Notes under the pieces: model-generated | The model's database searches: none | The model's input: the letters and a program-made list of their open reading frames with translations, nothing else | Told to the model about the DNA's origin: nothing | Source: Planococcus shixiaomingii | Lineage (GTDB): Bacteria; Bacillota; Bacilli; Bacillales_A; Planococcaceae | DNA: 64,000 nt | NCBI RefSeq assembly: GCF_030413615.1 | Contig: NZ_CP129236.1 | Location: 3,146,001 to 3,210,000 of the forward strand | Direction: 5' to 3' | Made by a program: the position numbers and the translations under genes | Shown: positions 1 to 64,000 of the stretch, piece after piece | Position numbering within the stretch: the first letter of the stretch is position 1 | Layout: each line of letters begins with the position of its first letter

Positions 1-245
1 AAGCTAAAAGCGTCGGTAGAGAATTAGTTAAAGTTCTTCCAGCTGAAAAAGTGCCTTTATCGCTTTTCGCTACAAGAGAAAAGCTTCCATCATTATTTTT
101 AATTTTGGTTCACCGCTTTAATAGGAGTGCATTTAGAAATACGAAGAGTATCGATAGAAAATTGTAATGTACAGGTAAGAACTTGAAAAGTGTCGGTAGA
201 GATTGAAAGAATACAGGTAAGAGAGAAAAAAGTATCGATAGAAAA
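1..245 (-). repeat. Composite 21-bp array repeat, locus A1
   Basis: This gene-free 288-bp left edge holds one complete array of six half-units on the minus strand. The conserved TA step of each unit falls at 134, 155, 176, 197, 218 and 239, exactly 21 bp apart. Units alternate between a CTAYCGAC type and a TTACCTG(C/T)AC type. A hairpin with arms GCTTTTC/GAAAAGC lies at 62-84, and part of another array begins at 17. The stretch 100-160 closely matches 3450-3520 of locus A2, so these are dispersed copies of one element. No protein-coding reading is supported. Confidence 0.85.
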
Positions 246-268
246 GTTGGTCAACACTTCAACTATAC

Positions 269-314
269 AAAAAAACGGTCCAAAATCGTTACCCACGATT
301 TTGGACCGTTTTCT
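269..314 (-). terminator. Rho-independent terminator of the vanZ-like gene
   Basis: A 17-bp stem (AAAACGGTCCAAAATCG and its complement) with a seven-base loop is followed on the minus strand by a run of T. The 5' arm lies inside the last codons of the VanZ-like gene, and its TAA stop codon sits in the hairpin loop. Confidence 0.85.
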
Positions 315-789
315 TATTGTTTCGGCGCGCATGTTTTTTTCGAGATTTTATTTTCATGTACAGCCACCAGATGCTGAGCGCGATGAATGCGCCGATTGAA
401 TCTAGCAAAACGTCTTGAAATGCCGGCGTGCGGCCGCCTGTCAGCGATTGGTGGAATTCGTCGAGGAATGCCAAGCCGACCGTGATGGCGAACGCCAGCC
501 AAAATTTCGGTTTCGGCAAAAGCACGAATACTGCGATGGCTAATGCGCCAAACATGAAGAGATGTGCACCTTTGCGCAATAAAAACTCGATAAAAGCAAA
601 ATAGCCCCTTTCTTCGATGGATACCGATATTCCGTAGTACGGGATGTGCAAATAGCTGAGCAAGCCTTCAAACGGCTTGGACGCCAAGTATTTTTCCAGT
701 GTCGGAATAAGCGTTTGCTGTTCGTATGTCTGGCCAGAGGAAATGAATAAGATGCCGAGCAGTACTAAAAGTAAGAGTATTTTTTTCAT
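289..789 (-). CDS. VanZ-like family membrane protein
   Basis: A 166-residue membrane protein of the VanZ-like family. An N-terminal signal-anchor helix is followed by a soluble segment, then three hydrophobic helices from about residue 90 to 150. The family signature is visible: RKGAHLFMFGALA in the first core helix and DEFHQSLTGGRTPAFQDV between the later helices. The C-terminus is very basic (KIKSRKKHARRNNKK). VanZ of the enterococcal vanA cluster gives low teicoplanin resistance, but most chromosomal homologues have no assigned role, so no resistance function is claimed. The gene stands alone ahead of a strong terminator that overlaps its last codons. Confidence 0.85.
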   Translation of the reverse strand: MKKILLLLVLLGILFISSGQTYEQQTLIPTLEKYLASKPFEGLLSYLHIPYYGISVSIEERGYFAFIEFLLRKGAHLFMFGALAIAVFVLLPKPKFWLAFAITVGLAFLDEFHQSLTGGRTPAFQDVLLDSIGAFIALSIWWLYMKIKSRKKHARRNNKKTVQNRG

Positions 790-842
790 TTGAAAATTAT
801 ACCATGGAAAAGATGAATTTGGTTTAATCCATTCTTCAATTT

Positions 843-1934
843 TTAACTGGTTTTCAGCGTCTCAGCCAATACCCGCGCGCCGATATCAAGCGCATCATGG
901 TTAAAAGACATATCGGGATGGTGGAGCCCCGGAGCTAGATCGGCACCGATGCCAATCATGGCGGCTTTCAGTTGCGGTTTTTCAATGGTGTAAAAATGAA
1001 AATCGTCCGCTCCTGTTGTTTCAACGGCTGGAACAGTGTCGTCTTCACCAACAACAGCGCGAATCGCCTTATCCGCAATGGCGAGCGCTTCTTTGGAAAC
1101 TTCCGCAGCTGGTGTGAAGTCGCACCATTCCCAATTGATTTCGACTCCGTAAAGGGCTTTAATTGCAGTAATTCCTTCTTCCACTCGCTGCTGCAGCTCT
1201 TTCATCAAACTATTCGATTGCGAACGCAGGTCGAGTGCAAACGCCGCATTGCCTGGGATGATGTTCAAGCTGTCGCCTCCCGCCTGAATGTTTGTCAGCT
1301 TCACCGAATACGATTCGAACGGAGAAAAGTAAATCGACTTGATGAATTGGTGAATGGCCGCAATGACGTCGATTGCGTTTTTTCCTTGCTGCGGGCGGGC
1401 GCCGTGCGCGTCAACTCCGGTGATTTTCCCTTTCAGGAAAACGGCCGAGCCATGATAAATTGCTGGCGCCACTTTGCCGAACGGCATTTCCTCAATCGGA
1501 CGCAAATGGACGCCGTACAAATGCGTCACATCCTCCGCTGCTCCCCGTTCGATCATTGCCAGCGCACCGTTGCCTTTTTCCTCAGCCGGCTGAAAGATAA
1601 AACGGATACGCTTGGTTAGCATCTCTTCTTTTAAATACAGAAGCGCGCCAAGCACCATCGCCATATTGGCATCGTGCCCGCATGAATGGTTCGCTTGGAA
1701 CGTGCCGTTCACTTCCTGCCAAAGCGCGTCCATGTCTGCTCGGACTGCAACCACTTCCGGCCCTTCTCCAATTTCGGCAATCAAACCGGTGACATCATCG
1801 AATGTTCGGTACGGAATTTGCAGCTCTTCCATGATGCTCGCCAGTTTTTTTGTCGTCTCGACTTCTTGCCAGCTCACTTCCGCATGCGTGTGGAAGTGGT
1901 CAAAAAATTCCTGGATATGTTCTTTATGGTCCAT
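843..1934 (-). CDS. M20D-family amidohydrolase (AmhX/N-acyl amino acid deacylase type)
   Basis: A 363-residue cytoplasmic metal-dependent amidohydrolase of peptidase family M20, subfamily D. The metal ligands are visible as SCGHD near residue 84, QPAEEKG near 115, GVHLRP near 140, and GLHHPDMSF near the C-terminus. HGARPQQGKNAID marks the lid/dimerisation domain. This class removes acyl or amino-acid groups from amides such as N-acetyl- or aminobenzoyl-amino acids; the substrate cannot be read from sequence. It starts 4 bp after the enolase-superfamily gene, with its RBS (GGGAG) inside that gene, so the two form an operon. A racemase-plus-deacylase pair for N-acyl amino acids or odd dipeptides is plausible. 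Confidence 0.85.
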   Translation of the reverse strand: MDHKEHIQEFFDHFHTHAEVSWQEVETTKKLASIMEELQIPYRTFDDVTGLIAEIGEGPEVVAVRADMDALWQEVNGTFQANHSCGHDANMAMVLGALLYLKEEMLTKRIRFIFQPAEEKGNGALAMIERGAAEDVTHLYGVHLRPIEEMPFGKVAPAIYHGSAVFLKGKITGVDAHGARPQQGKNAIDVIAAIHQFIKSIYFSPFESYSVKLTNIQAGGDSLNIIPGNAAFALDLRSQSNSLMKELQQRVEEGITAIKALYGVEINWEWCDFTPAAEVSKEALAIADKAIRAVVGEDDTVPAVETTGADDFHFYTIEKPQLKAAMIGIGADLAPGLHHPDMSFNHDALDIGARVLAETLKTS

Positions 1935-1938
1935 CCTT

Positions 1939-3060
1939 TTATTCGCTCCCGTCCAATGATGCTGATTTTATCGTGAGTTTATTCAGCTGCTGTTCGATTA
2001 CTGTGATGCCGAGGCCCGGCTGGTCTGTCAAATGAACGAACGGCGGTTCGAAGTTAAGATCGCCGATTTCCTCTTTGAATAACAACGGCCCGGTCAGTTC
2101 CGCCGATTGGATGTTGCGCCGCGCCATGACGGCGTGGTAGCCGGCGGCGGATCCGACGGACGATTCCACCATGGAACCGATCTGCGCAATAATGCCTGCG
2201 CTCTCCGCTGCTTTCGCCATCTGCACCGCCGGGTAAATACCGCCCGACTTCATCAGTTTGATGTTAATAAAATCTGCGGCTTGCAGTCGGATGATTTCCA
2301 GGACATCCTCCATATTGTGGACACTTTCGTCCGCCATAATCGGCGTCGAGGTTTTTTGCCGGATTTCTGCCAGTCCCCTGATGTCGCCCATTAGGATCGG
2401 CTGCTCAACCCATGTCAAGTTGGCATCTTGTAACTGATTAATGACTCCAATGGCGTGGCCAACCGTTTTCCAGCCTTGATTGACATCGACCCGGATCGGC
2501 ATTGCTTCCCCTACTGCTTCACGCACTGCATTGATTCGAGCGATGTCTTGCCGCGAATCGTCGACGCCAACTTTCAATTTCAGGCTGCTGAAGCCTTGAT
2601 TCTTGGCAATTAACGCTTTTTCTGCCATGACAGCCGGTTCTTCGATGCTCAGCACTTTGGCGTATTGGATGTTTTCATGCGCACGTCCGCCGATCAAGTT
2701 GTAGACCGGCTGATTCGCCGCTTTCCCCATCAAGTCGTAGCACGCAATATCGATTGCCGCTTTCGCCGCGGGATTGCGGGCGATGGTCGAATTCATTAGG
2801 TGGTGGATGTGTTCAATATCGAACGGATTTTGGTTAAGTATTTGCGGGAGAAGGACGTTCTTCAAGATTTCGAATGTCCCTGAAACATGCTCACCTGTTA
2901 CATGTTCATCCGGCACCGCTTCTCCGTAGCCGATCAGTCCAGTATCGGTTTCAAGCTTCAAGATGACAGCCGGCATGTTGGGATATGTGGCATATGAAAT
3001 GATGAACGGTTCTTTTAGAGGAAACTCCAACAAGTAAAGATGTGCTTTCGTAATTCTCAT
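1939..3060 (-). CDS. Enolase-superfamily dipeptide epimerase / muconate-lactonizing-like enzyme
   Basis: A 373-residue enzyme of the enolase superfamily, muconate-lactonizing subgroup, to which L-Ala-D/L-Glu epimerases and N-acylamino acid racemases belong. Catalytic features are present: the KxK pair in SLKLKVG, metal ligands in RVDVNQGW, WVEQP and MADES, and the second lysine in NIKLMKSGG. It differs from the YkfB paralogue at 14620-15726 in the C-terminal specificity region (GSMVESSVGSAAGYHA against GSMIETKLGVSAAAHFA), so its substrate probably differs. ATG at 3060 is preferred because it is 13 nt from GGGA; an in-frame GTG at 3072 almost touches the RBS. The M20 amidohydrolase follows after 4 bp. 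Confidence 0.85.
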   Translation of the reverse strand: MRITKAHLYLLEFPLKEPFIISYATYPNMPAVILKLETDTGLIGYGEAVPDEHVTGEHVSGTFEILKNVLLPQILNQNPFDIEHIHHLMNSTIARNPAAKAAIDIACYDLMGKAANQPVYNLIGGRAHENIQYAKVLSIEEPAVMAEKALIAKNQGFSSLKLKVGVDDSRQDIARINAVREAVGEAMPIRVDVNQGWKTVGHAIGVINQLQDANLTWVEQPILMGDIRGLAEIRQKTSTPIMADESVHNMEDVLEIIRLQAADFINIKLMKSGGIYPAVQMAKAAESAGIIAQIGSMVESSVGSAAGYHAVMARRNIQSAELTGPLLFKEEIGDLNFEPPFVHLTDQPGLGITVIEQQLNKLTIKSASLDGSE

Positions 3061-3147
3061 GTAGCTCGTCACTTCCCTTTCGATATGTATAAAGCTAATT
3101 GTACCTTGGAAAGCGGCGAGGGTGAAGGAATGTCTGGTTAGAGTTAC

Positions 3148-3720
3148 ATATTTCTATCGACACTTTTGGCGCTCTTACCCGCACTTTTAGGCTTTCTACC
3201 GACGTTCTTCAGGTTTATACAAGCACTGTTTTCTTTTCTACCGACACTTTTCATAGTTCTACCTGCATTTCTATTGAAGTGGCTCTCCAAGATCTAAAGC
3301 TTGAATGGATGCTTTTTTCCAAAGCGAAAAGCGGTAAAAAACACTTTTTAATTTTAGTAATGTTTTTCCATTTTCCTTCCTACACTTTTCCTGCTCTTAA
3401 CCGCAGTTTTTCGTTTTCTACCGACGTTTTTTGATTTCTTACCTGCACTATTTCATTTTCTATCGACACTCTTCGTATTTCTACATGCACTCCTATAAAA
3501 ACGGTGAACCAAAATCAAAAGCAAAGATGGATGCTTTTCGCTTGCAGCGAAAAGCGATAAGGGCAGTTATTCAGATTGAGAAGAGTTGATTGTTTTCTAC
3601 CGACCCCATTTCCGTTCTTACCCACACGCTTCGATTTTCAATCGACGTTTTTTGCACTTTTACCTGCACTACTGGAGTTTCTACCGACATTTCCCACTTT
3701 TCTACCTGCACTCTCTGCAA
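3148..3720 (+). repeat. Three composite 21-bp arrays, locus A2
   Basis: Most of the 714-bp gap 3061-3774 is filled by three arrays of six half-units. TA steps lie at 3155, 3176, 3197, 3218, 3239, 3260; then 3381, 3398, 3419, 3440, 3461, 3482 (first interval shortened by 4 bp); then 3598, 3619, 3640, 3661, 3682, 3703. Odd units read CTAYCGAC and even units TTACCTGCAC, each followed by a T-rich stretch. Between arrays are hairpins GCTTTT/GAAAAGC at 3311-3332 and GCTTTTCGC/GCGAAAAGC at 3533-3555, the latter followed by GATAAG. Array starts are 226 and 217 bp apart. The positions 3061-3147 hold nothing recognisable beyond the upstream region of the epimerase gene. Confidence 0.9.
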
Positions 3721-3721
3721 A

Positions 3722-3761
3722 AAAAAGAATAGCTTTTCGCCCTTGCGAAAAACCATTCTTA
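3722..3761 (-). terminator. Terminator of the NERD gene, built on the array hairpin
   Basis: AAGAAT and ATTCTT arms enclose the TTTTCGC/GCGAAAA stem typical of the array-associated hairpins, and on the minus strand the hairpin is followed by eight T. It ends the NERD gene and shows that one copy of the repeat hairpin serves as a transcription terminator. Confidence 0.8.
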
Positions 3762-3774
3762 GCTAAATTTAAAC

Positions 3775-4716
3775 TTAAATGCGCTTAGCGTAACGGCGGT
3801 GGCGTCTGCCTCCGATTTCATCCAACTCCATTCGTTTAAGCAGACGTTTAGCAGCTTCAAGGCTGCTGAGTCCCAGGAAATCTTTGCATTGATTCGTCGT
3901 GATCGTAGGTTGGCAGAGCATGAACCACTCTTCGACCGCCTCAAAATGTGCATCATTACTGAGCAAGAAGCAACTTTTGCATTCCCATTTCCGCTGAAAG
4001 CGATCCATTTTCTTTAAGCGGCATCGAGGACAAAAAACGCCGTTTTCGATATTTTGCAGTTGGATATCAAATTTTGGAGCTAATGGAAATGGGTTGTATT
4101 TTTGTTGAAGGGAAAGAAACTGATCGCCCAAAGATTTCATTTGTTCTAAAGAAATTTTGGGTTTTGGCATATCAAGGTTATAAAGACGCACAAGAACTTC
4201 GTCAGCACTCCATACTTTTGTGCCTGGAGGAACGTTTTCAACAATCTGAGAAGGATAAGCGATGACAATGGCGCTTTGTACGCGCAGTGGAAAGTTAAGG
4301 AGTTTTAGTATTTTTTCAACTTTCAATTGAGCCGTTTCCGCTTGAATGACCGGGCTCTTATGGCCTCTTATTTCTCCATTCGGCGTTACTTGATGCAAGG
4401 CACTCGGATTTTCCTGAAAACGGAGTATGCCACTCATGTTCTTTACTTCCAGCAGAAAAACACAGCTTTGGGTAATCATCATCGTATCGATTTGAAGATG
4501 GTCCGGCAATTCCACATCTTGCAGTAATAAATGCGGATATGGCGGCTCAAAAAAATCGAGCAGCCGGTCCAACCGTTCCTCACCGCCTATGCCAGCTCTT
4601 GCAGAATTCAATTTTTCTTGGATCACCCCTCTTTTCTCATAATGTGCTGGCAGTCTTTTCAGCAACGCTTCATACCCAGCAATTTTTGCCGGTTTGTTTC
4701 GATATTTTATAATCAA
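3775..4716 (-). CDS. NERD-domain protein with C-terminal zinc ribbon
   Basis: A 313-residue protein of the NERD (nuclease-related domain) group. The N-terminal part carries the restriction-endonuclease-like core: GIGGEERLDRLLD near residue 43, HLQIDTMMI near 75, then FLLEVKN near 88, corresponding to the E, D and ExK positions of the fold. A CPRC...CKSC zinc ribbon lies near residue 228-248, followed by a winged-helix-like tail (TNQCKDFLGLSSLEAAKRLL) with a basic end. Start TTG at 4716 is chosen because GGGGG lies 7-9 nt upstream; the reading frame is open further upstream but has no RBS. DNA processing is likely but unproven. The gene is flanked on both sides by 21-bp arrays in the same orientation. 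Confidence 0.8.
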   Translation of the reverse strand: MIIKYRNKPAKIAGYEALLKRLPAHYEKRGVIQEKLNSARAGIGGEERLDRLLDFFEPPYPHLLLQDVELPDHLQIDTMMITQSCVFLLEVKNMSGILRFQENPSALHQVTPNGEIRGHKSPVIQAETAQLKVEKILKLLNFPLRVQSAIVIAYPSQIVENVPPGTKVWSADEVLVRLYNLDMPKPKISLEQMKSLGDQFLSLQQKYNPFPLAPKFDIQLQNIENGVFCPRCRLKKMDRFQRKWECKSCFLLSNDAHFEAVEEWFMLCQPTITTNQCKDFLGLSSLEAAKRLLKRMELDEIGGRRHRRYAKRI

Positions 4717-4967
4717 ATTCACACCCCCTTTTCCCCATTCTAGCAAAGCTATTGTGAAAATTCCATAAATATCCAAATCTCGTTTTTAAACGTGCTATAG
4801 GGGTTAAAAATGAGATTTGAAGAGAAGTTTCTTGCCTTTTCCTACTGTAATTTTCGAAGTTTCGTATAGTTTTTTTGGAAAAGCTCTTTCTAGACTGATA
4901 AATACAGAACAACTTTGGAACGGTTGCTTTAGCAAACAGTTATTGATACAGGCGAGATGTCGCCCAG

Positions 4968-5310
4968 GTTTCTATCCGCACTTTTCTCCATCTTACCCTC
5001 ATTCTTCAAATTTCTATCGACGTTCTTTGGATTCTTACCCGCACTTTTCCATTTACTACCGACATTTTCCGAATTTCTATCTGCACTTCTTTCCAAGCGA
5101 CTCTCCACAATTAAAGTTCAAGCCCTAACATAGATGCTTTTCGCTGAAGCGAAAAGCGATAAGGACGAGTTCTAAGAATTAATTGCTTCTATCGACGTTT
5201 TTTTCACTCCTACACGCATTTTCAGTCTTTCTATCGACGCTTTTTGGATTCTTACCTGCACTATTCCTATCTCTACCGACACTTTTCCCAGTTCTACCTG
5301 CACTCCCCCA
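4968..5310 (+). repeat. Two composite 21-bp arrays, locus A3
   Basis: Two perfect six-unit arrays in the gap between the NERD gene and rocB. TA steps are at 4973, 4994, 5015, 5036, 5057, 5078 and at 5190, 5211, 5232, 5253, 5274, 5295, all 21 bp apart. The arrays start 217 bp from each other. A GCTTTTCGC/GCGAAAAGC hairpin at 5136-5157 followed by GATAAG lies between them. The stretch 4717-4967 of the same gap shows only the NERD upstream region and no gene. Confidence 0.9.
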
Positions 5311-5355
5311 GAAAACTTCTCTCGTCCCTCTTTCTGTAAAGTTTTACTCCAACAA

Positions 5356-5382
5356 AAAAAGCCGCATTAGCTGCGGCTTTTT
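5356..5382 (-). terminator. Terminator of the rocB-like gene
   Basis: AAAAAGCCGCA and TGCGGCTTTTT arms around a five-base loop, with a T run on the minus strand. The 5' arm is coding: the last codons of the M20 peptidase form it and its TAA stop is in the loop. Confidence 0.85.
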
Positions 5383-6980
5383 ACGGATATGGCTAAAATC
5401 ATTTCTTCTAGCAATACCGGCATTTCTTCGAAAGTATTTTTAATGTGCAGGCGCTCGGTGCGTTTGTGTGCGTCTTTGCCGAATGGGCCGACGTTCAGCA
5501 CTGGCGCTTTCAGCAATTTCATCGCTTCGAACGGGATGCTGTAGGAATCGCCGTAAATCGGCGTGTTGTTTTCATAGACATGGAAGCTGTCATTTTTATC
5601 ATCGTAATTAACGTAGCTCAAGTCCGAGATGCCGTTGAAATAGTGGACTTGCTTGATTTTTCGGCCGAATTTATTCATGGAGTTCTCAGTTACTAGGCTG
5701 ACGCATTTTTTGACCAGTTCATCTTCTGATGAGTTGATAGCCGGGTAATATGGCGGCGCGTACATGATGATGATCGCCGGCGTCAACTCCTGGCAGTTGA
5801 TGAGCAGGATGTCGGTGATGTGCAGCGATTTTTCGCGCACGTCCCATTCCGGATGCATCATTGTTTCATACAGCGATTCGTTGACGTATTCGACACCGAA
5901 CTTTTCGATGGCGTAGCGCATCAGCTCTTCATAGCGCAGCACGCGGATGTCGCCGACCGGTTCAACATTTTCGCGTTCGCACATTGCCCGGTAATCGCGC
6001 GTACAATGTTCGGCCGCTTCGATCGCCACTTGCTCGAAAATCTCGAACACTTCTGCAGCATTGCGTTCCATCAAGAACACATTGTACATCGCGGACGTCC
6101 GGTACGGCGTTTGCGCAGAGTATTCCAGTTTGATGTCACGCTGCGTCAAAGTTACCGGCAACGGCGTTTTTTCGCCGTAGACGTTTTCTGTAAAGCTCGT
6201 GTTCCATTCCATGCGGTGCGTCAAATAGGTCGAAATGTAGCTTGATGTAATGCCCGACAAAGGTTCGCCGACATGAGTTTCCTTGCCGTAGAAAAACGCG
6301 GTCGGCATGATTTTCCCAATCGTGCCGGTATATAGATAATGCGATTTATCCCCCGGTTGCTGGGCAAATGCCGGTTCACCGTTCAGGAATAAAATAAAAT
6401 CCAAATCGTGCTCGCGCTCTAAATCGAGCAATTTCGAAACGCCATAGCGCATACCAGCAGAGTTGACTTCTTCGTCCGGCACAGTCATTAAGAGCAGATT
6501 GATTGGCCAGTTTTCCGATGACGCTTTTTCAATCAGCGCCATATGCAGCGCAAGCCCCGCTTTCATATCCATTGTTCCGCGGCCGAACAAAAACTCGCCG
6601 GACGCCAGATCATCTTGCGCGTCCTGATCCAATTCATCGCTGACCGCTTTGAACGCTTCCGTCAATTCATGCGGCAAGCAGCTTAAAGGCTCCAAATCCC
6701 CATACTCTTCGGTCTGTACCGTATCGAAATGGCTCATCAACACAATCGTGTCGCTTGCTTCCGGGTGCTTGTACAGTGCGGTTACATACTGACGCCCCCA
6801 GTTGACTTCCCCAAGCGCCACATGCTCTGGATGTTCTTGGAAATATGGCAATAAATCCAGTTTTTCTTTTAAGTTGTAAGCGAAGTCCACTTCGCCTTCT
6901 GATAATGTGATGCTTTTCCAACTGACAAGTTCACATAATAGCTCTTGCAGTTTTTCCGGGGTGCCCCATAACGTTGTCAC
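5367..6980 (-). CDS. rocB: M20-family peptidase, RocB-like
   Basis: A 537-residue zinc peptidase of family M20 resembling RocB, the arginine-utilisation protein of Bacillus, whose exact reaction is not established. Visible motifs are LMSHFDTVQ near residue 84, GRGTMDMKAGLALH near 135 and VPDEEVNSAGMRYG near 165. The length fits RocB (about 560) rather than smaller M20 enzymes. The start is GTG with GAGGAGG 8 nt upstream. No rocA, rocD or rocF lies beside it, so a role in arginine catabolism is family-based only. A stable hairpin (7011-7057) sits in its 5' leader. Confidence 0.8.
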   Translation of the reverse strand: MTTLWGTPEKLQELLCELVSWKSITLSEGEVDFAYNLKEKLDLLPYFQEHPEHVALGEVNWGRQYVTALYKHPEASDTIVLMSHFDTVQTEEYGDLEPLSCLPHELTEAFKAVSDELDQDAQDDLASGEFLFGRGTMDMKAGLALHMALIEKASSENWPINLLLMTVPDEEVNSAGMRYGVSKLLDLEREHDLDFILFLNGEPAFAQQPGDKSHYLYTGTIGKIMPTAFFYGKETHVGEPLSGITSSYISTYLTHRMEWNTSFTENVYGEKTPLPVTLTQRDIKLEYSAQTPYRTSAMYNVFLMERNAAEVFEIFEQVAIEAAEHCTRDYRAMCERENVEPVGDIRVLRYEELMRYAIEKFGVEYVNESLYETMMHPEWDVREKSLHITDILLINCQELTPAIIIMYAPPYYPAINSSEDELVKKCVSLVTENSMNKFGRKIKQVHYFNGISDLSYVNYDDKNDSFHVYENNTPIYGDSYSIPFEAMKLLKAPVLNVGPFGKDAHKRTERLHIKNTFEEMPVLLEEMILAISVKSRS

Positions 6981-7010
6981 TTGTTAGTCCTCCTCTATCC
7001 AACTTCATCA

Positions 7011-7057
7011 CGGGCAGGAAAACTCTCACTTTGGCAAAGTGGGAGTTTTCCTGCCCG
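7011..7057 (-). promoter_or_regulatory. Long leader hairpin upstream of rocB
   Basis: A stem of about 20 bp with one G-U wobble (arms CGGGCAGGAAAACTC... and its complement) and a short loop. It has no T run on either side, so it does not look like a terminator. It lies 30 nt upstream of the rocB start and downstream of the aminotransferase terminator. It would form in the rocB leader RNA if transcription starts upstream. Confidence 0.6.
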
Positions 7058-7081
7058 GTAAGGCGGATTAACTTAATTAAA

Positions 7082-7110
7082 ACTCAGCAGGTTGAAGACC
7101 TCGACTGAGT
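7082..7110 (-). terminator. Terminator of the aminotransferase gene
   Basis: ACTCAG/CTGAGT outer stem with an inner AGGT/ACCT stem, followed on the minus strand by TTTAATTAAG. It lies 12 nt past the aminotransferase stop codon. Confidence 0.6.
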
Positions 7111-7121
7111 AAAGTTTCTCA

Positions 7122-8282
7122 TCAATTTTCTAATGTTTTGATCCAGTCGCCCATTCGCTCCATCGCCCGTTCGAGCGTCGGCATGGAATAGGCGTAGGAA
7201 ATGCGCAGGAAGCCTTCGCCGGATTCTGTGAACGCGGAACCCGGTACAGCTGCAACGCCGCCTTCTTTCAATAAACGCGTCGCAAATTCAAATGAAGTCA
7301 TGCCGAATTTGGCGACTGACGGGAAAATGTAGAATGCCCCTTTCGGCTTAACGACGTCCAAGCCCATCTCGAGCAATTTACCATAAACAAAGTCGCGGCG
7401 CTCTTTATACGCCCGGTTCATTTCTTCCGGGGCATCGCGGTTGTTCTTCAATGCTTCGATCGCCGCATGCTGGCTCGGCAGCGAGGCACAGACGGAATTG
7501 TACATATGCACTTTCAAGATGTGCTTCATGTATTGTTCCGGCCCCAGCAAAAAGCCCATGCGCCAGCCCGTCATCGAATGCGATTTGGACAAGCCTTGCA
7601 CGAGAAAAGTCCGGTCTTTAATTTCCGTGTAGCTGGCAAACGATTCGTGTTTGCTTTCAAACGAATTTTCGCTGTAAATTTCATCGGAAACGATGAAAAT
7701 GTCATGCTGCTTTAATTCGTCTACAAGGGGCGTCATTTGTTCTTTCGAAATGGTGACGCCTGTCGGGTTGGACGGGAAATTGAGTAGAATTGCTTTGGTT
7801 TTATTCGTAATCAACGCTTTTAGCCGTTCAGCTGTCGGTACAAGTCCGGTATCCGATGTATCGAGGAGCACGGCTTTCCCGCCGTTCAACGAGACAAGCG
7901 GCACATAGCCGGTGTAGCAAGGCGCCGGAATGATCACTTCGTCACCTGGCTCCAAAATCGTACGAAAAACCGAATCCAGCGCTTCGCTGGCGCCGTTCGT
8001 CACGATGATTTCCGTTTTCGGTTCGTATGTAAGTCCGTAGCGGTCATTAAAAAACGCCGCAATTTCCTGGCGCAATTCAATCAATCCCGCATTGTGGGAA
8101 TAACTCGTCAAATTTGCCGCGATGGCAGCCATGCCGGCCTGCTTCACTTTTTCAGGCGTCGGGAAATCCGGCTGTCCAATCGTTAAATTGATCGCGTCCG
8201 GATAGTCGACCAGCTGATTGAAAAATTGGCGGATTCCGGATATTGCAAGCCCTTCGGCCCGTGGATTCAATGTCAATGGCAT
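7122..8282 (-). CDS. PLP-dependent class I/II aminotransferase (PatA-like)
   Basis: A 386-residue cytoplasmic aminotransferase with the fold-type I signature. The schiff-base lysine is in LSKSHSMTGWRMG near residue 234, with NFPSNPTG and VSDEIYSE upstream and FLRISYAYS near the C-terminus. It resembles PatA, the predicted N-acetyl-LL-diaminopimelate aminotransferase of Bacillus, but no lysine-pathway gene is adjacent, so the substrate is uncertain. ATG at 8282 follows GGGGAG at a normal distance; the frame stays open 15 codons further up without an RBS. The upstream neighbour is an EamA transporter in the same direction. Confidence 0.85.
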   Translation of the reverse strand: MPLTLNPRAEGLAISGIRQFFNQLVDYPDAINLTIGQPDFPTPEKVKQAGMAAIAANLTSYSHNAGLIELRQEIAAFFNDRYGLTYEPKTEIIVTNGASEALDSVFRTILEPGDEVIIPAPCYTGYVPLVSLNGGKAVLLDTSDTGLVPTAERLKALITNKTKAILLNFPSNPTGVTISKEQMTPLVDELKQHDIFIVSDEIYSENSFESKHESFASYTEIKDRTFLVQGLSKSHSMTGWRMGFLLGPEQYMKHILKVHMYNSVCASLPSQHAAIEALKNNRDAPEEMNRAYKERRDFVYGKLLEMGLDVVKPKGAFYIFPSVAKFGMTSFEFATRLLKEGGVAAVPGSAFTESGEGFLRISYAYSMPTLERAMERMGDWIKTLEN

Positions 8283-8463
8283 AAATGCTCCCCGTTTCGT
8301 AATGTGACTTTCTTCTATTATATTCATATTCGCCTTAAAAGGAACACCTTCACAGTATTTTCACAAAGGGCATGGGATAGTCTGCACAGGAGTTTTTCTT
8401 CGCCCTGTCATTCCATATCCTTATCAAAATAAATTCACCAATAAAACATAACATAATTCCAAC

Positions 8464-8495
8464 AAAAAAGCGGCTCATGCGCTGAGCCGCTTTTT
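8464..8495 (-). terminator. Terminator of the EamA transporter gene
   Basis: AAAAAGCGGCTCA and TGAGCCGCTTTTT around a five-base loop. The 5' arm is coding sequence, and the TGA stop forms the first bases of the 3' arm. Minus-strand T run follows. Confidence 0.85.
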
Positions 8496-9389
8496 GCGTT
8501 TTCTTATCAAGTCTTCTGCCGCGCCGGATCCGAACAGGACACCGATGACAATCAAAACCAGGCCAAATAGATGGCGTATCGTGATGACTTCGCCAAGGAT
8601 GACACTGGCGCCGACGAGCGAGAAAAAGGTATTGAGGTTCATGAAAATAGCGGCTTTTGTCGGTCCCGCCTGGCCGATCGAATAATTATAGAGCATGTGG
8701 CCGACCGCCGTTCCAAGGATTGCCGAGAAAAAGAACGCCACCCAGAACGTCGACGGTACATTCGCGAATTCCCGGATTTCGCCCGGCTCCTGAATGAGCG
8801 CAATCGCAAACAATACCGCCGAACCGATAATGAACATATACCCGGTCATTAAGCGCGGATCAAGCGTTCTTGCTGTTTTGGCAATGATCAAGTAGCTGAA
8901 TACTTGAGACAAGATAGACAGGAAAACAAAGGCATCTCCCAAATTCATGCCGTTCATTCCTTCGCTGCCGACCATCACTGTCGCGGTCACTCCGGCAAGG
9001 CCGATCACGACACCGATCCACTGAAGTTTCGACGGATAAATGCGCATGATCAGCGACACCAGCACTGCCGTCAGCATTGGTCCGGTTCCAAGCACCAGGC
9101 CGGCGCTCGTTCCGCTCGTCAACGCTAAGCCGCTGGACAGAAAATAATGATGTCCGACTACGTTTAGCAAAGAAGCGAGGGTGATGTACTTCCACTCGTT
9201 TTTCGTCGGCCAGCGGAGCAGCCGAAAGACCGCCAGCAAAATGAACACCGAGATGCCCGCCGTCAATATCCGGAATGCCGTCAAAGTTACGGGTTCCACA
9301 AAACTGACCAAATATTTTACAGAGGGTAAATTAAATCCCCAGGTAAGCATAACAAGCGTTAATATCACATAAATTTTCCACTGATTCAA
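8475..9389 (-). CDS. EamA/DMT-family transporter
   Basis: A 304-residue integral membrane protein with about ten hydrophobic helices arranged as two EamA repeats (about residues 8-140 and 150-290). Each half has the usual pattern, for example LTWGFNLPSVKYL at the first helix and an AAIFMNLNTFFSLVGASVILGE repeat signature near residue 240 (split here by helices). The family exports small metabolites such as amino acids or their analogues; the substrate is unknown. The C-terminus is basic (RKRKKRL), consistent with a cytoplasmic end, and its codons double as the 5' arm of the terminator. Confidence 0.85.
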   Translation of the reverse strand: MNQWKIYVILTLVMLTWGFNLPSVKYLVSFVEPVTLTAFRILTAGISVFILLAVFRLLRWPTKNEWKYITLASLLNVVGHHYFLSSGLALTSGTSAGLVLGTGPMLTAVLVSLIMRIYPSKLQWIGVVIGLAGVTATVMVGSEGMNGMNLGDAFVFLSILSQVFSYLIIAKTARTLDPRLMTGYMFIIGSAVLFAIALIQEPGEIREFANVPSTFWVAFFFSAILGTAVGHMLYNYSIGQAGPTKAAIFMNLNTFFSLVGASVILGEVITIRHLFGLVLIVIGVLFGSGAAEDLIRKRKKRLSA

Positions 9390-9477
9390 AACAAATATCC
9401 TTCTTTCGATTTACGAACTAATTTAATATTCTACTCTGACAGTGTGGAAAAGTAAACCGCTAGCTGAGAGATCTAGG

Positions 9478-9880
9478 GTGCAGGTATGAAGAATGCGTGT
9501 AGAACTGTCAAGAGTGTCGATAGAAGCGTCAATAGTGTAGGTAAGAAGCCGAAGAGTATCTGTAGAAATCGATAAAAAGCAGGTAGGAGTGAAAAAACTG
9601 TCGGTAAAAAAACGGGAACCTTAATGAATGCTCTTATCGCTTTTCTCATCCAGCGAAAAGCAGCCATTGCTGGTTTTGAATTTGGATTAGTGAAAGTGGC
9701 TTCGGGAGAAACGCAGGTAGAACTCGGAAAAGTATCGATAGAAACTTGAATAGTGCTGGTAAGAATCCTACCAGTGTCGATAGAAATCGAAAAAACACAG
9801 GTAGGAGTGAAAAAACTGTCGGTATAAAAACATAGACCACAAAGAATGCTCTTATCGCTTTTCGCCTCCAGCGAAAAGCA
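9478..9880 (-). repeat. Two composite 21-bp arrays, locus A4
   Basis: Two six-unit arrays, in the opposite orientation to A2 and A3, fill the gap 9390-9965. TA steps are at 9500, 9521, 9542, 9563, 9584, 9605 and at 9718, 9739, 9760, 9781, 9802, 9823. Hairpins lie at 9639-9661 and 9857-9879 (GCTTTTCGC/GCGAAAAGC). The composite period is 218 bp. One extra degenerate unit may lie at 9485. The remainder of the gap holds the EamA upstream region (9390-9470) and a terminator (9926-9955). Confidence 0.9.
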
Positions 9881-9925
9881 TCCATTTCATCTTTTAAACT
9901 TCCTATAACTCCCACTCCATATAAA

Positions 9926-9955
9926 AACCCCGGAAAGCCGCAGCTTTCCGGGGTT
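9926..9955 (-). terminator. Terminator of the YknX-like gene
   Basis: AACCCCGGAAAGC and GCTTTCCGGGGTT with a four-base loop, then TTTTT on the minus strand. Confidence 0.85.
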
Positions 9956-9965
9956 CAAGTCGCTT

Positions 9966-11246
9966 TTATTGTCTCGCCAGCAAGTATCCAACGTATTTGC
10001 GCCAGTGTGTATTTTTGGCAAATTCGTAGTTCGGCCGTTCGCTCGGGAACGGGATGAACACTTTTGGAGGCGATTGGAAGTTTCTTAATTGTTCATTGTT
10101 GGCAACGATCATGCCCGGAGCAATGCCTTCAGCCAAAACGGCTTTTCCATCGGTCTCGAAGTTGATGGTGATGGGAATGGCTGCTGCGCGGCCGTCTGTT
10201 TGCAATTGGAGAACCGAACCGCTCTGGTCTGCCCGGCCGAAAATCCAAGCTTCAGGAAGTGCGACTGCCTCCGGTGCTTCATTGGTGACAATTTCGGCGT
10301 TGGCCGTTGCGCCAAACGGGATATTTCCTTCGATCGGTGCATCGGTTGCTATCTGTACTTCATAGATCGCAATCGGATTTTTCTGGTTGACCGGATCGAG
10401 CGCTTTATAAGCCTCAAGCCATTTGCTATCTGTTGCCGGCAACGTTGAAACACTTAGCACCGTTCCTGAAGCCGCTGGTCCCATGCCATCTACGTGAACC
10501 ATAACGCGGTCCTGCGCTTCAACATCTCGCCATTCGTCTTCCACGACATAAGTCACAAAAATTTTATCGTTCGAATAAATTTCAATGCTCATTGGCTCTG
10601 AATCCCGGTTGATGGATGCGACAACACCTTCTTCCGGGCTAATGAGCGCCGGATTAGCCAAGCTTTGATTGAGCTGCGCTTCAACGACAGCCAGTTCCGA
10701 TTCGATAGAAGCGATTCGCTGTTCCGACGCTGCAATAGCCGCAGCGTACGGAGCGTCTTGCGGCACATCGACGTTGACGTTTACATCGGTGATGTTGCCA
10801 TTCGAGTCCGTGATGGAATCATTGATCCTTCCAGAATCCGTGCCTCCTATCGGCCGCTCCAGTACCAAGTTGCTCAATGAAAGCTCGACTTCAGACAACT
10901 CATTTTGAAGCGCGTCCCGCTCCGCTTCCCAAAGTGCACGCTGTTCTTCGGTTTCCGCCTCGTTCAACGAAGCGAGCTCGCTGCCCGCTTGAACGGTGTC
11001 GCCTTCTTTAACAAGCCATTGGTCAATTGCTTCTCTGTCCTGCACATAAATTTGTGTGGATTTATTCGGCGCCGTCACTGCTTCTTTTGGCAGTTTTTCT
11101 GTATAAGTATTGGCAAAAGCGGGTTCTGTTTCACCGATATAGACGGTTTTCGGAAGAGTGCTTTTCTCACTGAACAGCAACAAAAAGTTCGAAGCTATAA
11201 AGGCGGTGACAGCAATGGATAAACCGATGAAAAAGAATCTATTCAA
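9966..11246 (-). CDS. HlyD/YknX-like membrane fusion protein
   Basis: A 426-residue periplasmic-adaptor-type protein. An N-terminal membrane anchor (about residues 5-27) precedes a split biotinyl-lipoyl-like domain (VKEGDTVQAGSELASLNEAE near residue 80), a coiled-coil hairpin rich in Glu and Leu (about 95-190), a second lipoyl half near 205 (SPEEGVVASINRD) and beta-barrel segments. In Bacillus YknX works with the ABC ATPase YknY and permease YknZ against the SdpC toxin. Here no ATPase or permease follows; a terminator and repeats do. The gene overlaps the upstream YknW-like gene by 4 bp (ATGA), so the two are translationally coupled. Confidence 0.75.
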   Translation of the reverse strand: MNRFFFIGLSIAVTAFIASNFLLLFSEKSTLPKTVYIGETEPAFANTYTEKLPKEAVTAPNKSTQIYVQDREAIDQWLVKEGDTVQAGSELASLNEAETEEQRALWEAERDALQNELSEVELSLSNLVLERPIGGTDSGRINDSITDSNGNITDVNVNVDVPQDAPYAAAIAASEQRIASIESELAVVEAQLNQSLANPALISPEEGVVASINRDSEPMSIEIYSNDKIFVTYVVEDEWRDVEAQDRVMVHVDGMGPAASGTVLSVSTLPATDSKWLEAYKALDPVNQKNPIAIYEVQIATDAPIEGNIPFGATANAEIVTNEAPEAVALPEAWIFGRADQSGSVLQLQTDGRAAAIPITINFETDGKAVLAEGIAPGMIVANNEQLRNFQSPPKVFIPFPSERPNYEFAKNTHWRKYVGYLLARQ

Positions 11247-11950
11247 ATGATATCGCCTCCTTCTATGAAGCCTTTCAGCATATCCGTAAGCGGCAAAAGG
11301 CTAAACGAAGCGATCAGCAGCGCCACCAGAAGATGAATCATGATCAGGATGAATAAAATCAATTTCGGCGAAAACTCTGTGTAGCTTTTGACATAACGGT
11401 ATTGAAACGCAATGATAAGCGCCGTGAAAATGGTCAGTTGGTTAAAGAAATAAGTTAGAAAGTGATTGACGTATTGGTTTGGGAATTCGAGGAACGTAGC
11501 GGCCATTGGGCCAAATGAGAACATTGACAACGTCGTCGTGTAGCCGAAAATCGCGAACAACACGAAGATCAGTGCCTTCTCGATAATCAGTACCGATACC
11601 ACGTAGCTTTGCATGACGATTGCAGCGCGCCATGTCATTCTGGTCAATTTGCTGAATAAAAAAGCCACCCCATACGAATGGAACGCCAAGTAAATGCCGG
11701 CCCAAATCAATGTGCCTGCCAGCGAGGTCCAGCGCGCAAGTGTATATTCATCCCACATGCCTGCTGCAAAAAGCGGAGTCAACGAAGCAGTATTCATCCC
11801 CCAGATTTCGCGCAACGCAAAAACCAGCACGCCCAAAGCTAAGATCCAGCCCAGCCGACGGTTGAAGTTCCGCATCTCAATATTTTGTAGATTGGAGATT
11901 AATTCACCTTGTCTGCCAAAATAATGCCAGAATCGAAAGTCAAATATCAT
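11243..11950 (-). CDS. YknW-like (Yip1-type) membrane protein
   Basis: A 235-residue membrane protein with about five hydrophobic helices (roughly residues 33-50, 75-97, 108-130, 155-180 and 195-220). Size, topology and position directly before a membrane fusion protein match YknW, the Yip1-domain partner in the Bacillus yknWXYZ operon. AAAGGA lies 10 nt before the ATG. It overlaps the next gene by 4 bp. The assignment relies on context as much as on sequence; another uncharacterised membrane family is possible. Confidence 0.6.
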   Translation of the reverse strand: MIFDFRFWHYFGRQGELISNLQNIEMRNFNRRLGWILALGVLVFALREIWGMNTASLTPLFAAGMWDEYTLARWTSLAGTLIWAGIYLAFHSYGVAFLFSKLTRMTWRAAIVMQSYVVSVLIIEKALIFVLFAIFGYTTTLSMFSFGPMAATFLEFPNQYVNHFLTYFFNQLTIFTALIIAFQYRYVKSYTEFSPKLILFILIMIHLLVALLIASFSLLPLTDMLKGFIEGGDII

Positions 11951-12189
11951 ACTATGTAGTCCTTTCAGTGCTATCGGATGTCCTGCTTTCCTTTACTTTA
12001 CCAAAAAACAATAGCCAATGAAACGCACGGATGGGCACAATTGCCAATATTTTCGCTTTTGAGCCAAAAGGCATAGTGGTTAGCAATAAACAAGGGCGAG
12101 TAGATATTTCTGAGTTATTGCTTTTTTTCGCCCAAAACGTTCATTTACGATTGTGATTTAAATTATAAGCAAACGTTTTTTTAAGGAGT

Positions 12190-12306
12190 TTATGTAGAAC
12201 TGCTTAAAACGCATGTAGAAAGCCCGGTTCGTCATGTAAGAACTTTTAAAGTTCATGTAGAAACCAGAATTGTTCATGTAAGAGCAGAAAAACTTCATGA
12301 AGAAAA
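12190..12306 (+). repeat. Six-unit 21-bp array with CATG core (variant B)
   Basis: The 441-bp gap 11951-12391 contains a single array of six units with anchor positions 12195, 12216, 12237, 12258, 12279 and 12300, all 21 bp apart. Units read CATGTAGAA or CATGTAAGA, with partial alternation. The TAGAA/TAAGAA side is the same as in the A arrays, while the A core (TCGA or TGCAGG) is replaced by CATG. The stretch 11951-12189 shows no gene; a run of AT-rich sequence lies before the array. Confidence 0.85.
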
Positions 12307-12362
12307 TATTTCCAGCTCCCGCCCTCGTCTATTCTTACTCTATTTCTCTCCTAAAAGAAAAA

Positions 12363-12388
12363 AACTCCCGCTAACTTAGCGGAAGTTT
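12363..12388 (-). terminator. Terminator of the ykvS-like gene
   Basis: AACTTCCGCTAA and its near complement form a short stem followed by seven T on the minus strand, just past the stop codon. Confidence 0.75.
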
Positions 12389-12391
12389 CAA

Positions 12392-12619
12392 TTAAGATTC
12401 GATAGGAGTATATTTCTTATGGGAAATCACGGTCATGTTGGATGCCGCGCCAATTTCTTTTGCATCTTCTGGGGAAATCTCAACGATTACCGAGTTGTCC
12501 ATGATTTTGAAGATGGTGCCGTTAACTTCTACTCCGTTGCGAGTGAATGAAATCCATTCACCAATTCTACGGGCTGCAACAAATTCTGATACTTCTTTTT
12601 CATGTGGTTGAAATGCCAT
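12392..12619 (-). CDS. DUF2187-family protein (YkvS-like)
   Basis: A 75-residue protein of the DUF2187 family, like Bacillus YkvS. The core GEWISFTRNGVEVNGTI FKIMDNSVIVEIS (given here in two parts) resembles a KOW/SH3-like small beta barrel. The function is unknown in any species. The start ATG has GAGAGGCG upstream. It is a single-gene unit with its own terminator, located after the ykf operon. Confidence 0.85.
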   Translation of the reverse strand: MAFQPHEKEVSEFVAARRIGEWISFTRNGVEVNGTIFKIMDNSVIVEISPEDAKEIGAASNMTVISHKKYTPIES

Positions 12620-12724
12620 CGTTAATCAACGCCTCTCTTTTGTGAACCATATCAGCCAATTATAGCACATTTTTGAGTGGATTTCACCTTTAAAGTTCTA
12701 AGCATTTGCACATGTTTTATTCCT

Positions 12725-13687
12725 TTACTGGTACAAGTGGCAAGCGACGAAATGGCTAGGTTCCTGTTCTTGCCAAACCGGCACTTGTTCGGCGCAGACT
12801 GCCATAGCGTGCGGACAGCGCGTGCGGAACACGCAGCCGCTTGGCGGATTGATCGGACTTGGGAGTTCGCCTTCCAAAATGATGCGTTCGCGCGCTTCTT
12901 CAATGTCCGGATCTGGAATGGGAATCGCCGACAGCAATGCCGACGTGTACGGATGCAACGGATTATCATATAACCGGTCGGATGTTGTCAGTTCGACCAT
13001 ATGGCCGAGGTACATCACCGCGATGCGATCGGAAATGTATTTCACCATACTGAGATCGTGGGCGATAAACAAATATGTCAGCCCTTTTTCTTTTTGCAGC
13101 TTTTGCAGAAGTTTTACCACTTGTGCCTGCACCGATACATCGAGTGCGGAAATCGGCTCGTCCGCAATGATGAAATCAGGGTCGAGCGACAGCGCCCGCG
13201 CGATGCCGATCCGCTGGCGCTGGCCTCCGGAAAATTCGTGCGGATAGCGGTTCGCATGGTCGCGGTTCAGACCAACATCCTCCAGCAATTGGTGGACGCG
13301 CGCCTGTAATTCTTTTTTATCTTTATAAAGGCCATGCACCTGCATTGGTTCGGCGATAATTTCAAAAACCGTTGACCGCGGGTTAAGCGAAGCGTACGGA
13401 TCCTGGAAAATCATCTGCATGTTGCGCAGATAACCGAAACGCTCTTTTTCCGACATTTTGTGGATATCGACGCCGTCATATTCGACGGTGCCGTCCGTGC
13501 TTTGATACAACCCCATGATGGTTCGGCCGGCTGTCGATTTGCCGCAGCCCGATTCACCGACGAGGCCGAACGTTTCTCCGCGTTTAATGTCGAACGAAAT
13601 GCCGTCGACCGCTTTTAACGTCGAGTCTTTTCCTAAGTCAAAATAGCGCTTTAAATCTTTGACAGATAATAAAGTATCGTTTGTCAT
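12725..13687 (-). CDS. ykfD: Oligopeptide ABC transporter ATPase YkfD (DppF/OppF type)
   Basis: A 320-residue ABC ATPase of the peptide/nickel family. Walker A is GESGCGKST near residue 46, the signature is [15 protein letters not shown] near 150 and Walker B FIIADEP near 173. The C-terminal oligopeptide-transporter extension has the [15 protein letters not shown] cysteine cluster. It is the second ATPase needed by an OppBCDF-type importer and probably pairs with DppD. ATG at 13687 has GGAGG 7 nt upstream and overlaps the ykfC stop by 4 bp. It is the last gene of the dpp-ykf cluster; no terminator is obvious behind it. Confidence 0.9.
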
Positions 13688-14619
13688 CGTTGTTCCTCCT
13701 GAACAAACCGGCGGACTGCGCACAGCTCCCGTTCGTGTTTCGTACCAGCAAGTTCAATGATCTCAATGGCTTTTCCCGGAGTCGGCGAATGAATCATCAA
13801 GCCGTTGCCAAAATAAATGCCAACATGGTGCGGCTCCCATCCGCCTTCTTCGTTGGAAAAGAACAGAAGATCCCCGATTTGCCAAGATTCTTGCATATCC
13901 TTGTCCACTTCTTGGCCTTCGCGCGATTGGTCATGTGCATCGCGTGGAATGATGACGCCGTTCGCTTTTAGCAGGTTGTAGCTGAAGCCCGAACAGTCAT
14001 AGCCGTAGCTCGACATGCCGCCCCAGAAATATTGCAGATCCAAAAATTCCTCACCCAGCTGCGCGATGTCGACACCGCTGCCGCTTGGCACTTGGTCATA
14101 ATCCGGCGCAATTTCCACTTGTTCCGCCGAAATCAACGCATCGCCGTCCGGCGTTTGGACACGGACGTATTCCCCGGTTTCCTTGACCGGCAGCATCGTA
14201 TTGAACGGCACCGCCAAAAGCGGTTTGAAATCTAGCGCCCATAACTGCGCTTTATTGGCGATGACGCGCGCATAGCCTTGTTCGTTCAATGCTTCAATTT
14301 CTGCTAGCTGCGCTTTCGGAATCCAGCCTGGATAACCGCGCTCGTCTTTGTTTGACGGCTGCCAGAGCGCCACCACTTTTGCCCAATCACCTTCGATTTC
14401 GTCAATTGCGACCGGTTCCCCGTAGAGCAGTTGGGTTTGAATGCGATTGCTTTTCGTCAAATCGTGGTTTTCTTCTTCTTTCATTGACTCGCGCCATTTG
14501 TTGATTTTGACTGTTTCACCAACGCCTTGTGCGTCAACTTCCCGGACTTTTTCGGGAGAAGTCCAAATTGTTCCCACAGGAACTCGGCAAACCCACATTG
14601 TCGATTCTCTTTGCATCAT
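13684..14619 (-). CDS. ykfC: NlpC/P60 gamma-D-glutamyl-L-diamino acid endopeptidase YkfC
   Basis: A 311-residue cytoplasmic cysteine peptidase of family C40. Two SH3-like domains (about residues 1-170) precede the NlpC/P60 domain, with the catalytic cysteine in [12 protein letters not shown] near 217 and the histidine in [15 protein letters not shown] near 270. No signal peptide is present, which fits YkfC, a recycling enzyme that cleaves L-Ala-D-Glu from murein peptides taken up by the cell. Two ATG codons lie in tandem at the start, behind GGGAGGG inside the end of ykfB. The product L-Ala-gamma-D-Glu is the substrate of the epimerase encoded just upstream. Confidence 0.9.
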
Positions 14620-15726
14620 TTATTCATTCCCTCCCGTTAGCCGTTGCAGAAACGTTTCACTATCTATGCCAAGACCCGTTTTTTCAGAAAACCGGATTTT
14701 ATTGCCCGAATACTGAATGCCGCCTGGCAGGATATCTCGTTTCAGCATGAGCGGCGGATCGAAGTCAAAGCGTGTAATATTAGCCTGGCTCGCAGCAAAA
14801 TGAGCGGCGGCCGATACCCCCAGCTTTGTTTCAATCATACTGCCTGTCATGCATTTGACGCCGTACGCTTCCGCCAGCGCGTTGATTTTTAATGCCTGAT
14901 GGATGCCGCCCGCCTTCATCAGCTTGATGTTGATCAAATCAGCGGCGCGCAATTGCAGCACCTGCACTGCGTCTTGTGGCGTAAAGATGCTTTCATCCGC
15001 CATAATCGGAGTCACGGTATGGTCCGTCACGTATTTCAATCCATCGATGTCGTTTGCCGGAACCGGTTGCTCGATCAGTTCGATCCCAAGTCCGGCATCT
15101 TCCATCAATCCGATGGCGCGGACCGCCGCTTTCGGCTCCCAGCCTTGGTTGGCATCGAGCCGCAGCACCACATCATAGCCGACTTTATCGCGAATGGCGC
15201 GAATCCGTTTGATGTCTTGCTCGACGGTATCGATTCCGACTTTTATCTTCAGCACGTCAAAACCGTCCCGTATATAAGCGGCGGCGTCTTCCGCCATCTC
15301 TTCCGGCGAATTGACTGAAACGGTAAAATCGGTTTCAATTTCCTTCCGGTAACCGCCCAAAAACTCGACGAGCGGCAAGCCGGCATGCTGCGCAATCAAA
15401 TCGTAAAGCGCCATGTCGACGGCAGCTTTAGCGCTCGAATTGCCGACGATCGACTTGTGGAGCTTTTCAAATAGCACTTCACGGTGTCGGATATCTTGCC
15501 CAATCAATCCTCCGGCAATCAATTCGATCGCAAATTCGATGCTTTGGAGGGAATCCCCAGTAATAACATGCGTCGGCGGCGCTTCACCAAATCCTCTATG
15601 GCCGTCTTCCGTTAAAATATGGACAACTACCGCTTCTGCTGTTGTAACGGTGCGCAGTGCCGTCTTGAACGGTTTAATCAACGGAACCGCAGTACGGTAC
15701 GTTGTAATGGCACGGATTTTCGTCAC
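14620..15726 (-). CDS. ykfB: L-Ala-D/L-Glu epimerase YkfB
   Basis: A 368-residue enolase-superfamily epimerase. Catalytic lysines appear in VLKIKVG near residue 162 and NIKLMKAGG near 268; metal ligands in LRLDANQGW, ELIEQP and MADESIF. The C-terminal DFDPPLML and GSMIETKLG segments are typical of Ala-Glu epimerases. It converts L-Ala-D-Glu from murein to L-Ala-L-Glu for ordinary dipeptidases. The GTG start is one base after the ykfA stop, with GGGGGTGG as RBS. The order ykfA-B-C-D matches Bacillus. Confidence 0.92.
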   Translation of the reverse strand: MTKIRAITTYRTAVPLIKPFKTALRTVTTAEAVVVHILTEDGHRGFGEAPPTHVITGDSLQSIEFAIELIAGGLIGQDIRHREVLFEKLHKSIVGNSSAKAAVDMALYDLIAQHAGLPLVEFLGGYRKEIETDFTVSVNSPEEMAEDAAAYIRDGFDVLKIKVGIDTVEQDIKRIRAIRDKVGYDVVLRLDANQGWEPKAAVRAIGLMEDAGLGIELIEQPVPANDIDGLKYVTDHTVTPIMADESIFTPQDAVQVLQLRAADLINIKLMKAGGIHQALKINALAEAYGVKCMTGSMIETKLGVSAAAHFAASQANITRFDFDPPLMLKRDILPGGIQYSGNKIRFSEKTGLGIDSETFLQRLTGGNE

Positions 15727-15727
15727 A

Positions 15728-16651
15728 TTATTCCACCCCCGGCAAAATAGTTAAGGTTTTCGCATCTCCATCCAATTGCGCTTTAACTCCTAATGGAACC
15801 GAGAAATGCGGTTCGCAATGGCCGATCTTAAATCCTTTAACGACCGGCACTTTCAACTCGCTGAAATAATCATCGAACACTTCGTCAAGCGTCAGCGATT
15901 TTTCCCGTTTTTTCGGTTCCGAGTTTTTAAAGTCGCCGATGACAATGCCTGCCACCTCGTCAAATTTGCGCGCCATGCGCAATTGATTGAGCATGGCGTC
16001 GACGCTGTACGGTTCTTCGTCGATGTCTTCAATCAATAAAATCTTATCCTCCACATCGATTTCAAACTTCGTGCCGATACCCGAACTCAGCAGCGACAGA
16101 TTTCCGCCGACCAACTCCCCTTCCGCGACGCCTCCGCGGATGGCTGTCAGCGGCGAGATTTCCTCGCTATAATGCAATTCAAATGGACTGAACAATTGGC
16201 CAAACATGCGGGCACTGCGTTCATGGAACTCGTCTTTCCCGACATCCGACGCCAGCATCGGCCCGTGGAACGTTACCAAATCTGCGTATTCGCCGATTGC
16301 GGTATGCAAAAACGTGATATCCGAATAGCCCCAGAATACTTTCGGATTTTCTTTAATCATGGCGTAATCGATGCGGTCGGCATAGCGGGCAGCACCGTAT
16401 CCGCCGCCTGCACAAATGATGCCAGCAATTTCAGGATCTTCAAACATTGCATGCAAATCCGCAAGCCGGGCATCATCATCCCCTGCCAAATAGCCGCGTT
16501 TTGATTCCACCGACTTGCCCATCTTCACATTCAGCCCCAATTCTTCAAGGAAAGGCAACGCTTTCTTTAAATTTTCTAAGTTCGGTGGGCTCGAAGGCGC
16601 AATTATTCCGACGGTATCCCCTTTTTTCAATCGTTTCGGTAATGTTTTCAA
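15728..16651 (-). CDS. ykfA: S66 family LD-carboxypeptidase-like protein YkfA
   Basis: A 307-residue member of peptidase family S66 (LdcA/MccF fold). The nucleophile region GYSDITFLHTAIG near residue 108, the N-terminal GDTVGIIAPSSPP, and the C-terminal KGFKIGHCEPHFSVPLG (histidine of the triad) are all present. The family removes the terminal D-Ala from murein tetrapeptides or cleaves related amides in the cytoplasm. TTG at 16651 is chosen: GAGGAG lies 8 nt before it, while an in-frame GTG three codons upstream overlaps that RBS. It opens the ykf half of the cluster. Confidence 0.88.
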   Translation of the reverse strand: MKTLPKRLKKGDTVGIIAPSSPPNLENLKKALPFLEELGLNVKMGKSVESKRGYLAGDDDARLADLHAMFEDPEIAGIICAGGGYGAARYADRIDYAMIKENPKVFWGYSDITFLHTAIGEYADLVTFHGPMLASDVGKDEFHERSARMFGQLFSPFELHYSEEISPLTAIRGGVAEGELVGGNLSLLSSGIGTKFEIDVEDKILLIEDIDEEPYSVDAMLNQLRMARKFDEVAGIVIGDFKNSEPKKREKSLTLDEVFDDYFSELKVPVVKGFKIGHCEPHFSVPLGVKAQLDGDAKTLTILPGVE

Positions 16652-16787
16652 AATAACCACTCCTCATATTTTCCGTTCTTCATTCAATCTACCATCTAGG
16701 CGGATTCAATCAAAAATAAAAAATAGAATGCGCGGCGCTAGGCCGCGCATCGGGTAAATTCTTATAAAATTTCAATAGTAACAATAT

Positions 16788-16900
16788 CGCTTCGGCTGCT
16801 TTGGGAAAGGCAAAAAGGATTGTTTCTGCATTGCACCTGCATCGCTGCGCTAGCTTCGGTGCATGAAAAATCGCCGCTGCGCTAACTTCGAAACATGAAA
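16788..16900 (+). repeat. Dispersed GC-rich repeat D, copy 1
   Basis: A 113-bp element in the gap between ykfA and dppE. A near-identical copy of the same length lies inverted at 31567-31679. Inside it, the word CTGCGCTARCTTCG followed by CATGAAA occurs twice in tandem. GC content is clearly above the surrounding intergenic DNA. A GC-rich tail rich in GCGC words extends to about 16945. Confidence 0.85.
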
Positions 16901-17084
16901 GTGCGCTGCTCCTGCGCAAGCTCGCCGCAAAGAACATCCGCCTCATTGCTTCGCCTAGCCCATGGACGCGCCGGCGCTGAAAAGTTTAATAAAATAAACT
17001 TTTTTGTCGTTTTTAGCTGTTTTGCTCCACATAATTAAGCTGTGGAATGTCAATAAAAATATATGACGTAGTTTACTAGAAGAT

Positions 17085-17201
17085 AGAGCGGAAGGCGGCG
17101 ACTCCTGCGGGGCAGCGTAGCGACGGGACAGGCGAGACCCCACAGAAGCGTAGCTTCGAGGAGGCTCGCGGACAGCCCGCGGAAAGCGTCCGCCTAGAGC
17201 G
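17085..17201 (+). repeat. GC-rich dispersed element of the Bacillaceae type
   Basis: A 117-bp GC-rich element whose start (AGAGCGGAAGGCGGCGACTC) and end (GCGGAAAGCGTCCGCC) resemble an intergenic repeat I know from many Bacillaceae and Planococcaceae genomes. It has several inverted words (CTGCGGGG/CCCCACAG, GGCGG/CCGCC). It lies directly downstream of dppE. Together with repeat D it makes up the 586-bp gap 16652-17237; I see no gene there and no classical terminator for dppE. Confidence 0.75.
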
Positions 17202-17237
17202 ATTTCTTCCACCCTTCCTTACCTTACTCTACTACTA

Positions 17238-18878
17238 TCACTGCTTATCAGCTGTTTTCAGATCCAAATAACCAACCGGATGGCGCAAGACTCCAGACAC
17301 GCCTTCTTTTTGAAGCTGGACTTGGTTATAGAAATGGATCGGGAAAATCGGCATTTCGTCCATTAGAAGTTTCTCTGCTTGAATCAGCTTCTCCCAGCGC
17401 ACAGCCGAATCTGTTTCTGTTTTCGCATCTGCAATCAATTGATCAAATTCAGGATTTGACCATTGCGTGCGGTTCATCGACGAACCAGTGATAAAGCTTT
17501 CCAATGCATTGACTGGATCCGCATAGTCATGCAAGAACGAGCTGCGCGACAATTGATATTTGAACGCAGATTGTTCTTCCGCAAATACGGCGCTTTCCAC
17601 ACTTTGCAGTTTCACATCAATGCCCAATGTTTGTTTAAACTGATCTTGAAGCGTTTCAGCGATGATTTGGTGCGTATCGCTTGTTGAGAAAGTAAGAGTG
17701 ACTTCTGGAAGCGTATCCCAGCCTTCTTCTTTCATTCCTTCGTCAAGCAGCTGCTTCGCTTTTTCGGCGTCAAACTTCACCAAGTCGCCAGCCGCGTCAC
17801 GGAAATCTTTGCCGTCCGGCCCTTCAAATCCATATGAAGTAAATCCGTGGGCAGGCTTCTCGCCATTTTTCGTTACGTATTGCACGATGTCTTCCTGGTT
17901 AACTGCATAAGCCAATGCTTGGCGGACTTTTTTATTCGTAAATGGTTCTTCTTTCACATTATAACGGTAGAAGTAGGTTCCCGCTTGATCCAATACCGAA
18001 ATTTCCGGTGAATCCATCAAGTCTTCCGACAGTTCAGCCGGTACGCTTGATACATCCAGTTCGCCCGCTTGGTACATTTGGTATTCAGTGTTTTCGTCAT
18101 TCACCATTGCCCAGTGGACGCCATCTAATTTCACATTCGCAGCATCCCAATATTCTTCGTTCTTTTCAAAGACAAATTCTTCGTCGTGGCTCCAAGAAGC
18201 TAATTTGAACGGGCCGTTTCCAACATACGAGTCTGCTTCTGTATGCCATTTCGGATTTTCAGTAGCTACTGCTTCGTTGATCGGGAAAAAGTTAGGATTC
18301 GTAATGATATTTAGGAACGCTTCTGTCGGAGCTGTCAGCGTAACAACCAATGTTTTATCATCTTCTGCTACCACTTTGACGTCTTCTGCAGAACCTTCCC
18401 CTGTGTTGTATGCTTCCGCACCTTCAATAAAATAGCCGAGGAAAGCAGCAGGTGAAGCCGTTTCCGGATTTAACATGTGGCGCCAACCGAATACGAAGTC
18501 GCTCGCTTTCACCGTGTCGCCGTTTGACCATTTGGCATCTTCACGGATTTTAAATGTATACGTCTTGCCGTCTTCAGAGATATCGATGGATTCTGCAGTC
18601 GCTTCGACAGGCTGTGAACTTTCATCCAAGCGCGTCAAGCCTTCCATCAAGTTGTTCAAAGCGTTCCAAGAAACTGCGTCAAAACCGATCGACGGATCGA
18701 ATGACGTCGGTTCTTGCGAGTTGTTCAGTTGAAGAATTTTCTTTTCCCCAGTTTCTGTTTCTGTTGCCGTGCCTTCTTCACCTTTTGCAGGTTCTTCACC
18801 CGCGTCTTCACTCGCTGTACATGCAGCAAGAACAAAAGCCAACATCGCCATTAAAAATAAAACCAGCCACTTCTTCAT
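17238..18878 (-). CDS. dppE: Dipeptide/oligopeptide-binding lipoprotein DppE
   Basis: A 546-residue extracytoplasmic solute-binding protein of the SBP family 5. A lipoprotein signal peptide ends in the lipobox LAAC with Cys20 as the lipidated residue, followed by an acidic linker (EDAGEEPAKGEEGTATE). The family 5 pattern is seen in GLTRLDESSQPVEATAESI, DAKWSNGDTVKASDFVFGW and VKASDF, and in the C-terminal PIFPIHFYNQVQL. It delivers peptides to the DppBC permease. It follows dppD after 61 bp and is the last gene of the dpp half, before a repeat-filled gap. Confidence 0.92.
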   Translation of the reverse strand: MKKWLVLFLMAMLAFVLAACTASEDAGEEPAKGEEGTATETETGEKKILQLNNSQEPTSFDPSIGFDAVSWNALNNLMEGLTRLDESSQPVEATAESIDISEDGKTYTFKIREDAKWSNGDTVKASDFVFGWRHMLNPETASPAAFLGYFIEGAEAYNTGEGSAEDVKVVAEDDKTLVVTLTAPTEAFLNIITNPNFFPINEAVATENPKWHTEADSYVGNGPFKLASWSHDEEFVFEKNEEYWDAANVKLDGVHWAMVNDENTEYQMYQAGELDVSSVPAELSEDLMDSPEISVLDQAGTYFYRYNVKEEPFTNKKVRQALAYAVNQEDIVQYVTKNGEKPAHGFTSYGFEGPDGKDFRDAAGDLVKFDAEKAKQLLDEGMKEEGWDTLPEVTLTFSTSDTHQIIAETLQDQFKQTLGIDVKLQSVESAVFAEEQSAFKYQLSRSSFLHDYADPVNALESFITGSSMNRTQWSNPEFDQLIADAKTETDSAVRWEKLIQAEKLLMDEMPIFPIHFYNQVQLQKEGVSGVLRHPVGYLDLKTADKQ

Positions 18879-18939
18879 CCAATTTCCCCCTTTGTTTCAT
18901 ATGTGCATATGTGAATGCGCAACTGCGCTTTCAGCCAAA

Positions 18940-20073
18940 TCAATGCGCGAACGCGCCTTCTTGAATCAATTTCTTCGCCCGCTCATCCTGCAGCCAGCAA
19001 TCGACTTTCTGGGTATCCGATATACTGGTCGGCTCTGGATAAACATGGGCACACACTTCCATCGCAAAAGGACAGCGCGGCGCAAAAGGGCACCCTGCAG
19101 GCGGCGAGAACAAATCCGGCGGCGTGCCGTCAATCGGCACCAGTTCCTCTTCTTTCAAATCCAGGCGCGGTACCGAATTCAGCAAGCCTCTCGTATAAGG
19201 ATGGTTCGCCGTATAGAAAATTTCCCGTTTGGTGCCGGTTTCAACGATTTTCCCGGCATACATGACGGCAATGCGATCGGCGATTTTGGCGACAACCCCA
19301 AGGTCGTGCGTAATCAAAATAATTGATACGCCTGTTTTCGCTTGGATTTCTTCAAACAGCTCCAGAATCTGCGCTTGAATTGTCACATCGAGTGCCGTCG
19401 TCGGCTCATCCGCAATCAGCAATTCCGGTTCGCAAATGAGTGCAATGGCGATAACAATGCGCTGCCGCATTCCGCCCGAAAATTGGTGCGGGTATTGCTT
19501 CAAGCGTTCTTCCGGATTTGGGATTCCAACAAGATCGAGCATATCGATAGCACGTTTTTTCGCCTCTGCACCGCTCAATTTCTTATGCTGTTTGACGCCT
19601 TCGGTCAGCTGTTCGCCGATTGTCAGCGTTGGGTTCAGTGCGGTCATCGGATCCTGGAAAATCATCGAAATGTCGACCCCTTGAATTTTTCGCATCTCTT
19701 TTTTAGACAGCTGGGTTAAATCCTTCGACTTGAAATGTACGCCTTGGGACGAGATTTTGCCCGGCGGCTGCTGAATCAGTCCCATGATGGCATTGGACGT
19801 CACTGATTTGCCGCAGCCGGACTCGCCGACAATCGCCAGCGTTTCGCCTTTGAACAAGTCGAACGTCACGCCGCGCACTGCCTGTACCGTTCCGCCGTAT
19901 GTACTGAACGTTACGTGCAAGTCTTTCACTTCCAATATCTTTTCATCGGACACTGGCCGTTTCCGTTTCGGCTTGACGATTTTCCCCCGTTTGGCGTCGC
20001 GTGAAATCGGGTCCCTTTCCGCCCCGTCTTCTAAACGGGTTCGCGTCAATTCATCTGATAGTGGTTTCGTCAT
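18940..20073 (-). CDS. dppD: Peptide ABC transporter ATPase DppD
   Basis: A 377-residue ABC ATPase of the OppD/DppD type. Walker A GESGCGKS is at 83-90, the signature QFSGGMRQRIVIAIAL near 208 and Walker B LLIADEPTTALD near 229. The C-terminal cysteine motif CPFAPRCPFAMEVC is present. About 44 residues precede the usual start of the domain (KILEVKDLHV); this extension is basic (KRGKIVKPKRKRP) and its ATG has a clear RBS (AGGGGGTGAT), so it is likely translated. dppC ends 4 bp upstream. Confidence 0.9.
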   Translation of the reverse strand: MTKPLSDELTRTRLEDGAERDPISRDAKRGKIVKPKRKRPVSDEKILEVKDLHVTFSTYGGTVQAVRGVTFDLFKGETLAIVGESGCGKSVTSNAIMGLIQQPPGKISSQGVHFKSKDLTQLSKKEMRKIQGVDISMIFQDPMTALNPTLTIGEQLTEGVKQHKKLSGAEAKKRAIDMLDLVGIPNPEERLKQYPHQFSGGMRQRIVIAIALICEPELLIADEPTTALDVTIQAQILELFEEIQAKTGVSIILITHDLGVVAKIADRIAVMYAGKIVETGTKREIFYTANHPYTRGLLNSVPRLDLKEEELVPIDGTPPDLFSPPAGCPFAPRCPFAMEVCAHVYPEPTSISDTQKVDCWLQDERAKKLIQEGAFAH

Positions 20074-20077
20074 CTCA

Positions 20078-20998
20078 TCACCCCCTCATTTTCGGATCGA
20101 GCGCATCTTGCAGCCCGTCGCCCAATACGTTAAATGCAAACATGGTCAGTGAAATAAATAGGGCCGGGAAGAACAACCGCCACCAGTCGCCGGAAATGAT
20201 GACCGGCAAGGCGTCATTCGCCATTACGCCCCAGCTCGCAAAAGGCGCTTGAATCCCGAGCCCGAGAAAGCTCAGGAACGCTTCCGCGAAAATAGCGCTC
20301 GGCACCGTCAATGTCATTTGGACAATGATTGGCCCCATGGCGTTCGGAATCAGGTTTTTCCGGATGATACGTCCTGTCTTTGCGCCGAACGATTTGGAGG
20401 CAGTGACAAATTCATAGTTCTTCACTTGCAGCACCTGCCCCCGGACAATACGGGCCATGCCGACCCAACCGGTAATCGTCAGCGCAATAATGATCGTCGT
20501 CAAACTCGGTCCCATGACGACCAGCAATAAAATGACGACAAGTAAATACGGCAAGCCGTAAAGCACTTCCACGATCCGCATCATGACGGCGTCTGTGCGG
20601 CCGCCTTTATAGCCGGCAATGCCGCCGTACACGATGCCGATGAAAAAGTCGATTAATGCCGCCATCAGCCCGACAAACAAACTGATGCGCGCTCCGTACC
20701 ACGTACGGGTAAAAACATCCCGGCCTGATTCATCTGTGCCGAACCAATGGGTGCTGCTCGGCGCCTGGTTTTGATTCGGCAAATCTTGTGTCGTCACTGA
20801 ATGCGGTGAAAAGATCGGACCGAATATTGCCATGAGCGCCAGGAACCCTAAGAACACAAGGCCCGCCATTGCCAATTTGTTTTTCTTCAAGCGCCGCCAA
20901 GCATCTTTCCAATAAGACAAAGAAGGCCGGACGACCGCTTCTTTTTCATCTCCGTCTTTTGCGAGTGGATGGAACCAATCATCTCGGACTTGGGTCAT
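20078..20998 (-). CDS. dppC: Peptide ABC transporter permease DppC
   Basis: A 306-residue inner-membrane permease. A cytoplasmic N-terminus of about 40 residues is followed by a first helix, an external loop with the OppC-type HWFGTDESGRDVFTRTWYG motif, and five further helices. The EAA coupling loop is EAFLSFLGLGIQAPFASWG near residue 255. ATG at 20998 has AAGGTG 7 nt upstream and overlaps the dppB stop by one base (TGATG); a GTG just before it is less well placed. Confidence 0.92.
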   Translation of the reverse strand: MTQVRDDWFHPLAKDGDEKEAVVRPSLSYWKDAWRRLKKNKLAMAGLVFLGFLALMAIFGPIFSPHSVTTQDLPNQNQAPSSTHWFGTDESGRDVFTRTWYGARISLFVGLMAALIDFFIGIVYGGIAGYKGGRTDAVMMRIVEVLYGLPYLLVVILLLVVMGPSLTTIIIALTITGWVGMARIVRGQVLQVKNYEFVTASKSFGAKTGRIIRKNLIPNAMGPIIVQMTLTVPSAIFAEAFLSFLGLGIQAPFASWGVMANDALPVIISGDWWRLFFPALFISLTMFAFNVLGDGLQDALDPKMRG

Positions 20999-21933
20999 CA
21001 CACGTCACCTTCTTTCTTATGAAGCTTAATGCGCGGATCTAGAATTCCATAGACGATGTCAACAAGAAACAGCATGAAAATGAGAAACGCGCTGTAGAAA
21101 ACCGTTGTCCCCATAATGACCGGATAATCGCGGTTATTAATGGAGTCAACGAAATATTTACCCATCCCCGGAATCGCAAAAATCTTTTCAATAACAAACG
21201 TTCCGGTCAAAATCCCGGCGAGCAGCGTGCCCATTATCGTTACGACCGGCATCAATGCATTCCGGAGCGCATGGCGAAAGACGATGCGGGATGGCTTGAT
21301 GCCTTTGGCACGGGCCATCTTTATGTAATCCTGCGTCAATACTTCCAGCATGCTCGAACGCGTCAGACGGGCGATAATCGCCATCGGCCCTGTCGCAAGC
21401 GCAAGCACCGGAAGCACCATGTGCATCGGGCTTTTCCAGGTTGCCGGCGGAAAAATATCCCACGTAACGGCGAGCTGCTGGATCAACAGCGTCGCCATGA
21501 CAAAGTTTGGAACGGAGATTCCGATAACGGCAAACGCCATCGCTCCGTAATCAAGCAGTTTGTTGTGGCGAAGCGCGGCCAGTATACCGAGCAGCACACC
21601 GGAAATAACCGCGATGATTATGGTAATGATTCCGAGCTCGAACGAAATCGGGAATCCGCGTTCAAGCAATTCATTGACTGTCCGGTTAGGGTCTTTGATC
21701 GAAGGTCCAAAGTCGAACGTTGCCAACGATTTCATGTAATCGAAATACTGCACGTAAAGCGGCTGATCCAATTTGTAGAATTTCTCCAAGTTCGCCTGAA
21801 TCGCTTCGTTCGTTGTCCTTTCCGATTCCAAAGGAGAGCCTGGCACTGCGTGCATCAAAAAGAACGTCAATGTCGCAATGATGAAAATAGTCATCAGCAT
21901 CATTAAAAAGCGTTTAATAATATAGCGGCCCAT
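20998..21933 (-). CDS. dppB: Peptide ABC transporter permease DppB
   Basis: A 311-residue permease with six membrane helices of the OppB/DppB type. The first helix carries TLTFFLMHAVPGSP, the usual OppB start. The cytoplasmic coupling loop is DYIKMARAKGIKPSRIVFRHALRN near residue 210 (family EAA motif, quoted in part). It forms the channel together with DppC. GGGGGAAAG stands before the ATG; dppA ends 16 bp upstream. Confidence 0.92.
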   Translation of the reverse strand: MGRYIIKRFLMMLMTIFIIATLTFFLMHAVPGSPLESERTTNEAIQANLEKFYKLDQPLYVQYFDYMKSLATFDFGPSIKDPNRTVNELLERGFPISFELGIITIIIAVISGVLLGILAALRHNKLLDYGAMAFAVIGISVPNFVMATLLIQQLAVTWDIFPPATWKSPMHMVLPVLALATGPMAIIARLTRSSMLEVLTQDYIKMARAKGIKPSRIVFRHALRNALMPVVTIMGTLLAGILTGTFVIEKIFAIPGMGKYFVDSINNRDYPVIMGTTVFYSAFLIFMLFLVDIVYGILDPRIKLHKKEGDV

Positions 21934-21949
21934 TTTTTTCTTTCCCCCT

Positions 21950-22774
21950 TTAACAGAACTTCGCTTGCATCGCGAGTTCCGTCATCACTAGCATTGCCCG
22001 GTATGCTTCTAATATATCTTCCGCTTGAAAATGGACAACCGTTGTTCCCGCTTCAATTTCACAGCCCGGCATCATAGCGGCAAGTTCCGCTTCGCCGTAA
22101 TTCGTAAATTCGATTCTGAGCAGAGGTGCATCCGGCGGCGCAAGCGGCTTGACCCTTTTGCGGTTATCGATTGCCTGGCGTGTTTTTTCTCTCAGCAATC
22201 GCTGGGCGTCTTTCGGATGCAGCGTTTTGACGGCTGAACGCGTCAGCGACTCTTTGACGGCTGCTGTTACTACATTTGGGATGAGCGCTTCCGCTTCTTT
22301 GCAAGCGCAGTCGTCTCCAGCAACCAGCAAAACCGGCACCCCGTGATATCCCGCCACCAATGCATTAAACCCAAGCTCCCCAATTTCCAAATCATTGATC
22401 CACATCGTTCGCACAGCGAAAATCATGGAATGCGCCATCACGCCTTTCTGGCCGGCACGCGCGTGGTACCCGCCAAAGAAAACGCCATCGTACGAGGGGT
22501 CCAGCCCTTCGACCATCGAATAATTCTTAACGCCGCCTGTTATCAGCAAAGCGTCTTCATGCAGTTCTTCTGCTAGTAAGTTGTTCATTTTCGAATGGCT
22601 GTCGTTTATAAGAAATTCCTTGGCGCCACCCTCAAATGCGCCGTGGATAATGGCATTGGCATCCCCTGTCATTAATCGCCTGCCCCGTTCGTAATTCGGT
22701 TCTTTTGAATCCACGTATGTATAATCCGGTAAAGCCGTTACTCCTTCCATATCCATCGATAAGTAAAATTTCAT
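21950..22774 (-). CDS. dppA: D-aminopeptidase DppA
   Basis: A 274-residue zinc D-aminopeptidase of family M55. Metal ligands are seen as D8 and E10 in SMDMEG, H60 in NDSHSKM, H104 in GGYHARAG and a further E near residue 133. The enzyme forms a decameric ring in Bacillus and releases D-amino acids from peptides such as D-Ala-D-Ala. It is the first gene of the dpp operon, with AAGGAG before the ATG, and its leader holds a candidate CodY site. Confidence 0.92.
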   Translation of the reverse strand: MKFYLSMDMEGVTALPDYTYVDSKEPNYERGRRLMTGDANAIIHGAFEGGAKEFLINDSHSKMNNLLAEELHEDALLITGGVKNYSMVEGLDPSYDGVFFGGYHARAGQKGVMAHSMIFAVRTMWINDLEIGELGFNALVAGYHGVPVLLVAGDDCACKEAEALIPNVVTAAVKESLTRSAVKTLHPKDAQRLLREKTRQAIDNRKRVKPLAPPDAPLLRIEFTNYGEAELAAMMPGCEIEAGTTVVHFQAEDILEAYRAMLVMTELAMQAKFC

Positions 22775-22839
22775 TGTGTTAAGCTCCTTAAGCTGTTTGA
22801 TTTCGCCTATAATTTGTAAAGAACTACCCTCAATGTATC

Positions 22840-22856
22840 AATATTGTAAGAATATT
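22840..22856 (-). promoter_or_regulatory. Candidate CodY-type operator in the dppA leader
   Basis: The inverted repeat AATATTGTAAGAATATT lies about 65 bp upstream of the dppA start. Read on the minus strand it matches 11 of 15 positions of the CodY consensus AATTTTCWGAAAATT. dpp is CodY-repressed in Bacillus, so the position makes sense. A -35-like TTGACT lies further upstream near 22895. The region is very AT-rich, so chance similarity is possible. Confidence 0.35.
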
Positions 22857-23067
22857 TCAATATAATTCTATATTCGCTCAAATTATAATTTCAGTCAACA
22901 CTACCATTTATTAAATATTCGTATATTTAGAATTTTTAGTTATTTAGATTCATGTTAATCATTCATTTTCTTTATATAATAAAAAACAAGTTACAAAAGG
23001 CGCTCTGTTTTGTAGCTGGTTTATGTAAGATCTTCTAAATAAACACTTCGTGAAGGGACGGATGAGG

Positions 23068-23172
23068 ATGAATTTTGAAAAAGCGCTTGAAATGGGATGG
23101 GAAGATCTTGCATTAGGAGTGGCCGGTTCAACAGCGTTAATGCTGGTCCTTAATTTTTTCACTTTAATGTAG
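23068..23172 (+). CDS. Small single-helix membrane protein (34 residues), hypothetical
   Basis: A short frame reading MNFEKALEMGWEDLALG then a hydrophobic helix ending NFFTLM. An acidic N-terminal segment precedes one membrane span. An in-frame ATG two codons earlier (23062) is nearer to AAGGGACGG and may be the true start. TATAAT lies at 22975-22980, about 90 bp upstream. The frame stands alone on the plus strand and is closed 28 bp later by a strong terminator, which supports an expressed small gene or small RNA. I do not recognise the protein. Confidence 0.5.
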   Translation: MNFEKALEMGWEDLALGVAGSTALMLVLNFFTLM

Positions 23173-23200
23173 AGGTGACTTATGTTTAATTCAACTAGAT

Positions 23201-23236
23201 AAAAGCCCTTTTCCATAAATGCGGAAAAGGGCTTTT
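23201..23236 (+). terminator. Terminator behind the 34-residue ORF
   Basis: AAAAGCCCTTTTCC and GGAAAAGGGCTTTT around an eight-base loop, followed by TGCTATTTTT. The stem is near perfect and could work on both strands. Confidence 0.8.
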
Positions 23237-23255
23237 TGCTATTTTTCCCACACAA

Positions 23256-23290
23256 AAACGCCTGCTCCCTCTTCTATCGGGCAGGCGTTT
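23256..23290 (-). terminator. Terminator of the IDEAL-domain gene
   Basis: AAACGCCTGC and GCAGGCGTTT arms with a 15-base loop, followed by TTTTTG on the minus strand. Confidence 0.65.
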
Positions 23291-23310
23291 ATCCATAGGC
23301 AAAATTCACG

Positions 23311-23766
23311 TTATAAACCTCCAGTGTTTTGGCGTTCTAGCAAATCATGGAACATTGCTTCATCTCTTATAGACAACGCATAATCTATCATTCTTTCAAA
23401 ATTCTCATGCTCCAAGAATTCGATTGCGTCCATTGCTTCTGTTTTTATTTGATCGTTCACTTCCGTCACCCCTGACTTCTCTTCCTGCAATATCGCTTGT
23501 AAATGCATGTGTATATCAGATACCAGCAACAATTGATAAAGCGGCAATCGGATAAAGCGATTGCCTTTTTGGAACACAAACACTTCCGATAAATTTTCAA
23601 CTTGGAAGGTGTTCAAGTTCACGACAATCTCTTTTCCTTCAACTGGGATAAAATGAAACAGCTCATCATCTTTTAAAATCGAGAAGTATTGATAGGCAAA
23701 AACGAATTTCACCAAATGCCCTTCTCTTTTCGTATAAAATGGTTTCAGCAACTTTATCTGTAGCAT
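23311..23766 (-). CDS. IDEAL-domain protein, hypothetical
   Basis: A 151-residue soluble protein. The N-terminal two thirds is a mixed alpha/beta region that I do not recognise. The last 40 residues (AIEFLEHENFERMIDYAL, then RDEAMFHDLLER) match the IDEAL domain, a short helical motif of Firmicutes seen for example in YpiB. ATG at 23766 follows GAGAGGGGG at a normal distance; the frame is open upstream but without an RBS. The next gene upstream is another unknown protein, 109 bp away and in the same direction. Confidence 0.65.
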   Translation of the reverse strand: MLQIKLLKPFYTKREGHLVKFVFAYQYFSILKDDELFHFIPVEGKEIVVNLNTFQVENLSEVFVFQKGNRFIRLPLYQLLLVSDIHMHLQAILQEEKSGVTEVNDQIKTEAMDAIEFLEHENFERMIDYALSIRDEAMFHDLLERQNTGGL

Positions 23767-23875
23767 GTCTTTTCCCCCTCTCCCAGTTATTTGAATATTC
23801 TTACTATATAAACTATACCACATTTGAGTTGATTTTAAAATAAAAAAGCGCAAGGATTATGGCTATTAAGCGACA

Positions 23876-24229
23876 CTATTTTCTGCTTAAAAATTTTGGG
23901 CAAACAAGGAAATGCATGCGGTTTGGATGACTGCGAATATACACAGTATCCAGCATTTCCATGAGAAATTTTTCGAATTCCCCACGCTCAGCCTTACCTC
24001 GGTAAAAAACAATGCAGTTGTTTTGAAAATCGATTTTCACGACTTTTAGGTGGCCGTAAAATAAGAGCATATGATGCACTGTACAATTTTCTTCAGAATA
24101 ATAGAGTTGCCTCTTGATTTGTTTATGCTGTTTGAGTCCATGCCGCCAAAAAACTTCCCAGCTCTCCACATCTTCCTGATTTAATACATAATGTAAATCC
24201 GGAACTTTTATAACAATTGAACCGCCCAA
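23876..24229 (-). CDS. Hypothetical protein (117 residues)
   Basis: A 117-residue soluble protein without signal peptide or membrane segment. It has alternating hydrophobic strands (YYSEENCTVHHMLLFYGH, VVKIDFQNNCIVFYRG) and an amphipathic helix (EFEKFLMEMLDTVYIRS). No family is recognised. TTG at 24229 is the likely start because AGGAG is 7 nt upstream; the ATG two codons earlier touches that RBS. It may be co-transcribed with the IDEAL-domain gene downstream. Confidence 0.55.
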   Translation of the reverse strand: MGGSIVIKVPDLHYVLNQEDVESWEVFWRHGLKQHKQIKRQLYYSEENCTVHHMLLFYGHLKVVKIDFQNNCIVFYRGKAERGEFEKFLMEMLDTVYIRSHPNRMHFLVCPKFLSRK

Positions 24230-24820
24230 GTGCATTCTCCTATTCTACGTAATCTGCATTCGATTCCAGCTTTTCGTATCTATGGGTTTCATGTAAATTC
24301 GGCCTGCTATATTAAATGCAAGTTTGCCGTTATCAACGCCTCTTCTTTTTCTTTCCAGGAGTGAAATGAAGGGAAAGCGATCTTTTTGAAGCTTAATGGA
24401 GCGTTAAATTCACTTTGTTTAAATATTATTGTTCTGCAAAAAGAAGTAGCAAAACGATTATAAGTCCATCCCTTTCTTCTACCGAGCAGAAGAAACAGCG
24501 AACGCGCCATTGCAGCTGACCGCCTGCCCGAAATCCAAAAAGCCTATGCTATTCCGGGCAGCCATTTTGGAAAGAGGATTCGAGATTTTTTCTTGAAAAG
24601 CCTGCCCCTCTAGCCTCTTCATGCAAAAGAACTGCAATCTCCATACAAGGAAACTCTCCATGCATCTTATAAAATCCACTCTGCATTTGGAGATCTCTCG
24701 ATACCTCTTTGCCTTTTTCTCCGCTCTGACAAACACTCTTAGCCCAAAACACCACCAATCAAATCACACAATATTTCATCGCAAACCATGCGAAAGAAAA
24801 CGATTAACTTTCCTTCATCG
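24230..24820. other. Gene-free stretch upstream of the SWIM gene
   Basis: About 590 bp in which I see no supported gene. It contains a possible hairpin with TGCCCG/CGGGCA arms near 24524-24560. Open frames on both strands lack ribosome binding sites. Its right end carries the promoter of the SWIM-SNF2 operon. It may be a decayed gene or an unannotated RNA. Confidence 0.4.
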
Positions 24821-24849
24821 TTTACGGAGCTGCTTTAAAGCCGTATAAT
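24821..24849 (+). promoter_or_regulatory. Sigma-A promoter of the SWIM-SNF2 operon
   Basis: TTTACG at 24821-24826 and TATAAT at 24844-24849, separated by 17 bp. The start codon follows 31 bp after the -10 box. Confidence 0.75.
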
Positions 24850-24880
24850 AGAGGGAAAGTTTTATTTTGGGGCGATGCAT

Positions 24881-26413
24881 ATGGCTACGGTTCAATCCCT
24901 GGCACAACGATTCGATGATACTATTCACAATTATATGGCTGCTATCGATAAATCACTTCATCCTACACGTGAGCTGGATGAAGAAATGGTTCGAAAAGCA
25001 GTCTTTTTAGTGCGCCATGATGGCGTACAAATTCAGACTTTCAATGAAGAAAAACTGGTTTTAGAGGCAATCGTCAAAGATGCCCATACAGTCAAAGTTT
25101 TTCTTAATTTTGATAAACTCACCGCAATTTGCGCTTGTCCTCAAGAAGAAATGTGCCGGCACAGGTTAGCGGTCATCTTTGCGCTTTACCAAAAAATCGG
25201 CTCTCTCACTCAATGGGTAGCTGATTGGCGGGCACGGCCAAACGACCAATTGACGCTGATTTCAGATAAGCGTTCCCCTGCACAGTGGAATGCCAGAATA
25301 CGGAATGCCTGGCGTGATCCAGTGCCAGACTATACGACACGCAACTACTTTTATTTTGAGCAAATGTACGAAGGACGCCTTAAAAATGCGCTATCGTTTG
25401 TTCCGCTTGAGCGAGAGTGGAAAGTGCTTTACCGGACTTACGCCCATTTCATTTCGTTGAGCGAAGTTTGGGACACTTATATTAGCGGCTCAAAAGAAGT
25501 GCACCACTCCTTCTTTAAAACATGGTTCGAAGATGAGCTCCATGAGTTGAATGATTTACTTGGTCAGCTGCGGACACAGCGCCGAACGTTTGAATCGGAT
25601 GCTTTTTTTGACTATTTGCGGACAATGGTTCGTTCTTTCGTGAACGTGAAAGACGGTTCGTTTTCTCAGCGGTTTACCCTTTATCAATTGTTCTGGACCA
25701 GCCTCTTTATTAATAACAAAATGAGGATAGAGGAAGCAGCCGCTTTTTCAAAACCGGATGAACGAATCAACGCATTTTTTGGAATCTTACTGAATGATTC
25801 CGTAAATGTGACAAAAATATCACCGGATGAAGCACATGACTGGATTCAGCTCGCGCTTCTCGCCGAAAGCGAGAAGCATAGCCAAGCGCTCTCAGCAATT
25901 CTGATGGCCGTCAAGCCGCATGTGAAAACGTTTCTGTTTGAAGGGCTTTACACGCAATACCGTCAGCAGCATGTCCGGACGCTGAGCCGCCTCTTTTCTC
26001 TCATCCACTTAAGTGAGGCGGATTGGGAAGATCTGTTCAAACAATTCGGCCATTACGGCCTCCCTGCCTATTCTACTTATTTAATCGAAAAAAAATTATA
26101 CAAACAATGGGCCGAGCTTCACCACCTCCACAATTCACCGCTTTATTTTGTGGAAGAATGCGGACTGAAAGAAGTGCAGAACGCGGCACCTGATTATGTC
26201 TTGCCGCTCTATCACCGCTATGCACTGGCTCATCTGGAAGAACGCAACCGCACCAGTTACAAACAAGCGGTGCGGATCTGGAAAAAGATGAAAGCCGCCT
26301 GCAAGAAAAGCGGGCAAATGAGTTTCTGGGAAGCTTATATGAATGAAATCCAAACCCAAAACAAACGCCTTCGTGCGCTTCAGGAAGAAATCGAGAAAGG
26401 AAATCTGGTATGA
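24881..26413 (+). CDS. ywqB: SWIM zinc-finger protein (YwqB-like)
   Basis: A 510-residue protein with a SWIM zinc finger near residue 85-100 (CACPQEEMCRHRLAV, pattern CxC...CxH). The rest is helical and unassigned. SWIM domains bind DNA or proteins and often accompany SNF2 helicases. ATG at 24881 has GGGGCG 6 nt upstream; the ATG at 24875 abuts that RBS. The stop overlaps the helicase start by 4 bp (ATGA), so both proteins are probably made together. The same pair exists as ywqB-ywqA in Bacillus, where its role is unknown. Confidence 0.85.
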   Translation: MATVQSLAQRFDDTIHNYMAAIDKSLHPTRELDEEMVRKAVFLVRHDGVQIQTFNEEKLVLEAIVKDAHTVKVFLNFDKLTAICACPQEEMCRHRLAVIFALYQKIGSLTQWVADWRARPNDQLTLISDKRSPAQWNARIRNAWRDPVPDYTTRNYFYFEQMYEGRLKNALSFVPLEREWKVLYRTYAHFISLSEVWDTYISGSKEVHHSFFKTWFEDELHELNDLLGQLRTQRRTFESDAFFDYLRTMVRSFVNVKDGSFSQRFTLYQLFWTSLFINNKMRIEEAAAFSKPDERINAFFGILLNDSVNVTKISPDEAHDWIQLALLAESEKHSQALSAILMAVKPHVKTFLFEGLYTQYRQQHVRTLSRLFSLIHLSEADWEDLFKQFGHYGLPAYSTYLIEKKLYKQWAELHHLHNSPLYFVEECGLKEVQNAAPDYVLPLYHRYALAHLEERNRTSYKQAVRIWKKMKAACKKSGQMSFWEAYMNEIQTQNKRLRALQEEIEKGNLV

Positions 26414-29133
26414 ATCAATTTCAAACAGAAGGAAGCCGCACTTATTACTTGAAAATCAATCGATCCGAAAACTTCCGTATTCAAGCGATCAACGAAGTTG
26501 GAAATCGGATACCGCCTGAAATTTGGAAGCCTTATTTATACTTCTTCGATAAGCAAAGCTTTTTCGGCTTGACGTCTGTTGCTGATGGCCTTGATCTTGT
26601 TTTGACGCCAGCAGATTTTGTCCGTTTGTTTCAACAGGAGCCCCACCATTATGTGGCATTTGTAGGACAACGGGCAGAAGATGAAGCGTGGCTGGGCTTA
26701 GCAAACAAAGTCGCCGATTCCTTGAATGATGCTGCGCTTTGGGACCACGTTTCCGTTGACGGAGATGACATCGTCATTGACAGCTCTTATGGAGAAGCTG
26801 ACATTCGAAGTTTCTTAAGCGACACCATCCGCCACCAATTGACTCAAAAAGGCTTAACTCCGGCCCAATTGCCTTATCTTCAGCATTTTGTCCAACAAGC
26901 TGGATGGGACGGATTGCCGGCTGCCGATGAGTACGTCATCGCAGTCCAGTTGAGCGAACCTGACAGCACTCCTTTATGGTCATTCAAAGTGGTGCTTCGC
27001 TCGAAGCGCGGCGCTGTTTATTGGACGCCGTCCAAACGGCGGGCTGATGAACCGTTCGATAAAGTCCTTCCGGAAAAATGGCGAACCCACGCTGCGGAAA
27101 TTGCCGACAAGCAAGCACTCCTCTTGAGTTTATGCCCTTCTGTCGAACGCTTTGATGAAGATCGGTTGTTTTATACGGAATGGACCGATGCCGAAGTGCT
27201 GGAATTTTTGCGTAACGACGCCGAGATCCTGCAAGCATTCGGCATTGAAGTTTCAATTCCTTCGTGGTTAAAAGCAGTACAGGAAGCGAAAATCCGCGTC
27301 AAAGCTAATGTCCATTCACCGGTTAAAAAAGCCTCAGTGGTTGGCCTTGATCAAATCATTCGTTTTGATTGGCAGTTTTCATTGAACGGCCATGAACTGA
27401 GCATGCAGGATTTCCAGCAGCTGGTCTCAGAAAACAAAGAATTTATCCGTGTTGGCAACGAATGGGTGCGCATCGATTCCAATTTACTTTTGCACCTTCG
27501 CAAGCTTATCGAGGAAGCAGAAGACGCAGATTGGACGATCAAGGACATGCTGTTCCAGAATGTGCCGGAAATCATATTAGAAGATTCAGTCGACGAAGAA
27601 GATCCGCTCATTGAGTTTCAGCTGAACCGTTCGTTGAAAACCTTACTGGATAAACTTCTGGACAAGCGCGATTTGCCGGAGACGCCAATACCCGAAAACC
27701 TGCAAACTGAGTTGCGCCCTTACCAGAAAGTCGGCTTCGATTATTTGGTATTCATGCGTGAAGAAGGTTTTGGGCTATGCCTGGCAGATGACATGGGTCT
27801 TGGAAAAACGGTACAATTGATTGCTTACTTGCTCCACGTCCATGGAAAAAGTCCTGGCAAGCCATCGCTCATCGTTTGCCCGACTTCCGTTCTTGGGAAC
27901 TGGCAAAAAGAATTGGCCCGCTTTGCACCGGATTTGAAAGTCGCGACCCATTATGGCGGCACGCGCCCGAAAGGCGAAGATTTCACAAATTTCTTGCGCA
28001 TCGATAACCCGGATGTTGTGCTGTCAACTTACGGCATTGCAGCTTCAGACGCCGAGGAAATTCAGGGGCAGCACTGGGCTAGCATCACGCTCGATGAAGC
28101 GCAAAATATTAAAAACATGTATACGAAGCAATCGCGCACCATCCGGAAATTCAAAGGCGACCACCACATCGCATTGACGGGCACGCCGATTGAAAACCGG
28201 TTGTCTGAACTATGGTCAATTTTCGATTTCATTAACAAAGGCTATTTGTATCGCATCAAGCAGTTCCAGGAAACTTTCATGATACCGATTGAACGCGATG
28301 ATTCGGAAGAAGCGAAAGAAAAGCTGCGCCAGCGTATCCAGCCTTTTCTTCTCCGCCGAACGAAAAAAGATCCGGACTTGCAGTTGAACTTGCCTGAAAA
28401 ACAGGAACAGTTGGAGTATTGCCCATTAACTCCGGAGCAGGCCGCTTTATACGAAGGCCTTGTCCAGGATACGGTGCAGAAAATGGAGACGCTCACAGGA
28501 TTTGAGAAAAAAGGCCTCGTCTTGAAGATGCTCAGCAAATTAAAGCAATTATGTAATCACCCATCACTTTATTTAAAAGAACCTTATTCTTCTGCTGCAG
28601 AAATACTGCCTCGATCTCAAAAGCTGGAGCGTATAGTGACTCTCGCCGGGGAAATAGCAGAACGCGGGGAACAATGTTTGATTTTCACTCAATATATCGG
28701 AATGGGGCATTTGCTGCAGCAAGCAATCAATGAACTTTACGGCCATGAAGTGCCTTTCTTAACAGGCAGCATGCCAAAACAGCAGCGGGACACGCTGGTG
28801 GCACAATTCCAAGCGGGTGAATTCCCGATTTTCATCTTATCGCTGAAAGCAGGCGGAACCGGTCTGAACTTGACGGCCGCTACGCATGTTCTTCATGCTG
28901 ACAGATGGTGGAACCCGGCTGTTGAAAACCAAGCCACTGACCGTGCATACCGCATCGGCCAAACGCAATTTGTCCATGTCCATAAGTTTGTAACGATTGG
29001 GACCATCGAGGAAAAAATTGATGCCTTGTTGACCCAGAAACAGACGATGTCGGATCAATTTATCCAATCGAGCCAATGGATGACGGAATTGTCCGATGAT
29101 GAATTGAAAGACCTTTTCACATATACGTTATAA
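26410..29133 (+). CDS. ywqA: SNF2-family DNA-dependent ATPase (YwqA-like)
   Basis: A 907-residue SNF2/Rad54-type ATPase. The first 430 residues form the bacterial SNF2-associated domain. The helicase core follows: Walker A DDMGLGKTVQ near 460, DEAQ box LDEAQNIKN near 560, TGTPIENRLSELWS near 590, LLRRTKKDP near 648, and in the second lobe GGTGLNLTAATHVLHADRWW and QATDRAYRIGQ near 840. Such enzymes translocate on DNA and remodel protein-DNA complexes; RapA recycles RNA polymerase. Coupling to the SWIM protein is shown by the 4-bp overlap. A hairpin terminator follows the stop. Confidence 0.92.
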   Translation: MNQFQTEGSRTYYLKINRSENFRIQAINEVGNRIPPEIWKPYLYFFDKQSFFGLTSVADGLDLVLTPADFVRLFQQEPHHYVAFVGQRAEDEAWLGLANKVADSLNDAALWDHVSVDGDDIVIDSSYGEADIRSFLSDTIRHQLTQKGLTPAQLPYLQHFVQQAGWDGLPAADEYVIAVQLSEPDSTPLWSFKVVLRSKRGAVYWTPSKRRADEPFDKVLPEKWRTHAAEIADKQALLLSLCPSVERFDEDRLFYTEWTDAEVLEFLRNDAEILQAFGIEVSIPSWLKAVQEAKIRVKANVHSPVKKASVVGLDQIIRFDWQFSLNGHELSMQDFQQLVSENKEFIRVGNEWVRIDSNLLLHLRKLIEEAEDADWTIKDMLFQNVPEIILEDSVDEEDPLIEFQLNRSLKTLLDKLLDKRDLPETPIPENLQTELRPYQKVGFDYLVFMREEGFGLCLADDMGLGKTVQLIAYLLHVHGKSPGKPSLIVCPTSVLGNWQKELARFAPDLKVATHYGGTRPKGEDFTNFLRIDNPDVVLSTYGIAASDAEEIQGQHWASITLDEAQNIKNMYTKQSRTIRKFKGDHHIALTGTPIENRLSELWSIFDFINKGYLYRIKQFQETFMIPIERDDSEEAKEKLRQRIQPFLLRRTKKDPDLQLNLPEKQEQLEYCPLTPEQAALYEGLVQDTVQKMETLTGFEKKGLVLKMLSKLKQLCNHPSLYLKEPYSSAAEILPRSQKLERIVTLAGEIAERGEQCLIFTQYIGMGHLLQQAINELYGHEVPFLTGSMPKQQRDTLVAQFQAGEFPIFILSLKAGGTGLNLTAATHVLHADRWWNPAVENQATDRAYRIGQTQFVHVHKFVTIGTIEEKIDALLTQKQTMSDQFIQSSQWMTELSDDELKDLFTYTL

Positions 29134-29134
29134 T

Positions 29135-29164
29135 AATTCGGCCAGGTCCCCACCTGGCCGAATT
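29135..29164 (+). terminator. Hairpin behind the SNF2 gene
   Basis: A perfect 13-bp stem (AATTCGGCCAGGT and complement) with a four-base loop, then CCCCTTTTAG. The T run is short. Confidence 0.65.
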
Positions 29165-29186
29165 CCCCTTTTAGACGTGAAACCGG

Positions 29187-29330
29187 TCAACCCTTTTGGT
29201 CGGAACGGAAAATGGCTTTTAACTCACTTAGCTCCCGCTCCGCCTCTGCCAATCGTTTATGGAGCAACCCCGTTAAACGAATCAATTGCTCCATATGCAC
29301 TTCTAATTGTAATTGCACATCTTTCGGCAT
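29187..29330 (-). CDS. Small coiled-coil protein (47 residues) behind ssb, hypothetical
   Basis: A 47-residue frame beginning MPKDVQLQLEVHMEQLIRL and ending ELKAIFRSDQKG. It is almost wholly helical with a heptad pattern (LLHKRLAEAERELSEL), so a short coiled coil is likely. GGGGGA lies 9 nt before the ATG, and the gene begins 25 bp after the ssb stop, so it is probably co-transcribed with ssb. I recognise no family. Its position suggests an accessory to the SSB protein, which is inference only. Confidence 0.7.
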   Translation of the reverse strand: MPKDVQLQLEVHMEQLIRLTGLLHKRLAEAERELSELKAIFRSDQKG

Positions 29331-29355
29331 GGCTAAGTGTCCCCCTTATCAGTTA

Positions 29356-29766
29356 TTATATGTTCACTTGTTCCGTCCCTGGCGGCCGAAAGTCAAAGTC
29401 TTCTTCAGACTCTGGCACTGGCTGCTTGTGGGCGGTTTCTTCTATTGCTTTCTTTCTGTCCAAGAAACGGATTTGGTCGCCAAGCACTTCCGTGACATAA
29501 ACCCGAGTTCCGTCGTCTTTGTCGTAATGGCGTGACTGCAAACGCCCTGTCACCGCAACAAGTGAACCTTTATGGCAGTATTTCGATACATTGTGCGCTG
29601 GCCTGCCCCATGTTGAACAAAGAACAAAATCGGTTTCCACATCTCCTTTCTGATTTTTGTAATTGCGGGAAATTGCAACTATGAAGGAAGTATGTACGCG
29701 TCCTTCGTTCAATACCCGTGTTACCGGATCCTTCGTCAAGCGTCCAACAATCCCTACTTGGTTCAT
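29356..29766 (-). CDS. ssbB: Single-stranded DNA-binding protein, SsbB type
   Basis: A 136-residue SSB. The OB fold occupies residues 1-110 (MNQVGIVGRLTKDPVTRVL, FVLCSTWGRPAHNVSKY, KGSLVAVTGRLQSRHY). The tail is short and ends PGTEQVNI, without the acidic DDDIPF tip through which the main SSB recruits partner proteins. This matches the second, competence-type SSB (SsbB/YwpH) of Bacillus, which is encoded at the same place in the gene order. GGGGGTGAG precedes the ATG. Confidence 0.88.
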   Translation of the reverse strand: MNQVGIVGRLTKDPVTRVLNEGRVHTSFIVAISRNYKNQKGDVETDFVLCSTWGRPAHNVSKYCHKGSLVAVTGRLQSRHYDKDDGTRVYVTEVLGDQIRFLDRKKAIEETAHKQPVPESEEDFDFRPPGTEQVNI

Positions 29767-30017
29767 CTTCTCACCCCCTCTCTTGTACTAACAGCATACT
29801 AAAAAGAGTGAATTTTTCGCAAAAGGGGAAAAATGGGATTTGCTCTGTATTTGCTTTTAATAATTTATTTTTAGCTTGCCGGCAAAAAATTTTGAATGAA
29901 ACTACACTGGTGTTCCAAGGAAAGCGAACGCAAAAGGCTAAGAACGAAAAATGATATTTGGGATTCTCCAGCTTTGTTGCTGCGCGCCAAAACTCTCTGC
30001 CTGAAAAATTTCGGCTG

Positions 30018-30026
30018 TGCTATACT
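30018..30026 (+). promoter_or_regulatory. Extended -10 promoter of ywpF
   Basis: TGCTATACT, an extended -10 element (TGnTATAnT), 30 bp before the TTG start. No good -35 hexamer is visible. The same word occurs before ywjG at 60407. Confidence 0.5.
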
Positions 30027-30055
30027 TAAAAAAAGCAACGTTTGGAGGGATATAC

Positions 30056-30493
30056 TTGAAGACATTTAAAATGATGTCATTGGGAATCGTCGAAGATGAG
30101 AATGTGATCGATTTTCCGCTTCATGACGGAATTATTATTAACCAGGAAAACAACGAACGTTCCTGGCTGCTTGAGATGCTAATGGATTTGAGTTATCGTG
30201 AAACGTTTGAAAAGTTAAAGGAATCCGGAGAAGCATTTGATGTCAAAGTTGTCATTTCCTATTCTGGCAACGAACCGGCCCCTTTCCAAGTAAGCATTTA
30301 CAGCGTTAAAGTAATAGGCGAACATATCTCGGTACTGATGAAAGGCACATTAAAACGTGCCCGCCGCAAATACGCCGAGACGCTGTTATCAGAACTGCTG
30401 GAAGACGGTTTGGAAGGTGCAGAACTGCTCGAGCGGTTCGAGCAAGATATGCGCTCCCGGCCGGTCCTGCGGAAAGATGAAGCGACTTCTTAA
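30056..30493 (+). CDS. ywpF: YwpF-like protein
   Basis: A 145-residue soluble protein of the YwpF family, function unknown. The N-terminal KTFKMMSLGIVEDENVIDFPL and central FDVKVVISYSGNEPAPFQVSI are the recognisable parts. The start is TTG at 30056, 6 nt after TTGGAGGGA; the frame is open upstream but the sequence there is promoter. The gene is alone on the plus strand facing fabZ, with a shared strong terminator between them. In Bacillus ywpF is close to ssbB and fabZ, as here. Confidence 0.8.
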   Translation: MKTFKMMSLGIVEDENVIDFPLHDGIIINQENNERSWLLEMLMDLSYRETFEKLKESGEAFDVKVVISYSGNEPAPFQVSIYSVKVIGEHISVLMKGTLKRARRKYAETLLSELLEDGLEGAELLERFEQDMRSRPVLRKDEATS

Positions 30494-30497
30494 ACAA

Positions 30498-30544
30498 AAG
30501 AAACAGCGTGCCAATCGTTTAAAACGATTGGCACGCTGTTTCTT
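30498..30544. terminator. Bidirectional terminator between ywpF and fabZ
   Basis: A nearly uninterrupted stem of more than 20 bp (AAGAAACAGCGTGCCAATCG and complement) between the two convergent genes. Confidence 0.85.
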
Positions 30545-30604
30545 GCTTAATATACTTTTTTAATAAAACAAAGCCGAAATGATTTTGCATTTGCAACCCA
30601 CTAC

Positions 30605-31042
30605 TTATTTTTCCACTACCGGCCCTAACGCGAATAAGATATCACATTCGCATGCGATTTCACCGTCTACTGTCGCAATGGCATGGCCTTTGCCCATTGA
30701 ACCGCGCAGTTTTGTCAGTTCAACTTCCAACCGCAGCTGATCGCCAGGCACAACTTGGCGCTTGAAACGGCAATTATCAATACCTGTAAAAAAGGCAAGA
30801 CGCCCTTTGTTGACTTCCATCTGCAAGACCGCAGCCGCTCCTACTTGGGCTAACGCTTCAACAATTAATACGCCGGGCATTACCGGGTAACCCGGAAAAT
30901 GTCCGTTAAAAAACTCTTCGTTTACCGATACATTTTTCAAACCTACAGCTTTTTTTCCAGCTTCAATTTCCAAAATCCGATCTACCATCAAAAACGGATG
31001 GCGATGCGGCAAAATTGCTTGAATTTGTTCTACTGTCAACAT
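30605..31042 (-). CDS. fabZ: 3-hydroxyacyl-ACP dehydratase FabZ
   Basis: A 145-residue hot-dog-fold dehydratase of type II fatty acid synthesis. [13 protein letters not shown] lies at 11-23, and the catalytic pair is H48 in [11 protein letters not shown] and E62 in LIVEALAQ. It removes water from 3-hydroxyacyl-ACP to give trans-2-enoyl-ACP in each elongation cycle. AAAGGGG precedes the ATG. The EpuA-like gene ends 44 bp upstream in the same direction. Confidence 0.95.
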
Positions 31043-31086
31043 GTGTCCAGCCCCTTTTCAAGAATAAAATAAATGACAGGCAGAAG

Positions 31087-31362
31087 TTATTTCTGCCCGG
31101 TCATAATATCGATAATATGTTGCCATGTACTCCATTTTAAAGCGTCCTTCGGCTCGCCGTCTCCTATTACACCATATCCTACCATAACGCCTAAAACCAT
31201 CGCCAAAGCGATAATTCCAAGAACAATGATGATGCGGAGCCAAATCGGGAATAAGCGAATCCGGACCCATGAGCTGGATTTTCCCTCCGGCTCTGTCTTT
31301 TTTTCTTCTTTAGCTTCTCTGACTTCTCTTCGAAGAGGTCTTTTGTTTTTCCATTCGGCCAT
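31087..31362 (-). CDS. EpuA-like small membrane protein (annotated as RNA polymerase subunit beta family)
   Basis: A 91-residue protein with a highly charged cytoplasmic N-terminus (residues 1-38, RREVREAKEEKKTEPEG), one membrane helix (about 43-65, LRIIIVLGIIALAMVLGV) and a short outer tail. This is the layout of the EpuA domain family, which databases often name RNA polymerase beta subunit; it is not a polymerase subunit. The ATG at 31362 is preferred because a TTG four codons earlier touches the AAAGG. It precedes fabZ. Confidence 0.7.
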   Translation of the reverse strand: MAEWKNKRPLRREVREAKEEKKTEPEGKSSSWVRIRLFPIWLRIIIVLGIIALAMVLGVMVGYGVIGDGEPKDALKWSTWQHIIDIMTGQK

Positions 31363-31566
31363 TCGCTTAGTCAACCTTTCTATCGATGCGTTCCTTTTTG
31401 TTTCACTGGCAGGGCTGCGTCGTTCAGAATTCTCATACTAGCACTGACAAAATCCCTTAAAAATTTCTATTGTATTTAAAATATCTGTTGTACTTATTAT
31501 TTGTTGTTGTTGATATTCCGCAATACAGCTGCGCTTTGCGACGAAGCGCGCAGCGCTGCAACGCTT

Positions 31567-31679
31567 TTTCATGTCTCGAAGTTAGCGCAGCGGCGGTTTT
31601 TCATGCACCGAAGCTAGCGCAGCGATGCAGGTGCAATGCAGAAACAATCCTCTTTGCCTTTCCCAAAGCGACCGAAGCG
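31567..31679 (-). repeat. Dispersed GC-rich repeat D, copy 2
   Basis: The inverted partner of 16788-16900: same length, only a handful of differences. It fills the middle of the 480-bp gap between mbl and the EpuA-like gene. GC-rich words with GCGC repeats extend to about 31530. The remaining parts (31363-31529 and 31680-31842) are AT-rich and show no gene. Confidence 0.85.
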
Positions 31680-31842
31680 GCGGATAAAAGTTAATTTCTA
31701 TAGTTCGACTTATAAAAGTTTTATATAGTTATCGAATTAATGGTTTTTTAAGTGTTGTAACAAATCAAAACCATGTGTAGATAGTGGCCAAAGGGAATTG
31801 GGGATATATCTATGCTCCATGTTAATAAGGCAATCAATGATG

Positions 31843-32847
31843 TTAGCTTTTTGGTCTTTTTCTAGAACTTTTTCCCATACTGTCTAAAATAATGCCTGTT
31901 CCCAATGCTACGCAGTTCAATGGATCGTCTGAAATGGTAACCGGAACTTTTAATTCGTCTGCGAGCAAGTGATCAATTCCGTGAAGCAAGGCACCTCCGC
32001 CAGTCAAAATAACGCCTCTGTCGATGATATCGGCTGATAACTCCGGCGGTGTATTTTCCAGCACATTTCTAGCAGCCATAATAACATGGCTGACCGATTC
32101 TTTCAGTGCTTGTTCAATTTCCGCTGAGCGAATGGTCACAACTCTCGGCAAACCGGTTACTAAATCACGCCCACGGACATCCATTTCTTCATTGCGGCCG
32201 TCTTTGTACACGGTGCCAATTTCAATTTTAATGGCTTCCGCCGTCCGTTCCCCAATCAATACTTTGTAATGCCGCTTAACATATTGAAGAATATCGTTGT
32301 TAAATACATCGCCTGCTACTCTGATGGATTCGCTTGTCACGATATCCCCCATGGACAATACGGCGACGTCTGTCGTGCCTCCGCCGATGTCGACCACCAT
32401 ATTTCCGCTCGGTTGAAAAATATCCATGCCCGCTCCAATAGCTGCCACTTTCGGCTCTTCTTCCAAAAACACTTTTCTGCCTCCCGATTTTTCGGCTGCT
32501 TCACGAATCGCTTTTTGTTCCACAGTGGTGATATTCGTTGGACAGCAAATTAAGATGCGAGGCTTTGTCATAAAGCCCCTTACTTTTAACTGGTCAATAA
32601 AGTATTTAAGCATAATTTCCGTCACATCAAAATCTGCGATGACGCCATCTTTCAGTGGACGGACAACAATAATGTTTTCCGGCGTTCTGCCCATCATTGC
32701 TTTAGCATCTTTTCCGACCGCCACCACCTGTCTTGTCATGCGGTCCATGGCAACTACAGATGGTTCGTTCAAAATAATCCCTTTGCCCTTGACGTGGATC
32801 AGAACATTCGCCGTTCCCAGGTCTATTCCAATATCCTTCGAAAACAT
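31843..32847 (-). CDS. mbl: MreB-like actin homologue Mbl
   Basis: A 334-residue bacterial actin. The nucleotide-binding signatures are DIGIDLGTANVLIHVKGKGI at the N-terminus, VDIGGGTTDVAVLS near 160 and ILTGGGALLHGID near 283. Mbl polymerises on the membrane and guides lateral wall synthesis in rods. In B. subtilis mbl lies near spoIIID and spoIIQ; those genes are absent here and murAA follows upstream within 250 bp. AAGGGGAAAC precedes the start. Confidence 0.93.
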   Translation of the reverse strand: MFSKDIGIDLGTANVLIHVKGKGIILNEPSVVAMDRMTRQVVAVGKDAKAMMGRTPENIIVVRPLKDGVIADFDVTEIMLKYFIDQLKVRGFMTKPRILICCPTNITTVEQKAIREAAEKSGGRKVFLEEEPKVAAIGAGMDIFQPSGNMVVDIGGGTTDVAVLSMGDIVTSESIRVAGDVFNNDILQYVKRHYKVLIGERTAEAIKIEIGTVYKDGRNEEMDVRGRDLVTGLPRVVTIRSAEIEQALKESVSHVIMAARNVLENTPPELSADIIDRGVILTGGGALLHGIDHLLADELKVPVTISDDPLNCVALGTGIILDSMGKSSRKRPKS

Positions 32848-33040
32848 TCTAGCGTTTCCCCTTCCATCTTTGCCGCACCTGTTATGTAAATTAAAAGACT
32901 CTCCTAAGTGAACATTTTAGCATAGACATGATGGGAATTACATTGTTTTTTCTAGGCCGACTACGCTTTTCCCCCTTTGCAAATGCGGTTGGCACGAATG
33001 AAAATTCCGGCGCGGCTCCTTGGAAGAGTTTCTGGAATTA

Positions 33041-33073
33041 AAAAAGCCTGCGGGCTAAACAGCTCGCAGGCTT
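33041..33073 (-). terminator. Terminator of murAA
   Basis: AAGCCTGCGAGCT and AGCCCGCAGGCTT arms with a short loop, then TTTTTAAT on the minus strand. Confidence 0.8.
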
Positions 33074-33093
33074 GGATAATAAGAAATATTGAA

Positions 33094-34386
33094 TTAGACC
33101 AGTTGTTCCACTTTCGCTTCTTCAGTTGTAACACGCTCGATATCGGCGCCTAAAGCAGCTAGTTTTTGATGAAAGTTTACGTAACCGCGATCCAAGTGAT
33201 AAAGTTCGTTAACTCGAGTAATGCCTTCAGCAGCAAGTCCAGCTAAGATAAGCGCTGCAGCTGCGCGCAAGTCAGTAGCGGCAACTTCCGCTCCTTGCAA
33301 CTTCGACGGACCTTCCATGATAACAGAACGGCCTTCGATTTTAACAGATGCATTCATGCGGCGGAACTCTTCTACGTGCATGAAGCGATTTTCAAATACT
33401 GTTTCAGTCAAAATGCCATTTCCTTGTGCTGTCAGCATCAACGACATCATTTGCGACTGCATATCCGTCGGGAAGCCTGGGTGAGGCATTGTCTTGATAT
33501 CAATTGAGCGAAGAGGATGTGAAGCACGGATGCGCAACCCTTCTTCCACTTCTTGAATGTCAACGCCCATTTCACCGAGCTTTGAAATTAATGCAGCCAT
33601 GTGTTCCGGCACCGCATTTTCAATAATGACATCCCCTTGAGTGATAGCCGCAGCCACCATGAATGTTCCCGCTTCTACACGGTCAGGAATGATGTAATGT
33701 TCCGCACCGTAAAGTTCGTCGACACCTTCGATACGCATTGTATCGGTTCCAGCGCCTACTACACGGCCGCCCATTTCATTAATGTAATTTGCCAAGTCGA
33801 CAATTTCAGGTTCTTTCGCAGCGTTTTCGATAATCGTCACACCATCAGCCAATGCAGCTGCTGTCATGATGTTCTCAGTAGCACCGACACTTGGGAAATC
33901 CAAATAGATTTTCGCACCGCGCAAACGGCCGTCAGTTTTTGCTTCCACAAAACCATTTCCGAAAGTAATTTTAGCTCCCATTGCTTCAAAGCCTTTTAAA
34001 TGTTGGTCGATCGGCCGTGAGCCAATTGCACATCCACCTGGAAGAGCAACACGAGCGAATCCATTACGCGCTAGGACTGGCCCCATTACCAAAATCGAAG
34101 CACGCATCTTTCTTACATACTCAAATTGCGCTTCACTTGATAATGTTTGAGAAGAGTCAATCACCATTTCATTTTTTTCAGGGAAATACTCGATTGATAC
34201 GTTTAAACTTTTCAGCACTTCTTGGATTGTATAAACATCCGCTAAATTTGGTACTTCTTTAAGGATACTTTTTCCATTAGAAGCCAATAATGCGCCGGCA
34301 AGAATTGGTAGCACTGCGTTCTTAGCACCTTCAACCCGAACTTTCCCTTTTAATTTTTGGCCGCCTTTTACAATAATCTGATCCAC
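33094..34386 (-). CDS. murAA: UDP-N-acetylglucosamine 1-carboxyvinyltransferase MurAA
   Basis: A 430-residue EPSP-synthase-fold enzyme making the first committed step of peptidoglycan synthesis. The fosfomycin-reactive cysteine is C119 in [17 protein letters not shown] and N of the substrate site are in [13 protein letters not shown] at 34386 is the likely start: GGAGGG lies 7 nt before it, and the ATG at 34401 overlaps that RBS. A second paralogue is encoded at 56866-58164. spoIID, which follows murAA in sporulating Bacillus, is not present. Confidence 0.94.
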
Positions 34387-34748
34387 TGATATGCCCTCCA
34401 TCTGTTGAATAATATCTATATGTACGTTACGTACGTTAAAAGTCCAATGTCATATATTAGAAACAAAACCTTACTTATAGTACCTTTTTTCTTCTCACTT
34501 CACAAGTATCTTTCCGCCTATCCGTGTTATTTTTTTGAGATTACTATAAAGTTCGTACACATAAACCTCTATGTGTCGGTCTTTTGTAAATCATTTTATA
34601 AATTATTACATTCTTATTACATTAAATATTTCCCTTGAAATTAGTATATAAACCTAAAAATCAACAATTATTTCCTGGGAAATGTGTCCTAGCCGAGTTG
34701 GTATTTTGCCATAGCTACGATGTTCGCACCCATGGCAAAATAACAAGT
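34387..34748. other. AT-rich gap between murAA and ywzB
   Basis: A 362-bp stretch with no supported gene. In B. subtilis ywmB lies here. An inverted repeat TATTTTGCCAT...ATGGCAAAATA with a 19-base loop at 34702-34742 is just behind ywzB and may be its terminator, though it lacks a T run. The rest is the murAA upstream region. Confidence 0.5.
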
Positions 34749-34985
34749 TTAAAACAGGTAAGGCAATTGGCGCGACCATAAAGAAATATTCAAGAAAAAC
34801 GTTGATACAGCAGTTCCAATAGCAATACTTAAGAAAATATAGAGAATTTGGGCCTGCAGCACATGCTGTTTTCGAATCCATTTTTCAATCATTAAGGCTC
34901 TAAGCGCGTAAAAAGCAACTCCCGTAAAAAAAATGTGGCTAAATATTGAAATTAATGCTTGTTGTCCAACGAGGTTTTCCAACAA
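34749..34985 (-). CDS. ywzB: DUF1146-family membrane protein YwzB
   Basis: A 78-residue protein with two membrane helices (about residues 10-30 and 45-65). The start LVGQQALISIFSHIFFTG and the position between atpC and murAA identify the DUF1146/YwzB family, function unknown. The start is one of two tandem TTG codons behind AAGGAGAGG; the first is used here. Confidence 0.85.
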   Translation of the reverse strand: MLENLVGQQALISIFSHIFFTGVAFYALRALMIEKWIRKQHVLQAQILYIFLSIAIGTAVSTFFLNISLWSRQLPYLF

Positions 34986-35105
34986 AATCCTCTCCTTCTA
35001 ACTTACTGGATTTATTAAGTGAAGCGGATCTTTGACAATTAAGGAAATTTTTGAATCTCTGAATAAAAGAAAAGCGAGCAAAAGTGGAATGCCCTTCTGC
35101 CCGCC

Positions 35106-35300
35106 CTTTTCATTTATGTCTCGACTCCAGCGCCTAACTCCTCGGGTCATAAGCCAATCCAGCTGGGTGGCAAAGAGCGCCACTTCGCTGGTCAGCCTTA
35201 CGCCTTTCGGAGCTGATCAGGTGCTAAGCCACCTTGGCTATGCGGCTGAGATGCCGCTTCGCCAGGGCGTCTTATGCCCGTCGAATCTATACGGGCTCTT
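35106..35300 (+). repeat. GC-rich dispersed element between atpC and ywzB
   Basis: A GC-rich stretch of about 195 bp beginning TCTCGACTCCAGCGCCTAAC and containing several stems (GTGGC/GCCAC, GCGGC/GCCGC, GCCCGT/ACGGGC at 35276-35296). I recognise its first part as resembling a repeat common in Bacillaceae intergenic DNA. It takes up most of the 325-bp gap; the last stem may help end the atp transcript. No gene is seen here. Confidence 0.65.
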
Positions 35301-35310
35301 ACGCATTTCT

Positions 35311-38125
<2,815 letters not shown>

Positions 38126-38167
38126 TTATTATTTTTTGTTCTTATCCGTATGAAACCATTGATCTGA

Positions 38168-40222
<2,055 letters not shown>

Positions 40223-40226
<4 letters not shown>

Positions 40227-40759
40227 CGTACGTCGCCTGCCTTCGCAATCGTTTCGTTTATCAACTGACGGTTGTCTTCTTCAGAAATTTCTTTTCCAAG
40301 CACTCTAGATGCGGCCAGCATAGATAACGCAACAACTTCTTCACGAACTGCAGAAAGAGCTTGTTCTCTTTCGTTCGCAATTTCTTGCACGGCAGATTCT
40401 TTTATGCGGCCAGCTTCTGCACGAGCATTTAAGATGATATCCTCACGAGAAACTTCGCCTTGTTTTTTAGCATTTTCAACGATTTGTTGAGCCTGTGTAC
40501 GCGCTTCTTTCAATAAGTTGCGCTGCTCTTCAAGCAATTTCTGTGATTCTTGGCGGCTTTTTTCAGCCGTTTCAATTTCACCAGCAATCAAGTCTTCACG
40601 TTCTTGCATTACTCCCATCAACGGACCCCATGCGAATTTTTTCAGTAATAGCATCAGGACGATGAAGATGACAAGTGTTGCAAGGATGTCTCCAGTGTTC
40701 AAAAACTCAGGAGCATGCCCTTCAGTGGCAGCACCAAGTACAAGATGATCAAAAAACAC
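40223..40759 (-). CDS. atpF: ATP synthase Fo subunit b
   Basis: A 178-residue b subunit. One membrane helix (about residues 23-42, [20 protein letters not shown]) is followed by a long charged coiled coil ([20 protein letters not shown] and on). It forms the stator with AtpH. Confidence 0.95.
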
Positions 40760-40918
40760 GATTGTTTCACTCCCTTCAAGAGCCTAAATTCCAGTCTTCT
40801 ATAGTAAGATCTAATGTTTAAGATGTTTTTTCGGTTATCAAAATGAATCAGATAAACATAAATGGCGAAAAATATGCCTAAGCAATCCCGCCATTTAGCC
40901 TTTTGTATAGGGCAACTA

Positions 40919-41158
<240 letters not shown>

Positions 41159-41200
41159 TCAGGATAGTTGTTTTTTTTTGCTCAGATGAGCATTTTATAC

Positions 41201-41938
<738 letters not shown>

Positions 41939-42310
41939 TTAATAGTGTTTCACGTGATAAATAATTCGTTCTGCCAGCAGCAGAACATACGGAATCATTA
42001 AACCGATGACCGTACTGATCAGGTGGATGTGCTCTGCGAATAAAATAGCAATCGCCACAGCTGCAACCCCTGAACCAAAACGTAATGCCGTTCCAAGCGA
42101 ACGAACTTTCGAGCCTTCTGCCACCGCCCGGTCAAAACTTTCCATCCTGCGAACCAGAATCCACATATTGTAGATGCCGAACAAAGTTCCGATTATAAGA
42201 CCGGCGAAAATCGTTTGGTAGGGAGTGAACCCCCAGCCGATGATGAGTGCCGCAAGGATGAAATAAATCATTCTTTTTAGTCTTGTATAAATCTCCTTTA
42301 GTCCATCCAT
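41939..42310 (-). CDS. atpI: ATP synthase subunit I
   Basis: A 123-residue membrane protein with four helices and a short basic N-terminus, second gene of the atp operon. AtpI helps assemble the c-ring in several bacteria. It begins 4 bp after the atpZ stop. Confidence 0.85.
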   Translation of the reverse strand: MDGLKEIYTRLKRMIYFILAALIIGWGFTPYQTIFAGLIIGTLFGIYNMWILVRRMESFDRAVAEGSKVRSLGTALRFGSGVAAVAIAILFAEHIHLISTVIGLMIPYVLLLAERIIYHVKHY

Positions 42311-42314
42311 CTGT

Positions 42315-42536
42315 TTACTTGTCTCCTGATTCGAATTTTTGGACGGTCATGAGCATTGCCCACACGCCGATTGCTAAGCCTGTGAGCAAGCCGATGATTA
42401 AGAAAAGCGGGGCGGTTCCGAATTTTTCATCGAGCCACATACCTGTGAACAGACCGATGAGTACGGACCCGACAAGTTGTGAGAGAATGGCACTATAAAG
42501 CGCCATCGCTTGTAAGGGACTTTTTGTTGGGCGCAT
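42315..42536 (-). CDS. atpZ: AtpZ/AtpI-family protein
   Basis: A 73-residue protein of two membrane helices (LSQLVGSVLIGLFTGMWLDE and FLIIGLLTGLAIGVWAML), first gene of the atp operon. AtpZ together with AtpI is linked to Mg2+ supply and c-ring assembly in Bacillus. GAGGGG is just upstream of the ATG. Confidence 0.88.
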   Translation of the reverse strand: MRPTKSPLQAMALYSAILSQLVGSVLIGLFTGMWLDEKFGTAPLFLIIGLLTGLAIGVWAMLMTVQKFESGDK

Positions 42537-42654
42537 GATAAACCCCTCGAAATTCGTTTAGATTTGACATTCCATCTCTAAAAAAGAGCCGTCGCATCTG
42601 GCTTTCAGAACAACATCTTTATGTATGAAAACCTTCTCATGCATACCCTTTGTA

Positions 42655-42683
42655 AGCATACAATAGGGGTAAAACCCTGTCAA
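42655..42683 (-). promoter_or_regulatory. Sigma-A promoter of the atp operon
   Basis: On the minus strand TTGACA (42683-42678) and TATGCT (42660-42655) with a 17-bp spacer, 119 bp before atpZ. The leader of about 110 nt has no clear structure. Confidence 0.85.
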
Positions 42684-42760
42684 TTAGTAGAAGTGAAAAA
42701 CTTCACAAGCGAATTTGTGTCGTCATATTGTCGACAAATTTACCAGCGTTAGTAAAAACT

Positions 42761-43891
42761 TCAGTTATTTCTTGTTTTTTTACCCAAGTATTCATGGAGC
42801 GCTTCGACAATACGGCGAGATGCTTCTCCGTCTCCGTAAGGATTTGAAGCTTGCGCCATTTTTTCATACGCCGCTGAATCAACCAGCAATTCTTTCGCCA
42901 AACCGTAAATGTCCTCTTCAGCCGTGCCGGCCAGTTTCAACGTGCCGGCATCGATGCCTTCTGGCCGCTCAGTCGTATCCCGCAGCACAAGGACCGGTTT
43001 GCCAAGCGACGGCGCTTCTTCTTGAACGCCGCCGGAATCCGTCAATATAATGAAGGAACGTGCAGCGAAATTGTGGAAGTCCAGCACTTCAAGCGGTTCG
43101 ATCAAGTGAATGCGCGGGTCACGCCCAAGAACTTCATCAGCAATTTCCCGCACAGCCGGATTCATATGCACAGGATACACCACTTGTATATCATCATGCT
43201 CTTCTATTAGCCGCTTGATGGCAAGGAACATATTGCGCATCGGCTGCCCTAAATTCTCACGCCGGTGCGCGGTCAATAAAATCATGCGATCCGAACCGAT
43301 TTTTTCCAGGATAGGATGGCTATACATTTTTCGGACTGTTGTCTTCAACGCATCGATCGCCGTATTTCCGGTGATGTGGATGGTTTCTTCCGATTTGTTT
43401 TCCGCAAGCAAATTCTGCGCAGCCTTTTCCGTCGGTGCAAAATGGATATCCGCCATTACACCTGTCAACTGGCGGTTCATTTCTTCCGGATACGGAGAAT
43501 ATTTATTGTGTGTCCGCAGCCCGGCTTCTACATGGCCGACAGCAATCATATTGTAGAAAGCAGCAAGACTGGCAACAAATGTTGTCGTGGTATCACCATG
43601 CACTAGCACGATATCAGGTTGCACTTCTTTCATGACCCCATCCAAGCCTTGCAGTCCCCGAATCGTTACGTCACTCAGCGTCTGCCGGTCTTGCATAATA
43701 TTCAAATCAAAATCCGGCTTAATCCCAAACGTCTCCAACACTTGGTCGAGCATTTGCCGATGCTGTGCTGTAACCGCCACAAGCGGCTCGATAGTGTCTG
43801 GATGCTTCTGAAGTTCCAATACAAGCGGAGCCATTTTAATAGCTTCCGGGCGGGTACCGAAGATCGTCATTACTTTCCACTTTTTCGCCAA
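42761..43891 (-). CDS. wecB: UDP-N-acetylglucosamine 2-epimerase (non-hydrolysing)
   Basis: A 376-residue enzyme of the WecB/MnaA family that interconverts UDP-GlcNAc and UDP-ManNAc for wall polymers. Signatures are GTRPEAIKMAPL, GHVEAGLRTHNKYSPYPEE and LTDSGGVQEEAPSLGKPVL. The start is TTG at 43891 with AGGGA about 10 nt upstream; an ATG seven codons on is less well supported. It lies between upp and the atp operon, as in related genera. Confidence 0.93.
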   Translation of the reverse strand: MAKKWKVMTIFGTRPEAIKMAPLVLELQKHPDTIEPLVAVTAQHRQMLDQVLETFGIKPDFDLNIMQDRQTLSDVTIRGLQGLDGVMKEVQPDIVLVHGDTTTTFVASLAAFYNMIAVGHVEAGLRTHNKYSPYPEEMNRQLTGVMADIHFAPTEKAAQNLLAENKSEETIHITGNTAIDALKTTVRKMYSHPILEKIGSDRMILLTAHRRENLGQPMRNMFLAIKRLIEEHDDIQVVYPVHMNPAVREIADEVLGRDPRIHLIEPLEVLDFHNFAARSFIILTDSGGVQEEAPSLGKPVLVLRDTTERPEGIDAGTLKLAGTAEEDIYGLAKELLVDSAAYEKMAQASNPYGDGEASRRIVEALHEYLGKKTRNN

Positions 43892-43904
43892 AAGGACCAG
43901 TCCC

Positions 43905-43990
43905 TTTACTTAGTTCTCGAATCCAGCGCTCCGTTTTTCGGGGCAGCTGCGGCTTACCTTACACAATCATCGCCGAAGCACTTGCCTGTG
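43905..43990. repeat. GC-rich element fragment between upp and wecB
   Basis: A short GC-rich segment starting TTCTCGAATCCAGCGCTCCG. Its first 15 bases resemble the start of the element at 35106, the rest does not. It may be a truncated dispersed repeat. Confidence 0.35.
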
Positions 43991-44014
43991 TTAAAACGTC
44001 TGAATACACTTTTC

Positions 44015-44644
44015 TTATTTTGTTCCAAATAAACGGTCGCCTGCATCGCCGAGGCCTGGAACGATATAGCCATGGTCATTTAACTTTTCATCCAAAGCCG
44101 CAATGTATAAGTCAACATCCGGATGCGCTTCTTGGAATGCTTCTACGCCTTCCGGTGCTGCGATAATGCACATAAAACGAATTTTTGTAGCCCCGCGCTT
44201 TTTCAATGAGTTTACGGCTTCAATGGCAGAACCACCTGTCGCTAGCATCGGATCTACCACGATGAATTCGCGTTCTTGCACGTCGGACGGCAATTTCAAA
44301 TAATATTCAACCGGCTGCAAAGTTACCGGGTCACGGTACAGACCAATATGGCCTACTTTAGCTGCAGGAATCAACTTAAGAATTCCGTCAACCATACCAA
44401 TTCCAGCACGCAAAATCGGCACAATCCCTAGCTTTTTCCCAGCTAGTACGCGGGAAGTTGCCATTTGAACCGGTGTTTCCACTTCAATTTCTTTCAACGG
44501 CAAATCACGCGTGATTTCAAAAGCCATCAGCGTTGCAACTTCATCTACCAACTCCCGGAATTCTTTTGTTCCAGTCGACTTGTCACGAATATAAGTCAAT
44601 TTATGCTGGATCAACGGATGATCAAAAACATATACTTTACTCAA
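44015..44644 (-). CDS. upp: Uracil phosphoribosyltransferase
   Basis: A 209-residue pyrimidine salvage enzyme forming UMP from uracil and PRPP. The PRPP site is [16 protein letters not shown] near residue 130 and the uracil loop is in [15 protein letters not shown] near the C-terminus. TTG at 44644 is chosen, with AAAGGAGAG 7 nt before it; the frame continues upstream without similarity to the family. Confidence 0.95.
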
Positions 44645-44761
44645 GGCACATCTCTCCTTTTCAAACATTATCTTCAATAGTATATCAGAAAATCAGCTTT
44701 TCGAGGGGATACAGGAAGCATTGGAATTATTCAGATTCTTTAGCACCACAACTGAAATGAC

Positions 44762-44790
44762 AAAAAACCGGAGCTGACGAGCTCCGGTTT
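44762..44790 (-). terminator. Terminator of the GGDEF-EAL gene
   Basis: AAACCGGAGCT and AGCTCCGGTTT with a four-base loop, then six T on the minus strand. The gene's TAA stop overlaps the start of the stem. Confidence 0.85.
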
Positions 44791-46963
44791 ACAAGAGGCG
44801 CGCTTCATCAAGAGGCATCGGCCGGTAGAACAAATAACCTTGGCCGATTTTGCAGCCGAGTGTAAGTAAAATTTCCCGCTGGCTTTCTGTTTCTATGCCT
44901 TCCGCCACTGCAATCAAATTCAAGTTCTCTGCAAGTTGGACAATGGTACGGATGATGGCAAGCGTAGCAGGTTCGTGCATGTTCGAGATAAAAGATCGGT
45001 CGATTTTAATTTCACTGACTGGAAGCTTCTGCAAATAACTGAGGGAAGAATAACCGGTCCCGAAATCATCCACCGAGCTTGCAAAGCCATAAGCTTTCAA
45101 TTGTTTGAACACTTTATGGGCAGTTTCAATATCCACAAAACCGATACGTTCCGTTATTTCCAATTGGATCCACCGATGCTCAATGCCATATTCCGCCATT
45201 GTGTCAACCAAGTGCGGAACAAACGAGTGATGGAAAAAATGATCGGTCGATACATTAATAGCTACTTGGTACATTTGCGCACCTTGGTCTTTCCGACTTT
45301 TCAGCCATACAAGCACCCGTTTCAAAACAGCTTGTTCCAACATTCGGATCTTGCCATTTTTCTCCGCGGCAGGAATGAAGACATCGGGGGCAATCGTACC
45401 AAGTTCCGGAGAATTCCAGCGCGCTAATGCTTCAAAGCTTAAAATCTCCCTTGTCTCCAAGTCCACTTTGGGCTGAAGATGGACACCTATTTCCCCTCGG
45501 CGCAACGCTGCCGTCAATTCATTGGCAATTCGCAAATCTTTCATCATGAATTCATCGTGTTCATTTTCGTAATAGCAGAAAGACTCGCCCGCCCGAAGTT
45601 TGGCTTTTGACAACGCGCTATCAGCATAGCGGATCAATTCATCAGCGTCCTGCTGCTTGGGCGTAATGATGGCGACTCCGATTTTCAGCGTGGCAAACAG
45701 CTCCAAGTCTCGAACCATAACCGGTTCGATCGTAGCTTGGGTGATCATATCCAAATACTCAGGAATTAAATCAAGTGGCGTCATGCTAAACAACGCAAGC
45801 GTCGAATCTGAGAACCGGGCAATCAGCGGCTCATGCGGCATCCGAATGCGGGCAAAGCGTCTGCCCAACTCCGCAATCATCATATCTCCTGCCCCGTGGC
45901 CATATTGATCCACCACTTTTACGTATTCATCTGCAGAAATAAAAGCGATAAAGCCCTCTTTTTTTTCTTGGAGAAGTTCCATCACTTCATTTCTGAAATA
46001 ATGGCGGTTCGGCAATTCCGTTTCTTTGTCGGTATAAGCAAGTTTTAAAATCTCAACTTGCTGTTGGGAATATTTAACAGTCAGTGCCACGGTGGTTGCT
46101 ACTTGTTTAAGAAAATCAATATCTTTTTCACAGGGCTCTATAGGAGAAGGGAAATAAACCACAAACGTTCCGATAACCTGCCCTGCAGAATTTAAAATTG
46201 GAATGGACCAACTTGCAACCAAATCGTAATGTTTTACCAAACTACGAAAATCACGCCACAAAAAGTCCGTCTTCATGTCCTTTACAAATACTGGTTCTTT
46301 AAAGCATATAGCCGGTCCACATGTTCCACTCGTCTCTTCTACAAGCATTCCATTCACTGCCTCTTGGAATTCTTTCGGCATTGAATTTCCAGCTCCTACA
46401 TACATATGATTATCATCATTTACCAACATTACCGTACATTTCGTTCCATCTTGAAAAAATGACTCTGCCATATCACAACATTTTTGCAGCAAGACATTCA
46501 ACATATGGCCTTGTTCAATACCATTATATGTTTCCTGCTGCAATTTAATAAGCGCATCTGATTTTTTCCGGTTTGAAATGTCCCGCTGCAGCATGAGTGT
46601 AAGCTGCAAATTCTTTTCAGGAAAAGGCAGCGGCTGAACGGTAATTTCGTTCCAGAATGGAGCGCCATTCTTCTTATAATTGACAATCTCAAAAACACCA
46701 GCAGTTTGTGATTCGGCACATTTCCTGATTTGTCTGCTAACGTCCGCATCTGTTTTGTCACCGTGCAAAAAGCGGCCGTTCTTTCCGAAAACTTCCTCTT
46801 CTGTATATCCGATCATATCGTAAAAAGCTTGATTCGCGTAAACAATTGGATGGTCTCTATGACTTGAATTAACTACTAAAAACCCAGTATGGAACTCAAC
46901 ACCAATGCGGCGCAGCCAATCCATGATTAATTTTTTCTCTTTATTCAATTCATGTGTGTGCAT
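44789..46963 (-). CDS. PAS(LOV-like)-GAF-GGDEF-EAL signalling protein
   Basis: A 724-residue soluble cyclic-di-GMP protein. The PAS domain (about 20-130) is LOV-like: GKNGRFLHG at 60-68, N95, N105 and Q126 match flavin-contacting positions, but the photoactive cysteine is Gly63. A GAF domain (about 145-305) follows. The GGDEF domain (about 315-470) is degenerate: the active motif reads SDSTL in IARFSDSTLALFS. The EAL domain (about 480-720) keeps EALARWN, NVS, EITE, DDFGTGYSSL, KIDRSF and AEGIETE. So it should break down c-di-GMP and not make it. ATG at 46963 has GAGG 8 nt upstream. It is inserted between upp and glyA, which adjoin in Bacillus. Confidence 0.88.
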   Translation of the reverse strand: MHTHELNKEKKLIMDWLRRIGVEFHTGFLVVNSSHRDHPIVYANQAFYDMIGYTEEEVFGKNGRFLHGDKTDADVSRQIRKCAESQTAGVFEIVNYKKNGAPFWNEITVQPLPFPEKNLQLTLMLQRDISNRKKSDALIKLQQETYNGIEQGHMLNVLLQKCCDMAESFFQDGTKCTVMLVNDDNHMYVGAGNSMPKEFQEAVNGMLVEETSGTCGPAICFKEPVFVKDMKTDFLWRDFRSLVKHYDLVASWSIPILNSAGQVIGTFVVYFPSPIEPCEKDIDFLKQVATTVALTVKYSQQQVEILKLAYTDKETELPNRHYFRNEVMELLQEKKEGFIAFISADEYVKVVDQYGHGAGDMMIAELGRRFARIRMPHEPLIARFSDSTLALFSMTPLDLIPEYLDMITQATIEPVMVRDLELFATLKIGVAIITPKQQDADELIRYADSALSKAKLRAGESFCYYENEHDEFMMKDLRIANELTAALRRGEIGVHLQPKVDLETREILSFEALARWNSPELGTIAPDVFIPAAEKNGKIRMLEQAVLKRVLVWLKSRKDQGAQMYQVAINVSTDHFFHHSFVPHLVDTMAEYGIEHRWIQLEITERIGFVDIETAHKVFKQLKAYGFASSVDDFGTGYSSLSYLQKLPVSEIKIDRSFISNMHEPATLAIIRTIVQLAENLNLIAVAEGIETESQREILLTLGCKIGQGYLFYRPMPLDEARLL

Positions 46964-46994
46964 GGACTGCACCTCTTTCGCCTATTTATTCGGA

Positions 46995-47033
46995 CAAAAA
47001 TACAGCTGCCGGAAATCGGTTTGTTGGCAGCTG
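46995..47033 (-). terminator. Terminator of glyA
   Basis: CAGCTGCC/GGCAGCTG stem with a 15-base loop, then ATTTTTG on the minus strand. Confidence 0.65.
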
Positions 47034-47062
47034 CAATTCTTGTATTATTTTACTCTATTCCC

Positions 47063-48298
47063 TTATTTGTACAACGGAAAACTTGCCGTCAGCTTTGCAG
47101 TACGCGCAGCCGCTTCTTGTTTCACACTGTCGTCTTCCGGATTTTTCAAGAGCAGCGCCATAATCGACGCAATTTCCTTCATTTCCGGTTCTTTGAAGCC
47201 GCGTGATGTAACAGCCGGCGTCCCTAATCGAATGCCTGAAGTGACAAATGGGCTTTCCGGATCAAATGGGATAGTATTTTTGTTTGTTGTAATGCCGACT
47301 TCGTCAAGCAAATGTTCGGCTACTTTGCCGGTCATATTCAATGAACGGAGGTCAATCAATAGCAAGTGGTTATCTGTTCCACCTGAGACGATTTGAATTC
47401 CTTCTTCCATCAATGCTTCGGCCAACGCTTTGGCGTTTTTCACTACTTGGTCAATATAAGTTTTGAATTCCGGTTCCAACGCCTCGCCAAACGCAACAGC
47501 TTTTGCTGCAATTACATGCATCAACGGCCCGCCTTGAATTCCAGGGAAAATCGTCTTGTCGATTTTTTTCGCATATTCTTCTGTGCATAAAATCAATCCG
47601 CCGCGAGGTCCGCGAAGGGTCTTATGTGTTGTAGATGTTACAAAATGAGCATGCGGCACAGGGCTTGGATGTGCACCAGTCGCGACAAGGCCAGCGATAT
47701 GGGCCATATCCACCATCAATAATGCCCCTACTTCATCTGCGATTTCACGGAATTTAGCAAAATCGATCGTGCGAGAATACGCACTGGCTCCTACAACAAT
47801 CAATTTCGGCTGATGTTCGATTGCCACTTCGCGAACGACATCATAGTCGATCATTTGAGTTTCTTCGTTGACACCGTACTCCACGAAATTGTACGTCATG
47901 CCGCTGAAGTTTACTCGGCTGCCGTGCGTCAAATGCCCGCCGTGGTTCAAGTTCATTCCTAATACTGTATCGCCTTGCTTCAAAACTGCGGTATAAACGG
48001 CCATATTGGCTTGAGATCCAGAGTGTGGTTGAACGTTTGCGTGGTCCGCCCCAAAAATTTCTTTCAGACGGTCTCTTGCAATATTTTCCACAATGTCCAC
48101 GTATTCGCAACCGCCATAATAACGCTTGCCTGGATAGCCTTCGGCGTATTTATTGGTCAACACTGACCCTTGGGCATCCATGACTGCTTGCGACACAAAA
48201 TTCTCTGAGGCAATCAGTTCAATGTTTGCCTCCTGCCGTGCTTTCTCTGCTTCCATTGCTTCAAATACTGCTTTGTCCTGCACCTTAATCAATTCCAT
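47063..48298 (-). CDS. glyA: Serine hydroxymethyltransferase
   Basis: A 411-residue PLP enzyme converting serine and tetrahydrofolate to glycine and 5,10-methylene-THF. The PLP lysine is in [15 protein letters not shown] near residue 226; [11 protein letters not shown] and YPGKRYYGG are at the N-terminus. ATG at 48298 follows AGGAGGGATTT. Its first 14 bases overlap the end of ywlG. Confidence 0.96.
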
Positions 48299-48869
48299 CC
48301 GTAAATCCCTCCTGTATTTGAATAAGCTCACGAGTGTAACTTGCCCGTTCTCCGCCAATCAGCTTCGGCCGGGTTTTGGCAGCGGATACAATCGCATCCC
48401 CTATTAGTTTAACAGAAGTTCGCACCGGAACGGCTACTCTTTTTAAATGCATGCCAATCATGGTCTGTCCGATATCAATACCTGCATGAGCCTGAACCTC
48501 TTCTACGACCACCGGATCTTTCATATTCATAAAGGCGTAAGCGCTCATCGAGCCTCCCGCCTTGGGGACCGGGATGACCGAGACCGGTTCCCAGCCATAT
48601 TTTTCTGCCGCTTGCCGTTCGACTATTAAAGCGCGGTTTATATGTTCACAGCCTTGAAAGGCCAAATAAATTTTATGCCGTGCCGCAAATTTCTCCAGCG
48701 GCGGAAACAAGCTTTCTGCAATATCGAGACCTCCACCGGTCCCGATGCGTTTTCCTGCTATTTCAGACGTGGAGCAGCCGATTACAAACACTTGACCTTT
48801 TTTGAATTGAATCTGCTGTTCCAGTTCATTTAGAGTTTCTTCAAGTTGCAATTGCCATAAGGTTTGCAT
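48285..48869 (-). CDS. ywlG: TIGR01440/UPF0340 family protein YwlG
   Basis: A 194-residue protein of an uncharacterised family conserved next to gly[20 protein letters not shown] near residue 30 and [21 protein letters not shown] near 128 (two adjoining blocks) are the conserved parts. The end overlaps glyA by 14 bp. ATG at 48869 is 9 nt from TGAGGAGA; an upstream GTG overlaps that RBS. Confidence 0.85.
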
Positions 48870-48883
48870 ACTAGCCACTCTCC

Positions 48884-49321
48884 TCAGTTTTCTAAATCAG
48901 AAACTTTTTGGACACGTGTTTGATGTCTGCCGCCTTCAAATTCTTCCGTTAACCAAGTTTTTGCGATTTCACGGGCAAGTCCTGGGCCGACGACCCGTTC
49001 ACCCATTGCTAAAATATTGGAGTTGTTATGGCCTCTTGTCGCTTTTGCACTGAACACATCATGAACCAATGCGCAGCGGATGCCTTTGACTTTATTTGCT
49101 GCAATCGACATGCCGATGCCTGTTCCGCAAATTAAAATGCCACGATCGAATTCACCGTTTGCCACTTTATCGGCCACCGGTTTTGCATAGTCCGGATAAT
49201 CGACCGAGTCGTCTGTATGTGGACCAAAATCTTGGTAATCCATACCAAGTTCGTTTAATAAGTTAACAATTTCTTTACGCAGGATATTTCCTCCGTGGTC
49301 TGATGAAATAGCGATTTTCAT
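48884..49321 (-). CDS. rpiB: Ribose-5-phosphate isomerase B
   Basis: A 145-residue RpiB-type sugar isomerase. SSDHGG at 6-11 binds phosphate, Cys65 in LICGTGIGMS is the catalytic base, and RGHNNSNILAMG is conserved near 95. It interconverts ribose-5-P and ribulose-5-P. ywlG follows after 14 bp. Confidence 0.94.
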   Translation of the reverse strand: MKIAISSDHGGNILRKEIVNLLNELGMDYQDFGPHTDDSVDYPDYAKPVADKVANGEFDRGILICGTGIGMSIAANKVKGIRCALVHDVFSAKATRGHNNSNILAMGERVVGPGLAREIAKTWLTEEFEGGRHQTRVQKVSDLEN

Positions 49322-49461
49322 AAAATGCCCTCTTTTCTTTTTCTGTTTAGCTGCAGCGCGTTAGCCACGCCTCTACTTTTCTTAATTCTAACATTTTTAT
49401 GCTTAAAAACCTAGAATGCCGTTGCTAGCAGCAGATTCGCTCATTCCATGGGCACATTTGG

Positions 49462-49583
49462 CGGTTCGATGAGTGTTTAATTTCGGTTTATGATCGCTCC
49501 ATCCAGATTTATGATCAGTTAATCACGATTTATGATCACTCGATCTAGGTTTATAATCACTTTCCCCAATTGCACGGACACTC
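49462..49583 (+). repeat. 21-bp array with GATC core (variant C)
   Basis: The 325-bp gap between rpiB and ywlE holds four clear units GRTTTATGATCRCT spaced 21 bp (TA at 49489, 49510, 49531, 49552). One degenerate unit can be aligned on each side, at 49468 and 49573, which would again give six. On the opposite strand the units read AGTGATCATAAA. The rest of the gap holds the rpiB upstream region (49322-49460) and a terminator. Confidence 0.75.
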
Positions 49584-49599
49584 ATCCAAATGCAAAAGA

Positions 49600-49645
49600 A
49601 AAAAGCAGAGCCCGTTTGCGTTTCCGCAAGCGAATTCTGCTTTTT
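49600..49645 (-). terminator. Terminator of ywlE
   Basis: AAAAAGCAGA...TCTGCTTTTT outer stem with an inner CGCTTGCG/CGCAAACG stem; T run on the minus strand. Confidence 0.8.
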
Positions 49646-49646
49646 G

Positions 49647-50081
49647 TTATTCCTCGTTTATTTTCCCGACGAGCTTATCTATCAACCCATCGAGCTCTTT
49701 AAAAGTTTGCTGATAAGTCGATAGCGAACCTCCGTACGGATCAGAGACATCCGCTCTTGATCCATCGACAAATTCTTTCAACGTGTAGATTCTGCTTGCC
49801 GCTTCCGGATAACTTTGCATCAAAATGTCTCGATGGCCGGCTGTCATGGTTAATATGAGTGTCGCCCATTCCACATCTTCCGGCCTAACCGGTTTAGCTG
49901 TATGAGTAAATGAAATTTCTTGTTCGTCCAGCACGGCTTGAGCGTTTCTGGACAAAGGGGCGGCACCCGCAAAAATACCTGCAGAACGGACCTCGATTCC
50001 CGAAACCTGTTTTGCTGCTAAAATTGCTTCCGCCATTGGGCTTCGGCATGTATTACCCGTACACACAAAGAAAATTTTCAT
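49647..50081 (-). CDS. ywlE: Protein arginine phosphatase YwlE
   Basis: A 144-residue low-molecular-weight phosphatase. The P-loop is CTGNTCRS with Cys7 as nucleophile and Thr11, the residue that selects phosphoarginine over phosphotyrosine in Bacillus YwlE. The general acid loop is DVSDPYGGS near residue 118. It reverses protein arginine phosphorylation by McsB. Confidence 0.92.
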   Translation of the reverse strand: MKIFFVCTGNTCRSPMAEAILAAKQVSGIEVRSAGIFAGAAPLSRNAQAVLDEQEISFTHTAKPVRPEDVEWATLILTMTAGHRDILMQSYPEAASRIYTLKEFVDGSRADVSDPYGGSLSTYQQTFKELDGLIDKLVGKINEE

Positions 50082-50102
50082 TTTGCACCACCTTTTAAAG
50101 AT

Positions 50103-51095
50103 TTAGCTGAACCATTTATGGTCAGCCGCCTTTTCCAATCGATTTAAAATGGCAACATCTTTTTGCTTATTGGCCGATACGGCCGCCAGAATAATATTGA
50201 CATCAATCATGTCGCATTTCCGAAGGCTGCCATAAAGCGTTGCTGCTGATAGAGGAAAATCGAAATCCGCGCTTGGAAACTCATGGTGGCTTAACACCGC
50301 CACCTTTTTCCCTTCGTTATGAACATGGTCAATCGCCATTTCAATCAACCGGACATCTTCCTCAATCAAATAAACCGGAGCTTCCGGTGCATAATGCATA
50401 TACTTCATGCCAGGAGATTTTGGCGCGTTCCCTTGAATATCGGTTGATAAACGGACCACACCGATCACTTCTTCAAGCTGCTCCTTAGTGACGTTTCCCG
50501 GACGTAAGATGCAGGGCGGTTCACAAGTCATGTCCAGCACAGTAGATTCAATGCCTATTGCAGTGGCTCCTCCGTCCAAAACTAATGGGATTTTTCCATT
50601 CATGTCATGGTAAACATGCTCAGCCAGAGTCGGGCTTGGTTTGCCGCTTGTATTGGCGCTAGGAGCCGCCAGCGGCATTTTTAACTGTCTTAGCAAATTG
50701 AGCGCAACCGGGTGGCTTGGCACCCGAATTCCAACAGTTTCAAGCCCTGCAGTTACATTGTCAGCAAATAGGTCCGGCTTTGCCTTCAAAATCAACGTCA
50801 ATGCTCCGGGCCAAAAAGCATCCATGCATTTTTCCGCTTTTTGAGTAACATTTGACACATAATTCAAAGCCGTTTCTTTTGAATCCACATGAACAATTAG
50901 TGGATTGTCAGCCGGACGACCTTTCGCTTTAAATATTTTATCTACTGCCTCCGTGTCGGTAGCTACTGCTCCTAACCCGTATACTGTTTCAGTAGGAAAA
51001 GCGACAATTTCCCCGTTTTTCAACATTTCCACAGCTTGTGAATAAGTTTCTTCTTTATTAACATCCTTATCCACAAGAATGGTTTTCGTTTCCAT
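50103..51095 (-). CDS. ywlC: L-threonylcarbamoyladenylate synthase (YwlC/Sua5)
   Basis: A 330-residue TsaC/Sua5 enzyme of the tRNA t6A pathway. The YrdC domain (about 15-205) has FPTETVYGLGA, KGRPADNPLIVHV and PSANTSGKPSPT. The C-terminal Sua5 domain follows from about residue 225 (SPGMKYMHYAPEAPVYL). ATG at 51095 follows TAGGAG. In B. subtilis spoIIR and ywlB lie between it and prmC; neither is here. Confidence 0.93.
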   Translation of the reverse strand: METKTILVDKDVNKEETYSQAVEMLKNGEIVAFPTETVYGLGAVATDTEAVDKIFKAKGRPADNPLIVHVDSKETALNYVSNVTQKAEKCMDAFWPGALTLILKAKPDLFADNVTAGLETVGIRVPSHPVALNLLRQLKMPLAAPSANTSGKPSPTLAEHVYHDMNGKIPLVLDGGATAIGIESTVLDMTCEPPCILRPGNVTKEQLEEVIGVVRLSTDIQGNAPKSPGMKYMHYAPEAPVYLIEEDVRLIEMAIDHVHNEGKKVAVLSHHEFPSADFDFPLSAATLYGSLRKCDMIDVNIILAAVSANKQKDVAILNRLEKAADHKWFS

Positions 51096-51184
51096 GTGAA
51101 CATCTCCTATTATTCTTTGGTTTTTCAAAGGTTATCCCCAAAGCGGGGATAACTTTTGATATTTTGTGCACAGTTTGTTCCAAA

Positions 51185-52042
51185 CTACGAATTTATACAA
51201 AATACCATTCGGTCATTGCTGTTGATATCTTTTTTAACATACACCTTTGCATCCGGAAATGCAGCTTTTAGCATCGCTTCGACTGCCGCCCCTTGTGCAT
51301 AACCGATCTCCAACCCGATAATTCCTGGTTTTTTCAGCATATTCGGCAATTGCTGGGCTAGCTTTTCGTATAACGCAAGACCTTCATTATCAGCAAACAA
51401 TGCTAAGTGCGGTTCAAAGTCGCGGACACTGTCCGACAAATCAGGAGCTTCTGCATAAGCGATATATGGCGGGTTGGATAAAACCACATCCCACATTTCA
51501 TCTTTCAATGGATCTGTTAAATCGCCTTGCACAAAGCTGATATCAGCTTCTAATCTCTTGGCATTTTCTTGAGCGGTTTGCAGCGCTTCGACAGAAATAT
51601 CCGTCGCCGTCACAGCCGCTTCCGGAATTTCGCATTTCATGGTAATCGCAATGATGCCACTGCCTGTTCCGATATCGGCTATCTTAAGATTTTTATCCGG
51701 CAAATACTGGCCAATCAATCGCAAAGTTTCTTCCACCAATTCTTCCGTCTCCGGCCGGGGAATCAGCACATGCTCATTGACCAGGAAAGTCCGGCCGTAA
51801 AACTCCTCGCTGCCCGTTAAATGCTGAACCGGTGTCCCACAGGCATGGCGCTTAATATTTTCCCAGAACCGATTGAAAGTTTCTTCATTTATTTCATCCC
51901 GCATCGACGCAAGAAGACCTGCATGAGACAAGCGGAGTTCATGCTGAAGCAGAATGCGTGCGACCGCTTCTTCCCTGCCGTTGTCCTTTAAAAAAGAAGA
52001 AGCCCCATTAAGGGCCTCGTAAACGAATTTATTTTTAGTCAT
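51185..52042 (-). CDS. prmC: Release factor glutamine methyltransferase PrmC
   Basis: A 285-residue SAM-dependent methyltransferase that methylates the GGQ glutamine of release factors. The SAM site is [11 protein letters not shown] near residue 123 and the substrate motif is [13 protein letters not shown] near 187. It overlaps prfA by 8 bp, so the enzyme and its substrate are co-expressed. Confidence 0.95.
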
Positions 52043-53108
52043 TGTTCAAGCTTTCCATCTTCGCTGATTGTTCTTCCACTACAAGCGCTTCGATGATTTC
52101 ATCCATCTTGCCTTGTAGTATTTGATCCAGTTTTTGGATCGTCAAGCCAATGCGGTGATCGGTAACACGGTTTTGCGGGAAATTATACGTCCGGATCCGT
52201 TCAGAACGGTCGCCTGTACCTACTGCAGATTTTCTTACTGCATCGTACTCAGCTTGCGCTTCTTGCTGGAACTTATCGTAGACACGAGCACGCAATACCT
52301 TCATCGCGCTCGCTTTGTTTTTGATCTGGGATTTTTCGTCCTGGCATGTTACGACCGTGTTGGTCGGTATGTGCGTCAAGCGGACAGCTGACATTGTCGT
52401 GTTAACCGATTGCCCACCGGCTCCAGATGATGCGTACGTATCGACGCGGATGTCATTGTCGTGAATTTCCACTTCAACTTCTTCCACTTCAGGCAAACAA
52501 GCAACCGTTGCAGTAGACGTATGGATTCGGCCGCCCGATTCAGTTTCCGGTACCCGTTGAACACGGTGTGCGCCGTTTTCGTATTTCAGCTTTGAATATG
52601 CGCCTTTACCGGTTATCATGAAGACCAATTCTTTAAAACCACCAAGGCCGGTTGGGTTTGAATCCATAATCGTAACTTTCCAGCCATTCGATTCTGCATA
52701 ACGGCTATACATGCGGTAAAGATCGCCGGCAAACAATGCCGCTTCATCTCCACCTGCTGCACCGCGTACTTCCATAATGACGTTTTTATCGTCATTCGGA
52801 TCTTTCGGTACTAATAAAATATGAAGACGCGCTTCTACTTGAGTTAATTGTGTTTCAAGTTCGTTCACTTCTTCTTTTACCATTTCCCTCATATCCGCGT
52901 CCAGCTTATCATCAAACATCGCTTTTGCATCGTTCAACTGGGAAGTCAATTCTTTATATTCCCGGTAAGCTTCCACCGTTTCCTGCAAATCGGATTGTTC
53001 CTTGGAATACTCGCGTAATTTATTAGTATCGCTGACAATCGTAGGATCGCTCAACAATTCATTCAAACGGTCGTAACGATCTTCAACTGCTTGTAATCGA
53101 TCAAACAT
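52035..53108 (-). CDS. prfA: Peptide chain release factor 1
   Basis: A 357-residue RF1. The peptidyl-tRNA hydrolysis motif GGQ is in [12 protein letters not shown] near residue 230, and the codon-recognition region with the PxT tripeptide is in [15 protein letters not shown]. It recognises UAA and UAG. prmC follows with an overlap. Confidence 0.96.
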
Positions 53109-53217
53109 GGTTCCACCTCTACTTCTTTAAAGTTCCTTCTATATAAAATAAATCTTTTACTATTGGGGATATTCCGCAATTCAACACCAACATATAAGTC
53201 AGTTTATTGTTTAGCTG

Positions 53218-53811
53218 TTAATAAGAAACGGTGACACCCGCTGGCACTTCATGGTGATGGCGGCAGCGCGGCTCATAGGCTTCCGAAGCGCCTACCAAAA
53301 TAGTCGGGTCATCCGATCCTGCTGGTTTTCCATCAATCAAACGCTGTGTGCGGCTAGCAGGAGATCCGCACACCGTGCAAACCGCTTGCAGTTTTGTCAC
53401 TTGTTCAGCAATCGACAGTAAAACCGGCATAGGCCCAAATGGCTGTCCGCGGAAGTCTTGGTCGAGGCCTGCAACAATCACACGAAACCCGTGATCTGCT
53501 AACTTTTGAACATTTTCAATCACTTGTTCATCGAAAAACTGTGCTTCATCGATAGCGATGACATCATATTCATCGTTTACATACTTCCATATTTCCGAAG
53601 AGTGTTCAATCGGCATAGCAATGACTGTTGTGCCATTATGTGAAACGACTGCTTCTTTGCTGTATCGATTATCGATTTTCGGTTTAAATACCGCAATTTT
53701 TTGTTTAGCAAACTGTGAACGGCGAACACGGCGAATCAGCTCTTCCGATTTTCCCGAAAACATGCTGCCGCAGATCAATTCCACCCATCCGGATTGTTTC
53801 ATGACGTACAT
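53218..53811 (-). CDS. tdk: Thymidine kinase
   Basis: A 197-residue type II thymidine kinase. P-loop [11 protein letters not shown] near residue 16, [12 protein letters not shown] near 93, and the zinc-binding cysteines [13 protein letters not shown] and CRHHHEVP. It phosphorylates thymidine in the salvage pathway. ATG at 53811 is 9 nt from AAAGGGG. Confidence 0.95.
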
Positions 53812-54009
53812 AAGTAGAGACCCCTTTCAACCACTTTATCATTTTTTTTAGCTTTAACGCTACTCCCCGCAAAAGCTCGCTTGGCGCAACAAACAACCAG
53901 CTGGAAGAAAGACTTCCGATGATTGCAGTTTTTCTTTATCATACCTAAAATCCCGCAAAAAAACCGTTTTTTATCCCTATGTAACATGCTTTTTTATAGA
54001 ATAAAACGA

Positions 54010-54047
54010 AAAAATACCTGCCTTGCGTTTTCGCGCCAGGCAGGTAT
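54010..54047 (-). terminator. Terminator of rpmE
   Basis: ATACCTGCCTGGCG and CGCAAGGCAGGTAT arms, then TTTTTT on the minus strand. The stretch from 54048 back to tdk holds no gene. Confidence 0.85.
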
Positions 54048-54057
54048 ATTTTATGAA

Positions 54058-54273
54058 TTACTGATTGATTTCTTCTTTTATGCCGTACTTTTTGTTGAAG
54101 CGGTCTACGCGGCCATCTGCAGAAGCAAATTTTTGGCGTCCAGTGTAGAATGGATGACATTCTGAGCAAAGCTCGACGTTGATGTTTTCTTTTACAGAAC
54201 CTGTTTGGAATGAGTTACCGCAAGAGCAAGTTACTGTAGCTGTTTTGTACTCTGGATGAATACCTGTTTTCAT
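54058..54273 (-). CDS. rpmE: 50S ribosomal protein L31, zinc-binding type
   Basis: A 71-residue L31 with the CxC...CxxC zinc ribbon (TCSCGNSF and [12 protein letters not shown]), so the zinc-containing form. KQKFA is replaced by [14 protein letters not shown], which is normal for the family. A hairpin leader lies between rho and this gene. Confidence 0.95.
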
Positions 54274-54329
54274 AATGTTTTCTCCTCCCGCCCTGAACCA
54301 TCTGGAACAGAGTTTATAATCTATTTGAC

Positions 54330-54367
54330 TATTGCCTTACACGGCTCTTTAGGCCGTATATGCAATA
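54330..54367 (-). promoter_or_regulatory. Structured leader of rpmE
   Basis: TATTGC...GGCAATA and ACGGC/GCCGT stems form an interrupted hairpin about 55 nt before the rpmE start. L31 leaders of Firmicutes are known to be autoregulatory structures; whether this is one is inference. It could also be the terminator of rho. Confidence 0.4.
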
Positions 54368-54424
54368 GCTCACTTTTAATTCACTCTCATAATCATACCA
54401 AAACTTGAGACGATTTGCAACTAA

Positions 54425-55708
54425 TTAAATCATCTTTTTGTTGTTTCGATGAGCCTTCATTTCATTGTTCAACTGCTCAAAAAAATCTTCGTTTGTTTTA
54501 GTTTGGCCAAGTTTTTTCAAGAAGCGTTCTCCGAAATCCGGTGAATCCGAGAACGTATTGCGGATCGCCCACAATTTATCCAATTGGTTTTTCTCGATAA
54601 GCAATTCTTCTTTGCGTGTTCCCGAGCGTCGAATATCAAGCGCCGGGAAAATACGGCGTTCTGCCAGGCTGCGGTCTAAATGCAGCTCCATATTGCCTGT
54701 ACCTTTAAACTCTTCATAAATCACTTCATCCATCCGTGAACCCGTTTCAACTAAAGCTGTCGCCAAAATCGTTAAGCTGCCGCCTTCTTCAATGTTTCGG
54801 GCAGCACCGAAAAAGCGCTTCGGCCGGTGGAATGCTGCTGGGTCTATTCCTCCTGATAGTGTACGCCCGCTTGGCGGAATAACCAAATTATATGCTCGCG
54901 CCAAACGCGTAATGGAATCCATCAAGATAATGACGTCTCGTTTGTGCTCCACAAGGCGCATGGCCCGCTCTAAAACAAGCTCTGCCACTTTTACGTGGTT
55001 TTCCGGAACTTCATCAAATGTGGAGGAAACTACGTCCGCATCGACCGAACGTTCAATATCCGTCACTTCTTCCGGGCGTTCATCGATCAATAACACAATT
55101 AGTTCCGCTTCCGGATGATTTGTAGTGATTGAATTGGCAATTTCTTTTAACAGCATCGTTTTCCCCGCTTTTGGCGGTGCAACAATCAAGCCGCGCTGGC
55201 CAAAACCAACGGGTGCCACCAAATCCATAATCCGGGTCGATAAATGTTTCGGTGTAGTCTCCAGACGAATGTGACGGTCCGGATAAAGCGGCGTAAGCCC
55301 TGGGAAATGAACGCGTTCTTTCGCAACTTCCGGATCTTCCCCGTTCACTGCTTCTACTTGCAATAAACCGAAATACCGTTCGTTTTCTTTCGGAGGACGT
55401 ACTTTTCCGGAAACTTTGTCGCCATTTCTCAAATCGAATCGGCGGATTTGAGAAGCAGAAATGTAGATGTCCTGTGAACTTGGCGAATAATTGATCGGCC
55501 GTAAAAATCCAAAGCCTTCAGAAGGAATGATTTCGAGAACGCCTTCCATAAAGAAGAAACCTTCCTGTTCGGCACGGGTTTTCAAAATCGCAAAAATCAA
55601 TTCTTTTTTCGTCAATTTGCTGTAATTCGTCAGTTTGTATTCTTTTGCCAAAGTATAAAGCTCTTTAAGCGTCATGTTTTCCAAAGAGGAAATTGTTATT
55701 ATAGCCAT
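54425..55708 (-). CDS. rho: Transcription termination factor Rho
   Basis: A 427-residue hexameric RNA helicase. The N-terminal helical domain ([19 protein letters not shown]) and cold-shock-like RNA-binding domain (GFGFLRP near residue 68) precede the RecA-like core with Walker [14 protein letters not shown] near 180 and the Q-loop [10 protein letters not shown] near 282. No long linker is inserted, as is usual in Bacillus. Confidence 0.96.
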
Positions 55709-55787
55709 TAATCAGACACCACTCTTATTCTTTTTTTTTAGGATTTAATAGATGAGGATGATATTTTTGGGAAGTTCTTTAAAGAAG

Positions 55788-55810
55788 GAGTCCGGCAGTT
55801 TGCCGGACTC
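55788..55810 (-). terminator. Terminator of glpX
   Basis: A perfect GAGTCCGGCA/TGCCGGACTC stem with a three-base loop, then CTTCTTT on the minus strand. Confidence 0.75.
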
Positions 55811-55821
55811 ATTTTGAAGTT

Positions 55822-56793
55822 TTATTGTATATCATTCATTACAAGATTAGGTTTTTTCTGCATACTGTGGCGACCTTCAATGAAACGCACTGTTCCTGAC
55901 TTCGCCCGCATAACCAATGTATGGCTCTCGGCAAAGCCGCCTTTCAGCTGAACACCGCGCAGCAATTCGCCATCAGTTACGCCTGTTGCCGCAAAGATTG
56001 CGTCGTCGCCTTTTACAAGATCATCCATCAGCAACACTTTGTTGACATCCAAGCCCATTTTGATGCACCGTTCTTCTTCTTCTTTTGTTTGCGGAAGCAA
56101 TTTCCCTTGAAGCTCGCCGCCCAGACATTTTAAGCCGACTGCTGCGATTACGCCTTCCGGAGCACCGCCAGAGCCGAATAAAATGTCAACGCCTGTTTTT
56201 TCAAAAGCTGTATTGATCGCCCCTGCAACATCCCCGTCACTAATTAACTTAATGCGGGCTCCTGCTGCACGGATTTCCTCGATCAAACCTTTATGGCGTT
56301 CGCGGTTTAAAATAGTTGCTACTACATCTTCAATATCTTTGTTCTTCGCTTTTGCCACTGCCCGAAGGTTGTCAATGACTGGAGCGTTGATGTCAATTTT
56401 GCCGACAGCTTCAGGACCAACCGCAATCTTATCCATGTACATATCCGGCGCATGCAAAAGGTTGCCTCGGTCTGCAATCGCCAGAACTGCAAGGGCATTC
56501 CATCCGCCAGCCGCCACAATATTGGTGCCTTCAAGAGGATCTACAGCTACGTCCACTTCCGGACCTTGTCCGGTACCAAGTTCTTCGCCGATATAAAGCA
56601 TTGGCGCTTCATCCATTTCACCTTCGCCAATTACTACTACACCGCGCATTGGAATGGTATCAAATACAGTTCTCATAGCTGTTGTCGCTGCATCATCCGC
56701 TTCATTTTTGAGCCCGCGGCCCATCCATTTTGCCGATGCAATAGCAGCAGCTTCAGTTATCCGCACCAATTCCATTGATAAGCTTCGTTCCAT
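55822..56793 (-). CDS. glpX: Class II fructose-1,6-bisphosphatase GlpX
   Basis: A 323-residue class II FBPase. Metal ligands are in [10 protein letters not shown] near residue 57 and [10 protein letters not shown] near 85, with [11 protein letters not shown] near 188. It hydrolyses fructose-1,6-bisphosphate in gluconeogenesis. ATG at 56793 follows GGGAGG; an upstream GTG/ATG has no RBS. Confidence 0.94.
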
Positions 56794-56865
56794 AGGTTCT
56801 TTCCTCCCCATTCAGCTTTCAATCTATTACCAATATTGTAACATATATCTAGAGCTTAAAAGAGG

Positions 56866-58164
56866 TTAATTTGCGTCTTGCGACGGCTTTGAACTTGAAC
56901 TCGCTACAGGGTCAACAGTCTCTCTGCGGATATCCGCGCCTAGTCCCTGCAGCTTTTCAATGATCGAGGAATATCCCCGTTCAATATGATAAATTTCACG
57001 AATTTCAGTTTCGCCTTCTGCCAGCAAACCTGCAATGACAAGTGCAGCTCCGGCCCGTAAATCAGACGCTACAACAGTAGCTGCTGTAAGCGGTGTTGGT
57101 CCAGTGATAATTGCTGCTCTTCCTTCTACCCGTCCGCTGGCGTTCATGCGGCGCAATTCGTCTACGTGTTTAAAACGCGCTGAGTAAATGGTATCAGTAA
57201 TCATAGAAGACCCTTCCGCTTGCGTCATCAAGACAGAAAATGGCTGCTGCAAGTCCGTAGCAAAACCTGGATAGACGAGCGTTTTCACATCAATTGCCTT
57301 CAACCCTGTCGACTTCGGAATATGAATGGATTCTTCGCCTTCTTGAACATCAACGCCCATTTCACGCAATTTTGCCGTTAAAGCTTCCATATGGAATGGA
57401 ATAACGTTATCGATGGTAATTCCATCGCCTGCTGCTGCAGCCATGATCATAAATGTGCCTGCTTCAATCCGGTCTGGAATAATTGTATGTTTTGTTCCAT
57501 GCAATTCTTCAACACCGTCGATGCGGATGATATTCGTACCCGCCCCTTTGATTTTTGCGCCCATATTTGTAAGAAGTGTAGCGACATCAATAATCTCAGG
57601 TTCTTTTGCGGCGTTTTCAATGACAGTTTGCCCTTTAGCCAGTACAGCCGCAAGCATAATATTGATTGTAGCGCCCACACTGACAACATCCAGGTAAATC
57701 TTTGCGCCGCGCAGTTCATCGGCACGCAAATAGATGGCTCCGTGTTCGTTCGTCACTTTTGCTCCGAGCGCCTCGAATCCTTTAATATGCTGATCGATTG
57801 GTCGCGGGCCAAGGAAACAGCCTCCAGGAAGCCCGATTGCCGCATGTTTGAAACGGCCAAGCATAGCTCCCATCATGTAATAAGAAGCGCGAAGTTTTTT
57901 TACATTGCCATTTGGCAAAGGCATATCGATCATATTAGACGGATCGATGCTCATGTTTCCGTCTTCGAACGTCACTTCTCCGCCAATTTCTTCCAGTATA
58001 TTCTTGAGTGTCCAAACGTCGGAAATTTCCGGTAAACCCTCTATTTCTACAGGGGAATTAGCCAATATCGACGCAGGAATCAATGCCACTGCACTGTTTT
58101 TTGCCCCATTTACTTTTATGGTGCCTAATAAGCGGTTGCCGCCTTTTATTTTATATACATCCAT
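56866..58164 (-). CDS. murAB: UDP-N-acetylglucosamine 1-carboxyvinyltransferase MurAB (MurZ)
   Basis: A 432-residue paralogue of MurAA with the catalytic C116 in [16 protein letters not shown] and [11 protein letters not shown] at the N-terminus. In B. subtilis this copy is the minor one and not essential. The start ATG is 12 nt from AAAGGAG, a slightly long spacing. It sits between tal and glpX, as in Bacillus. Confidence 0.94.
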
Positions 58165-58239
58165 TAGATCGAAATTCTCCTTTGATCCCACTTTCCAGAC
58201 AGAAATACGCCTGCAAAAGTTCGATTAGTTAAACGAACG

Positions 58240-58262
58240 CCAAGCGAAGAAACTCGCTTGAC
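58240..58262 (-). terminator. Possible terminator of tal
   Basis: CAAGCGA/TCGCTTG stem with a six-base loop. The sequence after it on the minus strand is only partly T-rich. Confidence 0.4.
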
Positions 58263-58280
58263 GAAGTTTTACTGAATCCA

Positions 58281-58931
58281 TTACTCGGCAGAGCGTTTTT
58301 CCCAGTCGGCCAAGAATGCTTCAATTCCTTTGTCAGTTAACGGGTGATGGAATAATTGTTTGATTACTTTAAATGGCATTGTGCCGATATGAGCACCATT
58401 CAACGCAGCGTCTGTAACGTGTTGAGGATGGCGGATCGAAGCGGCGATGATTTCTGATTGAATATCGTGGATAGCAAAAATTTCCGCAATTGTCGCAATC
58501 AAATCCATTCCGTTATGGCCAATATCATCTAGACGGCCAAGGAAAGGAGATACATATGCTGCGCCAGCGCGTGCTGCTAAAAGCGCTTGGTTTGCGCTGA
58601 AGATTAACGTCACGTTAACTTTTTTGCCTTCGCCAGCTAAGACTGCACATGCTTTCAAGCCATCTGGTGTCATCGGCAATTTGACCGTGATGTTTGGAGC
58701 CAGTGCTGCCAACTCACGTCCTTCTTTGATCATGCCTTCTGCATCAAGAGCAATAACTTCCCCGCTGATGGAACCGTCTACAAGAGCAGCAATTTCTTTC
58801 AAACGATCATGGAATGATACGTTCTTTTCTTTCGCTACTAGAGAAGGGTTTGTCGTAACACCAGAAAGAATGCCCCAAGAATGGGCTTCTTTGATTTCGT
58901 CAAAATTTGCTGTATCAATAAAAAATTTCAT
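58281..58931 (-). CDS. tal: Transaldolase, short fructose-6-phosphate aldolase type
   Basis: A 216-residue TIM-barrel aldolase of the TalC/FSA group. The Schiff-base lysine is in [13 protein letters not shown] near residue 85; [20 protein letters not shown] is at the N-terminus and [13 protein letters not shown] near 135. It transfers dihydroxyacetone units between sugar phosphates. Confidence 0.94.
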
Positions 58932-58953
58932 CGCTTTTCCTCCTAATTATGTT

Positions 58954-58988
58954 AAAAAATGAGAAGAGGCCTTTCGGACGCTCTTCTC
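58954..58988 (-). terminator. Terminator between fbaA and tal
   Basis: GAGAAGAG...CTCTTCTC stem followed by ATTTTTT on the minus strand. Some read-through to tal is likely as they are usually co-transcribed. Confidence 0.7.
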
Positions 58989-59016
58989 ATTGGACCATTC
59001 ATCATGGTGATTTTGT

Positions 59017-59874
59017 TTACGCTTTGCCTGAGCTGCCGAATTCACGCATTTTGCCGATGACTGTCGCTTTGATTGCATCGCGCGCTGGCGTCATGTATTT
59101 ACGTGGATCGTACATCTCTGAGTCTTTAGCTAAAGCTTCGCGGACTGCTTTTGCAGAAGCGATTTGGCTTTCAGTGTTGACGTTGATTTTCGCTGTTCCA
59201 AGTGCAACAGAACGTTGAATATCTTTTAATGGAATTCCAGTTCCTCCGTGCAAGACAAGCGGCACGTCGCATAACTGAGAAATTTCTTCCATTTCTTTAA
59301 AGCCTAAGTTCGGCTCGCCTTTGTACGGTCCATGAACCGAACCAAGAGCTGGAGCTAGGCAGTCAATTCCTGTTTGTTCCACTAATTGCTTACATTCTTG
59401 AGGATCAGCGTAGATCACGCCATCCGCAATGATATCATCTTCTTGTCCGCCGACTGTTCCCAGTTCAGCTTCTACAGAAACATTATGTTTGTGCGCGTAT
59501 TCCACAACTTGTTTGGTAATTTCTACGTTTTCTTCAAATGGGTGATGAGAAGCATCAATCATGACTGAAGTAAATCCAGCATCAATCGCTTCCTTACATT
59601 TTTCGAAGCTTGATCCGTGATCTAAATGGATAGCCACGGGAACGGTAATCTTATAATCATGCATTAAGCCCTTCACCATATGTACTACAGTGGTGAATCC
59701 TCCCATATAACGGGCAGCGCCTTCAGACACCCCTAAAATGACTGGAGAATTCTCTTCTTGTGCCGCTTGAAGAATCGCTTGAGTAAACTCAAGGTTATTT
59801 AAGTTAAATTGGCCAATTGCATAGCCTTCTTTTTTGCCTTTAATCATCATTTCTTTCATCGAAACTAATGCCAC
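59017..59874 (-). CDS. fbaA: Class II fructose-bisphosphate aldolase
   Basis: A 285-residue zinc aldolase. Zinc and substrate residues are in [14 protein letters not shown] near residue 80, [13 protein letters not shown] near 178 and [10 protein letters not shown] near 207. It splits fructose-1,6-bisphosphate in glycolysis. Confidence 0.96.
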
Positions 59875-59959
59875 AATAATTTCCTCCTAAAACTTGATAT
59901 ATTGTAAATATCCATTCCATCATAACAAAATCCCGGTACCTTCGCCACTGCCGAGGCTA

Positions 59960-60319
59960 TCAGTCTTCCAATAAACACTTTACAGCGTCCCGAACTTCAA
60001 AAACATCGAATGGTTTAGTAAAATAGCGGACCGCTCCGCATGTGATCGATTCCTCAATTAAATCCAATTCGCCATAGGCCGTCATCATCATGACTTTCAA
60101 ATCTTTCTGCGCTTTTTTCAGCCTTTTCAAGATTTCAATGCCATCCATCCCGGGCATTTTCATATCCAGAAGAACCATGTCGGGCTGGGCTTCTTCAGCT
60201 TTTCGGAGCGCCTCTTTTCCGTTCCCCGCTGTAATAGTGTGAAAACCTTCCAACGAAAAAACTTCATCCAATAAAAGCCGGATACCCGGCTGATCATCTA
60301 CAATCAATATTGTTTTCAT
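59960..60319 (-). CDS. spo0F: Response regulator Spo0F
   Basis: A 119-residue single-domain receiver. The acidic pocket is D8 and D9 in VDDQPGIR, the phosphorylated aspartate is D52 in LLDMKMPGMDGIEIL, and T80 and K102 complete the active site (MMMTAYGELDLI, YFTKPFDV). It is close to Spo0F of Bacillus, the phosphorelay intermediate between kinases and Spo0B, and lies at the same place beside fbaA. All key residues are intact even though sporulation genes of this neighbourhood are missing. Confidence 0.92.
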   Translation of the reverse strand: MKTILIVDDQPGIRLLLDEVFSLEGFHTITAGNGKEALRKAEEAQPDMVLLDMKMPGMDGIEILKRLKKAQKDLKVMMMTAYGELDLIEESITCGAVRYFTKPFDVFEVRDAVKCLLED

Positions 60320-60354
60320 GAACAGTCACCCTTTCATTTCCTTCTGGAGCTGCG

Positions 60355-60383
60355 TCTATACCATTCTACCAAATTTTTGCCAA
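60355..60383 (-). promoter_or_regulatory. Sigma-A promoter of spo0F
   Basis: On the minus strand TTGGCA (60383-60378) and TATAGA (60360-60355) with a 17-bp spacer, 35 bp before the start codon. No convincing sigma-H promoter or Spo0A box was seen beside it. Confidence 0.65.
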
Positions 60384-60406
60384 CTTTTTCACTATTTCCT
60401 CTCATC

Positions 60407-60415
60407 TGCTATACT
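60407..60415 (+). promoter_or_regulatory. Extended -10 promoter of ywjG
   Basis: TGCTATACT, identical to the element before ywpF, 21 bp before the ATG and divergent from the spo0F promoter. Confidence 0.5.
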
Positions 60416-60436
60416 TTTATCATGAGGTGAAGAAGT

Positions 60437-60922
60437 ATGAAAATATTAACGACACAATTAACAGGCTTGTTTCAGCGGATTTCCCAACAAGAAGAAGCCA
60501 TTGAAGATACCGCACGATTACTTGCTCAGGCAGCAGTTGGAGAAGGAACGATTTTTTTGGCAGCTTTCGGCGAGATGAAAGCCGTGGTTTCTGCAGCCAT
60601 TGATGGAGCAGAACCGCTGCCGCGAGTTGCCGAATGGCATCCTGAAAGCATTATTACGAGCGCTGACCGTATTTGGATTTTGGCGAAAAAAGACGAAGGC
60701 GACGAACTTGCCGGCAGGCTTGCCGATGCCCATATGCCAGTAGCCATGCTAACGGCCGAAACAAAAGAAACCGATATGGCTGACGCTTTTATTTCGTTGA
60801 AAATGGATAAAGGGCTGCTTCCGACAGAAGACGGCGGGCGGATGCTTGTCCCTCATGCGATGGGTGCGCTTTATGTGTATCACGCCGTGAAAATGGTGAT
60901 TGATGAAATGCTTGCTGAGTGA
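60437..60922 (+). CDS. ywjG: DUF2529-family protein YwjG
   Basis: A 161-residue protein of the DUF2529 family, conserved beside pyrG and spo0F. Its fold looks like a SIS-type sugar-binding domain (GTIFLAAFGEMKAVVSAAID, ADRIWILAKKDEGDEL), which is inference from pattern only. GAGGTGAAG precedes the ATG. It is divergent from spo0F and has its own terminator. Confidence 0.85.
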   Translation: MKILTTQLTGLFQRISQQEEAIEDTARLLAQAAVGEGTIFLAAFGEMKAVVSAAIDGAEPLPRVAEWHPESIITSADRIWILAKKDEGDELAGRLADAHMPVAMLTAETKETDMADAFISLKMDKGLLPTEDGGRMLVPHAMGALYVYHAVKMVIDEMLAE

Positions 60923-60931
60923 AGCATAGAA

Positions 60932-60971
60932 AATAAAAGCCTTTCCGATTTATTTCGGAAAGGCTTTTATT
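60932..60971. terminator. Terminator behind ywjG
   Basis: AATAAAAGCCTTTCCGA and its complement with a six-base loop; T-rich on both strands. Confidence 0.85.
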
Positions 60972-61229
60972 ATACTTTCTGCTTTAGCAACCCGCTTCGG
61001 CCGCGCAGAGGATGGCTTCCGTAAGAAGCCAGGCAAAGAACACCTGTCTTCTTACTTCGCTCACCTCGCAGTCGCGCCGGCGCTGATATTGAAGTTATAA
61101 TTAATTCGATTTGAGTGAAGAGCAGTTATATCATTAATACTTGCTGTTTCTAGAATGATATGGAACCAAAGAATGAGAAGTTTTGCAGTTCTCGTATACT
61201 TCCTGCTGCACAAGCTCCTCAAAAAAATA
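60972..61229. other. Gap between ywjG and pyrG
   Basis: About 260 bp without a gene. 60985-61085 is GC-rich and ends in CGCGCCGGCGCTGA, a word also found near 16970, so it may be a worn dispersed repeat. A GTAAGAAG/CTTCTTAC inverted pair lies at 61020-61056. Confidence 0.4.
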
Positions 61230-61260
61230 AAGCCTTCCCGAAAAAATTCGGGAAGGCTTT
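61230..61260. terminator. Terminator of pyrG
   Basis: AAGCCTTCCCGAA and TTCGGGAAGGCTT with a five-base loop and T runs on both strands. Confidence 0.85.
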
Positions 61261-61265
61261 TCGTA

Positions 61266-62954
<1,689 letters not shown>

Positions 62955-62960
62955 TTAAGG

Positions 62961-63000
62961 AGCCCAGTAAAATCTTATCTAGTACAGCCTAAGAAGTCAA
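62961..63000 (-). promoter_or_regulatory. pyrG promoter with GGGCT start
   Basis: TTGACT (63000-62995), 17-bp spacer, TAAGAT (62977-62972), then six bases to GGGCTCC beginning at 62965. The GGGC start is the slippery initiation sequence used for reiterative transcription at the Bacillus pyrG promoter. Confidence 0.8.
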
Positions 63001-63017
63001 GGTAAAAAATAGTCAGT

Positions 63018-63662
63018 TTACTTCAGTTCTTCGTCGTCTTCATCAATTTCATTATCGGTTTCAAGGTCGGCATCGAGATCTTCTTCTTCGTCGAGGATGT
63101 CAGCATCCAAGTCATCCACAAGAACTTCTACGACTTCTTCGTCCTCATCCTCGTCAAAATCAAGCACTTCATCAACTTCGACCGGCAATTTAATTTCATC
63201 ATCTTCGTCATCTTCTTCGTCTTCATCAACGATTCCAAGGCCTAGGTCGATAACATCTTCCTCTTCGTCCTCATCGTCTTCATCGAAATCGTCAAATTCT
63301 AATTCATCTTCCAATTCAAGATCCAAATCATCGAAATCGTCATCATCAGCAGTTTTCGCTTTCTTCTTGCGTGCTTTAACTGTTGGTGCCGACTCTTCTT
63401 CGATCTGCTCTACTGGATACCATTCGCGAAGACCCCAGCGGTTTTCTCCAAGAATCAAGAAACGGCCATCGATGTTCATGTCGGTATAAAATTGCACCAA
63501 ACGGGCTTTCATATCTTCTTTGGACAAGCCAAGCAAATTCTCGATTTCAGTTATAAGTTCTGCATACGTTTTTGTTTCGTGTGTTTCTTCAAGCATTGCA
63601 TATGTCAAGTCAACAAACGACTCTTCTATCAGTTCTTCTTTTGATAATTCACGGATTTTCAT
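63018..63662 (-). CDS. rpoE: RNA polymerase delta subunit
   Basis: A 214-residue delta factor. The N-terminal HARE-HTH-type domain (about 1-90; FVDLTYAMLEETHETKTYAE) is followed by a basic KARKKKAK stretch and then about 110 residues made almost wholly of Asp and Glu with Leu/Val. The acidic tail competes with nucleic acid on RNA polymerase and speeds recycling. The tail is longer than in B. subtilis delta (173 residues in total). It is followed by the pyrG promoter. Confidence 0.94.
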   Translation of the reverse strand: MKIRELSKEELIEESFVDLTYAMLEETHETKTYAELITEIENLLGLSKEDMKARLVQFYTDMNIDGRFLILGENRWGLREWYPVEQIEEESAPTVKARKKKAKTADDDDFDDLDLELEDELEFDDFDEDDEDEEEDVIDLGLGIVDEDEEDDEDDEIKLPVEVDEVLDFDEDEDEEVVEVLVDDLDADILDEEEDLDADLETDNEIDEDDEELK

Positions 63663-63723
63663 TCGTGCACGTCCCTTCTTCTATCTTAACTTAATTCATT
63701 ATATACAAAGTAATGGTCCCCGG

Positions 63724-63885
63724 CTAGCGTGTTTTCTTTTTTCTCGTCCCAAGTTGGAGCCAGGCGAAATAAAACAAATATAGAGACAGGATGATAAGCG
63801 GAATGGACGCCAATGCCTTATTGTACAAAAAGAAAATCGAAATGAGGCAGATGGCGATGATTATGTTATGAAAAACTTTGGGCAT
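63724..63885 (-). CDS. Small two-helix membrane protein (53 residues), hypothetical
   Basis: A frame reading MPKVFHNIIIAICLISIFFL, a short NKALA turn, a second hydrophobic helix ending YFAWLQLG, and the basic tail TRKKKTR. AAGGATG is 6 nt before the ATG. It lies 61 bp upstream of rpoE on the same strand. The basic C-terminal tail suggests the end stays in the cytoplasm. No family is recognised. An AT-rich stretch (63886-64000) without a gene follows to the window edge. Confidence 0.65.
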   Translation of the reverse strand: MPKVFHNIIIAICLISIFFLYNKALASIPLIILSLYLFYFAWLQLGTRKKKTR

Positions 63886-64000
63886 AAGAATCATCCTTCG
63901 TTATTTATACAGTCAATATTCTTCTATTATACAGAAAAATGGCTGTTAAATCGATTAGAGGGGATTATAGAATTAAGTTTCAATTTTAAGCAAAATAATT

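Follow-up and report, generated by a model that had tools for sequence, protein, structure and literature searches.

Which protein, if any, reads the short direct repeats that are strung along this part of a Planococcus shixiaomingii genome, and what keeps their spacing so even? The window, i.e. the whole stretch of DNA analysed, comprises 64,000 nucleotides of a 4.02-Mb genome (G000:C1:3146001-3210000, G000 being the source genome). The pairing of its repeat arrays with genes for nuclease-related (NERD) proteins is well supported. Probably, the arrays are the cognate DNA platforms of the neighbouring NERD/winged-helix protein, both forming an enzyme-plus-repeat system. A preliminary description of the repeats included neither the NERD gene at 3775-4776 nor the other dialects, and its interpretation is supported in part.

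Eight complete arrays of the motif variant named dialect A are located in the window. Each consists of six units at 21-bp steps, as described before (8/8, trained position matrix and chaining); one chain gains a weak seventh 'unit' at +25, which is taken as spurious. Five arrays in (+) orientation flank the gene NERD-a, three on its downstream side (3149..3274, 3371..3496 and, closest to the 3' end, 3592..3717) and two upstream (4967..5092 and a tandem copy at 5184..5309). The others are on the (-) strand, at 121..246 and, as dispersed arrays, at 9487..9612 and 9705..9830. A partial array crosses the window start (1..24, (-); whole array G000:C1:3145899-3146024). The alternation of two unit types is real: slots 1, 3 and 5 read CTAYCGAC and slots 2, 4 and 6 YTACCTGCA, although slot 4 shows the largest deviation. 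A 42-bp dimer as the true unit holds for dialect A, as a property of that dialect and not in general. The 4-bp slip placed at 3381-3398 is unneeded, since five 21-bp steps suffice to align the array. The units of dialect A form direct repeats and are not palindromic. A dialect B array (CTTCATGAAG / CTACATGAACTTT; 12182..12307, (-)) comprises six slots with a degenerate slot 4, and its slot 1 contains the 10-bp palindrome CTTCATGAAG. A solo 21-bp array of TTTATGATCACT (49454..49595, (+)) has its best match in the motif beside another NERD gene, G000:C1:1495997-1496923.

Hairpin modules separate tandem arrays in the window (3529-3562, 5130-5165, 9850-9890; GCTTTTCGC..GCGAAAAGC) and, elsewhere, at loci L095 and L097, where they are of the type GCTGTTCGC..GCGAACAGC. 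Judged by eye, they seem to retain pairing via two-sided changes. An RNA family was rejected: Rfam yielded three matches in window positions 2800-5600, all under the gathering scores and none within an array.

The geometry was followed through 20 stretches of the source genome, chosen for a model or BLAST match and one of them extended by the window's first 14 kb. They contain 47 chains with three (2), four (2), five (6), six (29), seven (5) or eight (3) slots; some of the seven- and eight-slot chains look like chain overruns. The unit-to-unit step is 21 bp in 206 of 224 cases. The other steps measure 18 (1), 19 (1), 20 (2), 22 (4), 23 (2) and 25 bp (2), or 42 bp where a unit is skipped (6). 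Gaps between tandem arrays range from 55 to 144 bp (15 pairs). Units thus diverge and the DNA between arrays varies in length, whereas the period is maintained. Outside the source genome, arrays have 3 to 40 units, yet their period is still 20 or 21 bp. Exactly six units is thus typical of the source genome and no general rule, and the 21-bp period is nearly constant, with 20 bp as a second value. Unit counts that vary speak against the preliminary description. Spacing that hardly varies supports its proposal of selection on geometry, with sites on one helix face, and its view that no such element had been described agrees with the searches made, in which no described family was found.

The period was recovered without a motif. 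Autocorrelation over lags 15-30 (threshold 36 of 63) returned six segments from the 64-kb window, all at lag 21; they include five of the eight dialect A arrays, three being too diverged, and the array at 49454-49595. Control DNA of 400 kb (20 stretches from three genomes) yielded 23 segments at threshold 38, nine at lag 21, one at lag 20 and 13 at other lags. A threshold of 37 was applied to the orthologous NERD-a locus, the 20/21 tree labels and the NERD-b sites, and of 38 also to the paralog loci, the 65-locus survey, the tail comparison and the ordinary-gene control. Arrays cluster at G000:C1 590-720 kb and 3118-3158 kb, at about mirror-image distances from the contig ends; the picture is similar in G014 and G030. 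L122 (G012) and L066 (G030) contain satellite-like arrays with a higher-order period of four units (21+21+21+19 or 18) and as many as 40 units in total.

As 21 bp equal seven codons, the arrays might encode a repeat peptide, FLPTLFx / FLHELFx. Forward frame +2 contains 7 stops versus 22.6 in column shuffles, under all 300 of them. However, a reverse frame is likewise depleted (42 vs 66.6), so column linkage can produce such depletion. The linker codon mostly loses TA generally (TAR 2 vs 9.4, TAY 1 vs 3, TGA 4 vs 5), the flanks contain stops and no common start, other dialects have TGA or TAA in that frame (L069, L062), and a period of 20 breaks the frame. Coding is practically excluded.

NERD-a (3775..4776, (-); likely start ATG 4716, 313 aa) encodes the nuclease-related domain PF08378, a C4 zinc ribbon and a winged helix. 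The domain match scores 47.7 bits (curated Pfam cut-off 22.1), PF08378 is matched by 54/54 alignment members, and NERD is the sole family above cut-off for the partner gene. The winged helix makes the protein a candidate for the DNA-binding partner that the preliminary description had anticipated, encoded between the arrays themselves. Among 93 NERD proteins, the putative catalytic residues of PD-(D/E)xK type are nearly invariant: E46 is found in 92, D77 in 93 and K92 in 93, while position 90 is E in 65, D in 21 and S in 7. A Foldseek search returned no PDB match with E<=0.001, and the nuclease part reached only a middling Z; absence from the match lists excludes no family. In NERD-a orthologs, the conservation of the whole winged helix (0.52) is not lower than that of the nuclease parts (0.50-0.59). 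The nine genes beside window arrays comprise VanZ, two M20, MR_MLE, NERD, aminotransferase, EamA and two without a family; the order at the locus is MR_MLE - NERD - M20 - aminotransferase - EamA. NERD alone is located between arrays, both here and in the NERD-b cassette of G010. NERD proteins lacking the zinc ribbon/winged-helix tail have no arrays (30 loci, those returned by the search, with the zinc ribbon assigned by a simple pattern). At L207 (G000:C1:3102450-3103376), the NERD frame stops after the zinc ribbon, at a TAA in the homologous stretch, yet a 21-bp array of TGAGTTACAACTT adjoins; this gene is probably a decaying copy.

The association extends to other NERD loci. In a survey of named genomes, an array of lag 20 or 21 lies within 600 bp of 53 of 65 NERD loci, versus 24 of 1000 random positions (2.4%) and 8 of 177 genes of at least 250 aa (4.5%), both controls being taken from the 400 kb of control DNA; shared descent inflates these linkage counts as well as the clustering of periods. 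The loci belong to Planococcus/Planomicrobium (62), Lysinibacillus (2) and Pontibacillus (1) and overlap partly with the paralog set. Only one of 73 above-threshold sides has another lag. In four genomes, 20 paralog loci were inspected, and 17 show an adjoining lag-21 or lag-20 array; the exceptions are L225, with only a coding repeat, and L214 and L220, with no array. The orthologous NERD-a region was compared across 20 species, and lag 21 was detected motif-free in the gaps beside NERD in all 19 species with the gene at this locus, the source genome included.

At this orthologous locus the motif differs between clades while the arrays stay. NERD-a orthologs are 49-72% identical to the source protein, the neighbouring genes 72-93%. 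Each NERD lineage has a private array motif, e.g. TTCTATGATCACT, TGAGTTACAACTT, GAGCGTGCGTATTTTTC (period 20), TTAATGGAGCGTATTTT, TTTATCCGCGGCTACG or ATACGCCCAACTTC. On the tree of 93 NERD proteins, 81 of them labelled, the 20/21 label changes 5 times versus about 22 after shuffling, with 0/500 shuffles as low, a result inflated by near-copies. The six species inspected that lack NERD-b have no array at its site. It might be argued that the arrays form an independent repeat of 3' ends and that NERD genes just land in repeat-rich gaps, because numerous arrays are distant from all NERD genes, and homologous recombination could both disperse repeats and make neighbours similar. The linkage, the private motifs, the dependence on the C-terminal tail and the six empty NERD-b sites make this very improbable.

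The orientation of arrays relative to the NERD gene varies. Arrays of the same motif are inverted on the two sides of NERD at L209 (1829-3068) and direct at NERD-a and NERD-b. Many NERD loci have a downstream array only, which renders an operator at the NERD promoter unlikely. Two species count against the binding-platform reading: in G065 no NERD gene is found at the NERD-a locus and one array is kept, and in G016 NERD-a is absent from the locus, present elsewhere, and a short array is kept (by eye).

A sequence-only model built from 17 source-genome arrays gave 47 matches in G000 (E<=0.001) and relatives in 20 of 60 genomes, all within the genus. With 22 arrays of several dialects, the model matched 31 of 46 genomes of the genus, 75 of 150 (11 of 17 genera) in a sample of the order and 36 of 299 in a sample of the class, 19 of them outside the family. 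Four of the outside-family loci were inspected: L147 and L149 are arrays, L148 and L152 repetitive coding DNA. One geometry occurs with many dialects (TTCTAYCGACACT, TTCTATGAGCACT, TTCTATCAGCGGTTTT, TTCTATGGGAACT and others). Related NERD genes number 0 to 11 per genome of the genus, and a NERD-a ortholog (E below 1e-90) is present in 27 of the 46. The distributions run in parallel. NERD-a is found in 26 of the 31 genomes with an array-model match, and the other five (G060, G023, G065, G003, G026) carry 6 to 11 other NERD genes. Of the 15 without a match, 14 have no NERD-a ortholog and at most one NERD match of such type, the exception being G016; the array-less genomes may be one clade.

Arrays far from the gene follow it in dialect. 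For 34 of 38 dispersed arrays, the best match is a NERD-a flank from within their own clade, as defined for NERD-a on the protein tree, where 9.6 would be expected for random species; three represent the same place twice (31/35 if merged), and L072 is a tie. The own species' NERD-a flank was the top match for only 10 of the 38, which counts against the preferred explanation. The four off-clade arrays, which likewise count against it, comprise L074, L126 and both of the dialect B arrays tested from the source genome. The five arrays flanking NERD-a are pure dialect A, and some distant arrays are B, or B at the start and A at the end, which fits a dialect switch starting at the gene. Nine control-stretch arrays found motif-free were compared with NERD flanks. 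Eight clearly exceeded shuffles, four matching best in their own genome and four in a sister species (three with the own genome next); the array L240:18233 was a marginal match. Of 12 solo arrays set against ten shuffles, 11 clearly exceeded them, L240:18233 again being marginal. For the array 49454-49595 and for one at a convergent site in G008, the best match is a NERD flank within the respective genome; the corresponding G033 array matches orthologs elsewhere. Arrays of the period-20 NERD-b type (L208) occur away from the gene in at least eight genomes, and among the matches listed 8/8 also have NERD-b.

By a simple ORF call, 31 array clusters lie in 13 convergent, 18 codirectional and 0 divergent gaps; of the 52 remaining gaps longer than 60 bp in these stretches, 4 are convergent, 33 codirectional and 15 divergent. 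Relative to codirectional genes, 13 arrays have the same and 16 the opposite orientation, and this nearly even split makes Rho-type rut sites or terminator RNA unlikely. At the convergent pair G000:C1:1202770, the source genome has a hairpin, a six-unit dialect A array and a second hairpin. Four relatives (G010, G032, G026, G020) have a single hairpin and no array, in two (G008, G033) a pair of hairpins encloses an array whose dialect belongs to another NERD, and G001 has an unrelated GC-rich insert. In G010, the unit array-NERD-array of NERD-b is bounded by the hairpin that follows one gene and by the start region of the gene after it. Terminators and promoters at both sites were judged by eye, and visual inspection of the two polymorphic sites revealed neither a target-site duplication nor a terminal repeat. 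GC-rich, dispersed-looking repeats in similar gaps (L359 ~2730-2930 in G001; L165 ~4270-4940 in G016) are apparently another repeat family.

These placements could mean that protein-bound arrays at the ends of genes act as chromosomal insulators, roadblocks or organisers and that the nuclease fold serves DNA contact or rare cleavage. The avoidance of divergent gaps, the exchange of a single hairpin for hairpin-array-hairpin and the hairpins between tandem arrays are in line with such a role. The site at 1202770 is unconserved in all seven relatives, though, which rules out fixed landmarks at the one dispersed site compared, and the near-invariance of the catalytic residues also disagrees. An architectural role is considered quite unlikely.

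In the preferred reading, NERD-wH, consisting of the NERD PD-(D/E)xK-type domain, the zinc ribbon and the C-terminal winged helix, would bind the arrays, each 20- or 21-bp unit being contacted by a single winged helix. Protomers placed side by side on one helix face would form a cooperative nucleoprotein array. We infer direct binding at one winged helix per two turns as the simplest account; binding on one DNA face predicts wide tolerance in motif and number and narrow tolerance in period, as observed. Each NERD-wH lineage would recognise its own motif, and the motif and the arrays it governs, gene-adjacent and scattered, would change together. Together with its flanking arrays, the gene would come and go at particular gaps as a cassette, the scattered arrays being non-autonomous copies placed at gene ends. 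The variable array orientation, the lack of a visible target-site duplication or terminal repeat, the conservation of the winged helix and the Foldseek outcome weigh against this reading. Nuclease action at the arrays (nicking, repair, gene conversion) would most likely cause their spread, tandem expansion and single dialect; such an activity, a part in array copying and a benefit to the host are presumed. A tentative and rather doubtful extension is that NERD-wH cuts or nicks its cognate arrays and repair copies, expands and homogenises them, in a satellite drive or arms race like the evolution of centromeric satellites.

Array-bound NERD-wH may alternatively be an anti-phage or anti-plasmid device, with arrays that store, silence or self-mark a nuclease acting on invading DNA. 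The 0 to 11 copies per genome, fast divergence, and gain and loss are compatible with defence, and the NERD part is weakly similar to the BREX PglW and MADS6 models, far under their cut-offs. PADLOC placed none of five NERD proteins above noise (best E 0.007, 12.8 bits), and the NERD-a neighbours with an annotation encode metabolic enzymes, a transporter and a VanZ-like protein (two of nine without a family). One viral-contig scan contained no NERD relative, which likewise speaks against defence. We regard it as unlikely. A plasmid or phage origin was rejected on the same scan and on a 591-bp dialect A query, which found no similar DNA in 72,556 plasmid records.

NERD-wH and its arrays look like an undescribed partnership of an enzyme and its DNA landing sites. 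In the literature within reach, which largely excludes subscription journals, no description of NERD genes with repeat arrays was found. Through the partnership, a nuclease-like domain that is widespread but poorly understood would be given a defined DNA substrate, and about a dozen lineage-specific protein/motif pairs make recognition, two-turn cooperativity and the evolution of specificity directly testable. If true, it would account for a group of extragenic repeats in Bacilli, likewise without a description in the literature within reach.

No known family among those tested fits the system. Plasmid iterons are few direct repeats two helix turns apart, with lineage-specific motifs, read by winged-helix domains of Rep. 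The arrays share this spacing and lineage specificity, but are chromosomal, occur in dozens of copies and have a nuclease-type partner; no Rep initiator gene is among the seven family-assigned genes of the nine beside window arrays. TnsA of Tn7 also combines a PD-(D/E)xK domain with a winged helix, and Tn7-type ends, recognised with TnsA/TnsB, have repeated sites near the cassette ends as the NERD cassette does. Unlike Tn7, the NERD-linked arrays are direct or inverted, no terminal inverted repeat or target duplication was seen, and no DDE transposase (TnsB) is encoded between the arrays at NERD-a or in the G010 NERD-b cassette. Type III toxin-antitoxin systems likewise place a nuclease gene beside few tandem repeats and a hairpin. 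There, the repeat functions as an RNA from the same strand as the gene, whereas the NERD arrays vary in orientation, recur in many copies elsewhere and have a period that follows the DNA helix. REPIN-RAYT consists of REP elements and their Y1/HUH tyrosine transposase. Both systems have a nuclease gene flanked by its own repeat type and matched to scattered extragenic repeats, often at gene ends, and a long vertical descent. RAYT is an HUH enzyme and its repeats are palindromic hairpins, in contrast to a PD-(D/E)xK-type partner with zinc ribbon and winged helix and to direct, helically phased repeats; NERD-a matches only NERD above cut-off, and not a Y1/HUH transposase. The arrays persist vertically, are dispersed, have private motifs and change in concert; in these respects they would appear to resemble REPIN-RAYT most closely, assembled from other parts, and would, if the reading is true, provide a second example, built independently, of repeats that live with a dedicated nuclease.
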